A stretch of 64,000 bases of DNA from a methanogenic archaeon mixed culture ISO4-G1 (lineage in GTDB: Archaea; Thermoplasmatota; Thermoplasmata; Methanomassiliicoccales; Methanomethylophilaceae): positions 620,001 to 684,000 of the forward strand of contig CP013703.1 in assembly GCA_001563305.1 (NCBI GenBank), given 5' to 3'. A model generated the notes under the pieces. It was not told where the DNA came from, did not search any database, and saw nothing but the letters and a program-made list of their open reading frames with translations. This document shows positions 1 through 64,000 of the stretch, one piece after another. A program made the position numbers and the translations under genes. The stretch's first letter is position 1. Every line of letters starts with the position of its first letter.

Positions 1-943
1 CTCTGAGCCTTATGAGATTGTCGACCCCTGCCATCGAGCGTATGTCCACCACGCCGATCACGGCGATGGTGCGGTTGTCCAGTTCGATGGGGGTGACGAT
101 GACCCTTATGCCCTTGTACGGGCCAGATGTAGCGATCCTCCTGATAGTGGTACCGCTGCGGATGACCTCCTCCAGGACCTCTCCGGTGTAGGCATTGTCG
201 ATGACCGCGCCGTTCTCGATCCTGACCCCGAGGTTGTCCCTGTTCTTCGCGCATACCGGGAGGCCTCCCACAAGGTCGTGGATGGCGAAAGCCAGGGAGA
301 GGAGCTCGGAATTGTCGCTTCTCGTGGAGATGATATCCTTGATTCCGCGGGAGAGCTTCAGTCCTCCGAGGATGTTGATTCCCGCGACGACCGCTCCCAC
401 CTCCGCCATCTTGATGGTCTTACCGGTACCTATGACGACGACATCCTCGTTCTTCAGGTTGAAGATGCTCTTGATCTCGGTCTCGATGGTAGGGTCCACA
501 TGGTATTCGGATCCGGGGAACATCAGTTTCCCGTTTATGTAGACCAGGGTGGTGGCTCCTGTGGCACCGGCCTCGATGGCCGCATCCCTCTCCTCGCATC
601 CGAACGTGACCATGTGGGCCACCCTGGGTATGCGGACGGCGAAGTTGTACTCGCCGATGGTGAGTTCCTTGATGTTCATGGGTGCCAGGTCCATCCTGGT
701 CTTCTTCTTCAGATCCACACCGTTGTTGGTCAGGATGATACCGCTCTTGTTGATGCTGATGATCCCGTGGTTCTGAAGGAGTGAGATGATGGTCCTGGTG
801 CTGCCCTCTCCTATATCCAACAGGGATGCGAGCTTCTTCCTTCCGATGGCATCCTCCTCGTCCAGGTAGTAAAGCGCCTTCCAGAGGTGATAATCGTTGA
901 ATTTCGGGATTGGCCCGCCTATCCTTGCGTTGTTGGACAGCAT
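1..943 (-). CDS. HTH regulator with DUF2111-like C-terminal domain (partial, 3' end outside window)
   Basis: The reading frame starts at an ATG (943) and stays open through the window edge, giving 314 codons without a stop. The first ~75 residues look like a winged helix (predicted helices around 'KLASLLDIGEGSTRTIISLL'). The remainder is an alpha/beta ligand-sensor-like domain containing 'VVVIGTGKTIKMAEVGAVVA'. From memory it resembles methanogen proteins with DUF4443/DUF2111 domains; that assignment is not tested. It is divergent from atwA, separated by about 125 bases, so it is a natural candidate regulator of the MCR-activation operon (inference). The other frames here are shadows. Confidence 0.7.
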   Translation of the reverse strand, partial: MLSNNARIGGPIPKFNDYHLWKALYYLDEEDAIGRKKLASLLDIGEGSTRTIISLLQNHGIISINKSGIILTNNGVDLKKKTRMDLAPMNIKELTIGEYNFAVRIPRVAHMVTFGCEERDAAIEAGATGATTLVYINGKLMFPGSEYHVDPTIETEIKSIFNLKNEDVVVIGTGKTIKMAEVGAVVAGINILGGLKLSRGIKDIISTRSDNSELLSLAFAIHDLVGGLPVCAKNRDNLGVRIENGAVIDNAYTGEVLEEVIRSGTTIRRIATSGPYKGIRVIVTPIELDNRTIAVIGVVDIRSMAGVDNLIRLR

Positions 944-1000
944 GCTGGATATTATGTATATCCATTATTTAAACTTTTAACGAAAAACATCCATCCATAG

Positions 1001-1047
1001 GCGCACATACGCACACTTACGCGCGTATACTGAGATAGGCTTTATAT
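1001..1047 (+). promoter_or_regulatory. Divergent control region with palindrome and atwA TATA box
   Basis: A TATA-like element (TTTATATG, about 1040-1047) lies about 25-30 bases before the atwA ATG at 1070, so the mRNA is probably leaderless or nearly so. Just upstream is a perfect 10-bp palindrome TACGCGCGTA (1018-1027), preceded by the related ATACGCACAC (1007-1016). Placed between a regulator gene and atwA, this is a plausible operator. Regulatory function is inferred only. Confidence 0.45.
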
Positions 1048-1069
1048 GGGCGAAGATTGTAGACCCAGT

Positions 1070-2677
1070 ATGGCTCAAGAAACGATGGAACTGCTGGTTA
1101 TCGAGAACGTGACCAAGTCCTTCGAGGGACGCGTGGTTCTCAACAACGTCAGTGCGAAGCTGACGACCGGTAAGATTCTGGGACTGATCGGAAAGAGCGC
1201 GGCAGGAAAGAGCGTCCTTATCCACATACTGAGGGGTAACGACGACTACAAGCCCGACTCCGGACGCGTCATCTACAATCTGAACAAGTGCAAGAAATGC
1301 AACAACCTGGACCTCCCCAGAAAGGGCGAGAAGTGCACCAGGTGCGGCGGAGCGACGGACACGCTCTCGGTCGACTTCTGGTCCCTGAAGCAGGACGACC
1401 CGCTCAGGCAGAACATCAAGGGCCGCATCTCCATCATGCTGCAGAGGACATTCGCGCTTTTCGGAGACATGACCGTCATCGAGAACGTCATGGAGGCGAT
1501 CCCCGAGGACATCAAGGGCGACGACCGTATCACCCGTGCCATCGACATGCTCAAGCTCGTGGACATGACCCACAGGACGACCCACATCGCAAGGGACCTC
1601 TCCGGAGGAGAGAAGCAGCGTGTGGTCATGGCCAGGCAGCTCGCCAAAGAGCCCCTTTTCTTCCTGGCGGACGAACCGACGGGAACATTGGACCCCACAA
1701 CCGCGGAGACGGTGCACAAGGGTCTCATCGATTACGTCAAGAACAACGGTATCGCGATGGTGTTCGCATCCCACTGGCCCGAGGCCATCGAGAGGATGGC
1801 GGACGAGGCCATGCTCGTGGATGCCGGAGAGGTCAAGATGCAGGGATCCCCCAAGGAGATCGCCGAGGCGTTCATGAAGGACTACCACTTCGAGAAGTCC
1901 GCCCACGGCCAGCTCGGAGAGCCGCTCATCACGCTCAAGGACGCCGAGAAGCACTTCTTCTCCGTCGTCAGGGGAGTCGTGAAGGCGGTCGACGGGGTCA
2001 CATTCGACATCAAGGAGAGGGAGATCTTCGCACTGGTGGGCTATTCAGGAGCCGGAAAGACCACCACATCCCGTATGATCGCAGGAATGTCCCCCGCCAC
2101 CGGCGGAGAGGTCAAGGTCAGAATCGGAGAGGACTGGGTCAACATGTCCGAGGAAGGATTCATGGGCAAGGGAAGGGCGACCCCGTACATCGGGTTCCTC
2201 CACCAGGAGTACACCCTGTATCCCTTCGACACCGTCCTGCAGAACCTGAGCACATGCATTGGTATGAAGATGCCCGCCGAACTTGCCAAGGTCAAGGCCA
2301 TCCAGGTGCTCATCAGCGTCGGATTCCCCAAGCAGGACATCGAGAAGATCCTGTACTCGTATCCGGATTCCCTTTCGGTGGGAGAGTGTCAGAGGATCGC
2401 CTTCGCGCAGGTCCTCATCAAGGAGCCCCGCATCATCATACTGGACGAGCCTACCGGTACGATGGACCCAATCACGAAGACCATCATCGCCAAATCGGTG
2501 ATCAGGGCCAGGGACACGCTGGGAGAGACGTTCGTCGTCGTGAGCCACGACATGGACTTCGTCCTCAACTGCTGCGACCGCGCCGCCTTCATGAAGAACG
2601 GCAAGGTCTTGGCCATCGGCGACCCCAAGGAGATCCTGGAATCATTCGAGAAGGAGCCAGTACCAGAAGGTGAATGA
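1070..2677 (+). CDS. atwA: MCR activation ATPase, component A2
   Basis: This is a twin-cassette ABC ATPase (535 aa) of the methyl-coenzyme M reductase component A2 family. It powers reductive activation of the MCR nickel cofactor F430. Cassette 1 has Walker A GKSAAGKS near residue 41, a four-Cys zinc-ribbon-like insert (CKKC...CTRC, about 73-93), signature LSGGEKQR near 177 and Walker B ending DEPTGTLD. Cassette 2 has GYSGAGKTT near 325, signature LSVGECQR near 435 and DEPTGTMD. There are no membrane segments. I chose ATG 1070 over in-frame ATG 1046 because 1046 lies inside the TATA box. It is the first gene of the operon, and its stop overlaps the mcrC start. Confidence 0.93.
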
Positions 2678-3294
2678 CAGTGAAGCAGAAGATGGGAAGA
2701 CATCTCAGCTTCGTGGAATGCAGGGAGTCCATGGGTCTCGGCGCGGGCGGAGGCCTGGCTGCCAGGGCGACCCTCTCCGAGTCGGGGAGGGACGTGATCG
2801 CGATAGCGATGGGACCCAGCAGGAGGCACATCACCAAGCCGGTGTGCGAGATCACATACGCCCTCCGCGAGGAAGGCATAGACACCAGCGTCATGGTCGT
2901 CAACGCCGGTTCGGGGGTACCCGCCGACGCTCCGGACATGACCACAGGGAGCTATTTCGGACTGGACCCCATCGAGGTCGAGAGGATCCAGCAGTTCAAG
3001 GTCGCCCTGATCCATTTGGGGAACGTAAGGATGCACATCGTCTACAAGGCGAGGCTGATCCTCAGGAACGTGGACATCCCGGCGATCATCGTCGCCCAGT
3101 GCCCCGTGGATTACGAGGATTTCGCCGCGGTGGGCATCAAGACAAAGCACGTCATGCCCCCGGACGACAAGATCGACACCAAGGGTACGATCGTGGAGAT
3201 CGTGAACGGGGTCGTGAGGGGAGTAACATGTTCACAGGACAAGCTGGACGAGATCGTCTCCAAGGTGCAGTCCATGCTGCCGGAGCGTGATTGA
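2674..3294 (+). CDS. mcrC: McrC, MCR activation complex subunit
   Basis: A 206-aa protein matching the methyl-coenzyme M reductase operon protein C family throughout (for example [18 protein letters not shown], '[15 protein letters not shown]', '[14 protein letters not shown]'). McrC is a subunit of the component A3a activation complex together with AtwA, Mmp3, Mmp7 and Mmp17. Here it sits with its activation partners and not inside an mcrBDCGA operon. The start ATG overlaps the atwA stop (ATGA), so translational coupling is likely. No mcrA, mcrB or mcrG is present in the window. Confidence 0.92.
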
Positions 3295-4815
3295 ATGAAG
3301 GTCATCGTCAACGGCAGGGAGAAGACGCTGAAGAGCGGTGCGACGCTGAAGACAGCGATCTCCGGGGAGCCTTACATCAAGGACACGCTCATCGCGGTGC
3401 ATCTCTCGCAGGAGAAGCTGGTCAAGGAGACCAGCGATTTCGAGATCGTCACCAGCAAGGGCACCATCGTGATGCATCTCAACGATTCGCCCGAGGCTTC
3501 CGAATGGAAGTCCAATTACATTTCCCAAATGAACGGGATCACGGCCAGATGGGTCACCCACAACATCGCGGCGTTCGGTTCCTTCCCTACCGACCTGAAG
3601 GTGGACAGGAGCGAGAACGGCTACAGGATGTACGACTGCTTCCTGTCGCTGGGAGGATTCGACAACTCCACCACGTACCTCATGGTCGCCAGGGACAACC
3701 ACAGGGGCTCCTACGGCGCCGGCAGGGCCGTGATCGGAAGGATCACGGTCGGAAGGCACCTGATCCCGCTATTCAAGGAAGGCGACACCATCCAGGAGGT
3801 GCGTCCGATGATGTCGGAGATCAGCACCGAGAACGTCATAGTCACAAAGGACCTGTCCTACCCGCTGGAGGACGGTTACGTCATCGAGACGGCGGTATCC
3901 ATAGATCTGGATCACAAGTCCCCCAAGTCCGCCGAGCACATACTGGTGCTCTCGTCGGACGGATACATGAGGGCCACGGACGTCACCGGCAGCTACATCG
4001 CATGCTCCGAGGACCTGGATGTGGAGATCCCCCAGGAGGACAACGGCGTCAGGGACAGGGGAATCGTCGCCATAAGGAACACAGGCGTCGGTACCGGAAG
4101 GCTGTACATCCTCAGGGACCGCAGGCAGCAGTCCGTGTCGCACAACATCGCCGGTAACGTCACCAACGGCCAGGCGATCGTCGAGTACGCGAAGAAGGAC
4201 GACATCTTCACCATAAGGACCAATCCTCCCAGGATGCTCGCCGTCGGAATGACGCAGAAGGCCGGGGAGGAGTTCCTCAGGGCCGCAGGCATAGAGAGCA
4301 CCAGGACGGGGGACACCTCCGACGATGCGATCATCGTGGAGCAGACCCCAGAGGAGACACTCATCGCCCTCCAGGAGAAGAAGGTGGAGCTGAAGGGGGC
4401 CCCGAAGGACAAGGTGTTCAAGATCAAGCTCCTGAATCACGAGGATCCCAGGAGCGTCCACTACTTCAGGAAGGTCACCGGACTCAGCCACAAGCCCATC
4501 GGTTCCCTCACAGTGCAGTTCACGTTCGAGGGCCTTCCGATGGTCACATTCTACGGCGACGAGATGAGGGGCAAGGACATCGTCCCGCTGGACCCGTTCA
4601 AGAAGGTCAAGCGCGGCGATATAGGGATAACAAACCAGGCCAGACCGCAGCACGGTCTGATCGGTATCAGGCTGCAGGACAGCAAGGAGTACGGGCCCAC
4701 CGGAGAGGAGCCGTACGGTACAAACATCATAGGCAGGTTCGAGGACGACCTCGACGTGCTGATGAAGGATCTCAACGACGACGATGTCGTCTATGTAAGG
4801 GAGGTCGAGCTATGA
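3295..4815 (+). CDS. mmp3: Methanogenesis marker protein 3 (UPF0288 family)
   Basis: A 506-aa protein of the methanogenesis marker 3 family. It has an N-terminal small beta-rich domain (MKVIVNGREKTLKSG) and a central region containing 'YMVARDNHRGSYGAG'-like sequence, as in peptidyl-prolyl-isomerase-like UPF0288 proteins. Mmp3 co-purifies with the MCR activation (A3a) complex in other methanogens; its chemistry is unclear. The start codon directly follows the mcrC stop (TGAATG) and the 3' end overlaps mmp6 by 4 bases. No signal peptide or membrane segment is visible. Confidence 0.87.
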   Translation: MKVIVNGREKTLKSGATLKTAISGEPYIKDTLIAVHLSQEKLVKETSDFEIVTSKGTIVMHLNDSPEASEWKSNYISQMNGITARWVTHNIAAFGSFPTDLKVDRSENGYRMYDCFLSLGGFDNSTTYLMVARDNHRGSYGAGRAVIGRITVGRHLIPLFKEGDTIQEVRPMMSEISTENVIVTKDLSYPLEDGYVIETAVSIDLDHKSPKSAEHILVLSSDGYMRATDVTGSYIACSEDLDVEIPQEDNGVRDRGIVAIRNTGVGTGRLYILRDRRQQSVSHNIAGNVTNGQAIVEYAKKDDIFTIRTNPPRMLAVGMTQKAGEEFLRAAGIESTRTGDTSDDAIIVEQTPEETLIALQEKKVELKGAPKDKVFKIKLLNHEDPRSVHYFRKVTGLSHKPIGSLTVQFTFEGLPMVTFYGDEMRGKDIVPLDPFKKVKRGDIGITNQARPQHGLIGIRLQDSKEYGPTGEEPYGTNIIGRFEDDLDVLMKDLNDDDVVYVREVEL

Positions 4816-5231
4816 GCGAGGAGAGGGAGACGAGGCTGTTCATGATTTCACCGAGGTCCATGCTCACGCCGGACCAGCTGGTCCGCATGGTGCATTCCTT
4901 CGGGGAGGGACCGCTCGTCAAGGAGACATGCTACGGATGCCTCGTGGAGGCGCCCAGGGAGCAGGTGCTTGAGATACTGGCCAAGGTCAGGGAGCAATAT
5001 CCCAACGAGGTTTTCTCGAAGATCAGGGCATACAGGTGCAGCGACCCCAGGAGATGCCGTGCGCAGCACGGAACGAGACCCGGATACGCCCAGCTGGAGG
5101 AGGAGTGGGAGCTCCTCTCGAAGATCCAGTACGGACTGGAGCAGGTGGAGAAGGGAGCAAGGTACAGTCCCAAGGAGGACAAGAAACGTCTTGACGTAAA
5201 CGAATTCAAGAAGATATGCGAGGTGCAGTGA
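4812..5231 (+). CDS. mmp6: Methanogenesis marker protein 6
   Basis: A 139-aa protein of the size and type of methanogenesis marker 6. It has an N-terminal 'FMISPRSMLTPDQL' segment, then 'KETCYGCLVEA' with two cysteines and 'CSDPRRCRAQHGTRPGY' with two more. The four cysteines could bind metal, but none is proven. Biochemical function is unknown; its position in the MCR-activation operon implies a role in MCR assembly or activation. It overlaps mmp3 (ATGA) and mmp5 (TGATG). The marker-6 versus marker-5 assignment is from memory of the families. Confidence 0.75.
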   Translation: MSEERETRLFMISPRSMLTPDQLVRMVHSFGEGPLVKETCYGCLVEAPREQVLEILAKVREQYPNEVFSKIRAYRCSDPRRCRAQHGTRPGYAQLEEEWELLSKIQYGLEQVEKGARYSPKEDKKRLDVNEFKKICEVQ

Positions 5232-5665
5232 TGAAGATCTTCATAGATCCCCCAAACAGCCTGGTCCTGTTCGACCTGGTCGAGAGGTTCGGGCACGAGC
5301 CGCTGAGCACGATGGCGGCCATACAGGAGAGAGTGGACAACTTGGAGGTCGACATGCCTCCCATGAACGTGACATTGGACGATGTCGTTAAAGGATTGAA
5401 ATATGCAGGTATCGAGGTCCCCTCCGGAGTGAGGGGAAGGCTGGCGCTCTGGGGTCCGCTCATAGAGCAGGCCGAGGCAGCCATCGTCATGGAGGACTGC
5501 CCCTACAGCTTCGGATGCGTCGGATGCGAGAGGTCCAACCTCATGATCAAGTACCTGATCCACAGGAAAGGCATACCAGTTCTCAACGTGAAGTATCCCG
5601 AGACTGACGAGGATGCGGTCAACTTCGTCGCCCAGGCGAAGGAATGGATGGAGGGATTGAATTGA
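5231..5665 (+). CDS. mmp5: Methanogenesis marker protein 5
   Basis: A 144-aa protein beginning [20 protein letters not shown] chose ATG 5231 because it overlaps the mmp6 stop by one base and fits family length; an in-frame upstream start at 5216 would lie inside mmp6. A conserved-looking '[16 protein letters not shown]' segment (about residues 90-105) holds three cysteines, a possible metal or cluster site. Function is unknown in any methanogen known to me. Operon position points to MCR activation. Its stop overlaps the TTG start of mmp15. Confidence 0.75.
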
Positions 5666-6888
5666 CCATCAAGATCGCGCAGCTCTCATGCGGAACGGAA
5701 TATAGCAGCGTGCAGTACGAGATCGAGAAGGCCGCGAGGTCCGTCGGGGCGACCATCGTCTATCCGGATGTTTCCGCCGCGGACATCGACAAGGCCGTGG
5801 AGGAGTTCGGATTCAAGCCCAGGTCCCCCCAGCTCAAGCTGATGATCGCAAGGGCTGAGTCCCTGGCATCCGGAAGGTACGAGGCGGATGCGGTGTTCAT
5901 CACCACATGCTTCAGGTGCGCCGAGGCGGCACTGGTCAGGAACGAGCTCAGGAGATACATCCAGGAGCACACCAAGCTGCCCGTCGTCACATACTCGTTC
6001 ACGGAGAGGCTCAAGGCTTCACAGCTCCTGACGAGGATGGAGGCTCTCGTGACCATAGTCACGAGGAAGGAGCTCCTGGCAAGGGAGAGGCAGACCGGAA
6101 TCACGGTCGGACTGGACTCCGGATCGTCCACCACGAAGGCGGTCGTCATGGAGAACAACAAGATCATCGGAAAGGACTGGACGCCCTCGGGAGCTGTCGT
6201 CGTGGAATCCGCTACGCAGGTGCTGAACAACGCACTGGAGCAGGCAGGGATCACGATGGACCAGGTCGAGGCCATCGGTACCACCGGCTACGGACGTTTC
6301 ACCCTCGGGAAGCACTTCAACGCCAAGCTGGTGCAGGAGGAGCTTACAGTCAACTCCAAGGGTGCGGTCTGGCTCGCTAACAGGCAGAAAGGTGAAGCTA
6401 CGATCATCGATATCGGAGGAATGGACAACAAGGCCATCACGGTCAGGGACGGTATCCCCGACAACTTCACCATGGGAGGTATCTGCGCCGGAGCGTCCGG
6501 AAGGTTCCTCCAGATGACCGCGAACAGGCTCAAGATCGAGATCACGGAGCTCGGAAGGCTAGCCGACAAGGGAGACTGGCGCAACGCCAAGATGAACTCC
6601 TACTGCTCTGTCTTCGGTATCCAGGACCTGGTCACCACCCTCGGAGAGGGAAAGAAGTTCGAGGATGTCGCTTGCGCAGCATGCCACTCCGTGGCCGAGC
6701 AGGTCTACGAGCAGCAGCTCCAGGAGATCGATGTCAGGCACCCGATCATCCAGGTCGGAGGGACATCGCTGATCTCCGGTCTAGTCACCCAGGTCGGTGA
6801 GGTCCTGGGCGAGCACCCCATAGTGCCGCCGGACTCCCAGTACATCGGGGCGGTCGGCGGGGCGCTGCTGAGCTCCGGATTCCTGTGA
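5662..6888 (+). CDS. mmp15: Methanogenesis marker protein 15, BcrAD/HgdC-like ASKHA ATPase
   Basis: A 408-aa protein. Residues ~1-140 form a marker-specific domain with Cys residues (QLSCGTEY, '[11 protein letters not shown]'). Residues ~147-408 form an ASKHA-fold ATPase like the activators of 2-hydroxyacyl-CoA dehydratase and benzoyl-CoA reductase. Visible motifs are phosphate-1 '[13 protein letters not shown]', the cluster-binding '[14 protein letters not shown]', a second Cys region '[12 protein letters not shown]' and phosphate-2 '[12 protein letters not shown]'. The start is TTG 5662, giving a 4-base TTGA overlap with mmp5; an upstream ATG at 5644 would overlap more. The family precedent is ATP-driven low-potential electron transfer; its part in MCR activation is inference. 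Confidence 0.88.
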
Positions 6889-6897
6889 GGTATCCAT

Positions 6898-7464
6898 ATG
6901 GACATAGAAGTGATCGGAGAGGACAAGTTCGGGGAGCCCGCGTACAGGAAGCTGTTCGAGGACACCATGAGCGATCTCAACAAGGCCGTCCTCATCGAGA
7001 AGGCGAAGCTCGTCCTGAAACCGAGCGTCCCGCTGTTCATCTTCTCCATCGTTCTGAAGGCGGATCCCGGCGACAAGACCGTCGTGGACGCCGCCAACGT
7101 CAGGGAGGAGAACACCACCACGTACATCACCATCACCCAGGAGCGTTACGCTCCGGATATACTGAGGGCGCTCTGGACCAAGTACGGCAGGAACAGGGTC
7201 GTCCAGCAGACGAGGTTCGACATCGAGGTCGCCAACGCGAAGATGTCCGAGCTCCAGGAGATGGTCATATCATCGGGCGAGCAGGACCTCAGGGAGATCA
7301 TGGGTGCAATCTGGCGCTCCATGCCGGAAGGCATCAAGAACCGCCGTACGCTGATCAGCGGAGGCGTCATCACCGTGATCGCCACGGAGGAGCTCATGGC
7401 ACCGGAGATGCTGGCCGAAGGCGCGGAGGTCCACGTTTCAATGGGAGGTTCAGCAGATGTTTGA
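6898..7464 (+). CDS. mmp17: Methanogenesis marker protein 17
   Basis: A 188-aa protein of the Mmp17 family (start MDIEVIGEDKFGEPAYRKLF), of usual family length. Mmp17 is a subunit of the MCR activation complex with Mmp7, Mmp3, McrC and AtwA. It has no cysteines in the core and no membrane segment; it is likely structural. It follows mmp15 by 9 bases and overlaps mmp7 by 8 bases, which suggests coupled synthesis of the two partner subunits. Confidence 0.86.
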   Translation: MDIEVIGEDKFGEPAYRKLFEDTMSDLNKAVLIEKAKLVLKPSVPLFIFSIVLKADPGDKTVVDAANVREENTTTYITITQERYAPDILRALWTKYGRNRVVQQTRFDIEVANAKMSELQEMVISSGEQDLREIMGAIWRSMPEGIKNRRTLISGGVITVIATEELMAPEMLAEGAEVHVSMGGSADV

Positions 7465-8386
7465 GGTCATGATGTACGACGGAGGTATCTACCGTTCCGA
7501 CGAGCTCTTCGAGATGATCGAGGACGTGGGCGGGGTGGTCCTGCAGAAGAACAGGAGCTCCCAGATGCTCACCGTCATCATGTCGGTCCCGGGAGAGGAC
7601 AGGGAGGAGATCTCCAGGCTGTGCACCGAGATAGGGGGCACAGTTAAGGAGGTCCCGCTGGCCGGTACGGAGATAGCGGTCGTCGGACCCACGCTGGGAA
7701 GGCATCACATGCCCCACCCGATATGCGATATCGCGGAGGTCCTTAGGAGGGCCGGTGCGATCACCGTCGTCATGGGACTGGCCAGGGGAAGGGGGAAGAA
7801 CACCTCCCAGATCTCCGCTGTGGAGAAGGGCATAATCGACGAGTACGACGCATGCGTCTTCGTGCTCGGTAACTTCAAGGCTTGCGTCGAGAAGAAGACC
7901 GAGCTGATCAAGGACCTGCACGTGCCTGTGGTGCTTGTCTCCGGTCCGATGCCGGAGGGCGTCGAGGGCACATATGACGCGATAGTCACTGGTGTCGGAA
8001 GGAAGGCGTCCAGGATGAAGGATGCCGACGACAGGGCCAAGCTCGACGAGATCTCGGACACACTGGAGAACGTCCTGAAGGACAAGAAGCTGTCCATCGA
8101 GGAGGATCCCCTGTTCGTCCACCCTGCCGAGATCAAGCAGATCCTGCAGGAGTACGAGCCCATCGACATGTGCCTGAGACCGGCTCCGATGGTCCTCCAT
8201 CTCGACGGGCTCAGGATCAAGATCCCGTACGCGGAGCACCGCGAGTATCTGGAGAATGTCATGGTCTACGGAAGGAAGCTGGGCGAGGTCGCCTACATCG
8301 AGCCGTCGAGGATCGACGACAGCAGCGTCATCATCCGCATCAAGACCCGTTCCCAGGTGGAGTACGAGGACTCGCTGAAAGGATGA
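7457..8386 (+). CDS. mmp7: Methanogenesis marker protein 7
   Basis: A 309-aa protein matching the Mmp7 family, a subunit of the MCR activation complex in other methanogens. Features include an N-terminal segment 'MFEVMMYDGGIYRSDELFEM', a Rossmann-like middle with 'AVVGPTLGRHHMPHPICDIA', and single cysteines in 'FKACVEKK' and 'PIDMCLRPAPM', possible cluster ligands. It is the last marker gene of the operon; its stop overlaps the next start by 4 bases (ATGA). Confidence 0.86.
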   Translation: MFEVMMYDGGIYRSDELFEMIEDVGGVVLQKNRSSQMLTVIMSVPGEDREEISRLCTEIGGTVKEVPLAGTEIAVVGPTLGRHHMPHPICDIAEVLRRAGAITVVMGLARGRGKNTSQISAVEKGIIDEYDACVFVLGNFKACVEKKTELIKDLHVPVVLVSGPMPEGVEGTYDAIVTGVGRKASRMKDADDRAKLDEISDTLENVLKDKKLSIEEDPLFVHPAEIKQILQEYEPIDMCLRPAPMVLHLDGLRIKIPYAEHREYLENVMVYGRKLGEVAYIEPSRIDDSSVIIRIKTRSQVEYEDSLKG

Positions 8387-8790
8387 TCCGCAAGGGGACG
8401 TACATTCTCATAATAACCTTGGGCTCCGATGCCGACATCGGCGTCGGTGCCCTCGGCACCTTACATTTCGACAAGGGGAGATACTGCTACGTGGGCAGCG
8501 CCATGGGCGGTCTCGACCAGAGACTCAACAGGCACATCTCCAAAACGAAAAAGATGCGCTGGCACATCGATTATCTTACCATGGCGGCGGATTCAGTGGA
8601 AGCGTACGAGTCGTATCCCGATTTCATCGGCGAATGCGAGTTGGCTACGATCGCCGAGAGGTCGGGGATGGCCCCGGTCCACAAGGGGTTCGGATGTTCC
8701 GATTGCGATTGTCCCACCCACCTCTTCCGTGTTACGGAAGGGTCGTTGGAACGCTTCCTGGATTTCACCGGGATGCATACCTTCAATTGA
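8383..8790 (+). CDS. Uri-superfamily / DUF123 GIY-YIG-like nuclease domain protein
   Basis: A 135-aa protein of the DUF123 family (GIY-YIG-related 'Uri' domain). It contains GRYCYVGSAMGGLDQRLNRH and the C-terminal 'GFGCSDCDCPTHLF' typical of the family, including the paired cysteines. Archaeal and bacterial homologues are often fused to endonuclease III; this one stands alone. I took ATG 8383, which overlaps the mmp7 stop as ATGA. It may simply be a passenger of the operon. DNA-repair function is inferred from the family only. Confidence 0.8.
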   Translation: MIRKGTYILIITLGSDADIGVGALGTLHFDKGRYCYVGSAMGGLDQRLNRHISKTKKMRWHIDYLTMAADSVEAYESYPDFIGECELATIAERSGMAPVHKGFGCSDCDCPTHLFRVTEGSLERFLDFTGMHTFN

Positions 8791-8863
8791 CGTTAGGTTC
8801 TGTTTTTGACGGAATAAGACAACACTTATCTAATCCTGGTACGATGAAAAAGAAGACCAGGAT

Positions 8864-9130
8864 ATGTCATTCGCATCTCCCAAATCAACCGCCCCAAAGG
8901 TTACAGTCTGTATCGAACACACCTTATTCGAACGGCTGAACGTATATTGTGAAAAGTACGGGATTACGGTAGAGGAAGCTGCCAACAACATACTCCAGAA
9001 CTTCTTTTCCGAAGAGTCATCAATCAACGAGGAACCTGGCAAGACGGAGGTTCTGAATGATGAAGTCTACAACTACCTGAGATCAGAGTTCATGGCAGGG
9101 CTGGCCTCTGCATCGGATGAATCAGATTGA
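8864..9130 (+). CDS. Small putative antitoxin-like (RelB/ribbon-helix-helix type) protein
   Basis: An 88-aa ORF starting MSFASPKSTAPKVTVCIEHT. Residues ~12-50 have the pattern of a RelB/DinJ or ribbon-helix-helix antitoxin (short beta strand, then two helices: 'LFERLNVYCEKYGITVEEAA'), similar in layout to the antitoxin at 36755. The frame continues past its TGA (9128-9130) for 16 more codons (ITEEEMMEFVNSLKSS) to a second TGA at 9179-9181, which suggests a shortened gene. No toxin partner follows: bases 9182-9417 hold no gene I can support. Confidence 0.5.
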   Translation: MSFASPKSTAPKVTVCIEHTLFERLNVYCEKYGITVEEAANNILQNFFSEESSINEEPGKTEVLNDEVYNYLRSEFMAGLASASDESD

Positions 9131-9417
9131 ATCACCGAAGAGGAGATGATGGAATTCGTCAACAGTCTGAAGTCAAGCTGATTTATTCGATGTAAGGGGG
9201 TACTCGTTTCGATTGTTTTGGATTGCTGAGAAGAGGTCGCACTTTTTTCTGGAAAAGTAAATGGATACGACAACCGTTGATAACTAGATGCCAAACGTAA
9301 GACGAAGACTTAATCTCATTCAATCTCATTTTTGAAGTCGTACCGGGGATTCTCCTTTAAATCATATGAACAGGGTGCGAGCAATCATAACATACACGCG
9401 CAAGCGGAGGCTATGTA

Positions 9418-12141
9418 ATGAGAGCACTGAACTACAACGGAAACCCGGTGTCCTGCGATGTAATCGACCGCATCGCATCGGTCATCGGAGCGGAGAAGAT
9501 CTCCAAGGAGCACGAATCCACGATCATCACACCCAAATCCCAGGCGGATGTCATCGCCGCCGTCAAGGCGGTCATGGCCGCGGACGGAGTGATCACCACC
9601 AAGGCGGCCAAATGCCACAGGGACGGAGAGGTCTGCCTCGACTTCAGCGACATGAAGGACATCGAGTTCATCGACACCGTCAACATGACCGCGAAGGTCC
9701 AGGTCGGATGCAAATTCAGCGACCTCGTCAAGGCAGTTGAGGAGAAGGGATTCACCCTCGCCGTCCGCCCCGCAGGAAAGGATGTCACAGTCGAGGACTG
9801 GGTCTACAGGGAGCTGCCCTGCGTCGGATCCTACAAGTACGGTACGGTCAAGGACAACGTCTTCAACGTCTTCGCGGTCGACTACACCGGCGGAGCCGTC
9901 GAGACGGGTTACGACAACATCGGATACTACATGTCCGGTTACAACCTCACCCAGACCTACCTAGCGTCGTACTTCACCATCGGAATCATCACCGCTGTGA
10001 CCGTCAAGATCATCCCCAAGGGAGTCACCAAGGCCGTATCCTATGAGTTCGCCGGCCCCGTTGACATCCAGGAAGCACTGATGAAGATGGCCCAGGAGCC
10101 CTCTGTCAAGCCCCTGCACATCTCCTACAACGAGAACAAGGTCGTCGTGGCATACCAGGGTGACGAGGCGTTCGTCGACCTGGACGTCTCCGCTACGGAC
10201 GCCATCTTCGAGGGAGCCACCAAGATCGAGGACGATCTCTGGAACGGCATCGAGGAGGCCAAGTGCATGGATCCCAAGGCACCCACGTTCTACCTCCCCC
10301 TGAAGAACATGGCAGCGTTCATCGCTTCCGCAAAGGATGCGGGATTCAACGTCGCGGGAAACATCCCCGACTGCTCCACTGCAGTAGTGAAGCTCAGGGA
10401 CCAGGATGTGGATCTCGAGGACATCATCGCCAAGGCCGAGGAGCTGGGAGGAAGGTACGGAGGCAAGTGTCCCAAAGACTACCGCACCAACGGCACCAAC
10501 AGGTTCATCCAGAAGGTCGTCGGCGCATTCCTGGGAGAGAAGCCCAAGGAGCCCCGCCTCACCAGGAGGGTCACCCCCGAGATCATCGAGGAGCTGCAGG
10601 CAGCGGTCGGAGCCAAGAATGTCAACACCAACGGAATGGACAGGACGATCTACTGCCACGACCTGGCACCCCTCCCGAAGGAGGCAGGTCTCGCATTCAA
10701 CTGCATCCCCGACGTCATCGTCAGGCCAGAGAACGTCTGCCACATCGCAGCCGTCATGAAGATCGCATACAAGCACGGTATCGCCGTCACCCCCAGGGGC
10801 AACGCCACATGGGGACTCGGAGGATGTATGCCCACCAACGCGGGTATCATCATCGACATGACCTCCAAGATGAACAAGGTCCTGGAGATCAACACCGAGG
10901 AGAGGTACGTCAAGGTCCAGGCCGGATGCACATGGAAGAGACTGCTGGAAGCATGTATGAAGAAGGGCTACATCATCGGATCGTACCCCTCCAGTTTCCC
11001 CGCGGGAACCATCGGCGCATGGATCTCCACCAACGGTATGGGAATCGGATCCTACAAGTACGGATCCGCCAAGGACAACGTCCTGAACTCCTGCGTCGTC
11101 GTAGACGACGGTACCGTCGTGAGGACCGGATTCGACAACATGGGATCCTACGGCATGAACTTCAACCTCAACCAGTTCTTCTCCGGAGCGGAGGGAACAC
11201 TGGGTATTCTGGGAACAGTCACGTTCAGGATCTACCCCATGGGAGAGGTCAGGTGCACCGGATACGAGTACGACGGACTGAGCATGGCCGACCCCCAGCT
11301 CCAGGAGATCATCCAGAACCCCTCTGTCGTCCCATTGCACATCGCATGGTCCGACTACATGCACTTCGAGAACCAGCGCAGGGCCGGCCTCCACGCACCC
11401 GACGTGACCAACGTGTTCCTGGTGACGTTCCAGGGAGACGCGGCCCACAACGACCTGGGCGAGCAGTTCGCCGACGCCTCCGCGGAGAAGAACGGCGGAA
11501 GGAAGATCGCCTCCGAGGTCGCAGAGCACGAGTGGGAGGAGAGGTGCTACGAGTTCCGCGCAAGGAAGGTCGGAGTCGGTGAGATCCCCGCTGAGGTCAT
11601 CGTACCGGCCCACAACTGGGGAGAGTATGTCGACATCTGCTATGACGGATTCAAGGCCATGAGGATGGAGCCCGGAGGGGTCATCGGAGTCATGGTCGAC
11701 AGGTCCACCACCCTGTTCATGCCCTACTACTTCAAGGACGACGAGCTCATGACCGGAATGCTCCCGTTCGGATTCAACTTCTACATGGGAGATCGTGCGG
11801 CTGAGTTCGGCGGAAGGTCCACCGGACTCGGAGTGTTCTTCGCATGGCAGCTGGACGTGATCCACAACGCGCCCACCGTCAGGACCATGAGGGAGCTCAA
11901 GACCGTCCTCGACCACCACGACGTGGTCAACCCCGGACACGTGGTCTGCGGAATGACCAGGTTCGGAATCAACATGGGCAAGCCCATCATGTCCCTCGGA
12001 AGCACCGTCCTCCAGACGGTGAAGAAGATGTTCCCCAAGGACACCACCTTCTCCGACAACCTCGGAAGGTTCAGGTACAACGACATGGAGCACCTGAAGG
12101 TCCTGGACAGGCACCACAAGCTCGGTGACGGAACCCAGTGA
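9418..12141 (+). CDS. Tandem-duplicated FAD-linked oxidase (GlcD-like)
   Basis: A 907-aa protein made of two homologous FAD_binding_4/GlcD-type halves (about 1-400 and 420-907). 'GSYKYGTVKDNV' in the first half aligns with 'GSYKYGSAKDNV' in the second. The C-terminal half keeps the FAD signatures 'VTPRGNATWGLGGCMPTNAG' and 'GAEGTLGILGTVTF'. The N-terminal half has lost both (it reads 'ASYFTIGIITAVTV'), so probably only one FAD binds. GlcD-family enzymes oxidise 2-hydroxyacids and often pass electrons to HdrD-like Fe-S proteins, but none is nearby and the substrate is unknown. The start is preceded by GGAGG-like AGCGGAGG at 9405-9412. A strong terminator follows. Confidence 0.85.
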   Translation: MRALNYNGNPVSCDVIDRIASVIGAEKISKEHESTIITPKSQADVIAAVKAVMAADGVITTKAAKCHRDGEVCLDFSDMKDIEFIDTVNMTAKVQVGCKFSDLVKAVEEKGFTLAVRPAGKDVTVEDWVYRELPCVGSYKYGTVKDNVFNVFAVDYTGGAVETGYDNIGYYMSGYNLTQTYLASYFTIGIITAVTVKIIPKGVTKAVSYEFAGPVDIQEALMKMAQEPSVKPLHISYNENKVVVAYQGDEAFVDLDVSATDAIFEGATKIEDDLWNGIEEAKCMDPKAPTFYLPLKNMAAFIASAKDAGFNVAGNIPDCSTAVVKLRDQDVDLEDIIAKAEELGGRYGGKCPKDYRTNGTNRFIQKVVGAFLGEKPKEPRLTRRVTPEIIEELQAAVGAKNVNTNGMDRTIYCHDLAPLPKEAGLAFNCIPDVIVRPENVCHIAAVMKIAYKHGIAVTPRGNATWGLGGCMPTNAGIIIDMTSKMNKVLEINTEERYVKVQAGCTWKRLLEACMKKGYIIGSYPSSFPAGTIGAWISTNGMGIGSYKYGSAKDNVLNSCVVVDDGTVVRTGFDNMGSYGMNFNLNQFFSGAEGTLGILGTVTFRIYPMGEVRCTGYEYDGLSMADPQLQEIIQNPSVVPLHIAWSDYMHFENQRRAGLHAPDVTNVFLVTFQGDAAHNDLGEQFADASAEKNGGRKIASEVAEHEWEERCYEFRARKVGVGEIPAEVIVPAHNWGEYVDICYDGFKAMRMEPGGVIGVMVDRSTTLFMPYYFKDDELMTGMLPFGFNFYMGDRAAEFGGRSTGLGVFFAWQLDVIHNAPTVRTMRELKTVLDHHDVVNPGHVVCGMTRFGINMGKPIMSLGSTVLQTVKKMFPKDTTFSDNLGRFRYNDMEHLKVLDRHHKLGDGTQ

Positions 12142-12150
12142 AACTTTAAC

Positions 12151-12168
12151 CCCCGGCTTCGGCCGGGG
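12151..12168 (+). terminator. Hairpin terminator after FAD oxidase
   Basis: Perfect 7-bp stem CCCCGGC / GCCGGGG with a TTCG loop, followed by TCTTCT, located 10 bases after the oxidase stop. Confidence 0.75.
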
Positions 12169-12286
12169 TCTTCTATCCTATACACATTCTTCGCACATTC
12201 CCCGAGTCGGGACAGGATACTATTTTATGTGCACACATTTTGTGCATCATCATGATTCCTTTGTCCGGCCAACGGGAGGTACGTCC

Positions 12287-12718
12287 ATGAGGGACAGGGC
12301 CACCTCCATACCGATAGACGGCAGGCTGGATGATAGGAAGACAGTCAAGAACAACCCGATCCCCTACGAGGACCTGCCAGATGACGTGAAGGAGTTCATC
12401 GCCCGCAGGGGGAAGGACAAGGGCAGGGAGGCCACCATACTGGATACCCTGTCATCGAAGCACATGCTGACCATCCTGATGTACGTGGGCAAGATGTCTC
12501 CCGTGGTGAAATCGGACATATACAACGACGTGTCCAGATGCTCCAACATGGGGGAGAAGATCGAGGCCCTGAGCGATCTCGGTCTCATCAAGATTTACAG
12601 GCCGGCGAGGACGAAGACCAATGTCGTGGTGATAACCGACAAAGGTAAGGAGGTCGTTGCGAGGATCCAGGGCATATTGGACGTCATCGATGACAGAGTG
12701 CCAGCAGGGAAGGAATGA
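12287..12718 (+). CDS. Winged-helix transcriptional regulator (HxlR/MarR-like)
   Basis: A 143-aa protein with a winged-helix core at ~50-125: 'ATILDTLSSKHMLTILMYVG', then recognition-helix-like 'SDIYNDVSRCSNMGEKIEAL' and wing 'KTNVVVITDKGKEVV'. The N-terminal ~45 residues are charged. ATG 12287 has a good Shine-Dalgarno GGGAGGT 6 bases upstream; the longer upstream frame is not supported. It stands alone between a terminator and the large surface-protein gene. The target is unknown; autoregulation or control of the adjacent surface protein is possible. Confidence 0.72.
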   Translation: MRDRATSIPIDGRLDDRKTVKNNPIPYEDLPDDVKEFIARRGKDKGREATILDTLSSKHMLTILMYVGKMSPVVKSDIYNDVSRCSNMGEKIEALSDLGLIKIYRPARTKTNVVVITDKGKEVVARIQGILDVIDDRVPAGKE

Positions 12719-12776
12719 CGGTTTCATTTTCTGAAAATAGTTTTATGAAAATCATTTATTGAGACTTTTTGCCCCC

Positions 12777-12784
12777 TTATAATA
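12777..12784 (+). promoter_or_regulatory. TATA box for the large surface protein
   Basis: TTATAATA preceded by an A/T-rich stretch. A transcription start about 26 bases downstream (near 12806) would give a leader of about 195 nt before the ATG at 13002. Confidence 0.5.
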
Positions 12785-12805
12785 CGCACACGCGCTCTCG
12801 TTGTC

Positions 12806-13001
12806 TGACCAATCTTGCCGTTCTGGATGGAATTAGGGGCCGGAAGGAGCGACATGTAAGAGAGGTCATACGGTAAAAGGCCCGCAGGACCCTTGTTAGG
12901 GAGAAGGTCCTGTAGGAGCTGACCGAGGATTTTCGACATCGACCGCGCAAGCGATCAACCCGATTCAGTGGCTGAGTAGCCGTGAAAAGGAGAATTGAAA
13001 T
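12806..13001 (+). ncRNA. Long structured 5' leader of the surface-protein gene (candidate regulatory RNA)
   Basis: The ~195-nt leader is G/C-richer than the upstream promoter. It can form a long-range stem GGGCC (837-841) with GGCCC (879-883) and a 7-bp hairpin CAGGACC (12885-12891) / GGTCCTG (12906-12912). A competing hairpin CCCT-TGTT-AGGG (12890-12901) lies inside the second stem. A Shine-Dalgarno AAGGAG (12987-12992) precedes the ATG. I do not recognise a known riboswitch class. Any switching function is inference from the competing stems. Confidence 0.4.
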
Positions 13002-16000
13002 ATGAATACAAAAGGAACAAAATTCCTTGCAGTCTTGGCTGTTCTGGCTATGGCGTTCGCGGGATTTGCTGTCATCTCTGAGGTTCAGACCAGTGATGCA
13101 ACGAGTGCCATCGAACTCGCCGGAGAAAACAAATCTGGAACAGGCTATGACTATGTTGGAGCAACAAAAACTCTGACACTGACTGCAGACATCGCAGCAG
13201 ACACAATATTCACTGGAGCCGAGATTTTCGCCGGTGAGGGAACAACTGCCGCAATGATGGCAGCACACGGCCTCGTTGTCAAGAAGACAATCGGGGAGGA
13301 TGTTACCTACTCCAGTACGCTCGGAGGAGCAGTCAATGCAATTGATGTTTCCGAAGAGGGAAAGGATACTGCAGCGGCTGCCAAGGCAGACCCTGTCAGG
13401 ATCGTCGTAATGGGTAACACCAATGAGCCTGTTGGAATCAAAGGATACAACCCAGATATCGAGGGTGCACTTACCGGAGGAGCGGCGTACAAGTACATCG
13501 CATACGACATCGATCTCGGTGGATTCACAGTAACACATGTATCTGCTGATCTTGTCGGAACCTCGGCACAGAACAAGATGTTCGATCTCGAATCCAATGA
13601 GATCCTCACCATCTACAACGGAACGCTCAAGGCATACACAGGCGGATACGCAGACAAGGGCTCTAAGGATGTTGCATTCGCAATGATCCAGACAAACGGT
13701 CCTGCAACGCTTGGTAAGTCTGGATCTGAATTGACTCTGGATCTCACTGGAGCCACTACCGCAGCAGCAGGAGGACCCGCCACTCACAACTACATGGTAG
13801 GATTCCTCACCGCTTCCGGTATCACAACCATCAACCCTGGCGTAACTGTAATTGCCAATGAGAAGGACCAGTTTGCAGTCCTTGCAGCATATGGAACTAC
13901 TGACACCGTATACGCAGACTACGCTGGAATCAACGGGTCCGGTACAACAACCACTGGCAACTACTACACCCAGTCCATCAACGCAGGAACTGGAATCGTT
14001 GGTAAGCCTGTTTCCATGTCGAAGATCATCATCAACGGCGGAACATTCAATGGAACCGTCGGAGCCATCTACTATGGTGCCGATGTTGCCAAGGAATACG
14101 GATACACTGTAGGAACCGAGATGGCCATCAACGCAGGAACATTCAGCGGAAAAGTCATCGACGACGTCATGTTCTACAACAACGGAACAGGAGAGTACGA
14201 GTTTGAGAAACCCGCGGTCGTTACGAAAGTCTCGATTGCCGGCGGGTCATTCACCGACTTCAACGCTCTGAACTTCTTCACTGCCAACTCTACCGCGAAG
14301 ATCGTTTCCGGTGACAAGGAGATCCCCAAGCCGACGACCGATCCCGTGGATATCGTTGACGGAGATGCATCTGAGACAGTCATTCCCGTATCCGGTACCG
14401 TCATCTATAATGTGGATGACGCTATCACCGCACTTCCGACAGCCGCCATCACAGCCGATGTCGTCTTCCAGGCAGGTGCAGCGGATGAGGTCGAATTCGA
14501 CACCCTCACCGTCAAGGATAACGGATCCGTCACATTCACCAACATGGCATCCATCTCTGGAGTCGTCAAGACAACGGATGGAACCACCACACAGACATTC
14601 GAGCTTCAGGACTTCTGTGGAACACTGACTGTTACCAAGGGATCAATCATCATCAATGCTCAGGAGTGGATTGCCGGAGACATCATTCTCGACAAGGACG
14701 CGGTCGCAAAGATCAGCGGAACGGTCGAGGGAGATGTAAGCATCACATACGGAGCAGCAACAGGTTCCGCTAAGGTCATCATCGAGGCGGGAGACGCAAA
14801 GTCACTCACCATTGCTGACGGATGTTCACTCACCATCGGAGCAAACATCGATGTTGAGATCAACGGGACGGTCACTGGACTCGGAACCTTCGATGTTCAC
14901 TCTGCCAAGTCTGTTACTATTAATGACGGTGCAGTCGTTGATGTTGCCAATGTGAACAATACCGGAAAGGCAGTTACCGTCTACAGCGGAGCGGATATCA
15001 ACGGCACGACATTCAGTGCTTTCGATAGGATTGCAGGAAAGGACTCCTCTACCGGAACATGGTCCTACAAAGAGGGCAAACTCACCTTGAATAATTACAG
15101 CGGAACGTACAATTTCGGTCAGATTGCTGACGAACTCGTGACTATCGCGGCAGACGGAGCGAATGTCATCTCATACGCACCCACTGCCGATTTCAGGCTG
15201 TTTGGCAACATCAGCACAATCGGTTCGGACGAGGGATCACTTACGATCAACGTCGATGCATCCGCAATCCCCGCAGACCTTATGAATGATGGATCTTTTG
15301 TGTTCTACAACGATGGCGATCTCAACATCAACCAGATTGAGTTGGCCATCAACATCACCGGATCCAGCACTGCATGGACGGAGGACGTTCTTGCAGGGGC
15401 AAAGATTGCAGGAATTGGAATCGAAGGCAACCTCACTGTTTATAACTCAGCCATTTCTGCGGTCGTCCTCCCCACGCTTGGATACGATGCAGAAGATGTA
15501 ATCGCCATCGGAGCTGTCAGTATCAGTATGGTATCGTCGGAGCTTTATGCAGATGCTAAAGGAGTTGGTGTGGACGCAGTGAATTTCAGTATCATGAGTT
15601 CAACTGGATCTGCTATCATCAAGGCAGGATACAAGGCTATTTTGACTGGCTTGACGAACGTCCAAAAGACCGATATGTTCGTCACTGGAGATGTTAACTC
15701 AGAACTTTCTATCAGCAATGAGTCTGACGTCTTGATAGATGGTAAGCTCAGAACTGACGAAATTACCATCGATAAGCAGTCTACTCTCGAATTGAAGGAT
15801 CTTATTCTGTATGAAGACGGAGATGGATTCTGTGTCGACAAGGCAGCAGAGGTTACCGTAACTGGAACATCGAAGATCTATGGAGAGATTATCAACTCCG
15901 GTACATTCACCAATTCGGGAACAATGTATGTGTATGGAGTCGAGGGCGAAGATTACGGCGGTGCAATAATCAACTCGAATGGAACATTTACGAACAACGG

Positions 16001-19000
16001 GACCATAACTGTTCTGGCAAAGGAGAACGACGAACTCGTTGCGGATGATAACGACAGACTTGTAATTACCGCTGATGGTGACGTGACCGCTTCCAAACTC
16101 AGGGTTGCTACCGTGATCATCACTGACGATCCTGTATTCAAGCTGGACGGCACATCTACCGTCAAAGCTACAGTCACGTTCACTATGAATGCGACCGATG
16201 CAGAAACATACTCTGTTGCAGACGCATCCGGAGTGTTCGAGGGAACCATCACGCCTTCTCAGGTCGATGACAAGTACACGATGTCTCTGAGGAACGGAAA
16301 TGCCACTATCACCGTCAGTTATGATGGGACGAAGACCACGACAGCCGTTTCCGGAGGTCTTACCGTTTGGGAAACACTCGATCACACAAAGACCAAGATC
16401 TATGATCTTGAGAACAACAAGGCCGATGCTACATACACGGATAAGATCAAGGAACTGTTCATCGAATCCGGAGCGGCAATGTACGTTGAGGGCGGAGAGT
16501 TCGTCAACACCGGAACCGTCACAGTCTACAGCGGAACATACGACGGCGAATACCCGTTCGTTGCTACTGGTGCGACCTATTCCGGACCTCTTGCAGTCGG
16601 TTCTGAGGACATGTACATCGCAGGAACTGTCACTGGAGACATCACCGCAAAGGGAGCCGTTGAGATCAAGGGAACGCTCTCTGGAAACCTCGATGCCAAC
16701 ACCGTGGTTGTATCCGGAACCACCAAGGACGGCAACATCACTGCAAAGGGAGCCGTCAACGTGACCGGAACAGTGAACGGAAACATTACCACCGATGCCG
16801 GTGTGGATGCATCTGGAGCTTCCGCAAAAGTCGTTGGAAACATCAGCGCCAAGGCAACTGTAAGTGTCAACAACCTTGAAGGAAACATCGAGGTCACATC
16901 CAAGACTGCCGATGTCAATGTAATCTTCAAGAAGATGAAGGGAACCATCACTCACAACTCAATCTACAACACAGATGAGCCTGAGCCGCCCGCGACTCCC
17001 ACCACCGCCACAGTCACCTCGACAATGGCGATCGATGCCGAGTCCAAGGGAACCACCATCATCCTCAAGGGAGCCACCAACAAGGCAGGCGCTACTGAGG
17101 GTGCACCCGGATACTTCGTAATCGACAAGGCCTCCGATACGGCTAAGACCGATAAGGTTGTCAACATCACCCTTACCACAGGTAAGCTCGTCGTCGCTGA
17201 GACCACCAACCTCATGAAGGGATACGCACTCACCATCGAGTCCGGAACCACCTTCGAGATTTCCGACAAGAACGCCAACTTCGATGTCACCGGAGCCGCC
17301 CTCAAGGTCTCCAGCGGTGCAACAAAGAACTACGAAGAGGGAGCAGCCGCACCCGTTACATACGGAAAGGTTGTCTACATCATGAAGTTCGATGTCGCCG
17401 GCGGATACACTGTGTACTCCAACATCGCATACGCTCTGGAGAACGCAGACGAGAACTCCGAACTCACAGTCGGACAGTCCTCCGTTGTGGACACCAGTGT
17501 TGTCGTCGGAACCGGAATCACCGTTATCGTTCCCGATGGAATCACACTGACCTTCGATGGACGCAGTGTTGACATGAAGGACAACGCCAAGATCCTGCTT
17601 CAGGGTACTGGAAAGGTCGTCTTCAACAAGTCTCTTGACAACAAGCCCGTCGATGATAAAACTGAGTACGTTTACTACGCAGTCAGCGGAACCGTCGAGT
17701 ATGACGGAAACGTCATCGTATTCGACAAAGTCAGGTTCGCAGAGGCAGGTGCTACCATCAACGGAATCGCAGCAACCGAAACCGTTGCATCCAAGCTCAA
17801 TCTTGCCCTTGCGTTCAACGAGGGAACCGCTACGATCTCTAAGGGAATCGCAATCGGAAGTGCAGCACTCGGAAACGCAGCATACCACGTCCTCAAGGCT
17901 GACACCACGGATACGCTCTTCTCCGCGACACTCGTTATCGCAGAGGGAACGACTTTCGAGGCATCCGCTCTGACCGACATCAACGGAACCGCTCACCTCA
18001 AGGCTGCTGGATCCAAGGAGATCATTGCTGATTCTCTTGCTTCCAAGGTCACAGTGAACGGAACACTCAACCTTGCCAACAACACTACCATCAACGGTAT
18101 CTACGACGGAGCGGGAGAGATCGTGCTCACCGCTGGAAGGAGTGTGACCATCTACAAGGGAGCTGTAATCAACGCAGACGCCCCTGCAGACAATGTTGCA
18201 GCCATCGTTACAGCAAAGATCATTGACACCGCCGACGAGAAGAACGGATACCAGCTCACTGGTGTTTCCGCTCCTGCAGCCGGTGCAGATCTCTTGATCA
18301 GTGCCGCAGGCGGAGCCAACCTCATGACCATCAGTGGATTCTTCAACAAGGGAACCATTGTTGCTCTGACGACCGCCATGCTCGACGGACTCACCGTTGA
18401 CGCGGGTGCTACGTTCCAGGCAGACAGCGCCAAGCTTGTGACCGGATCCACGGCAATGGGAATACTCAAGGTCAAGACCCTCGATCTCAACGACAAGGTC
18501 CTTGATTACGACGCGACCTACACCGACGGAGCATACACGGTCTACACCTACGCCAGCAACATCGATATGACAAAGATCACCGACATCGTCATCGATGGAG
18601 CCAAGTTCGATGGTGCTCAGCAAGATCTCTTCGGAGATGTCATTGACCTCTCCGGAAAGGATGTCACCTTCGCTGTCAAGGAAGGAACCACGCTGGTCCT
18701 TGTCAAGCCTATGATCATCGGAACCGCGGCAACCTCTCTTGGAGCAGGAGCATCCCTCAGCGGAACGATCAAGATCGACGATGGAGTTGGAGCATTCCTG
18801 ATCGTCTACCCCAACGTGGATATCAGCGGAGCCACCATCAACGGAGCAGACGACAAGGCAGCGAAGAAATCGGTCTTCGATATCGATGGAACACCCTACC
18901 TTACCGTCTATGCGAACGCTGGCGATATCGCCCTCAAAGAGGATGTTGCTGACGGAATCACACCTGCAATCAAGGGATACACCTTCACCAGGTGGGAGGC

Positions 19001-19421
19001 ATACAGTGCTCCTGGAGCGGACATCCCTGGCGATCTCAAGGTTGGAGACACCAATGTCACTTCGACCCTTGTCGCTCAGAAGGTCATCGTCAAGGCGACC
19101 TTCCTCGAGGGAGTCCAGTACTACTGCAACGGTGTGCTGTACGACGCGGTCGGAATCGACAACAAGGTCACTGTAGGATCCATCTTCACCGCGAAGATCG
19201 TAGACTACAGCAAGTACCAGGGAACCCCGCTCGTCAACGGACAGAACGCATTCGAGGTCACCGAGGATGTCACCCTGACCGTCACTGGAGTCTCGCCTGT
19301 CGAGCCCACCCCTGAGCCCGAGCCCGCAGGAATGTCCCTGACCGAGATCCTCCTGATCGTCCTCGTCGTCCTGATCGCCATCATGGTGGTCATCATCGCG
19401 CTGAGGCTCAACAGGAGCTGA
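13002..19421 (+). CDS. Giant membrane-anchored surface (adhesin-like) protein
   Basis: A 2139-aa protein with an N-terminal signal peptide (residues ~8-32, 'FLAVLAVLAMAFAGFAVISE') and a C-terminal membrane anchor (about 2113-2134, 'ILLIVLVVLIAIMVVIIALR') ended by RLNRS. The body is Thr/Ala/Gly/Asn-rich with many short strand-turn units such as 'GTFTNSGTMYVYG' and 'ITAKGAVEIKGTLSGNL', typical of parallel beta-helix adhesins. Near the C-terminus 'IKGYTFTRWEAY' resembles an InlB/Listeria-Bacteroides repeat, followed by a proline/glutamate spacer (PTPEPEP). It probably forms an extended cell-surface structure for host or partner contact (inference). Codon use is noticeably more relaxed (more GCA, GGA, TCT) than in the flanking housekeeping genes. 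Confidence 0.85.
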   Translation: MNTKGTKFLAVLAVLAMAFAGFAVISEVQTSDATSAIELAGENKSGTGYDYVGATKTLTLTADIAADTIFTGAEIFAGEGTTAAMMAAHGLVVKKTIGEDVTYSSTLGGAVNAIDVSEEGKDTAAAAKADPVRIVVMGNTNEPVGIKGYNPDIEGALTGGAAYKYIAYDIDLGGFTVTHVSADLVGTSAQNKMFDLESNEILTIYNGTLKAYTGGYADKGSKDVAFAMIQTNGPATLGKSGSELTLDLTGATTAAAGGPATHNYMVGFLTASGITTINPGVTVIANEKDQFAVLAAYGTTDTVYADYAGINGSGTTTTGNYYTQSINAGTGIVGKPVSMSKIIINGGTFNGTVGAIYYGADVAKEYGYTVGTEMAINAGTFSGKVIDDVMFYNNGTGEYEFEKPAVVTKVSIAGGSFTDFNALNFFTANSTAKIVSGDKEIPKPTTDPVDIVDGDASETVIPVSGTVIYNVDDAITALPTAAITADVVFQAGAADEVEFDTLTVKDNGSVTFTNMASISGVVKTTDGTTTQTFELQDFCGTLTVTKGSIIINAQEWIAGDIILDKDAVAKISGTVEGDVSITYGAATGSAKVIIEAGDAKSLTIADGCSLTIGANIDVEINGTVTGLGTFDVHSAKSVTINDGAVVDVANVNNTGKAVTVYSGADINGTTFSAFDRIAGKDSSTGTWSYKEGKLTLNNYSGTYNFGQIADELVTIAADGANVISYAPTADFRLFGNISTIGSDEGSLTINVDASAIPADLMNDGSFVFYNDGDLNINQIELAINITGSSTAWTEDVLAGAKIAGIGIEGNLTVYNSAISAVVLPTLGYDAEDVIAIGAVSISMVSSELYADAKGVGVDAVNFSIMSSTGSAIIKAGYKAILTGLTNVQKTDMFVTGDVNSELSISNESDVLIDGKLRTDEITIDKQSTLELKDLILYEDGDGFCVDKAAEVTVTGTSKIYGEIINSGTFTNSGTMYVYGVEGEDYGGAIINSNGTFTNNGTITVLAKENDELVADDNDRLVITADGDVTASKLRVATVIITDDPVFKLDGTSTVKATVTFTMNATDAETYSVADASGVFEGTITPSQVDDKYTMSLRNGNATITVSYDGTKTTTAVSGGLTVWETLDHTKTKIYDLENNKADATYTDKIKELFIESGAAMYVEGGEFVNTGTVTVYSGTYDGEYPFVATGATYSGPLAVGSEDMYIAGTVTGDITAKGAVEIKGTLSGNLDANTVVVSGTTKDGNITAKGAVNVTGTVNGNITTDAGVDASGASAKVVGNISAKATVSVNNLEGNIEVTSKTADVNVIFKKMKGTITHNSIYNTDEPEPPATPTTATVTSTMAIDAESKGTTIILKGATNKAGATEGAPGYFVIDKASDTAKTDKVVNITLTTGKLVVAETTNLMKGYALTIESGTTFEISDKNANFDVTGAALKVSSGATKNYEEGAAAPVTYGKVVYIMKFDVAGGYTVYSNIAYALENADENSELTVGQSSVVDTSVVVGTGITVIVPDGITLTFDGRSVDMKDNAKILLQGTGKVVFNKSLDNKPVDDKTEYVYYAVSGTVEYDGNVIVFDKVRFAEAGATINGIAATETVASKLNLALAFNEGTATISKGIAIGSAALGNAAYHVLKADTTDTLFSATLVIAEGTTFEASALTDINGTAHLKAAGSKEIIADSLASKVTVNGTLNLANNTTINGIYDGAGEIVLTAGRSVTIYKGAVINADAPADNVAAIVTAKIIDTADEKNGYQLTGVSAPAAGADLLISAAGGANLMTISGFFNKGTIVALTTAMLDGLTVDAGATFQADSAKLVTGSTAMGILKVKTLDLNDKVLDYDATYTDGAYTVYTYASNIDMTKITDIVIDGAKFDGAQQDLFGDVIDLSGKDVTFAVKEGTTLVLVKPMIIGTAATSLGAGASLSGTIKIDDGVGAFLIVYPNVDISGATINGADDKAAKKSVFDIDGTPYLTVYANAGDIALKEDVADGITPAIKGYTFTRWEAYSAPGADIPGDLKVGDTNVTSTLVAQKVIVKATFLEGVQYYCNGVLYDAVGIDNKVTVGSIFTAKIVDYSKYQGTPLVNGQNAFEVTEDVTLTVTGVSPVEPTPEPEPAGMSLTEILLIVLVVLIAIMVVIIALRLNRS

Positions 19422-19450
19422 TCCGGGAACTGAAACCTAAAATCTAAACC

Positions 19451-19496
19451 GGTCCCCGAAAGGGGACCATTAACCGTCCGGTGAGAATCGGACGGT
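19451..19496 (+). terminator. Double hairpin terminator
   Basis: Two consecutive hairpins lie downstream of the surface-protein stop: GGTCCCC-GAAA-GGGGACC-type stem (19451-19468) and ACCGTCCG ... CGGACGGT (19473-19496), followed by TGTCTTTTC. The opposite gene converges, so it may serve both strands. Confidence 0.75.
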
Positions 19497-19537
19497 GTCT
19501 TTTCAAAAACTCTAATCGTTGATAATAGGAAAATGAA

Positions 19538-20212
19538 TCACCGAAGGAGATCCACGACATCCCCCGCATAATCCACCAGGATCATGTCGGGATCCTCTCT
19601 GTGCCAGTCATCCTCGCTCATATGTCCAGACAGGACCCCTACGAACGGTGCCCCGGCATCCCTCGCGGAATAGTAGTCGGTCCTGTTGTCGCCGAGATAC
19701 AGTATCTCAGACGGCTTGACTCCTAGCTCTTCTGCGAAGTACCCCATCGCCTTCGGGGAAGGTTTAGCATCGTCGTAACTGGCATAATCCCTTCCCACTA
19801 CGGCATCGAAGGAATCCCTTACGCCGAACATCCTCAGCGCCCTGTTCCCGTACTCGTAGCTACCGCGCGTCAGAAGACCAACTTTCAGCCCCATCGACTT
19901 CAGTTCCGCAACGCATTCAAGGCTCCCCGGGAACGGTCTCGCCTCGTCGATGAATTCCAATTCTATCGACGTCAAAGCCCTGTTCATCTCCTTCTCCATC
20001 TCGGGGAATTCATCGCCCCTTCCGTGGGAGACCAGCCAGTCCCTTATCGGATACCTCAGCCTCTTGACGGTGGTGAACTTCAATTCATCGAACGGGACCC
20101 CGTGCCTGGCACATGCGTCTTTGTCGACAGAATCTATCTTTGAGTAATCCACATGGGTGTTCAGGAAGGTGCCGTCGAGATCGAACCCTACGGCTTTGAT
20201 ACCATCGAACAT
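19538..20212 (-). CDS. HAD-superfamily hydrolase (phosphatase)
   Basis: A 224-aa HAD hydrolase. Motif I is 'GFDLDGTFLNT' (~9-19, nucleophile DxD), motif II 'LLTRGSYE' (Thr ~115), motif III Lys in 'DDAKPSPKAMGYF' (~148-158) and motif IV 'LYLGDNRTDYYSA' (GDxxxD). A four-helix cap lies between motifs I and II, as in phosphoglycolate-phosphatase-like enzymes. The substrate cannot be told. I took the ATG at 20212, sharing one base with the ycaO stop, so the two are likely co-translated. Confidence 0.85.
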   Translation of the reverse strand: MFDGIKAVGFDLDGTFLNTHVDYSKIDSVDKDACARHGVPFDELKFTTVKRLRYPIRDWLVSHGRGDEFPEMEKEMNRALTSIELEFIDEARPFPGSLECVAELKSMGLKVGLLTRGSYEYGNRALRMFGVRDSFDAVVGRDYASYDDAKPSPKAMGYFAEELGVKPSEILYLGDNRTDYYSARDAGAPFVGVLSGHMSEDDWHREDPDMILVDYAGDVVDLLR

Positions 20213-21438
20213 CACTGATGCCTCACGGGAGGCCACATACCGCGGAGCCTTCCGCCCTCGCGCTCCGGATCCATCGTGCACACTTCCAATCCGGGCACTA
20301 TCATCCTCACCGCAGGGATGCCCAGCTCCGGCCTTGTTAGGTCGGCGCATATGACCTGGTCGAAACCGCAGTCCATGAGGCTCTGGAGCACGACCTCGAT
20401 ATCGTCCAATACGTAATCGGTCGCCCTGTTCTCCATGTCCTCTAGATAGACCTTCCTGGGATGCTCCCCGAACCACATGTGGTTCAGCTTCTTCATCTTC
20501 TCGTAACCCATCTCCACCGTGGCCTTCTGGAGCTGGGCGTTGATCTTCATCCCGTGCTTGTGGGTGGTCCTGCTCTGCGCCACCTCCGTGATCGCCCTTA
20601 TGGCGGCGATCTCTGGGTCCAGGTGGGTGCCCACCCCGATGCATAGCATCTCCGGGTCCTTCGTCCTGACATCATCGGCCGCAGCACCGATGGTGGTGAC
20701 GCCGATGTCCGTCGTAAGGTCCTTCAGGTGGATCTCCACGCCCTGGTCGTTGAACTTCTCTATCAGCTTCGCGGGGACGGAATCCTTGTCCCTGATCAGC
20801 ACGTCCGCGTTGGCGCGGTCGTTGAACTCCGCTATGGACCAGGCGTCCCTCTCGATGTCCTCGAACAATGCATGTAATATGGCTTCCTCGATGGTGTTCC
20901 CCGCAGCGATACCGTTGGTGTGCCAACTGAAAAGTTGCAGGTCGTCCTCGGCGTTGTACGGGTAGTACACGGCGCAGGCGGGCACCCATATGGGGCAGCC
21001 TCTGAACATCTCGTACGCCTCGACCCAGGCGATCTCCGTGTTCCTGTTGTACCTGTCGAGGACCCTCAGGGGGAGGATCAGGTCGATGGGATTGCAGGTC
21101 ATCATTATCTCGGATGCCTGGTTGTACGATCCGTACACTATCTCGTCGTCCTCCCTCGGCTCCGCGCTGTATCTCTCGATGGCTTCCATCACAGCGGAGG
21201 CCTCGGCCTGCTCCCTCGTGGCACCCTTCCCGTTGTAGTACTTGGGTTTCCCGAGGGCGGTGTGCTGTCTGTCTATCGAGAACACCGGTATACCGAGGTT
21301 GTCGGTGCCGGTGATGTCCTCCGGTTCCCCCATGCCGGCTATGCCCAGGAGGGGCAGCACCCTGTCCAGGGTCTCCTTGGTGGGCACCGTTCTTATTCCT
21401 GTCTCCTTGGAGACCTTGGGGCAGCGCTGTAGTATCAT
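20212..21438 (-). CDS. ycaO: YcaO-family ATP-dependent cyclodehydratase/thioamidation enzyme (methanogenesis marker 1)
   Basis: A 408-aa YcaO protein. Visible family features are 'GKGATREQAEASAVMEAIERYSAEP' around 70-95 (shown only in part), 'HTNGIAAGNTIEEAILHALF' with 'EDIERDAW' near 185-200, and the C-terminal proline-rich tail MWPPVRHQ. In methanogens YcaO, also called marker protein 1, installs the thioglycine in McrA using ATP and a sulfide donor, often with TfuA. No tfuA is visible here. The start has Shine-Dalgarno GGTGA 4 bases upstream and lies 21 bases after rnpB on the same strand. Confidence 0.88.
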   Translation of the reverse strand: MILQRCPKVSKETGIRTVPTKETLDRVLPLLGIAGMGEPEDITGTDNLGIPVFSIDRQHTALGKPKYYNGKGATREQAEASAVMEAIERYSAEPREDDEIVYGSYNQASEIMMTCNPIDLILPLRVLDRYNRNTEIAWVEAYEMFRGCPIWVPACAVYYPYNAEDDLQLFSWHTNGIAAGNTIEEAILHALFEDIERDAWSIAEFNDRANADVLIRDKDSVPAKLIEKFNDQGVEIHLKDLTTDIGVTTIGAAADDVRTKDPEMLCIGVGTHLDPEIAAIRAITEVAQSRTTHKHGMKINAQLQKATVEMGYEKMKKLNHMWFGEHPRKVYLEDMENRATDYVLDDIEVVLQSLMDCGFDQVICADLTRPELGIPAVRMIVPGLEVCTMDPEREGGRLRGMWPPVRHQ

Positions 21439-21459
21439 GTCGTCACCGGATGTGATATG

Positions 21460-21763
21460 TGCCAGGTGATGGTAGTAGCCCCCCTTCTGTTTCAGGTGGC
21501 ATTCAACTTCGCGTTCTACCCACGGGTCCCGGGCAGGTCTTCCCCGTTGTATGAACTTGCTCCGATGGGGAGTCGCCGTTTCACCAAATCCCCGGGAGCG
21601 TCACCGTCGAACGGATCATCCTGGTTACCGGGTCTGTGTCGTTTCTGGGCCCTTGCCACGGCTCTCGCCGTACGGGCTTGCGCCCGTCCATCTCGCCCTT
21701 GGAGGAGGGAACTTCCTCAGCCATCCTCGCGGATTACCGTCGGCCACCCTCCATCTCCTGACA
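21460..21763 (-). ncRNA. rnpB: RNase P RNA (archaeal type A)
   Basis: On the minus strand the conserved RNase P blocks occur in order. CR-I-like GGCTGAGGAAGTTCC (near 21723-21709) comes first, then a CCCAGAAACGACACAG block (near 21650-21635), then 'GGTGAAACGGCGACTCCCC' (near 21585-21567), then 'GAATGCCACCTGAAACAGAA' and GGGGGGCTAC for the 3' half of P4. The ends pair as P1: TGTCAGGAGATGG (5') with CCATCACCTGGCA (3'), which set the boundaries. The ~304-nt size fits the class. It matures tRNA 5' ends. Confidence 0.9.
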
Positions 21764-21784
21764 TGTACGGGAATGATTACGTGT

Positions 21785-21793
21785 AGTTAAAAT
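21785..21793 (-). promoter_or_regulatory. TATA box for rnpB
   Basis: The minus-strand sequence ATTTTAACT is centred about 26 bases before the inferred RNase P RNA 5' end (21763), the canonical archaeal spacing. Confidence 0.55.
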
Positions 21794-21810
21794 GATGAGT
21801 GCCGGAAGGT

Positions 21811-23592
21811 TCAATCGCAGCCCTCGAACTGGCTGTCGTAGAGGTCGCGGTAGAACCCGTTCAGCGACAGCAGTTCGTCGTGCTTCCCTTTCTCCACGAT
21901 CCTCCCGTCGCGCATGACGAGGATCTGGTCGGCGTTCTTTATGGTGCTCAGACGGTGGGCGATTATGAACGATGTATGGCCGTCCATCAGCCGGTCCATG
22001 GCCTCCTGGATCCTCTTCTCAGTGTGGGTGTCGATGGAACTGGTGGCCTCGTCGAATATGATCATGGGTGCGTCCTTCAATATGGCGCGGGCTATGGTCA
22101 TCTGCTGCCGCTGGCCGGCCGATATGGACGTGGTCTCGTCGAGGATGCTGTCGTATCCGTCCGGGAGGGATTCTATGAAGTTGTGTATCCCCGCGATCCT
22201 GCAGGCTGCTTCCATCTGGGCATCGGTGATGCCCTCCCTGTTGAACACCAGGTTCTCCCTTATGGTGCCCCTGAACAGCCAGGTGTCCTGCAGCACCATG
22301 GAGAACATGGAGTGGACACTCTTCCTGGTCATCGAATCCGCAGGGATGCCGTCGATGTATATCTTTCCCGAATCTGGCTCATAGAACCTCATGAGGAGGT
22401 TCACGACCGTGGTCTTGCCGGCACCGGTCTGCCCCACGATTGCTATCTTGCTTCCGGCGGGGGCATCGAACGACAGGCCGTGGATGATCTCCCTGTATTC
22501 CGAATAGCCGAAGCAGACGTCCCTGAACTCCACATGCCCCTCGATATCGGGGACGGTATCCGCCTTGTCTTTCTCATCGGGGAGTTCCGGTGCATCGAGG
22601 ACCGACGATATGCGTTCGACCGATGCGGCGACGGACTGCAGGGTCGACAACGCCTCGGAGATCAGCTCCATCGGTCTCCCTAGGGTCTTGGAGTACAGGA
22701 TGAATGCGACGATCACCCCGTATTTGATCGAGCCGTTCATGGCCAGCATCATCCCGACCATGCAGACGAGGACGTAGCTCATGTTGTTCATGAACCCGAC
22801 GAACTGCGGCAGCGCCGAAGAGATGAAGCGGGCCCTGTAGGCGCTGTCGAAGAGCCTGTCGTTGCATTCGGTGAACTTCCTCACTGAATACGACCCCAGG
22901 TCGTAGGACCTCACCACCGCGTAGCCCGAATACGTCTCCTCCACCAGGGTGTTGATCTCCCCCAGGTTCACCGACTGGCGCTTGAAGTACTTCTGGGTGT
23001 GCCTTATGATGTAGCGCATCAGGAGGAAGCTGGTTATCGGGGGGATAAGGGTGACAATCGACAGTATCGGGCTCATCCAGAACATCAGGATGACCGTGAG
23101 CACGATGGTGGACAGCGCCCTGACCAGCGAGTTCAGCGCACGGCCGCTCTCCTCGCCTATCACGTCCGTGTCGTTGGTGAGCCTGCTCATCAGGTCCCCC
23201 GTGTTCGTCCTGTCGAAGTAGCTGAGGGGCATGTTGTCCAGTTTCCTCATCAGGGCGGCCCTCAGCCTGTTGGCTATGCGGAGCCCCGTCGACTGGACGT
23301 AGTAGCTGAATATGATGGTGGATACCGTGCTGAATACGTACAGGGCGATGAGGATGAGTGCCAGCTGTGTGATGGCCTCGAAATCGATGTCGGTACCTTC
23401 AACGGAAATGCCGTCAAGGATGATGTTGGATATGTCCGCGAGTATCGGCGGGCCCAGCGTGTTGGTGAGTGCCCCCAATGTGGAGAATATGATCGTGAGG
23501 ATTATCGCCAGACGGTACTCCCCGACGAGACTGAAGAACTTGCGGAGTGGGGCCCTGTAGTGGGCACGCTCGTCACTGGCCAATGCCCGCAC
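21811..23592 (-). CDS. ABC exporter subunit, catalytic-site partner (type IV fold)
   Basis: A membrane-spanning half-transporter of about 593 aa: six predicted TM helices in residues ~20-310, then an NBD. Walker A is 'GQTGAGKTTVVNLL', the signature is the degenerate ISAGQRQQ in place of LSGGQ, Walker B is 'PMIIFDEATSSID' with the catalytic Glu, and the H-loop is 'IIAHRLST'. It pairs with the gene immediately upstream, which it overlaps by 20 bases, to form a heterodimeric exporter (MdlAB/TM287-288 type). The start is uncertain: GTG 23592 or TTG 23583 fit better than 23640, which would overlap further. The substrate is unknown. Confidence 0.85.
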   Translation of the reverse strand: MRALASDERAHYRAPLRKFFSLVGEYRLAIILTIIFSTLGALTNTLGPPILADISNIILDGISVEGTDIDFEAITQLALILIALYVFSTVSTIIFSYYVQSTGLRIANRLRAALMRKLDNMPLSYFDRTNTGDLMSRLTNDTDVIGEESGRALNSLVRALSTIVLTVILMFWMSPILSIVTLIPPITSFLLMRYIIRHTQKYFKRQSVNLGEINTLVEETYSGYAVVRSYDLGSYSVRKFTECNDRLFDSAYRARFISSALPQFVGFMNNMSYVLVCMVGMMLAMNGSIKYGVIVAFILYSKTLGRPMELISEALSTLQSVAASVERISSVLDAPELPDEKDKADTVPDIEGHVEFRDVCFGYSEYREIIHGLSFDAPAGSKIAIVGQTGAGKTTVVNLLMRFYEPDSGKIYIDGIPADSMTRKSVHSMFSMVLQDTWLFRGTIRENLVFNREGITDAQMEAACRIAGIHNFIESLPDGYDSILDETTSISAGQRQQMTIARAILKDAPMIIFDEATSSIDTHTEKRIQEAMDRLMDGHTSFIIAHRLSTIKNADQILVMRDGRIVEKGKHDELLSLNGFYRDLYDSQFEGCD

Positions 23593-25309
23593 CCCCTTCC
23601 TGCGATTCCAGTATGTCGCGGTACAGTCCGCAGGTGGCAATGAGCTCCTCGTGCGTACCGTAACCGGACGCGGATCCGTTGTCCAGCACCAATATCCTGT
23701 CGGTGCCCACCACCGTGCTTATCCTCTGTGCCACTATGATCTTGGTAGAGTCCTTCAGTTCCCTGCTCAGGGACTGGCGCACGTCGTGCTCCGTCCTGTA
23801 GTCCAAGGCGGAGAACGTGTCGTCGAAGATGTAGATCTCCGGATCCCTGTAGAACGCACGTGCGATGGACACGCGCTGCTTCTGCCCGCCGGACAGGTTC
23901 TTTCCGTTCTGGGACAGATGCGAGGACGTCCCGTCGGGCAGGCCGTTCACGAATCCGGATTCGGAAAGGTCTATCGCCTTCTGAAGCCTGTCCCCGTCGA
24001 CATCGTCATCGAGAGCGATGTTGTAAGATGCAGACCCGGAGAAGACGTATGCGTTCTGGGTCATCAGGCCCATCTTGGCTGAGAGGGCCGAATGGGTGTA
24101 CTCCCTGATGTCGCGCCCGTCCACGAGGATGCTGCCTTCGGTGACATCGTAGAACCTCTCCAGGAGATTCAGCAGCGTGGTCTTACCGGACCCTGTGGGC
24201 CCGATGATGGCCAGCGTCTCGCCCTTGTCCACCTTGAAGCTTATGTTCCTGATGGTGTCCACCGGGGAGCCTGGATATCTGAAGGACACGTTCCTGAACT
24301 CGACGCATCCCTCCATCCCGTCGACACCGTCCTCCTGGTCCCCGTCCTTGACGGCCACCTCCTCATCCAGGACCTCCTCTATGCGCCTCATGCAGATCAG
24401 GGCGCGCGGATAGTCCTGATAGAAGTAGACCAGCGGGCTCACAGTGTACAGGATCAGCGAGGCGTATGTCGCGTACATCACCATGTCGGAGAACATCAGC
24501 AGCTGCTCGTCATAGCCGTAGATGCCCGAAATGATCCCCGCACCCATCCAGTATATGCAAAGGACGAGGATGCTGGCGATGGTCGCGGATATCGGTCCGG
24601 AGGGGATCAGCACCCTCATCGAGAACAGGTTGTTGTCCGTCAGGGCATCGTTCGCCCTGAAGAACTTCCTCTCCTGGTAGTCCTCCGCGTTGAAGGCACG
24701 GATCACACGGACACCGCTGAGGTTCTCCCTGGCGTTGCGGTTGATGTCGTCTGTGAGCCACTGGACCCTCTTGATCTTGGGGAGGGCGATGCCGAAGCAC
24801 ACGAGCATGTTGATGACCATGATCACGGTGGCGATCGCCGTGGCATAGGCCCAGGCCGGATCCCCTTCTAAGATCTTGATCACGGCCCATCCCGTCAGCA
24901 CCGGCGCCCTGAAGGTGATGACCAGGCATCTTGCGATGAACGATTGGATGTGCAGGACGTCGTTGGTAGAACGTGTTATAAGGCTCGCCGCGGAGAACCT
25001 GTCGATGTTCTCCACCGACAGCCTCTGAACCTTCTCGAACTGTTTCTGGCGTATGGTGCGGGCGACGGAGGAGCTGATGTAACCAGTGAGATATCCTGCT
25101 ACGATACCGAGGCCCAGGTTGGCGAAGGCGCAGACCAGCATCTCGATGCCGTACCGCATCACCACGTCCGTGTCCTCCACGAGGAAGGCGTCCGTGATCA
25201 GGCTCATGTACTCGGGCAGCTTGAGGTCCAGGAACACCTGCACTATGGCTATGCAGGCCGTCACTGCGGTAAGGATCCAATCCCGCCTGTTGAAGTACTT
25301 GATTATCAC
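23573..25309 (-). CDS. ABC exporter subunit with degenerate ATP site (type IV fold)
   Basis: A 578-aa half-transporter with six TM helices (~12-300) and an NBD. Walker A is 'GPTGSGKTTLLNLL' and the signature LSGGQKQR is intact, but Walker B ends 'IYIFDDTFSALD' (Asp in place of the catalytic Glu) and the H-loop reads IVAQRIST (Gln in place of His). The defects complement those of its partner at 21811, giving one active and one degenerate ATP site, as known for heterodimeric exporters. It starts with GTG 25309, 116 bases after methyltransferase B, probably in the same minus-strand operon as importer 1. Confidence 0.86.
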   Translation of the reverse strand: MIIKYFNRRDWILTAVTACIAIVQVFLDLKLPEYMSLITDAFLVEDTDVVMRYGIEMLVCAFANLGLGIVAGYLTGYISSSVARTIRQKQFEKVQRLSVENIDRFSAASLITRSTNDVLHIQSFIARCLVITFRAPVLTGWAVIKILEGDPAWAYATAIATVIMVINMLVCFGIALPKIKRVQWLTDDINRNARENLSGVRVIRAFNAEDYQERKFFRANDALTDNNLFSMRVLIPSGPISATIASILVLCIYWMGAGIISGIYGYDEQLLMFSDMVMYATYASLILYTVSPLVYFYQDYPRALICMRRIEEVLDEEVAVKDGDQEDGVDGMEGCVEFRNVSFRYPGSPVDTIRNISFKVDKGETLAIIGPTGSGKTTLLNLLERFYDVTEGSILVDGRDIREYTHSALSAKMGLMTQNAYVFSGSASYNIALDDDVDGDRLQKAIDLSESGFVNGLPDGTSSHLSQNGKNLSGGQKQRVSIARAFYRDPEIYIFDDTFSALDYRTEHDVRQSLSRELKDSTKIIVAQRISTVVGTDRILVLDNGSASGYGTHEELIATCGLYRDILESQEGGAGIGQ

Positions 25310-25425
25310 GGTTATACCGATTCCTTTTACGTGGAGGGGGGGGTCACGTATGTCCGATCACCGGATGTGGCTCATCGTTCTGTCTTCGTCCTCCTCTTCC
25401 TTCCCACTCTGTTCTCGAAACACGC

Positions 25426-26061
25426 TCATCTCTTGATACCGATGAACACTCCGCGTTCCTTCGTATCGTTGATGAGCTTCTTCGCATCGAACCCGGCGCC
25501 GTCCAGCATCGACAGTATGTCCTTGTCCAGATAGACGTTCATCGGCGGAACGCATCTCTCCTTGACCTCGGCGTAGTTCTCCTCGGTTATGGGGCCGCCG
25601 CAGGGGAGGCAGAGCACCGAACCCTTCTTCATCACGCGGGCGACCTCCTTGAAGGTGTTGGCCAGATCGGGCCAGAATATGTAGCTCGCGTTGGAGATCA
25701 CAAGATCGAACTTGCCGTCCTCATAGGGCATGTCCGTGACATCGCCGATGATGAGCTTCAGCCTTCCCTCGTCGATGAAGTACTTGTCATACTGGCATGC
25801 GTACTGGTACGAGATCTCCGAGAGGTCTATGCCGTAGCCTTTCGCCTTGGGGTACTTCTTGAGGATGTATCTCGATACGATGCCCCCTCCGTAACCGATG
25901 TCGAGGATGTACTCCGGATCGATTTCCGGTATGTTCGCGATGCCCCATTCGATGGTGGGGCGGTGATTCTGATTCATCCCGTCGATGACCGTGAAACCTC
26001 TCTCCCCGTGGGGCATCTGGCACTGTGTCATGTCGAAATCCGGGTCTGCCTTCTTCTCCAT
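25426..26061 (-). CDS. SAM-dependent methyltransferase B (class I)
   Basis: A 211-aa Rossmann-fold methyltransferase. SAM motif I is 'ILDIGYGGGIVSRYI' (~53-67), motif II 'GYGIDLSEIS', and 'GDVTDMPYEDGKFDLVISNA' holds motifs III/IV. It is clearly paralogous to the genes at 30632 and 31275: they share the N-terminal 'NHRP-I-W' block, 'YDKYFIDEGRL' and 'FWPDL', and with the 31275 product also 'MTQCQMPHGE'. The substrate is unknown. It lies between methyltransferase A and the exporter genes, which suggests it modifies whatever the importer or exporter handles (inference). Confidence 0.82.
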   Translation of the reverse strand: MEKKADPDFDMTQCQMPHGERGFTVIDGMNQNHRPTIEWGIANIPEIDPEYILDIGYGGGIVSRYILKKYPKAKGYGIDLSEISYQYACQYDKYFIDEGRLKLIIGDVTDMPYEDGKFDLVISNASYIFWPDLANTFKEVARVMKKGSVLCLPCGGPITEENYAEVKERCVPPMNVYLDKDILSMLDGAGFDAKKLINDTKERGVFIGIKR

Positions 26062-26099
26062 ATCAATTCCTCCTTAGTGTGTAACGTTTCGCGATGTCC

Positions 26100-26927
26100 T
26101 CAGGCACGGTGGAACACCACGGGGTGAGTCGGGTCGGCCTTGGTCGCACAGACCTTGAACATCATAGGCAGATAGTGGCGTTCGCCGTTCCTCTCCACAT
26201 ACGCTCCGGAGATACCAGGGACCTTTGCCGACACTTCTGTGGCACCGAGCTCCAGGAGGATACCGATGTCCCACTGGGGTCTGCGGTGGTGGCAGACCTC
26301 GAAGTCGTTGCCGGTGATCTCCTCCATCTTTTTGAACTGGGCCGCGGTGGGTCCGGGGACGGTGCGCTTGGACTTCTCCTTGGAGTTCATCTCCTTCCAG
26401 ACCTCCATGTACTCCTCGTCGTGGAGATACAGCTTGAAGTTCCCGTCGAAGCAGACGATCTTGCCGCCGGGGCGGAGGACCCTCATCCATTCGGAGTACA
26501 CCCTCTTCGGATCCGCCAGCGTCCACATCATGTTCCTGGAGACGATGAGGTCGAAGGAGTTGTCCTCGAACTCGATGTTGTGCGCGTCCATCTTGTAGGC
26601 CTTCGACAGGACCCCGTATTTCTCGAAGTTCCTGTTGGCCATCTCGACCATCCCGGCGGAGTAGTCGATGCCGATGCAGTGGTGCCCTTCCCTTCCCAGG
26701 ATGATAGAGAAGAATCCGGGGCCGCACCCGCAGTCCAGGACCCTGAGCCTCTTCGTGGTGTCGATCTCCTCGTTGATGAGGTTCAGCCAGTCGGTGTAAT
26801 GACCTTCCATGATGGAGGCCTCTATCTCATCGGAGAAATGCGGGGACCTCTTGGTCCAGTACATCTCGATGTCCTCGAGGTGCCTGTCGTCGTTCTCCTC
26901 ACATTTGCATTGCTTCTTGGTTGCCAT
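26100..26927 (-). CDS. SAM-dependent methyltransferase A (class I, UbiE/COQ5-like)
   Basis: A 275-aa methyltransferase. An N-terminal basic/Cys segment (MATKKQCKCEEN) precedes motif I 'RVLDCGCGPGFFSIILG' (~62-78), 'GIDYSAGMVEMA', 'FDLIVSRNMMWTL' and 'WMRVLRPGGKIVCFD'. The C-terminal ~100 residues carry several His/Cys ('FEVCHHRRPQWD', 'PVVFHRA'). It is not closely related to paralogues B, C and D. It overlaps the importer ATPase gene by 29 bases, so it is firmly part of the importer operon. The substrate is unknown; a small organic molecule or metal-ligand cofactor is plausible. Confidence 0.82.
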   Translation of the reverse strand: MATKKQCKCEENDDRHLEDIEMYWTKRSPHFSDEIEASIMEGHYTDWLNLINEEIDTTKRLRVLDCGCGPGFFSIILGREGHHCIGIDYSAGMVEMANRNFEKYGVLSKAYKMDAHNIEFEDNSFDLIVSRNMMWTLADPKRVYSEWMRVLRPGGKIVCFDGNFKLYLHDEEYMEVWKEMNSKEKSKRTVPGPTAAQFKKMEEITGNDFEVCHHRRPQWDIGILLELGATEVSAKVPGISGAYVERNGERHYLPMMFKVCATKADPTHPVVFHRA

Positions 26928-27750
26928 TTTCAGCCTCCTTCATTTTCATGAGCTCCGCCCAATTCTTGGGGTCGGAGGAGGTCCTTGGACGCAGGACCAC
27001 AAGATGTTTGTCGCCGTTCTCGTCGACCTCGATCCTCGAGAATACGCGGTAGACGTCGTACAGGGTCTCCTCCACGAAGACCTCGTTGGGGCCCGCATCC
27101 TTGTAGACGTGGCCCATGTCGAGGACGATGACCCTGTCGGAATACTTCAGGGCCACATCCAGGTGGTGCAGTGTCATGATGGTGGTGCAGTTCGTCTTCT
27201 TGGTGATGTCGCGTATGAAGTTGACGAGAGTGAACTGGTGATAGAGGTCCAGGGCGCTGGTCGGTTCGTCGAGGATCAGGACATCGGGCTGTTTGACCAT
27301 CGCCTGTGCGATGAATGCCAGCTGGCGTTGTCCCCCGCTGATCTCAGATATCTTGCTCCCGGCCAGGTGTGTGATCCCGACGAGTTCCATGACGTTGTTG
27401 ACACGTTCGATATCCTCATCGGATACGCGGAATCCCAGGCTCTTTACGAGCCCCAGCATGACCACTTCGAACACGGTCAGATCGACGGCGCAGTCCGTGT
27501 TCTGCTCCATGTAGCTGACTTTGTCCGTTAGTTCGTCGTAGGTAGGGATCTTGTCGTCGAGATAGATGCTGCCCTCGGACTTCAGCAGTCTGGCCATGCA
27601 TTTCAGCATGGTCGTCTTACCAGTACCGTTTGCACCGATGATGGTGGTTATCTCGCCGGGCCTGGCGGTGAAGCTGATGTCATCCAGGACGGGCTTCATG
27701 TTCTTGACGTACGAGAAAGTGAGGTGCTCGACCCTCATCGTAGAAGTCAT
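26899..27750 (-). CDS. ABC importer 1 ATPase (FecE/BtuD type)
   Basis: A 283-aa ATP-binding subunit: Walker A 'GANGTGKTTMLKCMA' (~40), Q-loop YMEQN, signature 'ISGGQRQLAFIAQAM', Walker B 'VLILDEPTSALD', H-loop TLHH. The FecE/BtuD/FhuC family energises uptake of iron-siderophore, heme or cobalamin. ATG 27750 overlaps the permease stop (ATGA). The C-terminal tail beyond ~250 ('KHLVVLRPRTSSDPKNWAEL') is longer than usual and charged. Confidence 0.9.
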   Translation of the reverse strand: MTSTMRVEHLTFSYVKNMKPVLDDISFTARPGEITTIIGANGTGKTTMLKCMARLLKSEGSIYLDDKIPTYDELTDKVSYMEQNTDCAVDLTVFEVVMLGLVKSLGFRVSDEDIERVNNVMELVGITHLAGSKISEISGGQRQLAFIAQAMVKQPDVLILDEPTSALDLYHQFTLVNFIRDITKKTNCTTIMTLHHLDVALKYSDRVIVLDMGHVYKDAGPNEVFVEETLYDVYRVFSRIEVDENGDKHLVVLRPRTSSDPKNWAELMKMKEAENGNQEAMQM

Positions 27751-28817
27751 TCGAAACCGCCCCCTTTCTTCCTCATGAGGAGAGCGAAGTATACGGGCAG
27801 TCCGATGATGGCCGTGATGGTACCTATGGGATACACGATCCCGACCGTGATGCACTTGCTTGCGATGTCGGCGCATTCCAGGACCACGGCTCCCAGCAGG
27901 GCCGATGTGACCAGCAGGTAACGCTGGTCCTCTCCGACTACCATGCGTGCCATGTGCGGGGCGACGATACCGATGAATCCTATCGCACCGACGAACGAGA
28001 CGGCCCCGGCCGTGAGGACCGAGATCAGAAGGAACATCCATTTGCGGAGCTTCTCTACGTTGATTCCCATCGAGCGGGCCTTGTTGTCACCCAATCTCAT
28101 GGCCGTGAGCAGCCATGATTTGCTGTAAAGGACCACGAATCCGATGACGAACAGGACCAGGATCAGGGCATCGATCTTCCAGGTGGCCTTCTCAAGGCTA
28201 CCCATGGTCCAGAATGCTATGTCACGGAGCGTGTCCGAATTGACGAAATACTGGAGGACCGACTGGATCGCAGTGAACAGCTGGACCACACCGACTCCTG
28301 CCAGTATGAGGATCGTGGCGTTGAACTTCCTTCTCTTCGCCACTATGAAAATGAATGCGCAGGTGATCATCGCGAATATGAACGCGGCGGCAGGGATCAG
28401 ATACATGCCGACGATCGAAAGACCGCCCAATCCGCCGGCGATGGCCAGTGCCGCCCCCAGGGTCGCTCCCGAGGAGATTCCCAGCGTGTAAGGGCTTGCC
28501 AGGGGGTTGTTGAGCATGGTCTGCATGACGGCCCCTGCGAATCCGAATGTGGCACCGCACAGAATTCCGAGTATGGAGATGGGTGCCTGAAGGTCGCGTA
28601 CGATGATAACGTTGATGAAATATGCCTGATCAGGCCAGAAAAGTGCTTTGAAGAACTCGTCTATCGACATGTAGCCGCTGGTCGTCATATACAGGTCGAA
28701 GAAGACGATGAATATGGTCAGCCCCAGCAGCCCTACCGTGAATAGGAACCTCTTCCTGTTACTCTTGCGGTAATCATAGGGCCGTACTTGGTCATTATTT
28801 GTGATTTCTTCTGTCAT
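27747..28817 (-). CDS. ABC importer 1 permease (FecCD/BtuC type)
   Basis: A 356-aa integral membrane protein with about ten TM helices and FecCD family motifs, including 'RLPR'-equivalent 'VRDLQAPISILGILCGATFG', 'NPLASPYTLGISSGATLGAA' and 'GAIGFIGIVAPHMARMVVGE'. It forms the translocation channel with the ATPase encoded just downstream. A hairpin separates it from the binding-protein gene upstream. Confidence 0.92.
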   Translation of the reverse strand: MTEEITNNDQVRPYDYRKSNRKRFLFTVGLLGLTIFIVFFDLYMTTSGYMSIDEFFKALFWPDQAYFINVIIVRDLQAPISILGILCGATFGFAGAVMQTMLNNPLASPYTLGISSGATLGAALAIAGGLGGLSIVGMYLIPAAAFIFAMITCAFIFIVAKRRKFNATILILAGVGVVQLFTAIQSVLQYFVNSDTLRDIAFWTMGSLEKATWKIDALILVLFVIGFVVLYSKSWLLTAMRLGDNKARSMGINVEKLRKWMFLLISVLTAGAVSFVGAIGFIGIVAPHMARMVVGEDQRYLLVTSALLGAVVLECADIASKCITVGIVYPIGTITAIIGLPVYFALLMRKKGGGFE

Positions 28818-28842
28818 GGGCTGGCCTCGGAAATGGAAGGGA

Positions 28843-28860
28843 TGCAGCCCGAAGGCTGCA
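28843..28860 (-). terminator. Intergenic hairpin between binding protein and permease genes
   Basis: Perfect 7-bp stem TGCAGCC-CGAA-GGCTGCA in the 53-base gap. It probably acts as a partial terminator or 3' stabiliser giving more binding protein than permease, a common arrangement in importer operons. Confidence 0.5.
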
Positions 28861-28870
28861 TTAATTGGTT

Positions 28871-30196
28871 TCAGCTCTTCACTTCGTCGCCGTAGTACAG
28901 CACCCAGACTCCTTTGATGGACAGTTCCTTGGGCATGTACTTGTGCCAGAAGTCGAAGAAGTCCTTCTGCGGGTCGAGGTTCTTGTACTCCTCGGGCCAG
29001 ATCAGTTTGGCCATGGCCTCGACACCGACGAAATCGTACAGGTTACGGTTGAGCTGGTGGGCGACGACCATGACGTCACCGTCCTTCCAGGCGTTGAGGT
29101 TCCCAAGTCCGTTCCTGGGGCCCTCGGTCTGGCTGAAGCCTTCCTGCAGCTTTGCGATGATCTTCTCCTTGGTCTCATCGTATCCTGTGTGGATGTTTCC
29201 CGAGCCCTCGGGCTGACAGGTGATGGCGATGGCGTCGATCGCTGCGTTGTGGGCCAGAAGCGCTGCCGCGTTGTAGACGGGAAACGCTCCACCGGAATCG
29301 AGCGCGGTCATACCGTCTGCATCCCAGTTGGTCTTGACACCCTGTCCTCCGAGGTTGTAGATGAATGCGCCCCACATGGTCTCGTTGTTGTAGGAGTTCG
29401 CGAATTTGTCGAGCTGCCATCCCTGGCACTCGCAGTAGATCTGGGGCCTGACTCCGCCGTTGGCCTTGATGAGTTTCTCGGCATTCTGGTAGAGGGGTGT
29501 GACCTTGTCGACGTAGAGCTTTGCGAGCTCGTTCGCCCTCTCGGTGAGTCCGAACATCATTCCGAGCATCTTGATGGTGTTGGAGATGGTGGTGGGATCC
29601 TCTCCCTGGAAGTACATGTAGAATGTGTCCACGTTCAGGGTCTCTTTGAGTTTCTGAGCAACGAGGTCGGACTCGGGAGCGGTCATCATGTGAACGTATG
29701 CTCCGGGGTTCGTCGCGACGACGGTCATCGGACTGTTGGCATCCAAGAGCGGGAGGGAAGCCAGCTTAGGCATGTCCTTGGTAAGCCAGGCGAAGTCCTG
29801 CATCGAATCGCTGGTGAGCTTGTCCTTGTCCCATGCCACGATGTACTTGTCGATATCGCTGCCGCAGAGCGCCAGCATGGTCATCATGGGTCCTCCCTTG
29901 ACGGTGTCCGCTATCGCGATGGCATCGAAGGTGTGGTCGAACGTGTACTGCTTTCCGATTCCATCGGTAAATGTGTACGGTTCGCATTTCATTCCTGCTA
30001 TCTTTCCAGTTTCCTTGTTGACCCAGAGGCCGTTAGATGTTTTCTCAACGGGTTTTCCGTTCCAGGAGACCTCGTCCCCTGTGACATCTCCACCGCCGGA
30101 TCCGCCGTTTCCGAAGGGATTGAGCACCACAACGACCGCGACCGCTGTGATTGCCACAATCGCCACTACGGCGATTATTGCGATTTTCTTATCCAT
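28871..30196 (-). CDS. ABC importer 1 substrate-binding protein (FecB/BtuF-like, membrane-anchored)
   Basis: A 441-aa extracellular binding protein. It has an N-terminal hydrophobic anchor (residues ~4-25) then a Gly/Ser linker (GNGGSGGGD), with no lipobox Cys. The mature part has the two-lobed helical-hinge pattern of cluster-III binding proteins, for example 'HTFDAIAIADTVKGGPMMTM', 'NSPMTVVATNPGAYVHMM' and 'TISNTIKMLGMMFGLTERAN'. The ligand is not readable; family ligands are iron chelates, heme or corrinoids. The start is preceded by GGTGA. It is the first gene of the minus-strand operon, under operator site 1. Confidence 0.85.
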   Translation of the reverse strand: MDKKIAIIAVVAIVAITAVAVVVVLNPFGNGGSGGGDVTGDEVSWNGKPVEKTSNGLWVNKETGKIAGMKCEPYTFTDGIGKQYTFDHTFDAIAIADTVKGGPMMTMLALCGSDIDKYIVAWDKDKLTSDSMQDFAWLTKDMPKLASLPLLDANSPMTVVATNPGAYVHMMTAPESDLVAQKLKETLNVDTFYMYFQGEDPTTISNTIKMLGMMFGLTERANELAKLYVDKVTPLYQNAEKLIKANGGVRPQIYCECQGWQLDKFANSYNNETMWGAFIYNLGGQGVKTNWDADGMTALDSGGAFPVYNAAALLAHNAAIDAIAITCQPEGSGNIHTGYDETKEKIIAKLQEGFSQTEGPRNGLGNLNAWKDGDVMVVAHQLNRNLYDFVGVEAMAKLIWPEEYKNLDPQKDFFDFWHKYMPKELSIKGVWVLYYGDEVKS

Positions 30197-30206
30197 GGTT
30201 TCACCT

Positions 30207-30225
30207 ATTGGATGTATAATCCAGC
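30207..30225 (-). promoter_or_regulatory. Operator site 1: ATTGGAT-N5-ATCCAgc inverted repeat at importer 1 promoter
   Basis: ATTGGAT (30207-30213), a 5-base spacer, then ATCCAGC, matching the perfect repeat at 56571 in arm sequence and spacing. The TATA box of this promoter (minus strand of GGTATAAAAGG, 30234-30244) lies about 14 bases away, so the repeat would cover the transcription start and suit a repressor. The regulator is unknown. Confidence 0.6.
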
Positions 30226-30597
30226 CTAGGTTCGGTATAAAAGGCTAATGAATTTAAGGTATACCAAAATTGATTTTGGATAATCAATTGGATTAGTCTG
30301 GCTCCAAAAAACTACTTGACTGATGATTCAGTGTAAACTATTAATAACTTAGAATATGATTCGCGGTTTTGAACGAGAGTGGACATACTTTACTACATTC
30401 CAATCCAATCGATTTTGTCCAGTAAAATCAAAAGTAGGCATCTATTACCAACATCGGCGAAAGGGGCGGAAATACCATGAAAACATGCGAATTCGCATAA
30501 AATCCCTAAAGAACGATCCGTTTCAAGCCCCGAATTGATGTTTTCTCCTCTGTGTCCACAGGGTGCACACATTCCATGCATCGTAGTTTAAATGACA
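30226..30597. other. Non-coding divergent region with overlapping palindromes
   Basis: The gap between the importer 1 operon and methyltransferase C (30197-30631) has no convincing gene; the short ORFs here lack coding character. It is A/T-rich. It holds overlapping palindromes at 30264-30289 (CCAAAAT-TG-ATTTTGG, then AATTGATT-N6-AATCAATT), an ATTGGATTAG copy at 30287-30296 that recurs exactly at 56467-56476, a GGTATACC palindrome near 30258, and tandem TTCCAAT/ATCCAAT half-sites at 30398-30409. Confidence 0.5.
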
Positions 30598-30616
30598 ATT
30601 GGACCTTTAATCCAAT
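30598..30616 (+). promoter_or_regulatory. Operator site 2: ATTGGAc-N5-ATCCAAT inverted repeat at methyltransferase C promoter
   Basis: ATTGGAC, CTTTA, ATCCAAT: same 7-5-7 layout as sites 1 and 3 with a single arm mismatch. It sits just downstream of a TATA-like TTTAAAT (30587-30593) and about 15 bases before the ATG at 30632, again covering the likely transcription start. Confidence 0.6.
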
Positions 30617-30631
30617 AAGATAGGTGAACAC

Positions 30632-31270
30632 ATGAGTGAGAACGAGAACCCAAAGAAGAATGACGATCAGTTCGGCAACCCCCATGGGGATGACGGCGAG
30701 AAGGTTATGGACCAGATGAACCACAGCCACCGCCCGTACATCGAGTGGGGTCTCCTGAACCTTCCGAAAATCGATCCCAAGAGCATCCTGGATGTCGGGT
30801 TCGGAGGAGGCATCGTGACAAGATACATCCTCAGGGCCTTCCCCAAGGCCAAGGGCTATGGGTTGGACATCTCGGAGGATGCACTCGAGTATGCATCGAA
30901 ATACAACAAGTACTTCATCGACGAGGGAAGGCTGAGCTACATCGTGGGCGATGTGGCCGATATGCCATACGAGGACGGAAGGTTCGATCTGGTCATTACC
31001 AACGCCAGTTATTTCTTCTGGCCGGACCTCGCCGGTTCCCTCAAGGAGATCGCACGTGTGATTGCAAAGGGCGGAATATTCTGCTTCCCCATATACGGTC
31101 CTATAACGGACGAGATCTACGAGAAGGAAGCCTCTAAATGGGCGGGGAAGGCGAAACTGTACAAGGACTCGGAGCTCGAAGCGATGCTGAAGGATGCGGG
31201 TTTCGAGACGACCTTCGCTGCGGATCCCGACAACGAGTTCGTTGCTACTTTCACCTGTGTCAAGAAGTGA
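30632..31270 (+). CDS. SAM-dependent methyltransferase C (class I)
   Basis: A 212-aa Rossmann methyltransferase: motif I 'ILDVGFGGGIVTRYIL' (~50-65), 'GYGLDISEDALEYA', 'GDVADMPYEDGRFDLVITNA', 'FWPDLAGSLKEIARVI'. It is a paralogue of B and D but lacks their N-terminal Cys ('QCQMPHGE'). Shine-Dalgarno GGTGA lies 4 bases before the ATG. It is transcribed divergently from importer 1 under operator site 2 and is followed after 4 bases by paralogue D. The substrate is unknown. Confidence 0.82.
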   Translation: MSENENPKKNDDQFGNPHGDDGEKVMDQMNHSHRPYIEWGLLNLPKIDPKSILDVGFGGGIVTRYILRAFPKAKGYGLDISEDALEYASKYNKYFIDEGRLSYIVGDVADMPYEDGRFDLVITNASYFFWPDLAGSLKEIARVIAKGGIFCFPIYGPITDEIYEKEASKWAGKAKLYKDSELEAMLKDAGFETTFAADPDNEFVATFTCVKK

Positions 31271-31274
31271 TCAC

Positions 31275-31928
31275 ATGGGTGAGGAGAAGAGGTATCTCGA
31301 GGGCCCCGGCGCTGGGGACATGACACAGTGCCAGATGCCGCATGGTGAGGATGGCTACTACGTCATAGACAGGATGAACAAGAACCACAGGCCGTACATC
31401 CAATGGTCCTTGGACAACATGCCGGACATCGACCCGAAGTTCATCCTGGACATCGGATACGGGGGCGGTATATTCTCTAGGCTAGCCCTCAGGAAGTTCC
31501 CCAAGGCAATCGGATACGGCATAGACATCTCGGAGGTCTCCTACAAGAGTGCGCAGGTCTACGACAAGTACTTCATCGACGAGGGCAGGCTGCATCTCGT
31601 GATGGGCGATGTCAGGGACATGCCGTACGAGTACGGGAAGTTCGATCTCGTCATATCCAGCGAGAGCTACTTCTTCTGGCCGGACATCAAGGATGCTTGG
31701 AAGGAGGTCGTTCGCGTCATGGCCAAGGGTGCAGTGCTCGTCATACCTGCCGGAGGACGCCGTATCACGGACGAGAACTACGAGGAGGTCAAGGCCAACA
31801 CACCAGCGCCTCTCAACGTGTACAAGGACTCCGAGGTCGTGGATATGCTCATCGAGGCAGGATTGGACGCAAAGCTCCAATTGAACGAGGACGGGTCCAA
31901 AGGTGCCTACTACGGTATAAAGCGCTGA
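31275..31928 (+). CDS. SAM-dependent methyltransferase D (class I)
   Basis: A 217-aa paralogue of B and C: 'MTQCQMPHGEDGYYVID' near 17-33, motif I 'ILDIGYGGGIFSRLAL', 'GYGIDISEVSYKSA', 'GDVRDMPYEYGKFDLVIS', 'FWPDIKDAWKEVVRVM'. I took ATG 31275, 4 bases after the stop of C; the longer frame to 31194 lies inside C. It is probably one operon with C. B and D are closer to each other than to C, suggesting duplication and relocation across the importer operon. Confidence 0.82.
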   Translation: MGEEKRYLEGPGAGDMTQCQMPHGEDGYYVIDRMNKNHRPYIQWSLDNMPDIDPKFILDIGYGGGIFSRLALRKFPKAIGYGIDISEVSYKSAQVYDKYFIDEGRLHLVMGDVRDMPYEYGKFDLVISSESYFFWPDIKDAWKEVVRVMAKGAVLVIPAGGRRITDENYEEVKANTPAPLNVYKDSEVVDMLIEAGLDAKLQLNEDGSKGAYYGIKR

Positions 31929-31977
31929 AACGACGGATTATATACACGTCGGCAATACACATGGACGAGGTTACAAA

Positions 31978-32139
31978 ATGCCCAAAATCAACGAGGCCGA
32001 ATGTGTCGGCTGCGGAGTGTGCGCAGACGCATGCCCCTCATCCGCCATCACGGTCGGTGACGTCGCGGTCATCAACGCCAGCGAGTGCGTCGACTGCGGA
32101 TGCTGCATCGACGAGTGCCCCTCCGGAGCAATCCAGTGA
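31978..32139 (+). CDS. 2[4Fe-4S] ferredoxin
   Basis: A 53-aa ferredoxin with two clusters: CVGCGVCADACP (C9, C12, C15, C19) and CVDCGCCIDECP (C37, C40, C43, C47). It is a soluble low-potential electron carrier. It has its own TATA-like ATTATATAC (31938-31946) about 35 bases upstream. It is too short for many gene callers. RamA and the MCR-activation proteins in this window need low-potential electrons, but a direct link is speculation. Confidence 0.92.
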   Translation: MPKINEAECVGCGVCADACPSSAITVGDVAVINASECVDCGCCIDECPSGAIQ

Positions 32140-32149
32140 GTGCATTCAG

Positions 32150-32167
32150 CACGGTCCCAGGACCGTG
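32150..32167 (+). terminator. Hairpin between converging genes
   Basis: Perfect 8-bp stem CACGGTCC-CA-GGACCGTG between the ferredoxin and the minus-strand gene ending at 32183; likely bidirectional. Confidence 0.65.
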
Positions 32168-32182
32168 TCAAACCGCTTACTT

Positions 32183-32518
32183 TCACTTCTTGTATCTTAC
32201 CAGTGCAGGGACCTGATGGCACAGCTCCTGCCCGAAAACCAGCTGTCTTCTCGGATTCTCGGAGGACATCCTGTCGAAGATCCCCTCCATCCCCTCCCAG
32301 CCGTAGAAGAAGACCATATGATCAGAGGAGGTGTCTGGATACACCGAGCAATCCAATCCGATGTCCCCGCACATGACCACCGCGTAATCCAGAAGGTTCT
32401 CCCTGCCCATGCGGCGCAGGCCGATGACCATCTCGGCATCCTTGTCGAGGAGGAAACTCTCCAGTTTCCTCTCCAGAGCATCGAGGTCTGATTCGGCGGG
32501 CGAGCAGAGTTCCTCCAT
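32183..32518 (-). CDS. Hypothetical protein, 111 aa
   Basis: Not recognised. A soluble alpha/beta protein starting MEELCSPAESDLDALERKLE, with 'YAVVMCGDIGLDCSVYPDTS' and 'MVFFYGWEGMEGIFDRM' in the middle and a basic end (VRYKK). No membrane segment or known motif is seen. Codon use is like that of neighbouring real genes, and it fits between two terminators/convergent genes. Confidence 0.6.
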   Translation of the reverse strand: MEELCSPAESDLDALERKLESFLLDKDAEMVIGLRRMGRENLLDYAVVMCGDIGLDCSVYPDTSSDHMVFFYGWEGMEGIFDRMSSENPRRQLVFGQELCHQVPALVRYKK

Positions 32519-32613
32519 GCCCCGACATATTTATCGCCGTTAAAAGGACTGCTGTTCTGTCCAGAACGGAGCCTGGTTTTTAATTGTTGAATGTATAACG
32601 GCGGTTGGAAACT

Positions 32614-33357
32614 ATGACGGCTAGCAAGTATGAGAGGGAGATCCGTTTCTTCGCGAAACAGTCGGAGTGGCTCCTCTCTTAGAAGGAGGACCTGTTGGCG
32701 AAAGGAGAGCTGACAGAGGATGAGAAGGCATGCATCGAGGAGATCGATGCCACCGTGGAGAGGTACGCCGCACGTAAGAAGGAGATAGAGGAATCCTATG
32801 TCGAGGCGGGCCTCGAGCTGCCGCTCACATCGAGGAACCTGAATGCTAGCGTGTATCCGATAGGGGTGTCATTCGAGCCCGTCGGAAGGGACTACAGGAA
32901 GGCGCTGATCGAGGAGACCAACGCCAGGAACGCGGAGACCGCCAAGGCCTATGAGGAGACCGAGGCTCCCGACACGGACGACATCGACCAGCTCAACGCC
33001 GATGTCAAGGAGATGACCCAGCAGTTGATGGACATCGAGACCAGGATCGCGGAGGCAAACATCAACGACGATGCCGATGCGCTGGTCACCCTCAGGCAGG
33101 AGTCGGAGAAGGTCCGCAGCAGGCGCGATAACACCATCAACAAGATCAAGGCCCTCAAGGTCGAGGGTGCGAGGTCAGCTTCCGCGTCAGGCGTTAGCAA
33201 GGAGTTCCAGGACAAGATCCTCAACCAGGAGCAGCAGATCAGCTCCCTGAGGACACAGATGGGTATGCTCCGCAGCGACGTCTACGAGATGAAGGACATG
33301 CTGGCCGAGATAATGTTCCGTCTGGGGATTCAGAGGAACGACGACCGCGAAGACTGA
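32614..33357 (+). CDS. Coiled-coil protein with in-frame amber codon (candidate pyrrolysine protein)
   Basis: From ATG 32614 the frame reads MTASKYEREIRFFAKQSEWL then LS, meets TAG at codon 23 (32680-32682), and continues with KEDLLAKGELTEDEKACIEE for 247 codons in total to TGA. The rest is strongly helical and charged with coiled-coil heptads (~25-55, ~95-150, ~190-240). Pre-TAG sequence has good coding character and joins the same helix. The organism encodes the full Pyl system and no annotated gene here uses TAG as stop, so read-through with pyrrolysine is plausible. The alternative is a start at TTG 32695, which has a strong AAGGAGG 5 bases before it. Function unknown. Confidence 0.6.
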
Positions 33358-33374
33358 ATTTTTAGAAAAATAAT

Positions 33375-33390
33375 GGCCCCATGAGGGGCC
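33375..33390 (+). terminator. Hairpin terminator between converging genes
   Basis: GGCCCC-ATGA-GGGGCC followed by TTTTAAT, in the 47-base gap between the coiled-coil gene and the ramA 3' end. Confidence 0.75.
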
Positions 33391-33404
33391 TTTTAATGTT
33401 TATC

Positions 33405-35036
33405 TCAGGCAGCAGGCCTGAGGGACAGGGTGCTGAGGGTTCCCTTGGGGCAGATCCTCTCGCACCTCTTGCAGGCGGTTCCTCCGCACCTGTCGGTCTT
33501 GATCTCCGCCCAGAAACCGTCATCCTTTTTGATGATGGACAGGGCCTTCTCGGGGCACTCCTTGACGCACTTCTTGCATCCGATGCAGTCCTTGAGCTTA
33601 CCGGTGGTGACCGTTCCGGCCTGGATGATGTGGACCTTGCACTCCTCGGTGTCGGGCAGATCCCTCGCCACGAGGCGCTTGTGCTTGACCTCCTCGGCCT
33701 TGGGCATGGGCGGGAGCGGCTTGATGCCGTACATCTCCAGCATGTTGTTGTACTCGCTGAAGGGCATTCCGCCGCACCAGTAGGAGTACTCGATGGAGTA
33801 GACGTTCTTGAAGAAATCCGATGTGGCGAACATCACGTGCTGTGCCAGCAGCTTCTTGGCGAATGCCTTGAGCTCGTCGAGTGTGACTTCTCCGAAGATG
33901 ATCTTCCTGGCCATTCCGATGGAGGTGTTTCCGAACTGGACGATGTCCCTCGCACCGGGTGTGACCATTCCGACCTCCATGGCCTTGATGGGGTCGACGT
34001 ATAATCCGGACGCTCCGGACATGTATGCCTTCTGGATGTCGTCCACCCAGACGCCTGCGGCGTCCATGAGCGTGAGGAATCCGCAGCGGAGGGCACCGAT
34101 GGCCTTTCCCGCCTCCTCCACATCCTTGGAGCTGATCCTGATCCCGTCCTGGAGGTTGATGTATCCGTCGGGGGTGTTGATTACCGAGTTCGCGATGATA
34201 CCAGTCTTGAGCCCTGCGGCTAGTGCCGCGATGACACCGGTTCCGGTGATTCCCACGGCCTTGCCGTGCATTGGGCCCTCCTCCAGGACCTTTCCGGTGA
34301 TGGGGTCCACGAGGTCCCCTTCCTGGACACCTATGGTGTCGTCCAGGACGTAGCATCTCCAACCCTTGTCCGTGACCTCGATCTCGCTCAGCGCGCCCGG
34401 GGCGGCGAGCATTCCGCGCTCGATCTGCTGACCCTCCAGTGCGGGACCCGCCGCGGCGGATCCGGTGTAGATGTTCCCGTTGACTACCAGCGCCATCTCG
34501 GCGTTCGTACCGTAATCGACGACGATGCAGGGCTGCTTCTCCTCGAGGATGTCGGTCATCATCATCATCGCCATGGCGTCGGCACCGATCTCGTGGGTGA
34601 CCGCCGGCGGGATTATGACTTTGGCGTTCTTCATTCCCTTGATCCCGATGGACGTCGCATCGAGTACGGCTCCGTTCCTGTCGGGGGACACGATACCGAG
34701 CGCCTCGATCTTGTTCTTTCCGGCGTACGCCAGGTCCCTGATCTCGATGTTCTGGAAGAGCGAAAGCTGGAACGGGTTTCCGCAGACAGCTATGATCTCC
34801 ACGCAGGATAGGTCGATGGCGAGCTCCTTGAACAGGTTGTTGATCGCCGAGATCATGAGCCCGTTCGCGAGGTCCTCTCCGACCTCGATCGCGTAGTTGA
34901 CGTGGTCGATGACGTTCATTCCGGGGATCGGGTGGCGTTCCGTGATGGCCGTGGCCACTGTCTTCTTGCTGTCAAGATCCACTGCCTGGCAGCGGAATCC
35001 GCTGGTTCCCAAGTCTAATGCAATTCCGTATCTCAT
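33405..35036 (-). CDS. ramA: RamA, reductive activator of methylamine corrinoid proteins
   Basis: A 543-aa protein. It has an ASKHA-like ATPase region with N-terminal 'MRYGIALDLGTSGFRCQAVD' and 'CIVVDYGTNAEMALVVNG' near 170-190, and two C-terminal [4Fe-4S] motifs, 'CIGCKKCVKECP' and 'CGGTACKRCERICP' (about 485-530). RamA reduces the Co(II) corrinoid of MtmC/MtbC/MttC to Co(I) using ATP. Length and architecture match Methanosarcina RamA. It is divergent from mtmB, sharing a ~225-base control region; no corrinoid protein gene (mtmC) is in the window. Confidence 0.93.
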   Translation of the reverse strand: MRYGIALDLGTSGFRCQAVDLDSKKTVATAITERHPIPGMNVIDHVNYAIEVGEDLANGLMISAINNLFKELAIDLSCVEIIAVCGNPFQLSLFQNIEIRDLAYAGKNKIEALGIVSPDRNGAVLDATSIGIKGMKNAKVIIPPAVTHEIGADAMAMMMMTDILEEKQPCIVVDYGTNAEMALVVNGNIYTGSAAAGPALEGQQIERGMLAAPGALSEIEVTDKGWRCYVLDDTIGVQEGDLVDPITGKVLEEGPMHGKAVGITGTGVIAALAAGLKTGIIANSVINTPDGYINLQDGIRISSKDVEEAGKAIGALRCGFLTLMDAAGVWVDDIQKAYMSGASGLYVDPIKAMEVGMVTPGARDIVQFGNTSIGMARKIIFGEVTLDELKAFAKKLLAQHVMFATSDFFKNVYSIEYSYWCGGMPFSEYNNMLEMYGIKPLPPMPKAEEVKHKRLVARDLPDTEECKVHIIQAGTVTTGKLKDCIGCKKCVKECPEKALSIIKKDDGFWAEIKTDRCGGTACKRCERICPKGTLSTLSLRPAA

Positions 35037-35167
35037 TCTGCCCCTCCTCTGAGGATGTAACCTAATGCAGAGGGTATCTGATTACTTGATAAAAAGGATA
35101 TCACGCACCCGCCGCATGGACCACCCAGCCATCCAGATGGCGGGATTCTAACTTCCTAGGTCAATCT

Positions 35168-35175
35168 CTTTAAAG
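35168..35175 (+). promoter_or_regulatory. TATA-like element for mtmB
   Basis: CTTTAAAG in the divergent ramA-mtmB gap, about 90 bases before the mtmB ATG; it implies a leader of about 65 nt. No convincing operator repeat was seen in this gap. Confidence 0.4.
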
Positions 35176-35263
35176 TCCCTTTACAATACACATATCGCCG
35201 GGGAAGTGTGCCGTATACGATGTTTGGCACATGCTAATAACCGGCGAAAGACGTGATCGTCCG

Positions 35264-36646
35264 ATGACCGCCAACAGATACGTGGACATATTCGAATCCT
35301 ACAACCGCTTCGCCACGGGTGACAAGATCCAGGAGAAGGATTGGGATTACGGCATCGTCCCGTATAACGCCTCGCTGATGAAGAAGCGCTACGACATCGA
35401 TTTCGACGGTCAGATAATCCCCGAGGACCAGGACCTGGTCGACCGTCTGTTCCTTGCAGGAGTGGACATGCTCCTGACGTGCGGCGTCTACAACATCTCC
35501 ACCGGCACGCGCATGAGGCTCACCGAGGACGAGATCTACGAGGGCCTGAAGATGGCCCCCAAGAAGCTTAAGATCGGCGATGGGAAGGATGCGGTGGACT
35601 GCGTGGCACGCAGGGGAAACGCTCCCTTCAAGCCGATCATCGAGGGCGGACCGACCGGTGCGCCCGTATCCGAGGACATCTATTCGCTTCTCATCGGATC
35701 CTATGCGCAGGAGCCCATGGTGGACTGCATCGTGAGCGGTGTGTTGGACACGGTCAAGGGATATCCCGCGGTCAAGAACACCCCCTGGGAGATTATGGCC
35801 GCAATGATGGAGCTCACATACGTCCACAACGCGCTGTACTCGGCCGGAAGGCCGGGGATGGGCATATAGGGACCGCAGACCCCCCTCACATCGCAGGGAC
35901 GCATCGTCGCGAACCTCCACGAGCAGACCGGGATGAAGCATTCCGACCTCCATGAATGCTCGCAGCTCAACGAGCTAAAGGTCGACACATCTTTGATGAA
36001 CATGGTCGCTGCCTGGCACATGTCGGGCGACAACATCCTGATAGAGCAGATGCCGATCGTCGGCGGATACAGCGGAGGCGTGGAGGAGACCGCGATCTGC
36101 GACGTCGCCACCACGCTCTGTTCGTTCGCCATGCTCGACGCGGACATCCATCTGGGAGGACCAATCCACATCAGGTGGGGTACCACCACCAGCAGGGAAT
36201 CCCTGCAGGTCGCAGCGCACACCGCGATGGCAATCGACACCAACACAGACGTCCTCCTGGCGAATCAGTTCTACGCCATGGCCGGACCCTGCACCGAGAT
36301 GAACCTCATGGAGATCGCCGCCCAGGCGATGTGCGACACCGCGTCCGGAAGGGAACTCCTCTCCGGAGTGGCATCCGCCAAAGGGGTCATCAAGAACAAG
36401 GTCACAGGGATGGAGGCGAGGATGATGGGAGAGGCCTCCATGGCGACATGCGGCATGGATGTGCAAGAGGTCAACCAGATAGTTGACAGGATAGTGTCGT
36501 CCTATGAGAAGCAGTACGGCTCCCTGCCGAAATCCAAGACGTTCCAGGAATGTTACGATCTGGACCGTCTGTATCCGACGGACGAGTACATCCAGGTCTA
36601 CGACAAGGCCCTGAATTCCCTGTCCAACTGCGGAATAGATTTCTGA
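35264..36646 (+). CDS. mtmB: Monomethylamine methyltransferase with pyrrolysine
   Basis: The frame runs from ATG 35264 through TAG at 35867-35869 to TGA 36646, 460 codons. The amber codon is codon 202 in the context GRPGMGI-O-GPQTPL, exactly the Pyl202 context known for MtmB. MtmB transfers the methyl group of monomethylamine to its corrinoid protein MtmC. Family blocks include 'GGPTGAPVSEDIYSLLIGSY', 'HLGGPIHIRWGTTTSRESLQ', 'AGPCTEMNLMEIAAQAM' and 'TASGRELLSGVASAKGV'. Start 35264 matches family N-termini (MTANRYVDIF); an in-frame ATG at 35231 is possible. A standard gene caller would split it in two. Confidence 0.95.
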
Positions 36647-36754
36647 ACCTATTGGTTTTTAGTGATGATATTGTATTCCATGAGTTGATATATTATTGCA
36701 ATTTGTTGAATAAATGCTGACAAAATTCATATAATCATATGAATATTATCAATT

Positions 36755-37042
36755 ATGCCTCAGACAAGCATCACGTTGAGAACGGAATCCGAGTTCAAAG
36801 AGCAATGCGATGCACTGTTTTCAAGATTCGGGATATCCACGATAGCAGCGATCAATATGTTCCTTCATCAGGCTGTGATGGAGCAGGCCATTCCATTCAA
36901 AATAGAGGTCAAAGAGGATCATCTTGCACGTACTGTGTCAAAACTGCCTGAAGCGGGAAGGCTCGATTCGAAAACGGGGTTGTATGTTCTCCCGAAAGAG
37001 TGGGACAATCCTGAGGACGACATCTATGACAAGCTCATCTGA
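36755..37042 (+). CDS. RelB/DinJ-family antitoxin
   Basis: A 95-aa protein: N-terminal ribbon-helix-helix of RelB/DinJ type (TSITLRTESEFKEQCDALFS, then 'FGISTIAAINMFLHQAVMEQ'), with a C-terminal toxin-binding tail 'LPKEWDNPEDDIYDKL'. It is preceded by A/T-rich sequence with a CATATAATCATATG palindrome-like stretch (about 36727-36741) that could be promoter plus autoregulatory operator. It overlaps the toxin gene by 17 bases. Confidence 0.8.
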   Translation: MPQTSITLRTESEFKEQCDALFSRFGISTIAAINMFLHQAVMEQAIPFKIEVKEDHLARTVSKLPEAGRLDSKTGLYVLPKEWDNPEDDIYDKLI

Positions 37043-37364
37043 TTTTGTCCGTTGGGATATATGGATCGCAAAGGTCGGGTTCGAGGATCAAGACGGTTTC
37101 AAGGTCCGTCCTGTACTGATCATAGATGGAACAAGCTGCTGTGTACTCTCTCTGAAGATAACGTCTCATGTTCCCAGGGAGGGGTATGATGGTGAGTACC
37201 AGATCATCGAATGGAAAGAAGCCGGACTGATGAAGCCATCGACCATCCGTATCACCAAACGGCTTTCTCTTCCGACCGATTCATTCTTGAAGAGAATCGG
37301 CAGACTGATGCCGCTAGATTGCGAGAATGTTTCTAAGATTTACAGTGAGATGTTCCCTGAATAA
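37026..37364 (+). CDS. PemK/MazF-like toxin
   Basis: A 112-aa protein from ATG 37026: 'WDIWIAKVGFEDQDGFKVRP' followed by VLII, the N-terminal beta-barrel signature of PemK/MazF-like mRNA interferases, with 'LSLPTDSFLKRIGRLMP' matching the C-terminal helix region. It overlaps the antitoxin gene, in the usual antitoxin-first order. Pairing a RelB-type antitoxin with a MazF-like toxin is less usual than RelB-RelE. It ends in TAA and sits between mtmB and tRNA-Pyl. Confidence 0.75.
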   Translation: MTSSSDFVRWDIWIAKVGFEDQDGFKVRPVLIIDGTSCCVLSLKITSHVPREGYDGEYQIIEWKEAGLMKPSTIRITKRLSLPTDSFLKRIGRLMPLDCENVSKIYSEMFPE

Positions 37365-37536
37365 CCAGATCGTAGCTGTCATCTAAGATAGTCACAGCCT
37401 TCATTTTATACGAGTACTGGGATACACTGAACCATGTAGGCGTAGACGTGCTGCCCCAAGTTCGGAAACGGTGTCGTAGCAGATGCCATGCTATCCGTCA
37501 ACTGAATGGTCAGGCAGCCTATATGCTTAATGTTGT

Positions 37537-37580
37537 GTATATAAAGGACATCGGATTTTTTCGATAAATTTATATATCAA
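37537..37580 (+). promoter_or_regulatory. TATA elements upstream of tRNA-Pyl
   Basis: TTTATATATC (about 37570-37579) is centred 26-27 bases before the tRNA 5' end, the expected archaeal position. A second TATA-like TATATAAAG lies at 37537-37545. The rest of the gap from 37365 holds nothing I can identify. Confidence 0.6.
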
Positions 37581-37601
37581 ACTGAAACTCTATCAACCGT
37601 T

Positions 37602-37672
37602 GGAGGGCGCTCCGGCGAGCAAACGGGTCTCTAAAACCTGTAAGCGGGGTTCGACCCCCCGGCCTTTCGCCA
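37602..37672 (+). tRNA. pylT: tRNA-Pyl (anticodon CTA)
   Basis: Folds as a pyrrolysine tRNA of the truncated-PylS lineage. Acceptor GGAGGGC pairs with GCCTTTC (two G-U). The D stem GCTC/GAGC follows directly with a 4-base loop and no connecting base. The anticodon stem is ACGGGT/ACCTGT (6 bp) with loop CTCTAAA and anticodon CTA at 37631-37633. The T arm is CGGGG-TTCGACC-CCCCG, discriminator G, and CCA is encoded. It closely resembles the Methanomethylophilus alvus tRNA. A flanking inverted repeat (ACCGTTG 37596-37602 / CAACGGT 37674-37680) could extend the acceptor stem of the precursor. Confidence 0.95.
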
Positions 37673-37687
37673 TCAACGGTAGATATC

Positions 37688-38509
37688 ATGGTTGTCAAGT
37701 TCACCGATTCCCAGATCCAGCACCTAATGGAGTATGGGGACAATGATTGGTCGGAGGCAGAGTTCGAGGATGCCGCCGCCAGGGATAAGGAATTCTCATC
37801 ACAGTTCTCCAAACTGAAATCCGCCAACGATAAGGGCCTCAAGGATGTCATCGCCAACCCGCGCAACGACCTCACCGACCTGGAGAACAAGATCAGGGAG
37901 AAGCTTGCAGCCAGGGGTTTCATTGAAGTTCACACGCCCATATTCGTTTCAAAGAGCGCCCTCGCCAAGATGACGATCACCGAGGACCACCCGCTGTTCA
38001 AGCAGGTGTTCTGGATCGACGACAAGCGTGCGCTCAGGCCCATGCACGCAATGAACCTGTACAAGGTCATGAGGGAGCTCAGGGACCACACGAAGGGTCC
38101 GGTCAAGATCTTCGAGATCGGCTCCTGCTTCAGGAAGGAGTCCAAGAGCTCCACCCACCTCGAGGAGTTCACGATGCTGAACCTGGTGGAGATGGGCCCC
38201 GACGGGGATCCGATGGAGCATCTGAAGATGTACATCGGGGACATCATGGACGCCGTCGGCGTCGAATATACCACATCCCGCGAGGAGTCCGACGTGTACG
38301 TCGAGACCCTCGACGTGGAGATCAACGGTACGGAGGTCGCTTCCGGAGCGGTCGGACCTCACAAGCTGGATCCGGCACACGACGTCCACGAGCCGTGGGC
38401 AGGGATCGGATTCGGACTGGAGCGCCTGCTCATGCTGAAGAACGGCAAAAGCAACGCCAGGAAGACAGGCAAGAGCATCACGTATCTGAACGGATACAAA
38501 CTGGACTGA
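37688..38509 (+). CDS. pylS: Pyrrolysyl-tRNA synthetase, N-terminally truncated type
   Basis: A 273-aa class II synthetase comprising the catalytic domain only; the N-terminal tRNA-binding domain of Methanosarcina PylS is absent and no separate pylSn is nearby. Motif 2 region is 'FEIGSCFRKESKSSTHLEEF', the substrate pocket 'MLNLVEMG' carries the Asn and Val seen in the M. alvus enzyme, and motif 3 is 'GIGFGLERLLML'. It charges tRNA-Pyl with pyrrolysine for amber decoding. It starts 15 bases after the tRNA CCA end, so tRNA and pylSBCD are probably one transcript. Confidence 0.96.
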   Translation: MVVKFTDSQIQHLMEYGDNDWSEAEFEDAAARDKEFSSQFSKLKSANDKGLKDVIANPRNDLTDLENKIREKLAARGFIEVHTPIFVSKSALAKMTITEDHPLFKQVFWIDDKRALRPMHAMNLYKVMRELRDHTKGPVKIFEIGSCFRKESKSSTHLEEFTMLNLVEMGPDGDPMEHLKMYIGDIMDAVGVEYTTSREESDVYVETLDVEINGTEVASGAVGPHKLDPAHDVHEPWAGIGFGLERLLMLKNGKSNARKTGKSITYLNGYKLD

Positions 38510-38518
38510 GGTAAGGAC

Positions 38519-39574
38519 ATGATAGAGGACACGATCCAGAAGGCCGAGGGAACAGGCAAGCTCACGGTCGACGAGATAGAGCAGCTGATGTCGATCACCG
38601 ACAAGAACGAGATGGAGGAGCTCTTCGCCGCGGCCAGGAGGGTCAGGGAGAAGGAGTTCGGGAAGAAGATATTCACCTACGGGTTCGTGTACTTCTCAAC
38701 CTACTGCAGGAACAACTGCTCGTTCTGCATCTTCAGGCACTCCAACGACGAGCTGGGAAGATACAGGAAGAGCGTGGAGGAGATCGTCCAGCTGTCAGCC
38801 GCGCTGCAGGACAGCGGAATCAACCTCTCGGACCTCACGATGGGTGAGGACCCGTACATGATAGCGAACGATTACGAGAAGTTCCTCGAGATCGTCTCCG
38901 CTGTAAAGGACCAGGTCGGTATCAGCATCATGGCCTCCCCCGGTGCGATGCCCCAGCACATGTTCACAAAGGTCAGGGATGCGGGAGCCGACTTCTACGC
39001 CTGCTATCAGGAGACGTACAACAGGAATCTCTTCGAATCGCTGAGGCTCAACCAGAGCTTCGACGACCGCAGGAACCAGAAGATCTGGGCCATGCAGGCC
39101 GGGCTGCTCGCCGAGGACGGTATGATGATCGGTCTCGGGGAGAACGTCAGGGACAGGGCGGAGACCATCGCCGAGATGAGCTCCCTCGGATGCGGCCAGA
39201 TCAGGGCGATGACATTCGTCCCCCAGCCCAACACACCGATGCAGGACTACGTCCAGTACGATTCTACCGACGAGCTGAAGGCCATCGCGGTCATGAGGCT
39301 GGTCAACCATGACATCCTCATCCCCTGTAGCCTCGACGTCGAGGGATTCGCGGGATTCAACAGCAGGCTCGATGCGGGAGCGAACGTCATCACGTCTATC
39401 ATCCCGCCCAGCAAGAACCTGGCAGGAGTGGCGCAGCACGAGATGGACATCGAGAACGGGAACCGTTCCGTCGCCCATGTGATGGAGATGCTCGACAAGA
39501 AGGGTCTCCGTCATGCGACCGACGCCGAATACAGAGCACACCTCTCGGCCCACAGGCCCAAGAGGGTGGCCTGA
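38519..39574 (+). CDS. pylB: Methylornithine synthase (radical SAM)
   Basis: A 351-aa radical SAM enzyme converting L-lysine to 3-methyl-D-ornithine, the first step of pyrrolysine synthesis. The CX3CX2C cluster motif is in YFSTYCRNNCSFCIFRHS (~60-76). The TIM-barrel resembles biotin synthase, with 'LTMGEDPYMI' and 'GLGENVRDRAETIAEMSSLG'. It lies 10 bases after pylS, and its stop overlaps the pylC start (TGATG). Confidence 0.95.
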   Translation: MIEDTIQKAEGTGKLTVDEIEQLMSITDKNEMEELFAAARRVREKEFGKKIFTYGFVYFSTYCRNNCSFCIFRHSNDELGRYRKSVEEIVQLSAALQDSGINLSDLTMGEDPYMIANDYEKFLEIVSAVKDQVGISIMASPGAMPQHMFTKVRDAGADFYACYQETYNRNLFESLRLNQSFDDRRNQKIWAMQAGLLAEDGMMIGLGENVRDRAETIAEMSSLGCGQIRAMTFVPQPNTPMQDYVQYDSTDELKAIAVMRLVNHDILIPCSLDVEGFAGFNSRLDAGANVITSIIPPSKNLAGVAQHEMDIENGNRSVAHVMEMLDKKGLRHATDAEYRAHLSAHRPKRVA

Positions 39575-40734
39575 TGCGGATCGCGATCGTCGGAGGGGCG
39601 CTCCAGGGAATGGAAGCCGTCCTGCTGGCGAGGAAGGCCGGTTACGAGAGCGTCGTCATCGACAGGAAGAAGGATGCCCCGGCGTTGTCGCTGTGCGATG
39701 TGCCAGTTGTGTTGGATCCGTGCAAGGATCCCGAGGGTGCGCTGAAGATATTCAGGACGTGCGACGCCGTCATCCCGGCATGCGAGGAGATGGAGCTCCT
39801 CGAGACACTGGAGAGGATGAAGGACGACATGGGGTGCCCTCTGCTGTTCGATCTCGATTCATACAGGGTCTCCAGTTCCAAGACTAGATCCAACGAGATC
39901 ATGCATTCATTGGGAGTGCCGATCCCGCAGCCGTGGCCGCAGTGCGGATTCCCGGCGATAGTGAAGCCGTCATCCCAGAGCGGAAGCCTGGGTGTATCCG
40001 TGGCATACGACCAGGAAGGTCTGGAGAAGGGCCTGGAGATAGTCAAAGGGCTCAATGACGAGCCAGTTATTCAGGAGTTCGTTCACGGGAAGAGTGTATC
40101 CGTCGAGGTCATTGGGAACGGCACGACCGCCAGGTCCTACATCACCACCGAGGTTTGCCTGGATTCCAACTACGACTGCAAGATGATCAGGTGCAACCCG
40201 AACATCATGTCCAAGGAACTGTGCGACTCATTCGGGGAGATGGGTGTAAAAACAGCCGAGAGGATCGGACTGAAGGCGCTCATGGACGTGGAAGCGATCC
40301 TAACACCGAAGGGACTGAGGGTGTTGGAGATTGATGCCAGGATCCCAAGTCAGACGCCCGCGGCCATCCAGGCGGCGACTGGTGTGAACCTCCTCGAGGA
40401 GCTGGTCACGACCGCCCTCGGGAATCCGGCCGACAGGAAGCCCGACAACGGATGCTCCGTCTACAGGCACGTCCACTACAGGGACGGTGTCCTCCGCTCA
40501 TGCGGAGAGAAGGAGTTCGGACACCTCAGGAATCCGAGCTTCGGAAACGGTCTGTTCGGCTCGGACGATTCGATTTCGGACTATGTGCCAGGCAAGAACG
40601 AGTGGTACGCAGTCTTCATTTCCAAGGGATGTACGGAGGAAGAGGCCGACAGGAAGGCCGCCGACGTCATTTCAAACATCTTGAACGAATTAGGATTGAG
40701 AGAATTCATTGACGGAAAACCGGAGCTGATCTGA
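39574..40734 (+). CDS. pylC: 3-methylornithine-L-lysine ligase
   Basis: A 386-aa ATP-grasp enzyme joining methylornithine to lysine. It has an N-terminal Rossmann-like region 'MRIAIVGGALQGMEAVLLAR', ATP-grasp sequences 'PAIVKPSSQSGSLGVSVAYD' and 'PVIQEFVHGKSVSVEVIG', and metal-site 'LRVLEIDARIPSQTPAA'. It is the third gene of the operon, overlapping both neighbours by one base. Confidence 0.95.
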   Translation: MRIAIVGGALQGMEAVLLARKAGYESVVIDRKKDAPALSLCDVPVVLDPCKDPEGALKIFRTCDAVIPACEEMELLETLERMKDDMGCPLLFDLDSYRVSSSKTRSNEIMHSLGVPIPQPWPQCGFPAIVKPSSQSGSLGVSVAYDQEGLEKGLEIVKGLNDEPVIQEFVHGKSVSVEVIGNGTTARSYITTEVCLDSNYDCKMIRCNPNIMSKELCDSFGEMGVKTAERIGLKALMDVEAILTPKGLRVLEIDARIPSQTPAAIQAATGVNLLEELVTTALGNPADRKPDNGCSVYRHVHYRDGVLRSCGEKEFGHLRNPSFGNGLFGSDDSISDYVPGKNEWYAVFISKGCTEEEADRKAADVISNILNELGLREFIDGKPELI

Positions 40735-41543
40735 TGACTAGACTAACACCCGACCTTATCGAAGGGGTCCCTGACGACAAGATGGACCTCGATGACAAAC
40801 TGATGCACATGTGCGGCAAGACCGTGAAGCAGCTCGCTCTCGAGGGAGCCGGAGTGGACCACGACGTGGACTTCTCCAAATTCAGGGTCGCCTGCGTCCC
40901 CATAACGTCAGGGATGGGTGTCATCTCGGGATTCTCCAAGTCGGTGGATGCCATCATTAGAAGGCTGGGCATGCAGAGCTACGTCACCGAGGGGACCGAT
41001 GTCAACGGATTCGACGAGGCCATACTGGACGGCGTGGACATGATCATGATGGCCGACGACATCAAGTTCGTCGCGTACAACGTCCATGCGGCCAAGACCA
41101 CCAACAACTCATGGGGGACCGCCATGGGTTATTCCGTCGCTTTGAAGAACGCCGCAGGCGGTGTGGACGGGAAGGACGTGCTCGTCATCGGGGCCGGTCG
41201 CGTAGGTACCGAAGCTGCGAAGATCCTCAAGGGCTGGGGAGCGAACGTCTCCGTCACGGACATCAAGTTCGATAAGGCACTGGCACTTCAGGAGGAGATT
41301 GGTGTGAAGGCGTTGCAGGACGTCGAATCCGCACTGGCCGCACACAAGTACATCCTGAACGCCGCACCGGCCATATTCCCGGGGAGGCTCATCCAGGAGG
41401 GTGCCGTCGTCTCGACCCCCGGTGTCCCCCACTACTTCGACGAGGAGGCGAGGGGGAAGGCGAAGGCCATCATCCACGATCCCCTCGAGATCGGGACCGC
41501 AATGATGGCGGTCAACAGTGCCATGTACTCGTTCAGGCACTGA
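40734..41543 (+). CDS. pylD: Pyrrolysine synthase (dehydrogenase)
   Basis: A 269-aa NAD-dependent enzyme that oxidises lysine-methylornithine and closes the pyrroline ring. The Rossmann motif is 'VLVIGAGRVGTEAAKILKGW' (~143-162), with helix 1 region 'DKMDLDDKLMHMCGKTVKQL' typical of PylD. It is the last gene of the cassette and is followed by a hairpin terminator. Confidence 0.95.
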   Translation: MTRLTPDLIEGVPDDKMDLDDKLMHMCGKTVKQLALEGAGVDHDVDFSKFRVACVPITSGMGVISGFSKSVDAIIRRLGMQSYVTEGTDVNGFDEAILDGVDMIMMADDIKFVAYNVHAAKTTNNSWGTAMGYSVALKNAAGGVDGKDVLVIGAGRVGTEAAKILKGWGANVSVTDIKFDKALALQEEIGVKALQDVESALAAHKYILNAAPAIFPGRLIQEGAVVSTPGVPHYFDEEARGKAKAIIHDPLEIGTAMMAVNSAMYSFRH

Positions 41544-41555
41544 AACCTATTCATT

Positions 41556-41575
41556 ATCCTCTCGAAAGAGAGGAT
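41556..41575 (+). terminator. Terminator of the pyl operon
   Basis: Perfect 8-bp stem ATCCTCTC-GAAA-GAGAGGAT starting 13 bases after the pylD stop. Confidence 0.75.
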
Positions 41576-41642
41576 GTCCAATCCTTTCCATACCTAGTTT
41601 TATAAATCAGTTCATAGGTTAAGGGCGACTGGAGATATCTCT

Positions 41643-42704
41643 ATGAAGAAGATTCAGGTAGCGATCCTCGGTGCAACGGGAATGATCGGACAGAGGTTCA
41701 TCCAGATGCTGGAGGACCACCCGTACTTCGAGATCGAGGGAATGTACGCTTCCGAGAGGTCGGAAGGAAAGAAACTGGCGGAAGTGCTGAAGGTCAGGGA
41801 CCACGTCTACAAGGACGAGACCATGGAGACCAAGATCCAGGTCATGGATCTGAAGAAGATCTCCAAGAACTGCAAGATCGCATTCAGCGGAATCCCCTCG
41901 GACCTTGCCGGACCCACCGAGACCGAGCTCGCAGAGATGGGTGTCGGAGTCTTCACCAACGCGGGTTCCCACAGGATGGACGAGCATGTGCCCATCATCA
42001 TCCCCGAGGTCAACCCGGATCAGTTCGAGTCCATCAAGGACCAGCCCACTTACGCCAACGGAGGATTCATCGTAACCAACGCCAACTGCTCCTCCACCGG
42101 TATCGCCGCACCCCTCGCGGCGATGGACAAGGCATTCGGCCTCAAGCAGGTCTTCGTCTCCACCTACCAGGCACTGTCCGGTGCCGGATATCCCGGAGTC
42201 CCCTCGCTCGACGCGGTAGGGAATGTAGTCCCTTTCATCAGCCACGAGGAGGAGAAGATGGAGTCCGAGCTCGCCAAGATGCTCGGGACCTACTCCAACG
42301 GCAAGTTCAACTACGCCGGGTTCAAGGTCATGGCCAACTGTGCCAGGGTACCCGTCGTCGACGGTCACCTCGAGTCCCTCGTGCTCGACATGGAGAAGCA
42401 GCCCACCCTCGAGGAGCTCGAGAAGTGCCTCGTGGACTTCCGCGGCGAGCCTCAGAAGCTCAACCTGCCCTCCGCTCCCGTGCAGCCGATCATCGTCAGG
42501 CACGAGGAGAACAGGCCCCAGCCCGTCTTCGACGCGATGGCGGGAACCCCCGCTCGCGCAAGGGGAATGGCCGTCACCATCGGAAGGCTCAGAAAGAGCA
42601 ACGGATACTACAAGGCGTTCGCCATGTCCCACAACACCCTCAGGGGCGGTGCGGGAGGATCCGTCCTCAACGCAGAGCTGGCGGTCGCCAAGAAGATCAT
42701 CTGA
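41643..42704 (+). CDS. asd: Aspartate-semialdehyde dehydrogenase
   Basis: A 353-aa enzyme of the archaeal/fungal-type ASADH family. It has an NADP-binding N-terminus 'VAILGATGMIGQRFIQMLED', catalytic Cys in 'VTNANCSSTGIAAPLAA' (~143), and 'RVPVVDGHLESLVLDMEK' with the active-site His. It makes L-aspartate semialdehyde for Thr, Met and Lys synthesis; lysine also feeds pyrrolysine. It has its own TATA (TTTTATAAA, about 41598-41606) and a following terminator. Confidence 0.93.
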   Translation: MKKIQVAILGATGMIGQRFIQMLEDHPYFEIEGMYASERSEGKKLAEVLKVRDHVYKDETMETKIQVMDLKKISKNCKIAFSGIPSDLAGPTETELAEMGVGVFTNAGSHRMDEHVPIIIPEVNPDQFESIKDQPTYANGGFIVTNANCSSTGIAAPLAAMDKAFGLKQVFVSTYQALSGAGYPGVPSLDAVGNVVPFISHEEEKMESELAKMLGTYSNGKFNYAGFKVMANCARVPVVDGHLESLVLDMEKQPTLEELEKCLVDFRGEPQKLNLPSAPVQPIIVRHEENRPQPVFDAMAGTPARARGMAVTIGRLRKSNGYYKAFAMSHNTLRGGAGGSVLNAELAVAKKII

Positions 42705-42713
42705 AAACCACAG

Positions 42714-42730
42714 CGGGGGAGAACCCCGCA
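42714..42730 (+). terminator. Terminator after asd
   Basis: GCGGGG-GAGAA-CCCCGC followed by ATCTTTCT. It overlaps the 39-base gap before the SMR genes, so the SMR pair may rely on read-through or a promoter within asd. Confidence 0.7.
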
Positions 42731-42743
42731 TCTTTCTGATAAC

Positions 42744-43079
42744 ATGGGACTGGTCGGACTCGCATGGGTCGTTTTCGGCGGACTGCTGGAACCCGTATGG
42801 GTCATCGCCATCAAGAAGTACGGCGAGAACAAGAGCCTGTTCTGGCTCGCAGTCGGCATCATCTTCATCTACGTCAGCCCCATGTGCATCGCGTTCGGAA
42901 TGGCCGACGGTCTCTCTGTCGGGATAGCCTACTCCCTGTGGACGGGGATGGGCGCCGTGTTCACGACCATACTGGGCGTGCTCCTGTTCAAGGAGAAGCT
43001 GGACCGCATCAAGATCCTGCTGGTGTCGATGATCATCATCGGCGTCGTCGGATTGGAACTCTCGTCGGTGATAGGATGA
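42744..43079 (+). CDS. SMR-family transporter subunit 1
   Basis: A 111-aa four-TM small multidrug resistance (SMR) protein. The essential membrane Glu lies in TM1 ('GGLLEPVWVIAIKKYG'); TM4 is 'KILLVSMIIIGVVGLELSSV'. The 'LEPVWVIAIKKY' motif resembles SugE/Gdx guanidinium exporters more than EmrE. Its stop overlaps the next SMR gene, so the two likely form a heterodimer (as YkkCD/EbrAB). The substrate is inferred from family only. Confidence 0.85.
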   Translation: MGLVGLAWVVFGGLLEPVWVIAIKKYGENKSLFWLAVGIIFIYVSPMCIAFGMADGLSVGIAYSLWTGMGAVFTTILGVLLFKEKLDRIKILLVSMIIIGVVGLELSSVIG

Positions 43080-43405
43080 ACGCCGCTTGGCTGCTGATAT
43101 TCGTGGGCGGCATATTCGAGACCGTCTGGGCCACGACCATGAGCTTCAGCGATTGCTACACCGATATGTTCTGGACCGTAGCCACGATGCTGCTGATCCC
43201 GATCAGCGTCATCTTCCTCTACGCGGCACTGAAGAGAGGCCTTCCTACAGGCCCGGCATACTCCGTCTGGGTCGGCATTGGCGCAGTGGGCGCTGTCATC
43301 GTCAGCATCTGGATGGGGAAGGCCCCGAACCTCATGGGATTCTTCTTCCTCGGCATACTCATCGCGGGCATCATCGGGCTCAATCTAGTGTCCGAGGACT
43401 CGTGA
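43076..43405 (+). CDS. SMR-family transporter subunit 2
   Basis: A 109-aa four-TM SMR protein with TM1 Glu in 'VGGIFETVWATTMSF', 'RGLPTGPAYSVWVGIGAVGA' in TM3, and a final TM ending GLNLVSEDS. ATG 43076 overlaps the stop of subunit 1 by 4 bases (ATGA). It is probably the obligate partner of subunit 1 in a proton-coupled exporter. Confidence 0.85.
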   Translation: MNAAWLLIFVGGIFETVWATTMSFSDCYTDMFWTVATMLLIPISVIFLYAALKRGLPTGPAYSVWVGIGAVGAVIVSIWMGKAPNLMGFFFLGILIAGIIGLNLVSEDS

Positions 43406-43459
43406 CGGCTCGCGCCGAAATTTATATAATTTATTTTTATAGCACCCGTAGGGACACAA

Positions 43460-44323
43460 ATGACAGTAAGACTAGGAGTTCCGAACAAGGGAAGGCTGAA
43501 CGAGAGGACCATCGATCTCCTCTCGAAGGCCGGCATAGACCTGGGAGAGGACATAGGCAGGAGGCTCTATATCAAGTCCAAGAACCAGGACATAGAGGTC
43601 GTCTTCGTCAGGGCGCAGGACGTACCCGTCTTCATCGCCGAGGGTGCCATCGACATGGGTATCACCGGCATCGACGAGGTCGCGGAGTCCGGAAGGGATC
43701 TCGTGAACGCACTCAACCTCTGTTTCGGATACTGTCACCTCGCGGTCGCCGTCCCCGAGTCATCGGAGGCCTTCGACGTCTCCATGCTGAAGGACGGCAC
43801 GAGGATCGCGACATCGTTCCCCAACCTCACGAGGAGGTACTTCGAGGAGCTCGGAAAGAAGATGGAGATCATCACCGTCACCGGAGCATGCGAGATCATG
43901 CCCTACCTCGGTGTCGCCGACATGATAGTCGACCTGGTCTCCACCGGATCCACCCTCAAGACCAACAGGCTCAGGGAGATCGCCTCCATCATCGAATCCC
44001 AGGCCATCATAGTCACATCCAAGAAGGCCATGGCCGAGAAGGGCCAGGCCATACAGGACATCGTCGATTCGTTCCAGAGCGTCATCCAGGCCGAGAACAA
44101 GAAGTACCTCATGGCCGACGTCCCCAAGGACAGGCTGTCGGAGGTCGAGAAGATCATCCCCGGAATCGGAGGTCCGACCGTCCTCGAGATCGCAGGCTCG
44201 CAGGACTTCCTCGCGGTGCACGCGGTCATCGACGAGAAGGACATGTTCAAGGTCATACTGGACCTCAAGAAGCTCGGTGCCAAGGGCATCCTGACATCCC
44301 CCATCGAGAGACTGGTGAACTGA
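43460..44323 (+). CDS. hisG: ATP phosphoribosyltransferase, long form
   Basis: A 287-aa HisG catalysing the first step of histidine synthesis. 'RLGVPNKGRLNERTIDLLSK' is at the N-terminus, with the PRPP loop 'DLVSTGSTLKTNRLRE' (~160-175). It has the C-terminal ACT-like regulatory domain of the long form (no HisZ needed), which normally gives histidine feedback inhibition. It is first of a four-gene cluster; TATA (ATTTATATAATTTAT) lies at about 43420. Confidence 0.93.
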   Translation: MTVRLGVPNKGRLNERTIDLLSKAGIDLGEDIGRRLYIKSKNQDIEVVFVRAQDVPVFIAEGAIDMGITGIDEVAESGRDLVNALNLCFGYCHLAVAVPESSEAFDVSMLKDGTRIATSFPNLTRRYFEELGKKMEIITVTGACEIMPYLGVADMIVDLVSTGSTLKTNRLREIASIIESQAIIVTSKKAMAEKGQAIQDIVDSFQSVIQAENKKYLMADVPKDRLSEVEKIIPGIGGPTVLEIAGSQDFLAVHAVIDEKDMFKVILDLKKLGAKGILTSPIERLVN

Positions 44324-44324
44324 G

Positions 44325-45374
44325 ATGGACAGATCCGTCATGAGGGGCACCACCCGCGATTTCGTCAGATACTACAACCCGAAGCTCAACGGAGAGGTCA
44401 GGCTGGATACCAACACGAACGTCCTCGGATCCAACCCCGCTGCGGAGAAGTACCTGAGGGAGCACACGTGGGACCTCAACGGCTATCCCAACACCTACTC
44501 CGACGGGCTCAGGGGAGCGCTGGCGGAGCTCTATGGACTGGAGACCGACAACATCATCGCCGGCAACGGTTCGGACGAGATGCTGGATGTCGTGTTCAAG
44601 ACATTCATGGACATGGGAGACGACTCGGTCGTCCCCGTGCCCTCCTACACCCTGTACGACTACTTCGTCAAGCTGAACGGCGGAAAGGTCAGGGAGGTGG
44701 ACCTCACGGAGGACTTCCAGCTCGACGTGGATGCCATGGTGAAGCAGAAGGCGAAGATAGCGATCATGCCCTCGCCCAACAATCCCACCGGCAACTGCTT
44801 CAGGAAGAACGACATCGAGGAGGTTTTGTCCAGATTCGACGGGATCGTAGTCGTCGACGAGGCGTACACGGAGTACGCCGACGAGTGCTTCATCAACAGG
44901 GTGGAGGAGTTCGATAACCTCGTAGTGCTCAGGACGTTCTCCAAGGCGTACGCCATGGCCGCCCTCCGCGTTGGATATGCCGCTACGAACAAGAAGCTGG
45001 CGGACATGATGCTCTGTGTCAAGATCCCCTATTCGCTGAACATGGTCAGCGAGGGTGCGGCCCTTGCCGCGGTCAAGGACCAGGAGTTCATCAGGCGCAG
45101 CGTCTCGATGGTCAAGGAGCAGCGCCCCAAGCTGGATGCGGGACTCAGGAAGCTGGGCTTCGAGACGTTCCCGTCCGATTCCAATTTCATACTCGCCAGG
45201 TCGCCCATAGACCATAAGGTCCTCGTGGACGGCCTCAAGGAGCGCGGTGTTCTGATCCGCGACTTCGGCTCCAAGCGCAGGACGGAGAACTGCGTCAGGA
45301 CAACCGTGGGGACGGAGGAGCTCAACAGCCTCCTGCTGGAGAAGGCGGAAGAGGTGATCTCCGCATGTCGCTGA
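44325..45374 (+). CDS. hisC: Histidinol-phosphate aminotransferase
   Basis: A 349-aa fold-type I PLP aminotransferase: 'NLNGYPNTYSDGLRGALAEL'-type N-terminus (partly DLNGYPNTYSDG), substrate region 'IAGNGSDEMLDVVFKTFMD', PLP Asp/Tyr in 'VVVDEAYTEYADE' and the Schiff-base Lys in 'VLRTFSKAYAMAALRVGYA' (~205-223). It starts one base after the hisG stop and overlaps hisH by 10 bases. Confidence 0.92.
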   Translation: MDRSVMRGTTRDFVRYYNPKLNGEVRLDTNTNVLGSNPAAEKYLREHTWDLNGYPNTYSDGLRGALAELYGLETDNIIAGNGSDEMLDVVFKTFMDMGDDSVVPVPSYTLYDYFVKLNGGKVREVDLTEDFQLDVDAMVKQKAKIAIMPSPNNPTGNCFRKNDIEEVLSRFDGIVVVDEAYTEYADECFINRVEEFDNLVVLRTFSKAYAMAALRVGYAATNKKLADMMLCVKIPYSLNMVSEGAALAAVKDQEFIRRSVSMVKEQRPKLDAGLRKLGFETFPSDSNFILARSPIDHKVLVDGLKERGVLIRDFGSKRRTENCVRTTVGTEELNSLLLEKAEEVISACR

Positions 45375-45970
45375 AGATCTCCATCACCGACTACGGTGTC
45401 GGGAACCTCTATTCCATCCGCAGGTCCCTGGAGGTCCTCGGGGCGGACGTCACCATCGTCAGGGACATGAAGGACCTGAAGGACGCCGAGTGCATAGTGT
45501 TCCCCGGCGTGGGGGCATTTGACAAGACCATGGAGAAGCTCACACCCTACAGGGACGAGATCCGTTCGAAGCTCATCGACGGCACGCCCGCACTTGGGAT
45601 ATGCATCGGTACGCAGATCCTCTTCGACGGCAGCGACGAGGGCTGCTCGGCAGGTCTCGGACTCTTCTCCGGAAGGGTAGTCAAGCTACAGTGCCAGGTG
45701 ATCCCGCACATGGGGTGGAACCAGGTCGATTCCGGAGATCCACTGATGAACGGGGTCACCGATCCCAACTTCTATTTCGTGCATTCGTACTACGGGGACC
45801 CGATCGACGAATCCATAGTCGTCGGTGTCACCGATTACGAGGATTTCATCTTCCCGACTTTCTTCAGGAAGTACAACACCTACGGGACCCAGTTCCACCC
45901 GGAGAAGAGCAGCGCGTCCGGAAGGAAGGTGCTGCAGAACTTCATCTCCTTCGCGGAGGAGCTCGTATGA
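45365..45970 (+). CDS. hisH: Imidazole glycerol phosphate synthase, glutaminase subunit
   Basis: A 201-aa class I glutamine amidotransferase with nucleophile Cys in 'PALGICIGTQILFDGSDEGC' (~80), and catalytic His and Glu in 'GTQFHPEKSSASG' (~180). It supplies ammonia to HisF, which is not encoded in this cluster. The 3' end overlaps hisA by 4 bases. Confidence 0.93.
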   Translation: MSLKISITDYGVGNLYSIRRSLEVLGADVTIVRDMKDLKDAECIVFPGVGAFDKTMEKLTPYRDEIRSKLIDGTPALGICIGTQILFDGSDEGCSAGLGLFSGRVVKLQCQVIPHMGWNQVDSGDPLMNGVTDPNFYFVHSYYGDPIDESIVVGVTDYEDFIFPTFFRKYNTYGTQFHPEKSSASGRKVLQNFISFAEELV

Positions 45971-46680
45971 GGGTCATCCCCGCCGTAGATGTCATGGACC
46001 ACCAGGTGGTCCAGCTGGTGGGGGGCAAGCCCGGTTCCCAGCAGGTCGTCATGCCCGATCCCCTCAAGGTCGCAGGCATGTGGATCGACAAGGGTGCCGA
46101 ATACCTTCACCTGGTGGATCTGGACGGTGCGTTCGGCCACGAGGGGAATCTGAATGTCTTCAAGCAGATCACCAGGGAGTACGGGGTCCCCACCGAGATC
46201 GGAGGGGGCATCAGGGATGCCGATACGATCGACGACCTCGTGTCCGCAGGCGTGGACAGGATCATAGTAGGGACCAAGGCCGTCAAGGAGCCCGACTGGC
46301 TCGCGGAGATGGCCGACCGCCACCCCGGGAGGATAGTGCTCTCGATGGATACCAAGGGGGGAAAGATAGCCGTCAAGGGATGGCAGGAATCCGCTTCCAT
46401 AACCGTCAAGGACATGTTCGACAGGATCAGGGACATGCCCCTCGCGGCGGTGCTCAACACCAACGTGGATGTCGAGGGCCAGAAGAAGGGCATCGACGAG
46501 GCACAGGCCAAGGACTTCATCGCAAGGTGCCCCGTGCCGGTCATATCCTCGGGAGGGGTCACCTCCAAGAGGGATGCCGACGTCCTTTCCGCCGCAGGAG
46601 CGGAGGGCGCCGTTGTCGGTCTCGCGCTCTACACGGATGTCATCCGTCCGTGGGAATGGGACACCCCCTGGAAGGCCTGA
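45967..46680 (+). CDS. hisA: ProFAR isomerase
   Basis: A 237-aa TIM-barrel isomerase of histidine synthesis. 'MRVIPAVDVMDHQVVQLVGG' is at the N-terminus with the catalytic Asp, phosphate-binding 'EIGGGIRDADTIDDLVSAG' and 'VISSGGVTSKRDADVLSAAG' follow, and the second catalytic Asp is near 130 (LSMDTKGGK). HisA is favoured over HisF because of the 'VVQLVGGK' segment. It is the last gene of hisGCHA. Confidence 0.9.
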   Translation: MRVIPAVDVMDHQVVQLVGGKPGSQQVVMPDPLKVAGMWIDKGAEYLHLVDLDGAFGHEGNLNVFKQITREYGVPTEIGGGIRDADTIDDLVSAGVDRIIVGTKAVKEPDWLAEMADRHPGRIVLSMDTKGGKIAVKGWQESASITVKDMFDRIRDMPLAAVLNTNVDVEGQKKGIDEAQAKDFIARCPVPVISSGGVTSKRDADVLSAAGAEGAVVGLALYTDVIRPWEWDTPWKA

Positions 46681-46875
46681 ACACCTCGCATCCGTCTTTG
46701 CGAAGTGCGTCGCATACCGATTACCCAGATGGTGCAACCCGTATCCAGACATCTAGTCAGGGACAGATTGTAAAGAATTTTGAACCAGTATGCTGGTGTT
46801 AAGTAATTTGTGTTACCGTGCATAGCATAATAAACCCCTACATCGTCGATTCATGCAAGGAGTTGAAACACCCCT

Positions 46876-47286
46876 ATGAAAGTGCCTTGCGAATTGATTG
46901 TGACATACGTCCTTCCGACGGCCAAAGGAGCGCTAGCCAAAGAGCTGGTCAACAAGCACGGAATGACGCAGATCCAGGTGGCCAGACTGTTCGGTGTGAC
47001 GAGCGCGGCCGTCTCTCAGTATCTAAAAGGCATAAGGGGTGGCAACAGCATCATCGATAAAAGTGCCTATAAGGACGATTTCTACGCGATGATCGAGGAC
47101 ATGGCCGACAGCATCGCCGCCGGCATGGACGTCGCCGAGGCGCTGTGCCTCATATGCGACTATGTCAGGGAGAGCGGCCTGCTCAGGGCGCTGTATATCC
47201 TGGAGGGATGTTCCCCCGACAAACTGCCCAACGTCGGGTGTCCCAAATATATAATCGATATCGATTCCCCAACCGATGAGACCTGA
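46876..47286 (+). CDS. HTH (XRE-like) transcriptional regulator
   Basis: A 136-aa archaeal regulator. Its helix-turn-helix is at ~25-55 ('KHGMTQIQVARLFGVTSAAV' then SQYLKG). The C-terminal part (~70-115) is helical with Cys residues (ALCLICDYVRE, 'LEGCSPDKLPNVGC'), a possible redox or metal sensor. The 3' end overlaps nadM by 11 bases, so it may control NAD salvage. Upstream (46681-46875) there is a CCAG-TATG-CTGG palindrome near 46783-46795 that could be an operator. Confidence 0.75.
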   Translation: MKVPCELIVTYVLPTAKGALAKELVNKHGMTQIQVARLFGVTSAAVSQYLKGIRGGNSIIDKSAYKDDFYAMIEDMADSIAAGMDVAEALCLICDYVRESGLLRALYILEGCSPDKLPNVGCPKYIIDIDSPTDET

Positions 47287-48178
47287 TTACGACAACTACT
47301 CCCTGGTGGTCGGGCGCTTCCAGCCCCTGCACAAGGGACACATGGATGTCATTAGGAAGTGCGCGGAGGAGTCCGAGCACCTTACGATCGGAATCGGCAG
47401 TGCACAGTATTCTCATACGCCCGAGAACCCCTTCACCGCAGGTGAGAGGTACATGATGATCAACAAGTCCCTCAGGGACGAGGGCATCAGCAACTACAGC
47501 ATCGTGCCGATCGAGGACCTGAACAGGTATCCGGTGTGGGTGGCGCACGTCGTATCGCTCGTACCGCCGTTCAGGAGGGTCTATTCCAACAATCCCCTGA
47601 CCAGGCGTCTCTTCGAGGAGGCGGGCTTCGATGTCAGGGAGTCGCCGCTCTACAACAGGTCCATCTTCTCGGGGACCGAGATCAGGCGCAGGATCGTCAA
47701 CGACGAGGAGTGGCGCCCACTGGTCCCGGAGGCCGTGGCGGAGGTCCTTGACAACATCGACGGCGTGAACAGGCTCAAGCAGATCAGCCGCGGGAGCATC
47801 GATGCACCGCTGCGAGGCCGAAGCCCTCATCGAGGCCGCGAAGGCGAAGGGCATCAGGATCTCCTGTGCCGAATCATGCACCGGAGGGATGATAGGCTGC
47901 ATCCTAACATCTGTACCGGGTTCTTCCGAGGTCTTCATGGGAAGCGCCGTCACATATTCCAATCAATCCAAGCAGGACATCCTCAATGTCAAAGAAGAGA
48001 CGCTGCTGGCACATGGTGCGGTGAGCGAGGATACCGCACGCGAGATGGCGATAGGATCGGTCAAGGCGTACAGGAGCGATGCTGCCGTCGCAGTGACCGG
48101 CATAGCGGGCCCAGGAGGGGCCGTACCGGGCAAGCCCGTGGGTACGGTGTTCATAGCGGTATCCGACGGTTCACGTAG
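47276..48178 (+). CDS. nadM: Nicotinamide-nucleotide adenylyltransferase (reading frame abnormally extended)
   Basis: Residues 1-~175 are a clear archaeal NMN adenylyltransferase: 'VVGRFQPLHKGHMDVIRKCA' (HxGH), 'IGSAQYSHTPENPFTAGERY' and 'FSGTEIRRRIVNDEEW'. It makes NAD from NMN and ATP. Family proteins stop near 170-180 aa, at about 47810 here ('DGVNRLKQIS'). In this sequence the frame stays open to 48178, running out of frame through the pncC/cinA gene and giving a low-complexity, Arg-rich tail. A small indel that removed the stop, or a sequencing error, is likely; the functional end is near 47800. Confidence 0.85.
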   Translation: MRPDYDNYSLVVGRFQPLHKGHMDVIRKCAEESEHLTIGIGSAQYSHTPENPFTAGERYMMINKSLRDEGISNYSIVPIEDLNRYPVWVAHVVSLVPPFRRVYSNNPLTRRLFEEAGFDVRESPLYNRSIFSGTEIRRRIVNDEEWRPLVPEAVAEVLDNIDGVNRLKQISRGSIDAPLRGRSPHRGREGEGHQDLLCRIMHRRDDRLHPNICTGFFRGLHGKRRHIFQSIQAGHPQCQRRDAAGTWCGERGYRTRDGDRIGQGVQERCCRRSDRHSGPRRGRTGQARGYGVHSGIRRFT

Positions 48179-48284
48179 TGTCGTATCGGAATTCCATTTC
48201 ACAGGCGACCGCGATTCAGTGAGGTCGCAGACCGCTTCGGAAGCCATGGGTCTCCTGAAGGATTTCATCGGGGGCATACTATGA
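47802..48284 (+). CDS. pncC: CinA C-terminal-domain protein / NMN deamidase
   Basis: A 160-aa stand-alone CinA C-terminal domain. Signature 'ISCAESCTGGMIGCILTSVP' comes first, then 'VTYSNQSKQDILNV', 'GAVSEDTAREMA' and 'AVTGIAGPGGAVPGKPVGTV'. The domain deamidates NMN to NaMN in pyridine-nucleotide recycling, matching its neighbour nadM. ATG 47802 has Shine-Dalgarno GGGAG 5 bases upstream. It overlaps the extended nadM frame by 377 bases and thiF by 4 bases. Confidence 0.88.
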   Translation: MHRCEAEALIEAAKAKGIRISCAESCTGGMIGCILTSVPGSSEVFMGSAVTYSNQSKQDILNVKEETLLAHGAVSEDTAREMAIGSVKAYRSDAAVAVTGIAGPGGAVPGKPVGTVFIAVSDGSRSVVSEFHFTGDRDSVRSQTASEAMGLLKDFIGGIL

Positions 48285-48946
48285 GGTTCGAGAGACAGTT
48301 GCCGATCTTCGGCGAGGAAGGGCAGCAGAGGATCATGAACGCCGTCGTGGGCATCGTGGGATGCGGCGGACTGGGCGTGAACGTGATCACCCAGTTGACC
48401 ATGGCCGGGGTATCGCATTTCATACTCTTCGACCATCAGTCCCCGGAGCTGTCCAACCTCAACCGCCAGTTCATCTACAGCGCCAGCGACTACAGACCGA
48501 AGTCAGTCATCGCGGCAGAGTGGATCCTCGCTCTGAATCCCAGCGCGGAGGTCCAGTCGAATGCGGAACCCTTTACGGAGATGAACGGATCCCTCCTACA
48601 GGGATGCGACATCCTGGTGGACTGCCTGGACAACTTCGAGTCCCGCATGGTACTTTCCGACCTTTCGGAGAAGATGAGTGTCCCTCTCATCCACGGCGGG
48701 GTATCGGGAATGAACGGGCAGATAGCGGTATGCATCCCCGGAAGGACCAAGTCCCTGAGGGAAATGATTGGCACCATGAAGAGCCCCGAGGGAATGATCC
48801 CTAGCATCGGCGCCGCGGTGTCCACGATAGCCTCGATGGAGGCGCTGGAGGTGCTCAAGATCATCTCAGGGATCGGTACCGATAATGAGGGCAGACTTAT
48901 CACCGTGGACATGTCCGATTGGAACATCGACAAAGCGGATTTCTAA
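48281..48946 (+). CDS. ThiF/MoeB/HesA-family E1-like protein
   Basis: A 221-aa E1-like adenylating enzyme: nucleotide-binding 'GIVGCGGLGVNVITQLTMAG' (~24-43), 'ELSNLNRQFIY' with the conserved Arg, 'DILVDCLDNFESRMVLSDL' and 'GAAVSTIASMEALEVLKI'. The paired zinc-binding CxxC motifs of MoeB/ThiF are missing. It may adenylate a ubiquitin-like sulfur carrier (MoaD/ThiS/SAMP), but no such gene is adjacent. It ends in TAA. Confidence 0.82.
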   Translation: MRFERQLPIFGEEGQQRIMNAVVGIVGCGGLGVNVITQLTMAGVSHFILFDHQSPELSNLNRQFIYSASDYRPKSVIAAEWILALNPSAEVQSNAEPFTEMNGSLLQGCDILVDCLDNFESRMVLSDLSEKMSVPLIHGGVSGMNGQIAVCIPGRTKSLREMIGTMKSPEGMIPSIGAAVSTIASMEALEVLKIISGIGTDNEGRLITVDMSDWNIDKADF

Positions 48947-48979
48947 ACCCTTATCTATCCGCGTCCCGTTCCCTGGGTC

Positions 48980-49882
48980 ATGCAGCACATAATGACCGGA
49001 AAGGTCAAAGAGGTCTACAAGGTGGACGACGACACCCTGGAGTTCGCCTACACCAACAACATCTCGGTCTTCGACAAGATCATTCCTTCTCAGATCCCCC
49101 ACAAGGGAGAGACCCTCTGCAGGACAGCGAAGTACTGGTTCGGTCTTCTCTCCAAGGAGGGAATCAACAACCATTACATCAGCGAGCCCTCCGCCGACAG
49201 GATGAGGGTCAAGAGGGTGGACATCATCAGGGACTACAGCAAGATCAACGGTTCCACCACCAACTACCTGATCCCCCTGGAGGTCATCTGCAGGTACTAT
49301 GCGGCAGGTTCCCTCATGGACAGGATCAAGTCTGGGAAGGTCAAGGCAGAGGACCTCGGATTCCCCGCGGGACACGAGGTCAAGGAGGGAGAGAAGCTCC
49401 CCCAGCCGTTCATCGAGTGCACCACCAAACTCGAAGCTCACGACGAGAATCTCACCGACGAGGAGGCCAAGAAGATGGCCGGACTCTCGGATGAGGAGTT
49501 CGAGGAGATCAAGAGGACTGTACTCAAGATCGATTCCATCATCGACAGGGAGTGCAGCAAGAGGGGCCTCATCCACTGCGACGGAAAGAAGGAGTTCGCC
49601 TTCGACAAGAACAGGAAGCTGATGGTCATCGACACCTTCGGTACCCTCGACGAGGACCGCTGGTGGGACGCCGACGAGTTCGCCAAGGGAAGGATCGTGC
49701 AGCTCTCCAAGGAGTTCGTCCGCCAGTACTACCGCGAGACCGGTTACCACAAGGCCCTCTACGACGCACGCGAGAAGGGACTCCCCGAACCGGACATACC
49801 CGCGCTCCCCCAGGAGATCGTGGACCGCGTGAGCAAGCTCTACGTGGACATGTTCGAGAGGATCACGGGAGAGAAGTTCTGA
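48980..49882 (+). CDS. purC: SAICAR synthase
   Basis: A 300-aa phosphoribosylaminoimidazole-succinocarboxamide synthase. It has an N-terminal ATP lobe 'MTGKVKEVYKVDDDTLEFAY', 'SVFDKIIPSQIPHKGE', and 'EVICRYYAAGSLMDRI', plus 'KLMVIDTFGTLDEDRWWDAD' holding the metal-binding acidic residues. Purine biosynthesis. Monocistronic; its 3' end abuts the converging UPF0179 gene with no gap. Confidence 0.93.
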   Translation: MQHIMTGKVKEVYKVDDDTLEFAYTNNISVFDKIIPSQIPHKGETLCRTAKYWFGLLSKEGINNHYISEPSADRMRVKRVDIIRDYSKINGSTTNYLIPLEVICRYYAAGSLMDRIKSGKVKAEDLGFPAGHEVKEGEKLPQPFIECTTKLEAHDENLTDEEAKKMAGLSDEEFEEIKRTVLKIDSIIDRECSKRGLIHCDGKKEFAFDKNRKLMVIDTFGTLDEDRWWDADEFAKGRIVQLSKEFVRQYYRETGYHKALYDAREKGLPEPDIPALPQEIVDRVSKLYVDMFERITGEKF

Positions 49883-50311
49883 TCAGAACAGCTCGACCTT
49901 AACCAGTTTCTCACCCAGGGGACAATCGAGGTCGCCGTCCACCTTCTGGACGACGTACTTCTCCCCCTGGATCTTCCCAGTCGGATGGCAGATACCGTAG
50001 TTCTCGCACGACAGGTTCCTGCATTCGGACCCCTTGTACGTGATCCTGCTGCCCTCCATCGCCTGCCTCTTGCCGACGGTGGCGGTGGTGGCGATCTTCT
50101 CGACCTCTACTGCCGTAACGGAATCGGAATTGAACTCGTGGCACTCGTGCTCCTGGAGCCTGATGCCGGTGACCCTGTACTTCGCCCCGACCTCGAGGTT
50201 GAAGCAGACCTTGTTGTATTTGCACTCGGCGCATTCCTCTGCGGGTCCGAGGTAGTAGAACTCGTAGCCGTTCTTGGCCATGCTTTTCCCTATCAGCGTG
50301 ATCTGTGCCAT
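49883..50311 (-). CDS. UPF0179 family protein
   Basis: A 142-aa archaeal UPF0179 protein with many cysteines: 'AEECAECKYNKVCFNLEVG' (~25-43), 'RLQEHECHEFN', 'GSECRNLSCENYGICHPTGK' (~94-113) and 'DGDLDCPLGE'. The pattern suggests Zn or Fe-S binding; function is unknown. Its ATG (50311) shares one base with the egsA stop, so the two are probably co-translated. Confidence 0.85.
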   Translation of the reverse strand: MAQITLIGKSMAKNGYEFYYLGPAEECAECKYNKVCFNLEVGAKYRVTGIRLQEHECHEFNSDSVTAVEVEKIATTATVGKRQAMEGSRITYKGSECRNLSCENYGICHPTGKIQGEKYVVQKVDGDLDCPLGEKLVKVELF

Positions 50312-51378
50312 CAGATCACCCCTGTCCTGATACATACGTCCTCGATGACGTCCCTCGGGATGCCCTTGTCCCCGAGGATGGTGTACCTGTCCTTGCGGAT
50401 CTTGTGGGCGTTGGCGACAGCTTCGATGAACTCCTCGTCCGAGAGACCGATCTCGGATGCCTGTGTCGGTGCACCGATCTTCAGGAGAGCGTGCTTGAGC
50501 TCTTCCCAGTCTCCCTTCTGGAGATAGGATGTGACGATCGCGGCGACTCCGCACTGCTCCCCGTGCATGGCGCTTCCGGGATACATCATGTCGATGGTGT
50601 GCGAGATCATGTGCTCCGAACCGCTGGTGGGCCTGGAGCTTCTGGCGATGCACATGGAGATCCCCGATACGATTATGGGCTTGATGGCAAGCCATACGCT
50701 CTCCTCGAGGTTCGGCCTGATGTAATCGGAGGCGTCCATCATGGACTCCGCCGCGAACATCGCAAAGGAATAAGCGGATCTGCTGAAGTCCTCGTCCCTG
50801 AGGTTGTAGGCGAGCTTCCAGTCGCGGAGCGAGCTGAAGTTGGAAAGCACATCGGCGCATCCCGATGCCAGTGCGCGGTAGGGCGCGTTGAATATGATGC
50901 CGGTGTCAGCGATGACTCCCATCGGTGATGCCCCTTCTATGGACTTGGATCCGGTCTCCGATTTGATGGACGCCCTGTTGGACGCGATCCCGTCATGGGC
51001 GGCCGACGTGGGGATGCTGATGAAGGGGATGTTCAGATCCAAAGAGGCTATCTTAGCGATGTCGATCTTGCTGCCCCCTCCGACGGCGAGGATGAAGGTG
51101 GACTTGTTCTCGATGATCCTCTTCTTCACGTACTCGATGTTCTCGACGGTGGCGTTCCCCGTGATGCAGGTGTCGATGTCGTAACCGTCCAGGCACTGCT
51201 TAACGGCCTGTCCGGCGGCCTTGTCGGTGTTCTCCCCTGTGATGATGGTCCCGACGCGTCCGCTGTGGATGTTGACGCACACGTCCTTGACGTCCTTGAG
51301 GACGTCGTGCCCCGCTATGACGTTTCTGGGGAACTCGACCATCTTCGCTTTAAGGAAGTCCTTGCCCAATCTAAACAC
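50311..51378 (-). CDS. egsA: sn-Glycerol-1-phosphate dehydrogenase
   Basis: About 355 aa, the enzyme that makes the archaeal lipid backbone sn-glycerol-1-phosphate from DHAP. Visible are 'ILAVGGGSKIDIAKIASLDL' (NAD site), 'ISIPTSAAHDGIASNRASIK' and 'SGSEHMISHTIDMM...HGEQ', carrying the Zn-ligand Asp/His residues. The start is uncertain: GTG 51378 extends slightly beyond family N-termini, ATG 51342 (MVEFPRNVIAGHD) gives 344 aa. A TTTAAAG TATA-like element precedes it on the minus strand. Confidence 0.92.
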   Translation of the reverse strand: MFRLGKDFLKAKMVEFPRNVIAGHDVLKDVKDVCVNIHSGRVGTIITGENTDKAAGQAVKQCLDGYDIDTCITGNATVENIEYVKKRIIENKSTFILAVGGGSKIDIAKIASLDLNIPFISIPTSAAHDGIASNRASIKSETGSKSIEGASPMGVIADTGIIFNAPYRALASGCADVLSNFSSLRDWKLAYNLRDEDFSRSAYSFAMFAAESMMDASDYIRPNLEESVWLAIKPIIVSGISMCIARSSRPTSGSEHMISHTIDMMYPGSAMHGEQCGVAAIVTSYLQKGDWEELKHALLKIGAPTQASEIGLSDEEFIEAVANAHKIRKDRYTILGDKGIPRDVIEDVCIRTGVI

Positions 51379-51474
51379 CTTTACTACCAGTATGGCGGAT
51401 TCTTCTTTAAAGGTACCCCCGACCAGGCGGGAATCTTTCGCCACTATTATTACTATCTAAGACCATTAGTGCTC

Positions 51475-52002
51475 ATGAAAGCGATGATTGTATGTGGCTC
51501 TGCCGAGAGGAAAGGGGTCACTCATAGGATGTGCAACGAGGCCGCGAGGTTCCTCCAGTCCCAGGGATGGGAGGTCGAATTCTACATGATCGCGGAGATG
51601 TATGTCGGTCACTGCAAGGACTGCGGTCTCTGCAAGGACGGGGTCTGCCCCCTCAAGGACGACATGAACGAGCTCTACGAGTCATTCCCGACAACGGACC
51701 TTCTGATCCTCTCCACGCCCATACACTTCTGCGGACCCTCGTCGATACTCAAGACCGTCATCGACAGGTTCCAGCCCTTCTGGGAGAAGGAGCTCCCGCA
51801 TCCCAAGAAATGCTTCCTGATGATGTGCGGCGGCGGCGAGAACCCCGACTTCGACATCACGGAGAAGATCGTCAAGGCTGTATGCGCCACAGCGAAGATG
51901 GATTACGCCGGATCCGTCCGCATCGCGAAGACGGATTCGGAGGATGCGGACATCAACGACGTAGTCCTGAAAGGATTGAAGTTCATATCCGATAAGGCCT
52001 GA
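51475..52002 (+). CDS. NADPH-dependent FMN reductase-like flavoprotein
   Basis: A 175-aa flavodoxin-fold protein of the iron-sulfur-flavoprotein/FMN reductase group: phosphate-binding loop 'VCGSAERKGVTHRMCNEAAR' and the compact Cys motif 'CKDCGLCKDGVCPLKDDM' (~47-64). The cysteines are spaced like those of 4Fe-4S flavoproteins, but could be regulatory. 'STPIHFCGPSSILKTVIDRF' is the second flavin loop. It probably acts in redox or oxygen defence. It overlaps the converging gene by 20 bases. Confidence 0.82.
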   Translation: MKAMIVCGSAERKGVTHRMCNEAARFLQSQGWEVEFYMIAEMYVGHCKDCGLCKDGVCPLKDDMNELYESFPTTDLLILSTPIHFCGPSSILKTVIDRFQPFWEKELPHPKKCFLMMCGGGENPDFDITEKIVKAVCATAKMDYAGSVRIAKTDSEDADINDVVLKGLKFISDKA

Positions 52003-52603
52003 CCACGGTGCTCAGACCGTGGTCGAAGGAATAATCCACATAGGGTATGGTCGACGGGTAATCGTCGGCCACTACCTCCCATGTGCCAGCATCCAATGAG
52101 TTGCCGGCATCCAGGACGCAGTTCCTGTAGTATCCGAGGCGTACGAGCTTCTCCAGGACTCTCAGCACATCTCCTTTCTTACCGTTGCGGAGGACAGCTT
52201 CGCCCCTGTGCACGAAGATCGTGGGCACCACGGAGTCGGACACGTTGTTGATGTCGATGAGCTCCTCATCGGATTCTATGAAATGATAGGGCGCGAAAAC
52301 CAGTTCCGCATCCTTGTTGAATGCGTCGAACACATCGTCCACCGTCTCGATGTAGGTCATGAACCATATGTCCGATCCCGGGAGCTTGAGGTTCTTCATG
52401 ACCTTCTCGGAGAACTCCCTCCTGGCGAAACTGTTGCAGTCGATGATCATGGAGATCTTGCGCTCGTCGGCGGGGATTCTTTCAGCGACCTCCGCCCTGA
52501 AGTCCAGCATCCTGCTGCCTGCCTTGGGTGATACCGCAGAGAAGAACCCGTCCGTGACCTTCAAGGAGGAGTCGTATACCGCGAAGAATGCTGGCACATC
52601 CAT
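51983..52603 (-). CDS. Hypothetical protein, 206 aa, downstream of the CobN-like gene
   Basis: Not recognised. A soluble alpha/beta protein beginning MDVPAFFAVYDSSLKVTDGF; it contains 'MIIDCNSFARREFSEKVMKN', 'FAPYHFIESDEELIDI' and ends 'YVDYSFDHGLSTVVRPYRI'. No membrane segment. It lies 47 bases after the CobN-like gene on the same strand with no visible terminator between, so it is probably co-transcribed and may be a partner of that enzyme (inference). Codon use is like its neighbours. Confidence 0.65.
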   Translation of the reverse strand: MDVPAFFAVYDSSLKVTDGFFSAVSPKAGSRMLDFRAEVAERIPADERKISMIIDCNSFARREFSEKVMKNLKLPGSDIWFMTYIETVDDVFDAFNKDAELVFAPYHFIESDEELIDINNVSDSVVPTIFVHRGEAVLRNGKKGDVLRVLEKLVRLGYYRNCVLDAGNSLDAGTWEVVADDYPSTIPYVDYSFDHGLSTVVRPYRI

Positions 52604-52650
52604 ATCTTTGGCATTGCATATGCCGTATAATATACTTGCAGATTTCCGGA

Positions 52651-55600
52651 TCAGTCCTCATCACGGCTCCAGTCCGTGACGTCCTCGATGCATTCTTCCG
52701 TGTCCAGGAACACATCCTTGAGCTTTTCCTTGACCTCGTCCGATGCCTCCCACAGTCCGCGATCTATGGCCTCCTGCATTCTCTTCAGCATCTCCATGAG
52801 GGCGAAGGGGTTCTTCTCCTCCAGCCATTTCTTCGTATCCTCATCGAAGATGAACTTGTTGCAGTACTCATCGTACATCCAGTCGTCGATGGATGCCGAC
52901 GTCCCGTCCCATCCGATCATGTACTCTGCGAGCTTGGACAGTTCTTGTGCACCGCGGTATCCGTGCTCCTTGATCCCAGCGAGCCATTTCGGATTCAGCA
53001 CTTTGCTGCGGAAGATGAACTGGCATTCCTCGCGTGCGGTGCGCAGCTTGCTCTTGTCGGGATCGGAATCGTCGCCGATGAAGAACGAGGCATCCTGTCT
53101 CCCGTAGGTCCGGACGAAAGCGTTCAGACCTCCCATGTACTCGAACACGTCGTCCATGTCAAGGATGTCATGTTCCCTGTCGGGCATGTTCTTGATGGTA
53201 GCTTCGGACTTTGACAGCCTTCTCTTGAACTGCTCCTGTCTCGTCGCACCGTATAGGCCGCGGCCGTAGGCATAGCTGCTCCACAGCAGGCAGATGTCCG
53301 CCAGATCCTCCGTGGTCTTCCAAGCGGTCGTCGCTATGGCCAGATTGACCCCGCCGCCGTAACTGCCGGGCGGGGATCCGAATACGCGGAGCCTGGAGTT
53401 CTGTATGGCCTCGTCCTTCGGTACGCCGGCCGAGATGTCCTTCACGACATCGTTGCGGATGTTCGCAGCTATGTAGTTGTCCTCCTCGCTCTCATCCAGA
53501 TCGGCCACAAGGTCCACGGCCTCGTTGAACAGTTCCACTAGGTTGGGATACGCATCGCGGAACAATCCGGTGATACGTATGGTCACATCTATCCTGGGCC
53601 TGCCGAGCTCCTCCAGGGGTATGACCTCGAGGCCGGTGACAAGGTCCCCGGTCTTGGACCAGATCGGGCGTATCCCCATCAGCCACAGGATGTAGCCGAC
53701 ATCATCCCCGTTGGTCTTCATGGTATCCGTGGCCCAGATGACCATGGCGATCTCGTGGGGATAGTGGCCGTGCTCCGACAGGAACCTTTCCAGCATCTGG
53801 TTTGCCATGCGCTTCCCGATTTCCCATGCGGTGACCGTGGGCACCGAATCGGGATCGATTCCGTAGAAGTTGCGGCCCGAAGGGAGGATCTTCACATTTC
53901 CCCTGGTCGGGGGTCCGGAAGGTCCTGGGGGGACGTAGCGGCCGTCCATCGCCGTCATGAGGTTGTCCATCTCCATGGATGTGTGGGACAGTCTGGGGTA
54001 TGCCTCGTCTATCATGAAGTCGATGGCATTCCTGAAATCGTCGTCGATCCCGCATCCCCAGAAAGACGGGTCGTAGCAGAGGTCACGGTCGTATCCGGAT
54101 GCTCTGAGTTCTTCCAGATGTTGGAAGAGTTCACCGTCCAGACGTTCCAGGGCAACGGACTTCAGTTCTCCGTCAGGGAGGGACCCTCCGGGGTCGGAAA
54201 GGCAGTCATCCACGTCTATTCCCATGGAGCCCGCGAATGCGGTGCGCAGAGGAAGTATATCGCCGTTCCTCACCCTCATGACCGAATAGATGCATTCATC
54301 CAGATGTCTTCCCTCGGGATTCCTTCCCAGAACATGGAGTCCGTCAGGGATCAGAGCGTCCTTGAAGTCGGAAAGGTAGGTGTGAACGTCCAGTATGCGT
54401 TCCTCAAAATCCTTCGTGGTGATGTCCTTGGGGATGTTCAGGTCCTCATCGAGATTTAGCGTTCTGACCTCCTCGAGGATGTTGGAGCACAGGAGCTCCC
54501 TCCTGCTCGAGTTAGGTGTGTTCTTGAGCGTGAAGTATTCGCGCAACAGGGAATCCAGTTTCTCCAGGCTCTCGTAGCTCCCGGCACGGGTCATGGTAGG
54601 ATTGAGGTATGCTATAAGCACGGCCTCAACGCGTCTCTTTGCCTGTATCCCCTCTCCGGGGTTGTCTATGCAGAACGGGTAGATGTCGGGGAGTCCGTTG
54701 AGGATCATGCAAGGTTCGCATTTCTCCGATAGCCCGACGCTCTTACCAGGAAGCCATTCCATAGATCCATGCGTTCCCATGTGGATGACCGCATCGGCAT
54801 GGAACTCGTCCTTCAGCCATCTGTAGAATCCAAGATACTGGTGGGGCGCGGGAAGGACGGGATCGTGATAGAGGGCGTCGGTCTGCTCGCCCCATGCACG
54901 TATCGGCTGATATGTGATCAGGATGTTCCCATCCAATGTGCCAGGCATCACCATTCCGTCAGATATGGTGGTGACTTTCCCGGGAGGTTCCCCCCAATGG
55001 CCCACAAGTCTCTTCTGGTTGAATGTCGGTACGGAGCGGAAGACCTTTTCATAGTCCTCCTTGGACTGAATCCCTGCAGCATGCTCGGCTATGTATTCGT
55101 CGGATTGGCTGTTCAGGTCGTTGGTAACGCCGTTGATAAGTAACTTGACAAGGGAATCCCCGTCATCGGGGATCGTATCCACACGGTATCCTGAATCAGA
55201 CATCCTCTTGAGCATCTCCACAACGCTCTGTTGAACGTCCAGTCCTCCGGAGGAGCCTATGCACGAGGAATCGTCGCGCGGCTGATACATTATGATGGCA
55301 ATCTTGCGTTCTGATGCGGGCTTCCTCCTCAGCATCGCCCAGTTGAGGCACATCCTGGACAGGTGTTCAATCCCGGCCTCTATCGGCAGCAGCTTCTTGT
55401 TCGAGTCCTCGGTGATGCAACCCATCGGAGTACCGATGATCTGACCGTCCAATTCGGGACGGATGACGAGGATGGTTATGTCGTACTTGTCAAGTCCTGA
55501 TGCATCCTCTTCGAAATCGTTCCACCTGTTGTATATGCACAGGGCCTGTATCACTGGCACATCGGTCAGCGTCTTGTAGAAGTTACGTGCGATATCGACA

Positions 55601-56415
55601 TCGAATCCTGATTCCTGCCCCCTCTTCGAATGCAGGAGGTTAGAAGATGAGATTGTGAGCAGCAGCACATCTATCCTCGACCTGTCGCCATCCATGAAGT
55701 ATTTCCTGACGTAGACCGGCAGGCCCGACTCCCCGTTCACGGGAGGTGCGAGATGCGAGTAGAACACCGGTATGACGTTCATCCCGTTCTCTTCCAGTGA
55801 ACGGATCATGCGGTCGATGTGCTTCGTATGACCGCTCTGCCAGTCGGTCTGCGTCATCACCATCCCGACCGTGGGCTTGTTTGGATCCAATGTTCTGAGG
55901 TATTCGTCGAAACCGATATCGCGGTCCATATCGGGGTGGTATATCCCGTCCTGGCGCGGGACGGTCGGTTCCGGGATCGGGACGTCAGGGCCGTTCAATC
56001 TGCGATTCAGCCATAGGATGATCCCTTCCTCGTTGCTGACACCCTTGTACATCAGATAGGTGCACAACAGCAGATAGTCCACATCGGTTCCTTTGAAGAT
56101 CGGCCGGTAAGTGGGTCTCATCTCCTCCACGCCAGAGAATATCAGAACGACGGCATTCGTGGATTCCAGGATGGGCTCGATCTTGCTGTATCTCTTGAAG
56201 CGGTCCGGTTCTGCCATGCAGCGGACGATGACCATGTCCGAATCCGATATGGAGGTTATGGTCCTGTTCAGAAGATCGATGTCCTTGTCCAGGTCGCGGT
56301 AGTCCGCCGAGAAGATCTCACATTCGATTCCGTCTCCCTCTAGCTTCCTGGCAGCGGTCCTCAGATCGTCGGCGCCTTCGGCCTGGATGCTGATGTTCGT
56401 TATCTTCAGAACCAT
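52651..56415 (-). CDS. CobN-like cobaltochelatase/tetrapyrrole (de)chelatase large subunit
   Basis: A 1254-aa protein of the CobN/BchH family. An N-terminal ~150 aa Rossmann-like head is followed by the diagnostic 'VIHMGTHGSMEWLPGKSVGL' (~545-565), 'PFCIDNPGEGIQAKRRVEAV', and C-terminal 'WGWGxx'-type region with 'GSPPGSYGGGVNLAI' and 'YAYGRGLYGATRQEQF'. CobN inserts cobalt into corrinoid rings with CobS/CobT or ChlI/ChlD ATPases, none of which is present here. CobN-like proteins next to FecBCD importers, such as the HmuS type, can instead remove metal from heme. No C-terminal membrane helix is seen. It is divergent from importer 2. Substrate unresolved. Confidence 0.85.
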   Translation of the reverse strand: MVLKITNISIQAEGADDLRTAARKLEGDGIECEIFSADYRDLDKDIDLLNRTITSISDSDMVIVRCMAEPDRFKRYSKIEPILESTNAVVLIFSGVEEMRPTYRPIFKGTDVDYLLLCTYLMYKGVSNEEGIILWLNRRLNGPDVPIPEPTVPRQDGIYHPDMDRDIGFDEYLRTLDPNKPTVGMVMTQTDWQSGHTKHIDRMIRSLEENGMNVIPVFYSHLAPPVNGESGLPVYVRKYFMDGDRSRIDVLLLTISSSNLLHSKRGQESGFDVDIARNFYKTLTDVPVIQALCIYNRWNDFEEDASGLDKYDITILVIRPELDGQIIGTPMGCITEDSNKKLLPIEAGIEHLSRMCLNWAMLRRKPASERKIAIIMYQPRDDSSCIGSSGGLDVQQSVVEMLKRMSDSGYRVDTIPDDGDSLVKLLINGVTNDLNSQSDEYIAEHAAGIQSKEDYEKVFRSVPTFNQKRLVGHWGEPPGKVTTISDGMVMPGTLDGNILITYQPIRAWGEQTDALYHDPVLPAPHQYLGFYRWLKDEFHADAVIHMGTHGSMEWLPGKSVGLSEKCEPCMILNGLPDIYPFCIDNPGEGIQAKRRVEAVLIAYLNPTMTRAGSYESLEKLDSLLREYFTLKNTPNSSRRELLCSNILEEVRTLNLDEDLNIPKDITTKDFEERILDVHTYLSDFKDALIPDGLHVLGRNPEGRHLDECIYSVMRVRNGDILPLRTAFAGSMGIDVDDCLSDPGGSLPDGELKSVALERLDGELFQHLEELRASGYDRDLCYDPSFWGCGIDDDFRNAIDFMIDEAYPRLSHTSMEMDNLMTAMDGRYVPPGPSGPPTRGNVKILPSGRNFYGIDPDSVPTVTAWEIGKRMANQMLERFLSEHGHYPHEIAMVIWATDTMKTNGDDVGYILWLMGIRPIWSKTGDLVTGLEVIPLEELGRPRIDVTIRITGLFRDAYPNLVELFNEAVDLVADLDESEEDNYIAANIRNDVVKDISAGVPKDEAIQNSRLRVFGSPPGSYGGGVNLAIATTAWKTTEDLADICLLWSSYAYGRGLYGATRQEQFKRRLSKSEATIKNMPDREHDILDMDDVFEYMGGLNAFVRTYGRQDASFFIGDDSDPDKSKLRTAREECQFIFRSKVLNPKWLAGIKEHGYRGAQELSKLAEYMIGWDGTSASIDDWMYDEYCNKFIFDEDTKKWLEEKNPFALMEMLKRMQEAIDRGLWEASDEVKEKLKDVFLDTEECIEDVTDWSRDED

Positions 56416-56689
56416 GAATATCAGTGGTGGTTTTGATTTTGCACTGCTGTTATTATTGTTTTCATGATTGGATTAGAAGGGGGTCATAATACACCAGTTA
56501 GCAGCCTGTTATCATGAAAATAGTATGATTATATGCTCTTTTGATTGACTTAATTTATATACAGAAACGAATTGGATGATGCATCCAATAAAATTGTGCT
56601 GCCGATTCGATAGAATCGTGCTAACGGTGTCATTCACAATCGGCGGCCACCGATTTCGATTGGATGATACGATTTGCGAGAGAGATCCA
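56416..56689. promoter_or_regulatory. Divergent CobN / importer 2 control region
   Basis: An A/T-rich 274-base gap. It holds a half-site ATTGGATTAG (56467-56476, identical to 30287-30296), a TATA box AATTTATATA (56552-56561) for importer 2, operator site 3 (56571-56589), and a further widely spaced pair ATTGGAT (56659-56665) ... ATCCAAT (56685-56691) that overlaps the permease start codon. Confidence 0.55.
56571..56589 (+). promoter_or_regulatory. Operator site 3: perfect ATTGGAT-N5-ATCCAAT inverted repeat
   Basis: ATTGGAT, GATGC, ATCCAAT: perfect 7-bp arms, 5-base spacer, starting about 14 bases after the TATA centre, the same geometry as site 1. It would cover the transcription start, consistent with repression of importer 2. 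Confidence 0.65.
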
Positions 56690-57763
56690 ATGGTTCTGTT
56701 CAAAAGAAAGGCATCGGCCGGAGAAGACAAGGTTGAGACCATCGAGGATCTCGCGCACATAGAGGAGAAATACAAAGAGTCTACACTGACGGTAGGGATC
56801 CTCCTCATCGCCGGCGTCGCATTCATCTATTTTGCCTGTATCTTCGTCGGTACGGTCGGACTAAGCCCCGGCGTAGTTATCAATGTCTGGCTGGGGAATG
56901 AGACCTGGGGACACACTTACATCGTCGAGTACATCCGTATGCCCAGGATCGCATGTGCGGCCATAGTGGGCGCTGGGCTGTCGGTGGCGGGAATGGCCAT
57001 GCAGGCCCTTTTCAAGAACCCGCTGGCCTCACCGTCCATCCTGGGAATCTCCAACGGAGCGGCCTTCGGAGCCGCCCTAGCCATGGTATACGGGGTCGGA
57101 TTCGGGCTCGGTATGTACAACGTATCAATCATGGCCTTCATCTTCTGTTTCGTCACCATATTCCTAGTGTACATGCTGGCCACCACGCGTCACGGGACAC
57201 CTACCGTGCTTCTGCTTCTGGCCGGAGTGGCCGTCGGGGCATTCTTCGGAGGGTGTACGTCAGCGTTACAGTATCTGACCGAATCCGATGCGCTCAGGGA
57301 CGTGGTCTACTGGATGATGGGAAGTTTCAGCAGATGCGGATGGACTGAGTTCAAGATAGGTCTGATCACCGTCGGCATAGGTGTTGCGATGATCGCGCTG
57401 TGCGCAAAGGAGCTCAACCTCCTTTCATTGGGGGAACAGCAGGCAAAGAGCCTGGGGGTGAACGTGGTCCGCGTGCGCTACATGATCCTGATAGGTACGG
57501 CGATGTGCGTAGGGGGATGCGTGGCGATCAGCGGGACCATCGGTTTCGTCGGACTGATCATCCCTCACATCTTCCGTTCCCTATGCGGTCCCAACCACAA
57601 GTACCTCACACCCATCTGTATCCTCGGAGGGGCCATCTTCCTGATGCTCATCGATGCGGTCTGCCGTGTCGGCGGCGAGATGCCCATAGGGGTCATCACG
57701 TCGCTGATCGGAGCGCCGTTCTTCGTATACATCCTGAGGAAGAAGAAGACGGATTTCTGGTGA
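56690..57763 (+). CDS. ABC importer 2 permease (FecCD/BtuC type)
   Basis: A 357-aa membrane protein with about ten TM helices. FecCD motifs are 'EYIRMPRIACAAIVGAGLSV', 'NPLASPSILGISNGAAFGAA' and 'GTIGFVGLIIPHIFRSLCGP'. I took ATG 56690 (MVLFKRKASAGE) because the upstream extension to 56576 runs through the operator and transcription start. It overlaps nothing and is followed after 4 bases by its ATPase. Confidence 0.9.
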   Translation: MVLFKRKASAGEDKVETIEDLAHIEEKYKESTLTVGILLIAGVAFIYFACIFVGTVGLSPGVVINVWLGNETWGHTYIVEYIRMPRIACAAIVGAGLSVAGMAMQALFKNPLASPSILGISNGAAFGAALAMVYGVGFGLGMYNVSIMAFIFCFVTIFLVYMLATTRHGTPTVLLLLAGVAVGAFFGGCTSALQYLTESDALRDVVYWMMGSFSRCGWTEFKIGLITVGIGVAMIALCAKELNLLSLGEQQAKSLGVNVVRVRYMILIGTAMCVGGCVAISGTIGFVGLIIPHIFRSLCGPNHKYLTPICILGGAIFLMLIDAVCRVGGEMPIGVITSLIGAPFFVYILRKKKTDFW

Positions 57764-57767
57764 TCAT

Positions 57768-58622
57768 ATGAAGATTAGCGTCAATGGCATATCATTCGAT
57801 TACGATAGCAAATCCGTTCTCCACGACGTCGAGTTCAAGGCATACGAGGGCGAGGTCCTGGGGATACTGGGAGAGAACGGATGCGGGAAGACCACCCTGC
57901 TCAAGTGCATCAACAATCTGTTGAAGCCCCAGATGGGCTGCACGTCCCTGACCGAGATCAACGAGGATCTGCTGGACAAGAACAATCTCCAGAAGTACAT
58001 GGATGAGAACGAGATCCATACCAATGACCTTGACAACAAGGAGATCGCCAGATTCATGGCCGTCGTCTCGCAGAGCGAGTACGTGTCATTCCCGTTCACC
58101 TGTCTGGACGCAGTCAAGATGGGAAGGTATGCCGACAAGAATTCCTATTCCCCGGCGGAGGAACGCGAGATCGTCTATCAGGCGATGAAGGACGCCGGCG
58201 CCCTCGAGTTCACCAACCGCCACGTCAACGAGCTGAGCGGAGGGGAGCTCAGGAGGGTCATGATAGCCAGGGCATTGGCGCAAAGGTCGGAGGTCCTGTT
58301 GTTGGACGAGCCGACGTTGCACCTCGATGTCATCCATCAGTTCGAACTGATGAACCTGATCAGGGATCTGGCACATGAGAGGAAATTGATAGTCATTATG
58401 GTGACACACGACATGATCCTAGCCGCGCGTTACTGCGACAAGGTCATCATGATGAAGAAAGGGAGCATCGTGGACGCCGGACTCACGGCGGACGTGATGA
58501 CGCAGAAGAACATCAGGGACATCTTCCGCATAGAGACTGATGTGCAATACGATGAACGTATCGGCGGGCTGAACATCACCATGATAGGTATAGCCTCTCC
58601 CGATGAGAAAGAAACCCCTTAA
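57768..58622 (+). CDS. ABC importer 2 ATPase (FecE type)
   Basis: A 284-aa NBD: Walker A 'GENGCGKTTLLKCI' (~37), an insertion of ~25 residues after Walker A ('LTEINEDLLDKNNLQKYMDE') not seen in importer 1, signature 'LSGGELRRVMIARAL', Walker B 'VLLLDEPTLHLD', H-loop VTHD. It belongs to the FecE/FhuC/BtuD family. It ends in TAA and precedes the binding-protein gene. Confidence 0.9.
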   Translation: MKISVNGISFDYDSKSVLHDVEFKAYEGEVLGILGENGCGKTTLLKCINNLLKPQMGCTSLTEINEDLLDKNNLQKYMDENEIHTNDLDNKEIARFMAVVSQSEYVSFPFTCLDAVKMGRYADKNSYSPAEEREIVYQAMKDAGALEFTNRHVNELSGGELRRVMIARALAQRSEVLLLDEPTLHLDVIHQFELMNLIRDLAHERKLIVIMVTHDMILAARYCDKVIMMKKGSIVDAGLTADVMTQKNIRDIFRIETDVQYDERIGGLNITMIGIASPDEKETP

Positions 58623-58644
58623 GACAAAAGAATGAGGTCATAAT

Positions 58645-59823
58645 ATGAGCATGACAAAACCTTTGATCGCAGTCATCGCCGTCGTTGCAATCGTCGGCGG
58701 TGTCGCGGCATACGGTTTCTCCGCAGGTTGGTTCGACCAGGCACCTGTCGAGAAGGAGTATGTCGAATATGACAGTTCAAAGGGGTGGAACTCATGGGCG
58801 CCGAAGACATACGTCATCGATTCGTCCCTTCTGTCCGCATCCCCGTACAACACAATAACGGCAAGGAACCTCACTGAGTGGTACTACGATATTAAAGTCG
58901 AGGACAAGTACACGCTGAAGGACGTGCCTGCCGACTACTACACCTTCGAGAGTGTGGTCAGCCACAACGACAAGGGACAGCTCGTCATCAAGAGCTTCGC
59001 GAAATCCGATGCTGAGAACTACACATCCAGGGACATCGTCGTCGACAAGGTTCCCGACTATTGGATGACCTCAGGATCCCAGATCGTCACGATGTATTAC
59101 ATCCTGTGCGAGGTCCACGGAGTCAAGTACTCTGATTATGACGATGCCGTCCTCACCGAACTGTGGGACCTGATTTATGCCACGGATGCCGCAGGATACT
59201 CCCCTGACAGGATCACCAAGAACTACGGAATCCCGTCCACCAAGTTCCACGGAGAGATACTCAAGTCCTCGACCGATACCACAGGAAACACGGAACAGTA
59301 CACCGATATTCTGGACGCTGTTCACAGCGAAGGAAAGACCATCATGTACACGATGAGCGGAAGCATGGTCAGCTGGGTCAACGGAAAGGCCACCTGGATC
59401 ACGGAACAGTGTGAGGCCTCCGGCAACTACGCCACCATCTTCAACATCTCCAGGATCCCCAACGTCCTCGCCATGACCGAGGCCTTCGCCTACATCATGG
59501 GTTACGGAGACAAGGCACAGAGCATCATCGACAACATGAGGGTATCACTCTACAACACCCAGAAGGCCGCCGAGGCCGCTGCGGCGAAGTTGCCCTACCA
59601 GCACAGTGCTGTCAGCACGTATGTCAACAACGACTGGACATTCGGAACGGATTCCATGTCCCAGGAGTTCTTCGACATCATGCAGATCAAGAACATCTAC
59701 ACTGGAATCAGCAAGACGCTCGAAGGTCTGGATGAGATCGTCGTCGAGAAGCAGCCCGAGTTCCTCTTCATGACCGGAAAGGAACCGATAGACGAGAAGC
59801 AGCTCTACCGTATCAAATCCTGA
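58645..59823 (+). CDS. ABC importer 2 substrate-binding protein (membrane-anchored)
   Basis: A 392-aa protein with an N-terminal hydrophobic anchor (residues ~5-27, 'LIAVIAVVAIVGGVAAYGFS') and no lipobox. The mature part has a helical-backbone binding-protein layout: 'VPDYWMTSGSQIVTMYYILC', 'DILDAVHSEGKTIMYTMSG', 'AMTEAFAYIMGYGDKAQSII'. It is Tyr/Trp-rich, which may suit a planar hydrophobic ligand such as a tetrapyrrole (speculative). It is the last gene of importer 2, followed by a terminator. Confidence 0.82.
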   Translation: MSMTKPLIAVIAVVAIVGGVAAYGFSAGWFDQAPVEKEYVEYDSSKGWNSWAPKTYVIDSSLLSASPYNTITARNLTEWYYDIKVEDKYTLKDVPADYYTFESVVSHNDKGQLVIKSFAKSDAENYTSRDIVVDKVPDYWMTSGSQIVTMYYILCEVHGVKYSDYDDAVLTELWDLIYATDAAGYSPDRITKNYGIPSTKFHGEILKSSTDTTGNTEQYTDILDAVHSEGKTIMYTMSGSMVSWVNGKATWITEQCEASGNYATIFNISRIPNVLAMTEAFAYIMGYGDKAQSIIDNMRVSLYNTQKAAEAAAAKLPYQHSAVSTYVNNDWTFGTDSMSQEFFDIMQIKNIYTGISKTLEGLDEIVVEKQPEFLFMTGKEPIDEKQLYRIKS

Positions 59824-59832
59824 TCAAAACGA

Positions 59833-59860
59833 CCGGTGGCCCTTCGGGTCATCGGCACCT
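59833..59860 (+). terminator. Terminator of importer 2
   Basis: A 10-bp stem (CCGGTGGCCC with GGGTCATCGG, two G-U pairs) with a TTC loop, followed by CACCTTTTTCCC. Confidence 0.7.
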
Positions 59861-59933
59861 TTTTCCCATCATTATTACACTTCTTCATTGTAATTTTAAT
59901 CATTCATAAATTTTATTACCTAGTTTAGGTATT

Positions 59934-59949
59934 CCTAAAATTAAGATTC
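59934..59949 (+). promoter_or_regulatory. TTTAGG-N4-CCTAAA inverted repeat (DtxR-box-like)
   Basis: TTTAGG-TATT-CCTAAA, a perfect 6-bp-arm palindrome about 20 bases after an A/T-rich TATA-like stretch (AAATTTTAT, about 59908-59917) and ~100 bases before the methyltransferase ATG. The TTAGG...CCTAA core resembles binding sites of DtxR-family metal-dependent repressors. A looser relative (TTTAAGGTATACCAAAATT) lies at 30254-30272 near importer 1. Function is inferred. Confidence 0.45.
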
Positions 59950-60048
59950 CGAAGGAACGGATACAGGTCCGCGATCCAGAAAACGTCTGTTTCTCGATGA
60001 TGAGCTGAAGGCAACGGGCCCGAATTCGAATCCTAGGGGCGAAAGGAC

Positions 60049-60867
60049 ATGAAAGAGAAAGTGACGATAAAGAGGGGGACTCCTCAGGAAACACTCATGT
60101 TCCCCCTGTACGGGAGATACAAGGCCAACCAGATGTATCCGCAGCTGTTCAAGGATGTGACTGCGAAGGAGATAATCAGCCGCATTGATTACGATATAGA
60201 GCAGTCGGACATGGGGAAGGGCCCGCAGTTCGTCTACGGTATGAGGCAGGATGTGGCCGAAAGGAAGGCCAGGCTATTCCTCACCGACAACCCTGAGGGG
60301 ATACTGGTCAACCTGGGCTGCGGTCTGGACACGATCTTCGATCACATAGACAACGGAAGATGCAGGTTCGCGAACATAGACTTCCCGGAGGTCATCGAGT
60401 TCCGTCAGAAGCTCTTCGATCCGAAGGACAGGGAGGTCAACATCGGCAGGGATGCCAACGATCATACGTGGATGGACGAGATAGGCTACAGTCCCGGGGA
60501 CAAGGTCTTCATCATGAGCCTGGGTGTGCTGTTCTATTTCCAGCCCGAGGACGTGAAGGGGCTCATCGACGCCATAGGGAGACATTTCCCTGATGCCACA
60601 ATGTGCTTCGACTACGAGAACGCCAAGATGCTCACCAAGTCCAACAAGGCCGTGGTGAAGACAGGCAACAAGGGGGCATGGATGCCCTTCAGCATGGAGG
60701 ATGCCAGGAAGGAGATCGCAGCCTTCTCCGATACCGTGGAATCCGTCAGCGTGATGAACGAGATGCCCAAGGGCTACGAGGTTCTGCCTTTCTTCTACAA
60801 GTGGTTCTTCAAGCGCTGTCTGAAGAACGAATCGATGACATTCGCAGAGGTCAGGTTCAGGGTATAA
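60049..60867 (+). CDS. LCM/TcmP-type O-methyltransferase
   Basis: A 272-aa SAM methyltransferase of the leucine-carboxyl-methyltransferase/TcmP family: 'ERKARLFLTDNPEGILVNLG' then CGLDTIFDH (motif I, ~85-100), 'FANIDFPEVIEFRQKLFD' (acidic SAM-ribose region), and 'KVFIMSLGVLFYFQPEDVKG'. Family members methylate carboxyl or hydroxyl groups of proteins or polyketide-like small molecules. It has its own promoter with a metal-box-like palindrome and directly follows importer 2, so a role in the same process is plausible. It ends in TAA. Confidence 0.82.
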   Translation: MKEKVTIKRGTPQETLMFPLYGRYKANQMYPQLFKDVTAKEIISRIDYDIEQSDMGKGPQFVYGMRQDVAERKARLFLTDNPEGILVNLGCGLDTIFDHIDNGRCRFANIDFPEVIEFRQKLFDPKDREVNIGRDANDHTWMDEIGYSPGDKVFIMSLGVLFYFQPEDVKGLIDAIGRHFPDATMCFDYENAKMLTKSNKAVVKTGNKGAWMPFSMEDARKEIAAFSDTVESVSVMNEMPKGYEVLPFFYKWFFKRCLKNESMTFAEVRFRV

Positions 60868-60937
60868 GGTCTTGACGTGTCCGCATTCGGCCAGATGTCT
60901 GCAGTTCCTTCGGGACCGACGGAACCGAGGACATCAA

Positions 60938-60947
60938 GTTTATAATC
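60938..60947 (+). promoter_or_regulatory. TATA box for desulfoferrodoxin gene
   Basis: GTTTATAATC about 36 bases before the ATG at 60980, implying a very short leader. Confidence 0.5.
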
Positions 60948-60979
60948 CCCGCTCGTCGATTCGCGCTTGAGGTACCAAG

Positions 60980-61351
60980 ATGGTAATCTACAAATGCACA
61001 AAATGTCCCAACGCCTTCGAGGCGGTCGTGAAAGCCGCATGCACCCCCAAGTGCTGCGGAGAGCCCATGGAGCCCCTAGAGGCCAAGACAGGCAACCCTG
61101 CGGAGGAGAAGCACGTCCCCTTCGTCGAGTGGAAGGATGGAGGAGTCCTCGTCAAGGTCGGCAAGGAGGCCGGACACCCGATGACCGAGGACCACTACAT
61201 CGTGTTCATCCAGATCTGTGCCGACGGTATCATGATGAGGAAGTACCTCAAACCCGGAGACGCGCCGGAGGCCTTCTTCAAGACCGAGGCCAAGACCATT
61301 AGGGCTTGGGAATACTGCAACAAGCACGGTCTCTGGAAGTCCAACCAATGA
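60980..61351 (+). CDS. dfx: Desulfoferrodoxin / superoxide reductase
   Basis: A 123-aa two-domain superoxide reductase. The N-terminal desulforedoxin-like Fe site is 'YKCTKCPNAFEAVV...CTPKCCGEPM'; extra cysteines make the ligand set slightly ambiguous. The C-terminal SOR domain has 'EKHVPFVEW' (first His), 'GHPMTEDHYIVFI' (two His) and the Cys-His pair in 'AWEYCNKHGLW'. It reduces superoxide to peroxide without releasing O2, which suits a strict anaerobe. Confidence 0.92.
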   Translation: MVIYKCTKCPNAFEAVVKAACTPKCCGEPMEPLEAKTGNPAEEKHVPFVEWKDGGVLVKVGKEAGHPMTEDHYIVFIQICADGIMMRKYLKPGDAPEAFFKTEAKTIRAWEYCNKHGLWKSNQ

Positions 61352-61359
61352 CCTCAAAC

Positions 61360-61375
61360 GTCCCCGCAAGGGGAC
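61360..61375 (+). terminator. Hairpin between converging genes
   Basis: GTCCCC-GCAA-GGGGAC followed by AATCCTTCTTCTTTTC on the plus strand, in the 38-base gap between dfx and the exchanger gene. Confidence 0.7.
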
Positions 61376-61389
61376 AATCCTTCTTCTTT

Positions 61390-62349
61390 TCAGATCATCA
61401 GCGACGGATACAGAGCTATCAGCGCTATGTAGACCACATAGATGCTGACGAACACACCGCCTGCCAGCCTGTCGATCCTGTTCCTGAATCTCACGAACAG
61501 GAACATTGCGATGGCCAAGATTATCATGAACGGGATGTGGAACATTATCAGTGAATCCGACACGGGTATCTTGGTGAGGGATGCACCGATTCCCAGCACG
61601 AACATGATGTTGAAGATGTTGCTTCCCACGATGTTCGCCACGGCAAGGTCCGCCTCTCCGCGGCGGGCCGCGATGAGACTGATGCAGATTTCCGGAAGGG
61701 ACGTTCCGATGGCAACGACGATAAGTCCGATGATCAGGTCGGGGACGCCGAGCATCTCCGCGAGACCCACTGCACCCTCCACGAAGTATTTGGCACCGAA
61801 ATAGAGTAGCACGAGTCCTATGAACACCAGTATAGCGAGGAAAGGCGTGGTCAGCGTCTCTTCGGTGACCTCCTCGACGTAAGCGGCCTTCCCTTCCTCG
61901 TCCGAGGCCTTCATCTTGAATACCACGGCAAGGAACACGAACAGCGAAGCGATCAGCACCAGGCCGACGTAGAAATCGATGATGTCGAGAAGTGCCAGAC
62001 CAAGGAGGGCGAACGATGCGATGAGCATCGTGAACAGCTCCAGCCTCATGCTCTTGTACACTGCCGCCATGGGTCCGACGATGGCCGCGAGACCGATGGC
62101 GAGACCAACATTGGCGATGTTGCTGCCGACCACGTTCCCCATGATCAGCTCGGGGTGGCTGACGCTGACGATGGATGTGATCGCCTCAGGCGCAGAAGAC
62201 CCGAACGCGACGACAGTGAGTCCGATGATGAACGGGGCGATCCCGAGGCGCAACGCGAGACCCTTCGCACCGCGAACAAGCCAATCGGAGCCGAAATAGA
62301 GCATCAGGCTACCGGCGGCTAGCATTATCACGATCCAAAGGACGTCCAT
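61390..62349 (-). CDS. CaCA-family Na+(K+)/Ca2+ exchanger (YrbG-like)
   Basis: A 319-aa membrane protein of about ten TM helices, with the two inverted alpha repeats: 'GLTVVAFGSSAPEAITSIVS' (~43-62) and 'GLIVVAIGTSLPEICISLIA' (~205-225), each with the ion-binding Glu, followed by 'GNVVGSNIANVGLAIGL' and 'ANIVGSNIFNIMFVLGI'. A charged cytosolic loop (~140-165) separates the halves. It exports Ca2+ or a similar cation using Na+ or H+. I took ATG 62349 to exclude an unsupported 23-residue extension. Confidence 0.9.
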   Translation of the reverse strand: MDVLWIVIMLAAGSLMLYFGSDWLVRGAKGLALRLGIAPFIIGLTVVAFGSSAPEAITSIVSVSHPELIMGNVVGSNIANVGLAIGLAAIVGPMAAVYKSMRLELFTMLIASFALLGLALLDIIDFYVGLVLIASLFVFLAVVFKMKASDEEGKAAYVEEVTEETLTTPFLAILVFIGLVLLYFGAKYFVEGAVGLAEMLGVPDLIIGLIVVAIGTSLPEICISLIAARRGEADLAVANIVGSNIFNIMFVLGIGASLTKIPVSDSLIMFHIPFMIILAIAMFLFVRFRNRIDRLAGGVFVSIYVVYIALIALYPSLMI

Positions 62350-62400
62350 GCCCCGCCATTGTCGGAGCTGTATAAGATTCTTACAATTAATGGAAAGGAA

Positions 62401-62416
62401 GCGGGGAAGACCCCGC
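62401..62416 (-). terminator. Terminator after the small Cys protein gene
   Basis: GCGGGG-TCTT-CCCCGC on the minus strand, followed by TTCCTTTCC, 9 bases beyond the gene ending at 62426. Confidence 0.65.
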
Positions 62417-62425
62417 ATTGTTCAC

Positions 62426-62743
62426 TCACTCGAACTCGATGGATACGGGTTTCTTGAGTGCGAGTCCGGCCTCCGCCTCGATGCACTTGATGATCGCGCA
62501 TGGCACGGGGCACGCGGTGTGCTTCAGGCATTCGGATGCCTTGGCGTACACACCGGACACGTTGAACGGCTCTCCCATGGCGCTGTAGGGGTTGATGCCC
62601 TCCAGCGGGCTCATGCTCCTCACCATGGGGCAGTCGCTCTCGATCTCGACCTTGACGGACATCATGTCGTCGCCAAGGGTGGCTGTTATCTTGCTGTTCA
62701 TGGCGCAGATACCTGCGCAAACCTTGCATGTTGTCGCACACAT
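62426..62743 (-). CDS. Small conserved Cys-containing protein (DUF6951-like)
   Basis: A 105-aa protein with N-terminal 'MCATTCKVCAGICAMNSKIT' (four Cys), a middle 'IESDCPMVRSM', and C-terminal 'CLKHTACPVPCAIIKCIEAE' then AGLALKKPVSIEF. The C-terminal block matches a small archaeal family I know as DUF6951 (from memory). The N-terminal Cys cluster may be an extra metal or Fe-S site. ATG 62743 lies 10 bases after the purA stop, so it is probably in the purA operon. Function unknown. Confidence 0.65.
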   Translation of the reverse strand: MCATTCKVCAGICAMNSKITATLGDDMMSVKVEIESDCPMVRSMSPLEGINPYSAMGEPFNVSGVYAKASECLKHTACPVPCAIIKCIEAEAGLALKKPVSIEFE

Positions 62744-62753
62744 CTCTCTCGCC

Positions 62754-64000
62754 TCAGTTCCACCAGTCGGCCTTGCGGTCAATGGTCTCGTCCCTGTCCG
62801 GTCCGAGGCTGATCAGGTCAGCTGGCACTTTGAGATACTTCTCGATGAACTCTATGTATTCCCTCATCTCGCCGGGCAGGTTGTCGTAGCCTCCCCTGAC
62901 GACCTCCATGGTGTCCTTCCAGCCCTTCCATCCCTTGAAGTTCTCGTAGACGGGCTTGGCCCTGTTGAGCTTGGCGATGGATGCGGGGAAGTGCTTGACC
63001 TCCTCCCCGTCGATCTCGTACGCCACGCAAACCGGGAGCTCCGGGATGTCGTTGAGGACGTCGATCTTGGTTATTCCGAGGGATGTGAAACCGCAGAGCC
63101 TGGAAGCGTGCTCGACCACGACGAGGTCGAGCCATCCGCACCTCCTTCCCCTGCCTGTGGTGACTCCGAACTCCCCTCCCTTCTTTTGGAGCTCGTCGCC
63201 CATCGGACCCTTGATCTCGGATACGAACGGTCCCTCTCCTACACGGGTGGTGTACGCCTTGACGATACCTACGACCTTGTCGATCCTGTTGGGTGCCACT
63301 CCGGATCCGGTGCAGATTCCGCCGCCGCATGTCGCTGACGATGTCACATAGGGATATGTTCCGTGGTCGATGTCCAGCATCGCTCCCTGGGCGCCTTCGA
63401 AAACCACGTTCTTGCCCTGGTCCAGGGCATCGTTGATGAGCACGGAGGTGTCGCAGATGCAGTCGCCGATGAGGTCCTTCCAGCCAAGCATCTTGTCCAG
63501 GAGGGACTCGTTGGTGCACGAGCACTGCTCGGCATCCATCATCTTCATGAGGTCCTTCTTGTACGGGAGGATGAATGCGATCTTCTCCTTGAGGAGGTCC
63601 TCCTCCAGCAGGTCGCCGGCCCTGAATCCGATCCTAGCGATCTTGTCCTGGTAAGTGGGGCCGATACCCTTCTTGGTGGTACCGACGCTGTTCTTCCCGC
63701 GGTACTTCTCCTCGGCTCCGTCCAGCTTCTTGTGGTATCCCATGATCAGATGGGCCCTGTCGGAGATCCTGAGACCGTCGATGCTGCCGCCGTTGGCCTT
63801 GACCTGCTCGATCTCGTCCGCCAGCTCCTCCAGGTTCACGACGACCCCGTTTCCGATGACCGCCAGCTTGCCGGGTCTCACGACACCCGAGGGGAGTCCG
63901 TGAAGCTTGTACACCTTGTCGTCCACGACGATGGTGTGTCCGGCGTTGTTACCGCCCTGAAAACGAACGATGAGATCGGAATTCTCATCGAGATAGTCTG
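62754..64000 (-). CDS. purA: Adenylosuccinate synthetase (partial, 5' end outside window)
   Basis: The frame is open to the window edge (415 codons here). Near the edge it reads 'DYLDENSDLIVRFQGGNNAG' then HTIVVDDKVYKLH, the highly conserved PurA N-terminal region, so only about 20 residues with the first GDEGKGK loop are missing. Other blocks are 'GTTKKGIGPTYQDKIAR', 'FEGAQGAMLDIDHGTYPYVT' and 'VTTGRGRRCGWLDLVV'. It converts IMP and aspartate to adenylosuccinate using GTP. An internal ATG at 63926 is not the start. Confidence 0.95.
   Translation of the reverse strand, partial: DYLDENSDLIVRFQGGNNAGHTIVVDDKVYKLHGLPSGVVRPGKLAVIGNGVVVNLEELADEIEQVKANGGSIDGLRISDRAHLIMGYHKKLDGAEEKYRGKNSVGTTKKGIGPTYQDKIARIGFRAGDLLEEDLLKEKIAFILPYKKDLMKMMDAEQCSCTNESLLDKMLGWKDLIGDCICDTSVLINDALDQGKNVVFEGAQGAMLDIDHGTYPYVTSSATCGGGICTGSGVAPNRIDKVVGIVKAYTTRVGEGPFVSEIKGPMGDELQKKGGEFGVTTGRGRRCGWLDLVVVEHASRLCGFTSLGITKIDVLNDIPELPVCVAYEIDGEEVKHFPASIAKLNRAKPVYENFKGWKGWKDTMEVVRGGYDNLPGEMREYIEFIEKYLKVPADLISLGPDRDETIDRKADWWN

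Follow-up and report, generated by a model that had tools for sequence, protein, structure and literature searches.

A conserved in-frame TAG codon and a paired cysteine in a predicted coiled-coil protein of gut and rumen methanogens

The locus and TAG usage in the genome

The window, that is, the whole stretch of 64,000 nucleotides of the ISO4-G1 genome which was analysed, contains a gene whose frame runs from an ATG at 32614 through 22 codons to an in-frame TAG (codon 23), continues for 224 sense codons and closes with a TGA at 33355-33357 (Table 1). A TATA-like box about 40 nt upstream and a Shine-Dalgarno-like sequence fit this ATG as the start. Boxes of the TATATATA type lie at a similar distance from the ATG in the seven remaining homologues of clade A, one of the two sister clades formed by the nearest homologues, while TTTATAAG or TTTAAA occurs in several homologues of the other, clade B; GAGG or AAGG immediately precedes the ATG in most clade A species. 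Pfam and NCBIfam matches to the encoded protein are weak and of the generic coiled-coil kind, with no family over its cut-off, the MtmB, MtbB and MttB domains included, and no enzyme domain detected. A Foldseek search of the PDB returned no hits at E <= 0.001.

Table 1. Position of the features discussed in the text, in window coordinates
Feature	Position	Strand	Remarks
TATA-like element TTTTTAATTG	32577..32586	+	37 nt 5' of the ATG
Full CDS, coiled-coil protein with inferred Pyl	32614..33357	+	247 aa if TAG is Pyl; stop TGA; 25 further genomes of the genus have homologues
Helix 1 (residues 5-29)	32626..32700	+	AlphaFold2 prediction and conservation; bears the invariant KY-RE-RF block ahead of the TAG
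TAG codon 23, read as pyrrolysine (inferred)	32680..32682	+	TAG in 11/13 orthologues, GAG in 2
TTG, competing start, rejected	32695..32697	+	Unconserved; codons 5' of it show coding-type substitution
Helix 2 (residues 35-65)	32716..32808	+	AlphaFold2 prediction; antiparallel partner of helix 1
TGC, Cys40	32731..32733	+	Sole Cys of the protein; in 11/11 Pyl-bearing orthologues, in no sense homologue
RamA-like corrinoid protein reductive activase	33405..35036	-	RACo and Fer4 domains; convergent neighbour of the Pyl gene
mtmB, monomethylamine methyltransferase	35231..36646	+	Own in-frame TAG at 35867-35869; positive control
tRNA-Pyl (CTA anticodon)	37602..37672	+	
pylS, pylB, pylC, pylD	37688..41543	+	Family matches; PylS over the family cut-off at G000:C1:657826

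Linkage to ramA was found in 12 of the 13 genomes of the TAG-bearing clade: the coiled-coil gene adjoins ramA in seven members of clade A and lies 1.5 kb from it in G011, and in four of the five clade B genomes the distance is about 4-6 kb. Outgroup homologues are located on other contigs or far from ramA (e.g. in G013, G019 and G005). The linkage to ramA and mtmB suggests a role near methylamine metabolism, which is possible, though it is read from gene order and no function has been established. As to other neighbours, a divergent 111-aa gene without a Pfam match (32183-32518) is a conserved neighbour of the coiled-coil gene in clade A, and in clade B it is nearby too (L036, L037). ChlI/ChlD-like AAA+ genes follow the Pyl coiled-coil gene in clade B (L035, L036, L037), with amino-acid permeases nearby. 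Between mtmB and pylT, two small neighbouring ORFs (36755-37364) have a toxin-antitoxin appearance by eye, one RelB/DinJ-like and the other MazF/PemK-like.

The genome encodes the complete Pyl machinery (pylT, pylS and pylBCD). Within the window, two of the 49 ORFs were called as stopping at TAG, namely a spurious ORF of 56 aa and the internal TAG of mtmB. Stop codons were also counted over a 400-kb sample of evenly spaced stretches, amounting to a quarter of the genome, in which the 336 called genes end in TGA (310), TAA (24) or TAG (2); one of the latter two has an out-of-frame-looking tail and is likely an artefact, and the other is trailed by 11 more codons. TAG is avoided as a stop, being used by at most about 0.6% of the sampled genes (2/336), in agreement with the 1.6% of TAG stops in M. 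alvus (PMC4153887). The initial annotation had given the frame described above, had placed tRNA-Pyl and PylSBCD nearby, had predicted a helix continuing across the TAG and had stated that no complete annotated gene ends in TAG. All four claims held, the third in that the first helix of an AlphaFold2 model covers residues 5-29 and the fourth in that neither of the two TAG stops is a real gene end.

Translation and history of codon 23

Besides ISO4-G1, 25 species of the genus encode the coiled-coil protein (31 genomes searched, a contig scan returning essentially the same species), and it occurs in none of the 29 genomes searched outside the genus. The 13 nearest homologues align without gaps across codon 23, and few parts of the protein are as conserved as the segment SKYERE[IL]RF ahead of the TAG, which holds for homologues with a sense codon too. 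Within clade A, substitutions in codons 2-22 number 290 at third positions, 124 at first and 85 at second. In 11 further homologues, forming the outgroup, codon 23 is always a sense codon (CAG, GAG, GAA, AAG, TAC, GCC or GGA), and the homologue comparison shows coding sequence in frame on both sides of the TAG. Since the homologues keep the upstream residues and run ungapped through the TAG, and since the downstream TTG start is not conserved, the TAG is very likely translated by read-through; this is inferred from sequence alone, without protein evidence. It is very probable, again by inference, that residue 23 is pyrrolysine, which has not been detected.

Two other explanations of the TAG can be all but excluded. 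The first places the TAG in a leader and the start of translation at the TTG at 32695, a reading supported by the AAGGAGG found 5 nt upstream of that codon. However, the string is made of the Lys24 and Glu25 codons AAG and GAG. The TTG was rejected as a start, codon 28 being TTG in just two of the 13 orthologues (TTA, CTT, CTG, CTC, GTC, GAA, GAC or GAG in the others). Moreover, all homologues conserve the upstream residues as coding sequence, and the sense homologues begin at the upstream start. The second explanation is a sequencing error or a pseudogene, for which no support was found in the window copy; the identical TAG is present in 11 separate assemblies, and a purifying pattern is seen on both flanks of it. 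The initial annotation had proposed read-through and named the TTG as its competitor. The former was borne out, with upstream residues conserved and either TAG or a sense codon (for Glu, Gln, Lys and others) at position 23, and the latter failed, no homologue being restricted to the TTG start.

Among the 13 orthologues codon 23 is TAG in 11 and GAG (Glu) in two. On a protein tree built with the trait column left out, the simplest history is one gain of TAG on the stem followed by two losses, and the starred branches force three changes at codon 23. Column 23 underwent 2 changes against a mean of 2.64, a rate slightly below average, and the tree over which the TAG persists amounts to 4.1 changes per column. 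Loss of the Pyl machinery was rejected as the cause of the Glu23 variants: both GAG genomes (G011 and G012) retain PylS, and the loss of the TAG was therefore unforced. As residue 23 twice became Glu and the gene was retained, Pyl at this position is not strictly essential.

The Glu homologue of G011 (L008) is truncated near its end, codon 224 being TAA. In that of G012 (L007) the hairpin segment (codons 14-50) is far more divergent than the remaining gene, with 54-59% nucleotide identity, possibly owing to fast change or to recombination with an unknown source. A Glu/Arg segment shared by ancestry or gene conversion between the two is not supported, given their 54% nucleotide identity over the same codons and their different Arg codons (CGT and CGC). 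Residue 24 (32683-32685), a core position beside Pyl, is Lys or Arg in all 13 TAG-clade proteins and Leu or Ile in the sense outgroup.

Residue 40 and the predicted hairpin

A scan of the columns of the 13 orthologues identified a single other column with exactly the split of column 23, namely residue 40: every one of the 11 Pyl proteins has Cys there, and the two Glu23 proteins have Arg. Cys40 is found in none of the 13 sense proteins, outgroup homologues included. In simulations on the tree, 0.009 columns of 237 are expected to show a pattern of the Cys40 type, or 0.076 when any new residues are allowed. This chance estimate is post hoc, the test having been made after the pattern was seen, and the pairing is carried by two loss events, with recombination possible in the Glu homologues. 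Under these reservations, the balance of evidence tips slightly in favour of coevolution of Pyl23 and Cys40.

In the AlphaFold2 model, in which Pyl was entered as Lys, the first helix spans the TAG position with a pLDDT of about 89 and a second helix covers residues 35-65; the model is of modest confidence (pTM 0.33) and provides no coordinates. A hydrophobic-phase fit, from which columns 23 and 40 were excluded, places residues 9, 16 and 23 of helix 1 and residues 40, 47 and 54 of helix 2 at heptad position g. Two helices, a heptad hydrophobic pattern and a short joining turn, as predicted by the model and the register fit, meet the criterion for an antiparallel hairpin. Position g of one helix of an antiparallel coiled coil lies opposite g' of the other. 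Glu9 and Arg54 form an invariant g-g' pair, and in 11/11 Pyl proteins Pyl23 lies at Glu9+14 and Cys40 at Arg54-14, with a Glu9-Arg54 span of 42 to 49 residues among species and a hairpin tip differing in length by up to 7. Because both residues occupy g, g faces g' and the predicted helices extend over residues 5-29 and 35-65, Pyl23 is predicted to lie opposite Cys40 across the hairpin, a prediction which rests on the register argument alone.

Interpretation and comparison with known systems

The favoured reading, to which a probability of about 0.6 is assigned, is that Pyl23 is under selection and contacts Cys40; the identity of the residue, the contact and the function are all inferred. In this view the gene would yield one 247-residue protein, with tRNA-Pyl decoding the UAG at codon 23, and residues 5-65 would fold into a hairpin of two antiparallel coiled-coil helices, with further helices after it. 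In this hairpin Pyl23 (g, helix 1) would stand across from Cys40 (g, helix 2), two heptads past Glu9-Arg54. The TAG would have arisen a single time, in the ancestor shared by the two sister clades, and selection would since have maintained it along with Cys40. Two species would have lost both residues, and their Glu23 and Arg40 could form a salt bridge at the same place.

The Pyl side chain may pack against the Cys thiol, or react reversibly with it through its electrophilic imine carbon, fixing the hairpin tip. A thiol adduct on Pyl is plausible because the imine carbon is electrophilic and because sulfite, a sulfur nucleophile, forms an adduct with this carbon in crystals of MtmB and MttB (PMC9842639). 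Simple packing may explain the pairing equally well, and a covalent Pyl23-Cys40 bond, proposed by analogy and with its chemistry inferred, is unlikely. A bolder inference, of similarly low probability, is a genetically encoded, reversible covalent thiol-imine (thioaminal) staple across the hairpin. It is likewise doubtful that methylamine or ammonia would open such a staple by competition for the imine, so that the protein would sense methylamine beside ramA and mtmB.

A neutral origin is a possible alternative. Under it, a sense codon would have drifted to TAG in an ancestor where TAG almost never stops, Pyl would be tolerated on the coiled-coil surface, and the Cys40 pairing would be coincidence or hitchhiking. 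It is supported by a published drift model (PMC4153887), by the reversal of TAG to GAG, which occurred twice, and by in-frame TAGs of the same type limited to single species in other genes. Among non-methyltransferase genes, those of an aconitase (codon 593) and a phosphohexomutase are restricted to ISO4-G1 (G000), and other single-species cases are another aconitase TAG (G030), DUF531 (G028) and the paralogue CC2 (G030); the comparison comprises these five cases and is no full census. Against neutrality, the drift TAGs compared are not common to several species, whereas the coiled-coil TAG persists in 11/13, and the exact Cys40 match is improbable by chance. It is likely that the five compared TAGs resemble drift and that the coiled-coil TAG differs from them by its conservation across species.

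MtxX and DUF531 were rejected as comparators, their TAGs being unconserved and none lying within matched domains in G030. The DUF531 TAG of G028 (L106) is found in that species alone, with Glu in relatives (LAOKGRF versus LAEKGRF). The sampled quarter of G000 contains the in-frame TAGs of the aconitase (L149:650-3286, codon 593) and phosphohexomutase (L144:17435-18760, codon 387), together with those of a UvrD-like helicase (L150:16171-19068, codons 669 and 743) and a large NRPS (L154:3152-12433, codon 1313), the genes being named by eye from their sequences. An unknown 253-aa protein of G000 (L151:8778-9539) has an in-frame TAG at codon 54.

As a third reading, the early TAG could act as a Pyl-availability gate, tying synthesis of the protein to charged tRNA-Pyl, with the residue itself hardly mattering. 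The early and conserved position of the TAG and the proximity of ramA, mtmB and the pyl genes speak for it. However, it leaves Cys40 unexplained, as well as the heptad register held despite indels, and the TAG was dropped in two species that keep PylS; the gate is regarded as very unlikely.

For the question whether pyrrolysine is useful outside methylamine methyltransferases or merely tolerated, the coiled-coil protein offers a directly testable case, involving two residues in a small soluble protein with natural Glu/Arg controls. If the reading of a selected Pyl23-Cys40 contact extended to a staple, this would be a non-methyltransferase pyrrolysine function supported by evolution, and a Pyl-Cys bond would represent a new natural protein crosslink chemistry.

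The methylamine methyltransferases MtmB, MtbB and MttB, among the closest known systems, share with the coiled-coil gene a conserved TAG read as Pyl, and mtmB lies 2 kb away. They are, however, TIM-barrel enzymes whose active site contains the Pyl, unlike the predicted hairpin, for which no enzyme domain was detected. Antiparallel coiled-coil hairpins with g-g' pairs are generally known, and the heptads and g-g' register (Glu9-Arg54) are common to them and to the coiled-coil protein; a Pyl-Cys g-g' pair was not described in the literature searched. CC2 (G000:C1:777321-777587; L079-L083), a coiled-coil paralogue located beside Sel1-repeat genes, is a related coiled coil of the genus with a weak sequence match, but it is shorter, lies elsewhere in the genome and lacks a conserved TAG or Cys. 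Its TAG in G030 is at a different position, where a Gln codon became TAG and the near-identical G018 retains Gln.

The claim of the initial annotation that a structural Pyl protein next to ramA and mtmB would be new has to be qualified, predicted non-methyltransferase Pyl proteins being published for ISO4-G1 (25 Pyl genes, of which 9 are methyltransferases; PMC4824259) and M. alvus (16 predicted; PMC4153887). In ISO4-H5, 46 amber-containing genes have been described (PMC5011839), and a more recent paper reportedly suggests that in some archaea every TAG codon is decoded as Pyl. The coiled-coil gene may be among the 25 of ISO4-G1; none of the 16 proteins tabulated for M. alvus is a coiled coil of about 249 aa (PMC4153887). 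What is unusual here, as shown in 13 orthologues, is a TAG conserved across species of gut and rumen methanogens with a strictly paired Cys40. The predicted Methanomassiliicoccales proteins of the non-methyltransferase kind in the literature likewise come from genes intact except for an in-frame TAG, in genomes that encode Pyl and rarely stop at TAG, but the five non-methyltransferase TAGs compared here belong to single species, whereas the coiled-coil TAG is common to 11 species and paired with a cysteine.
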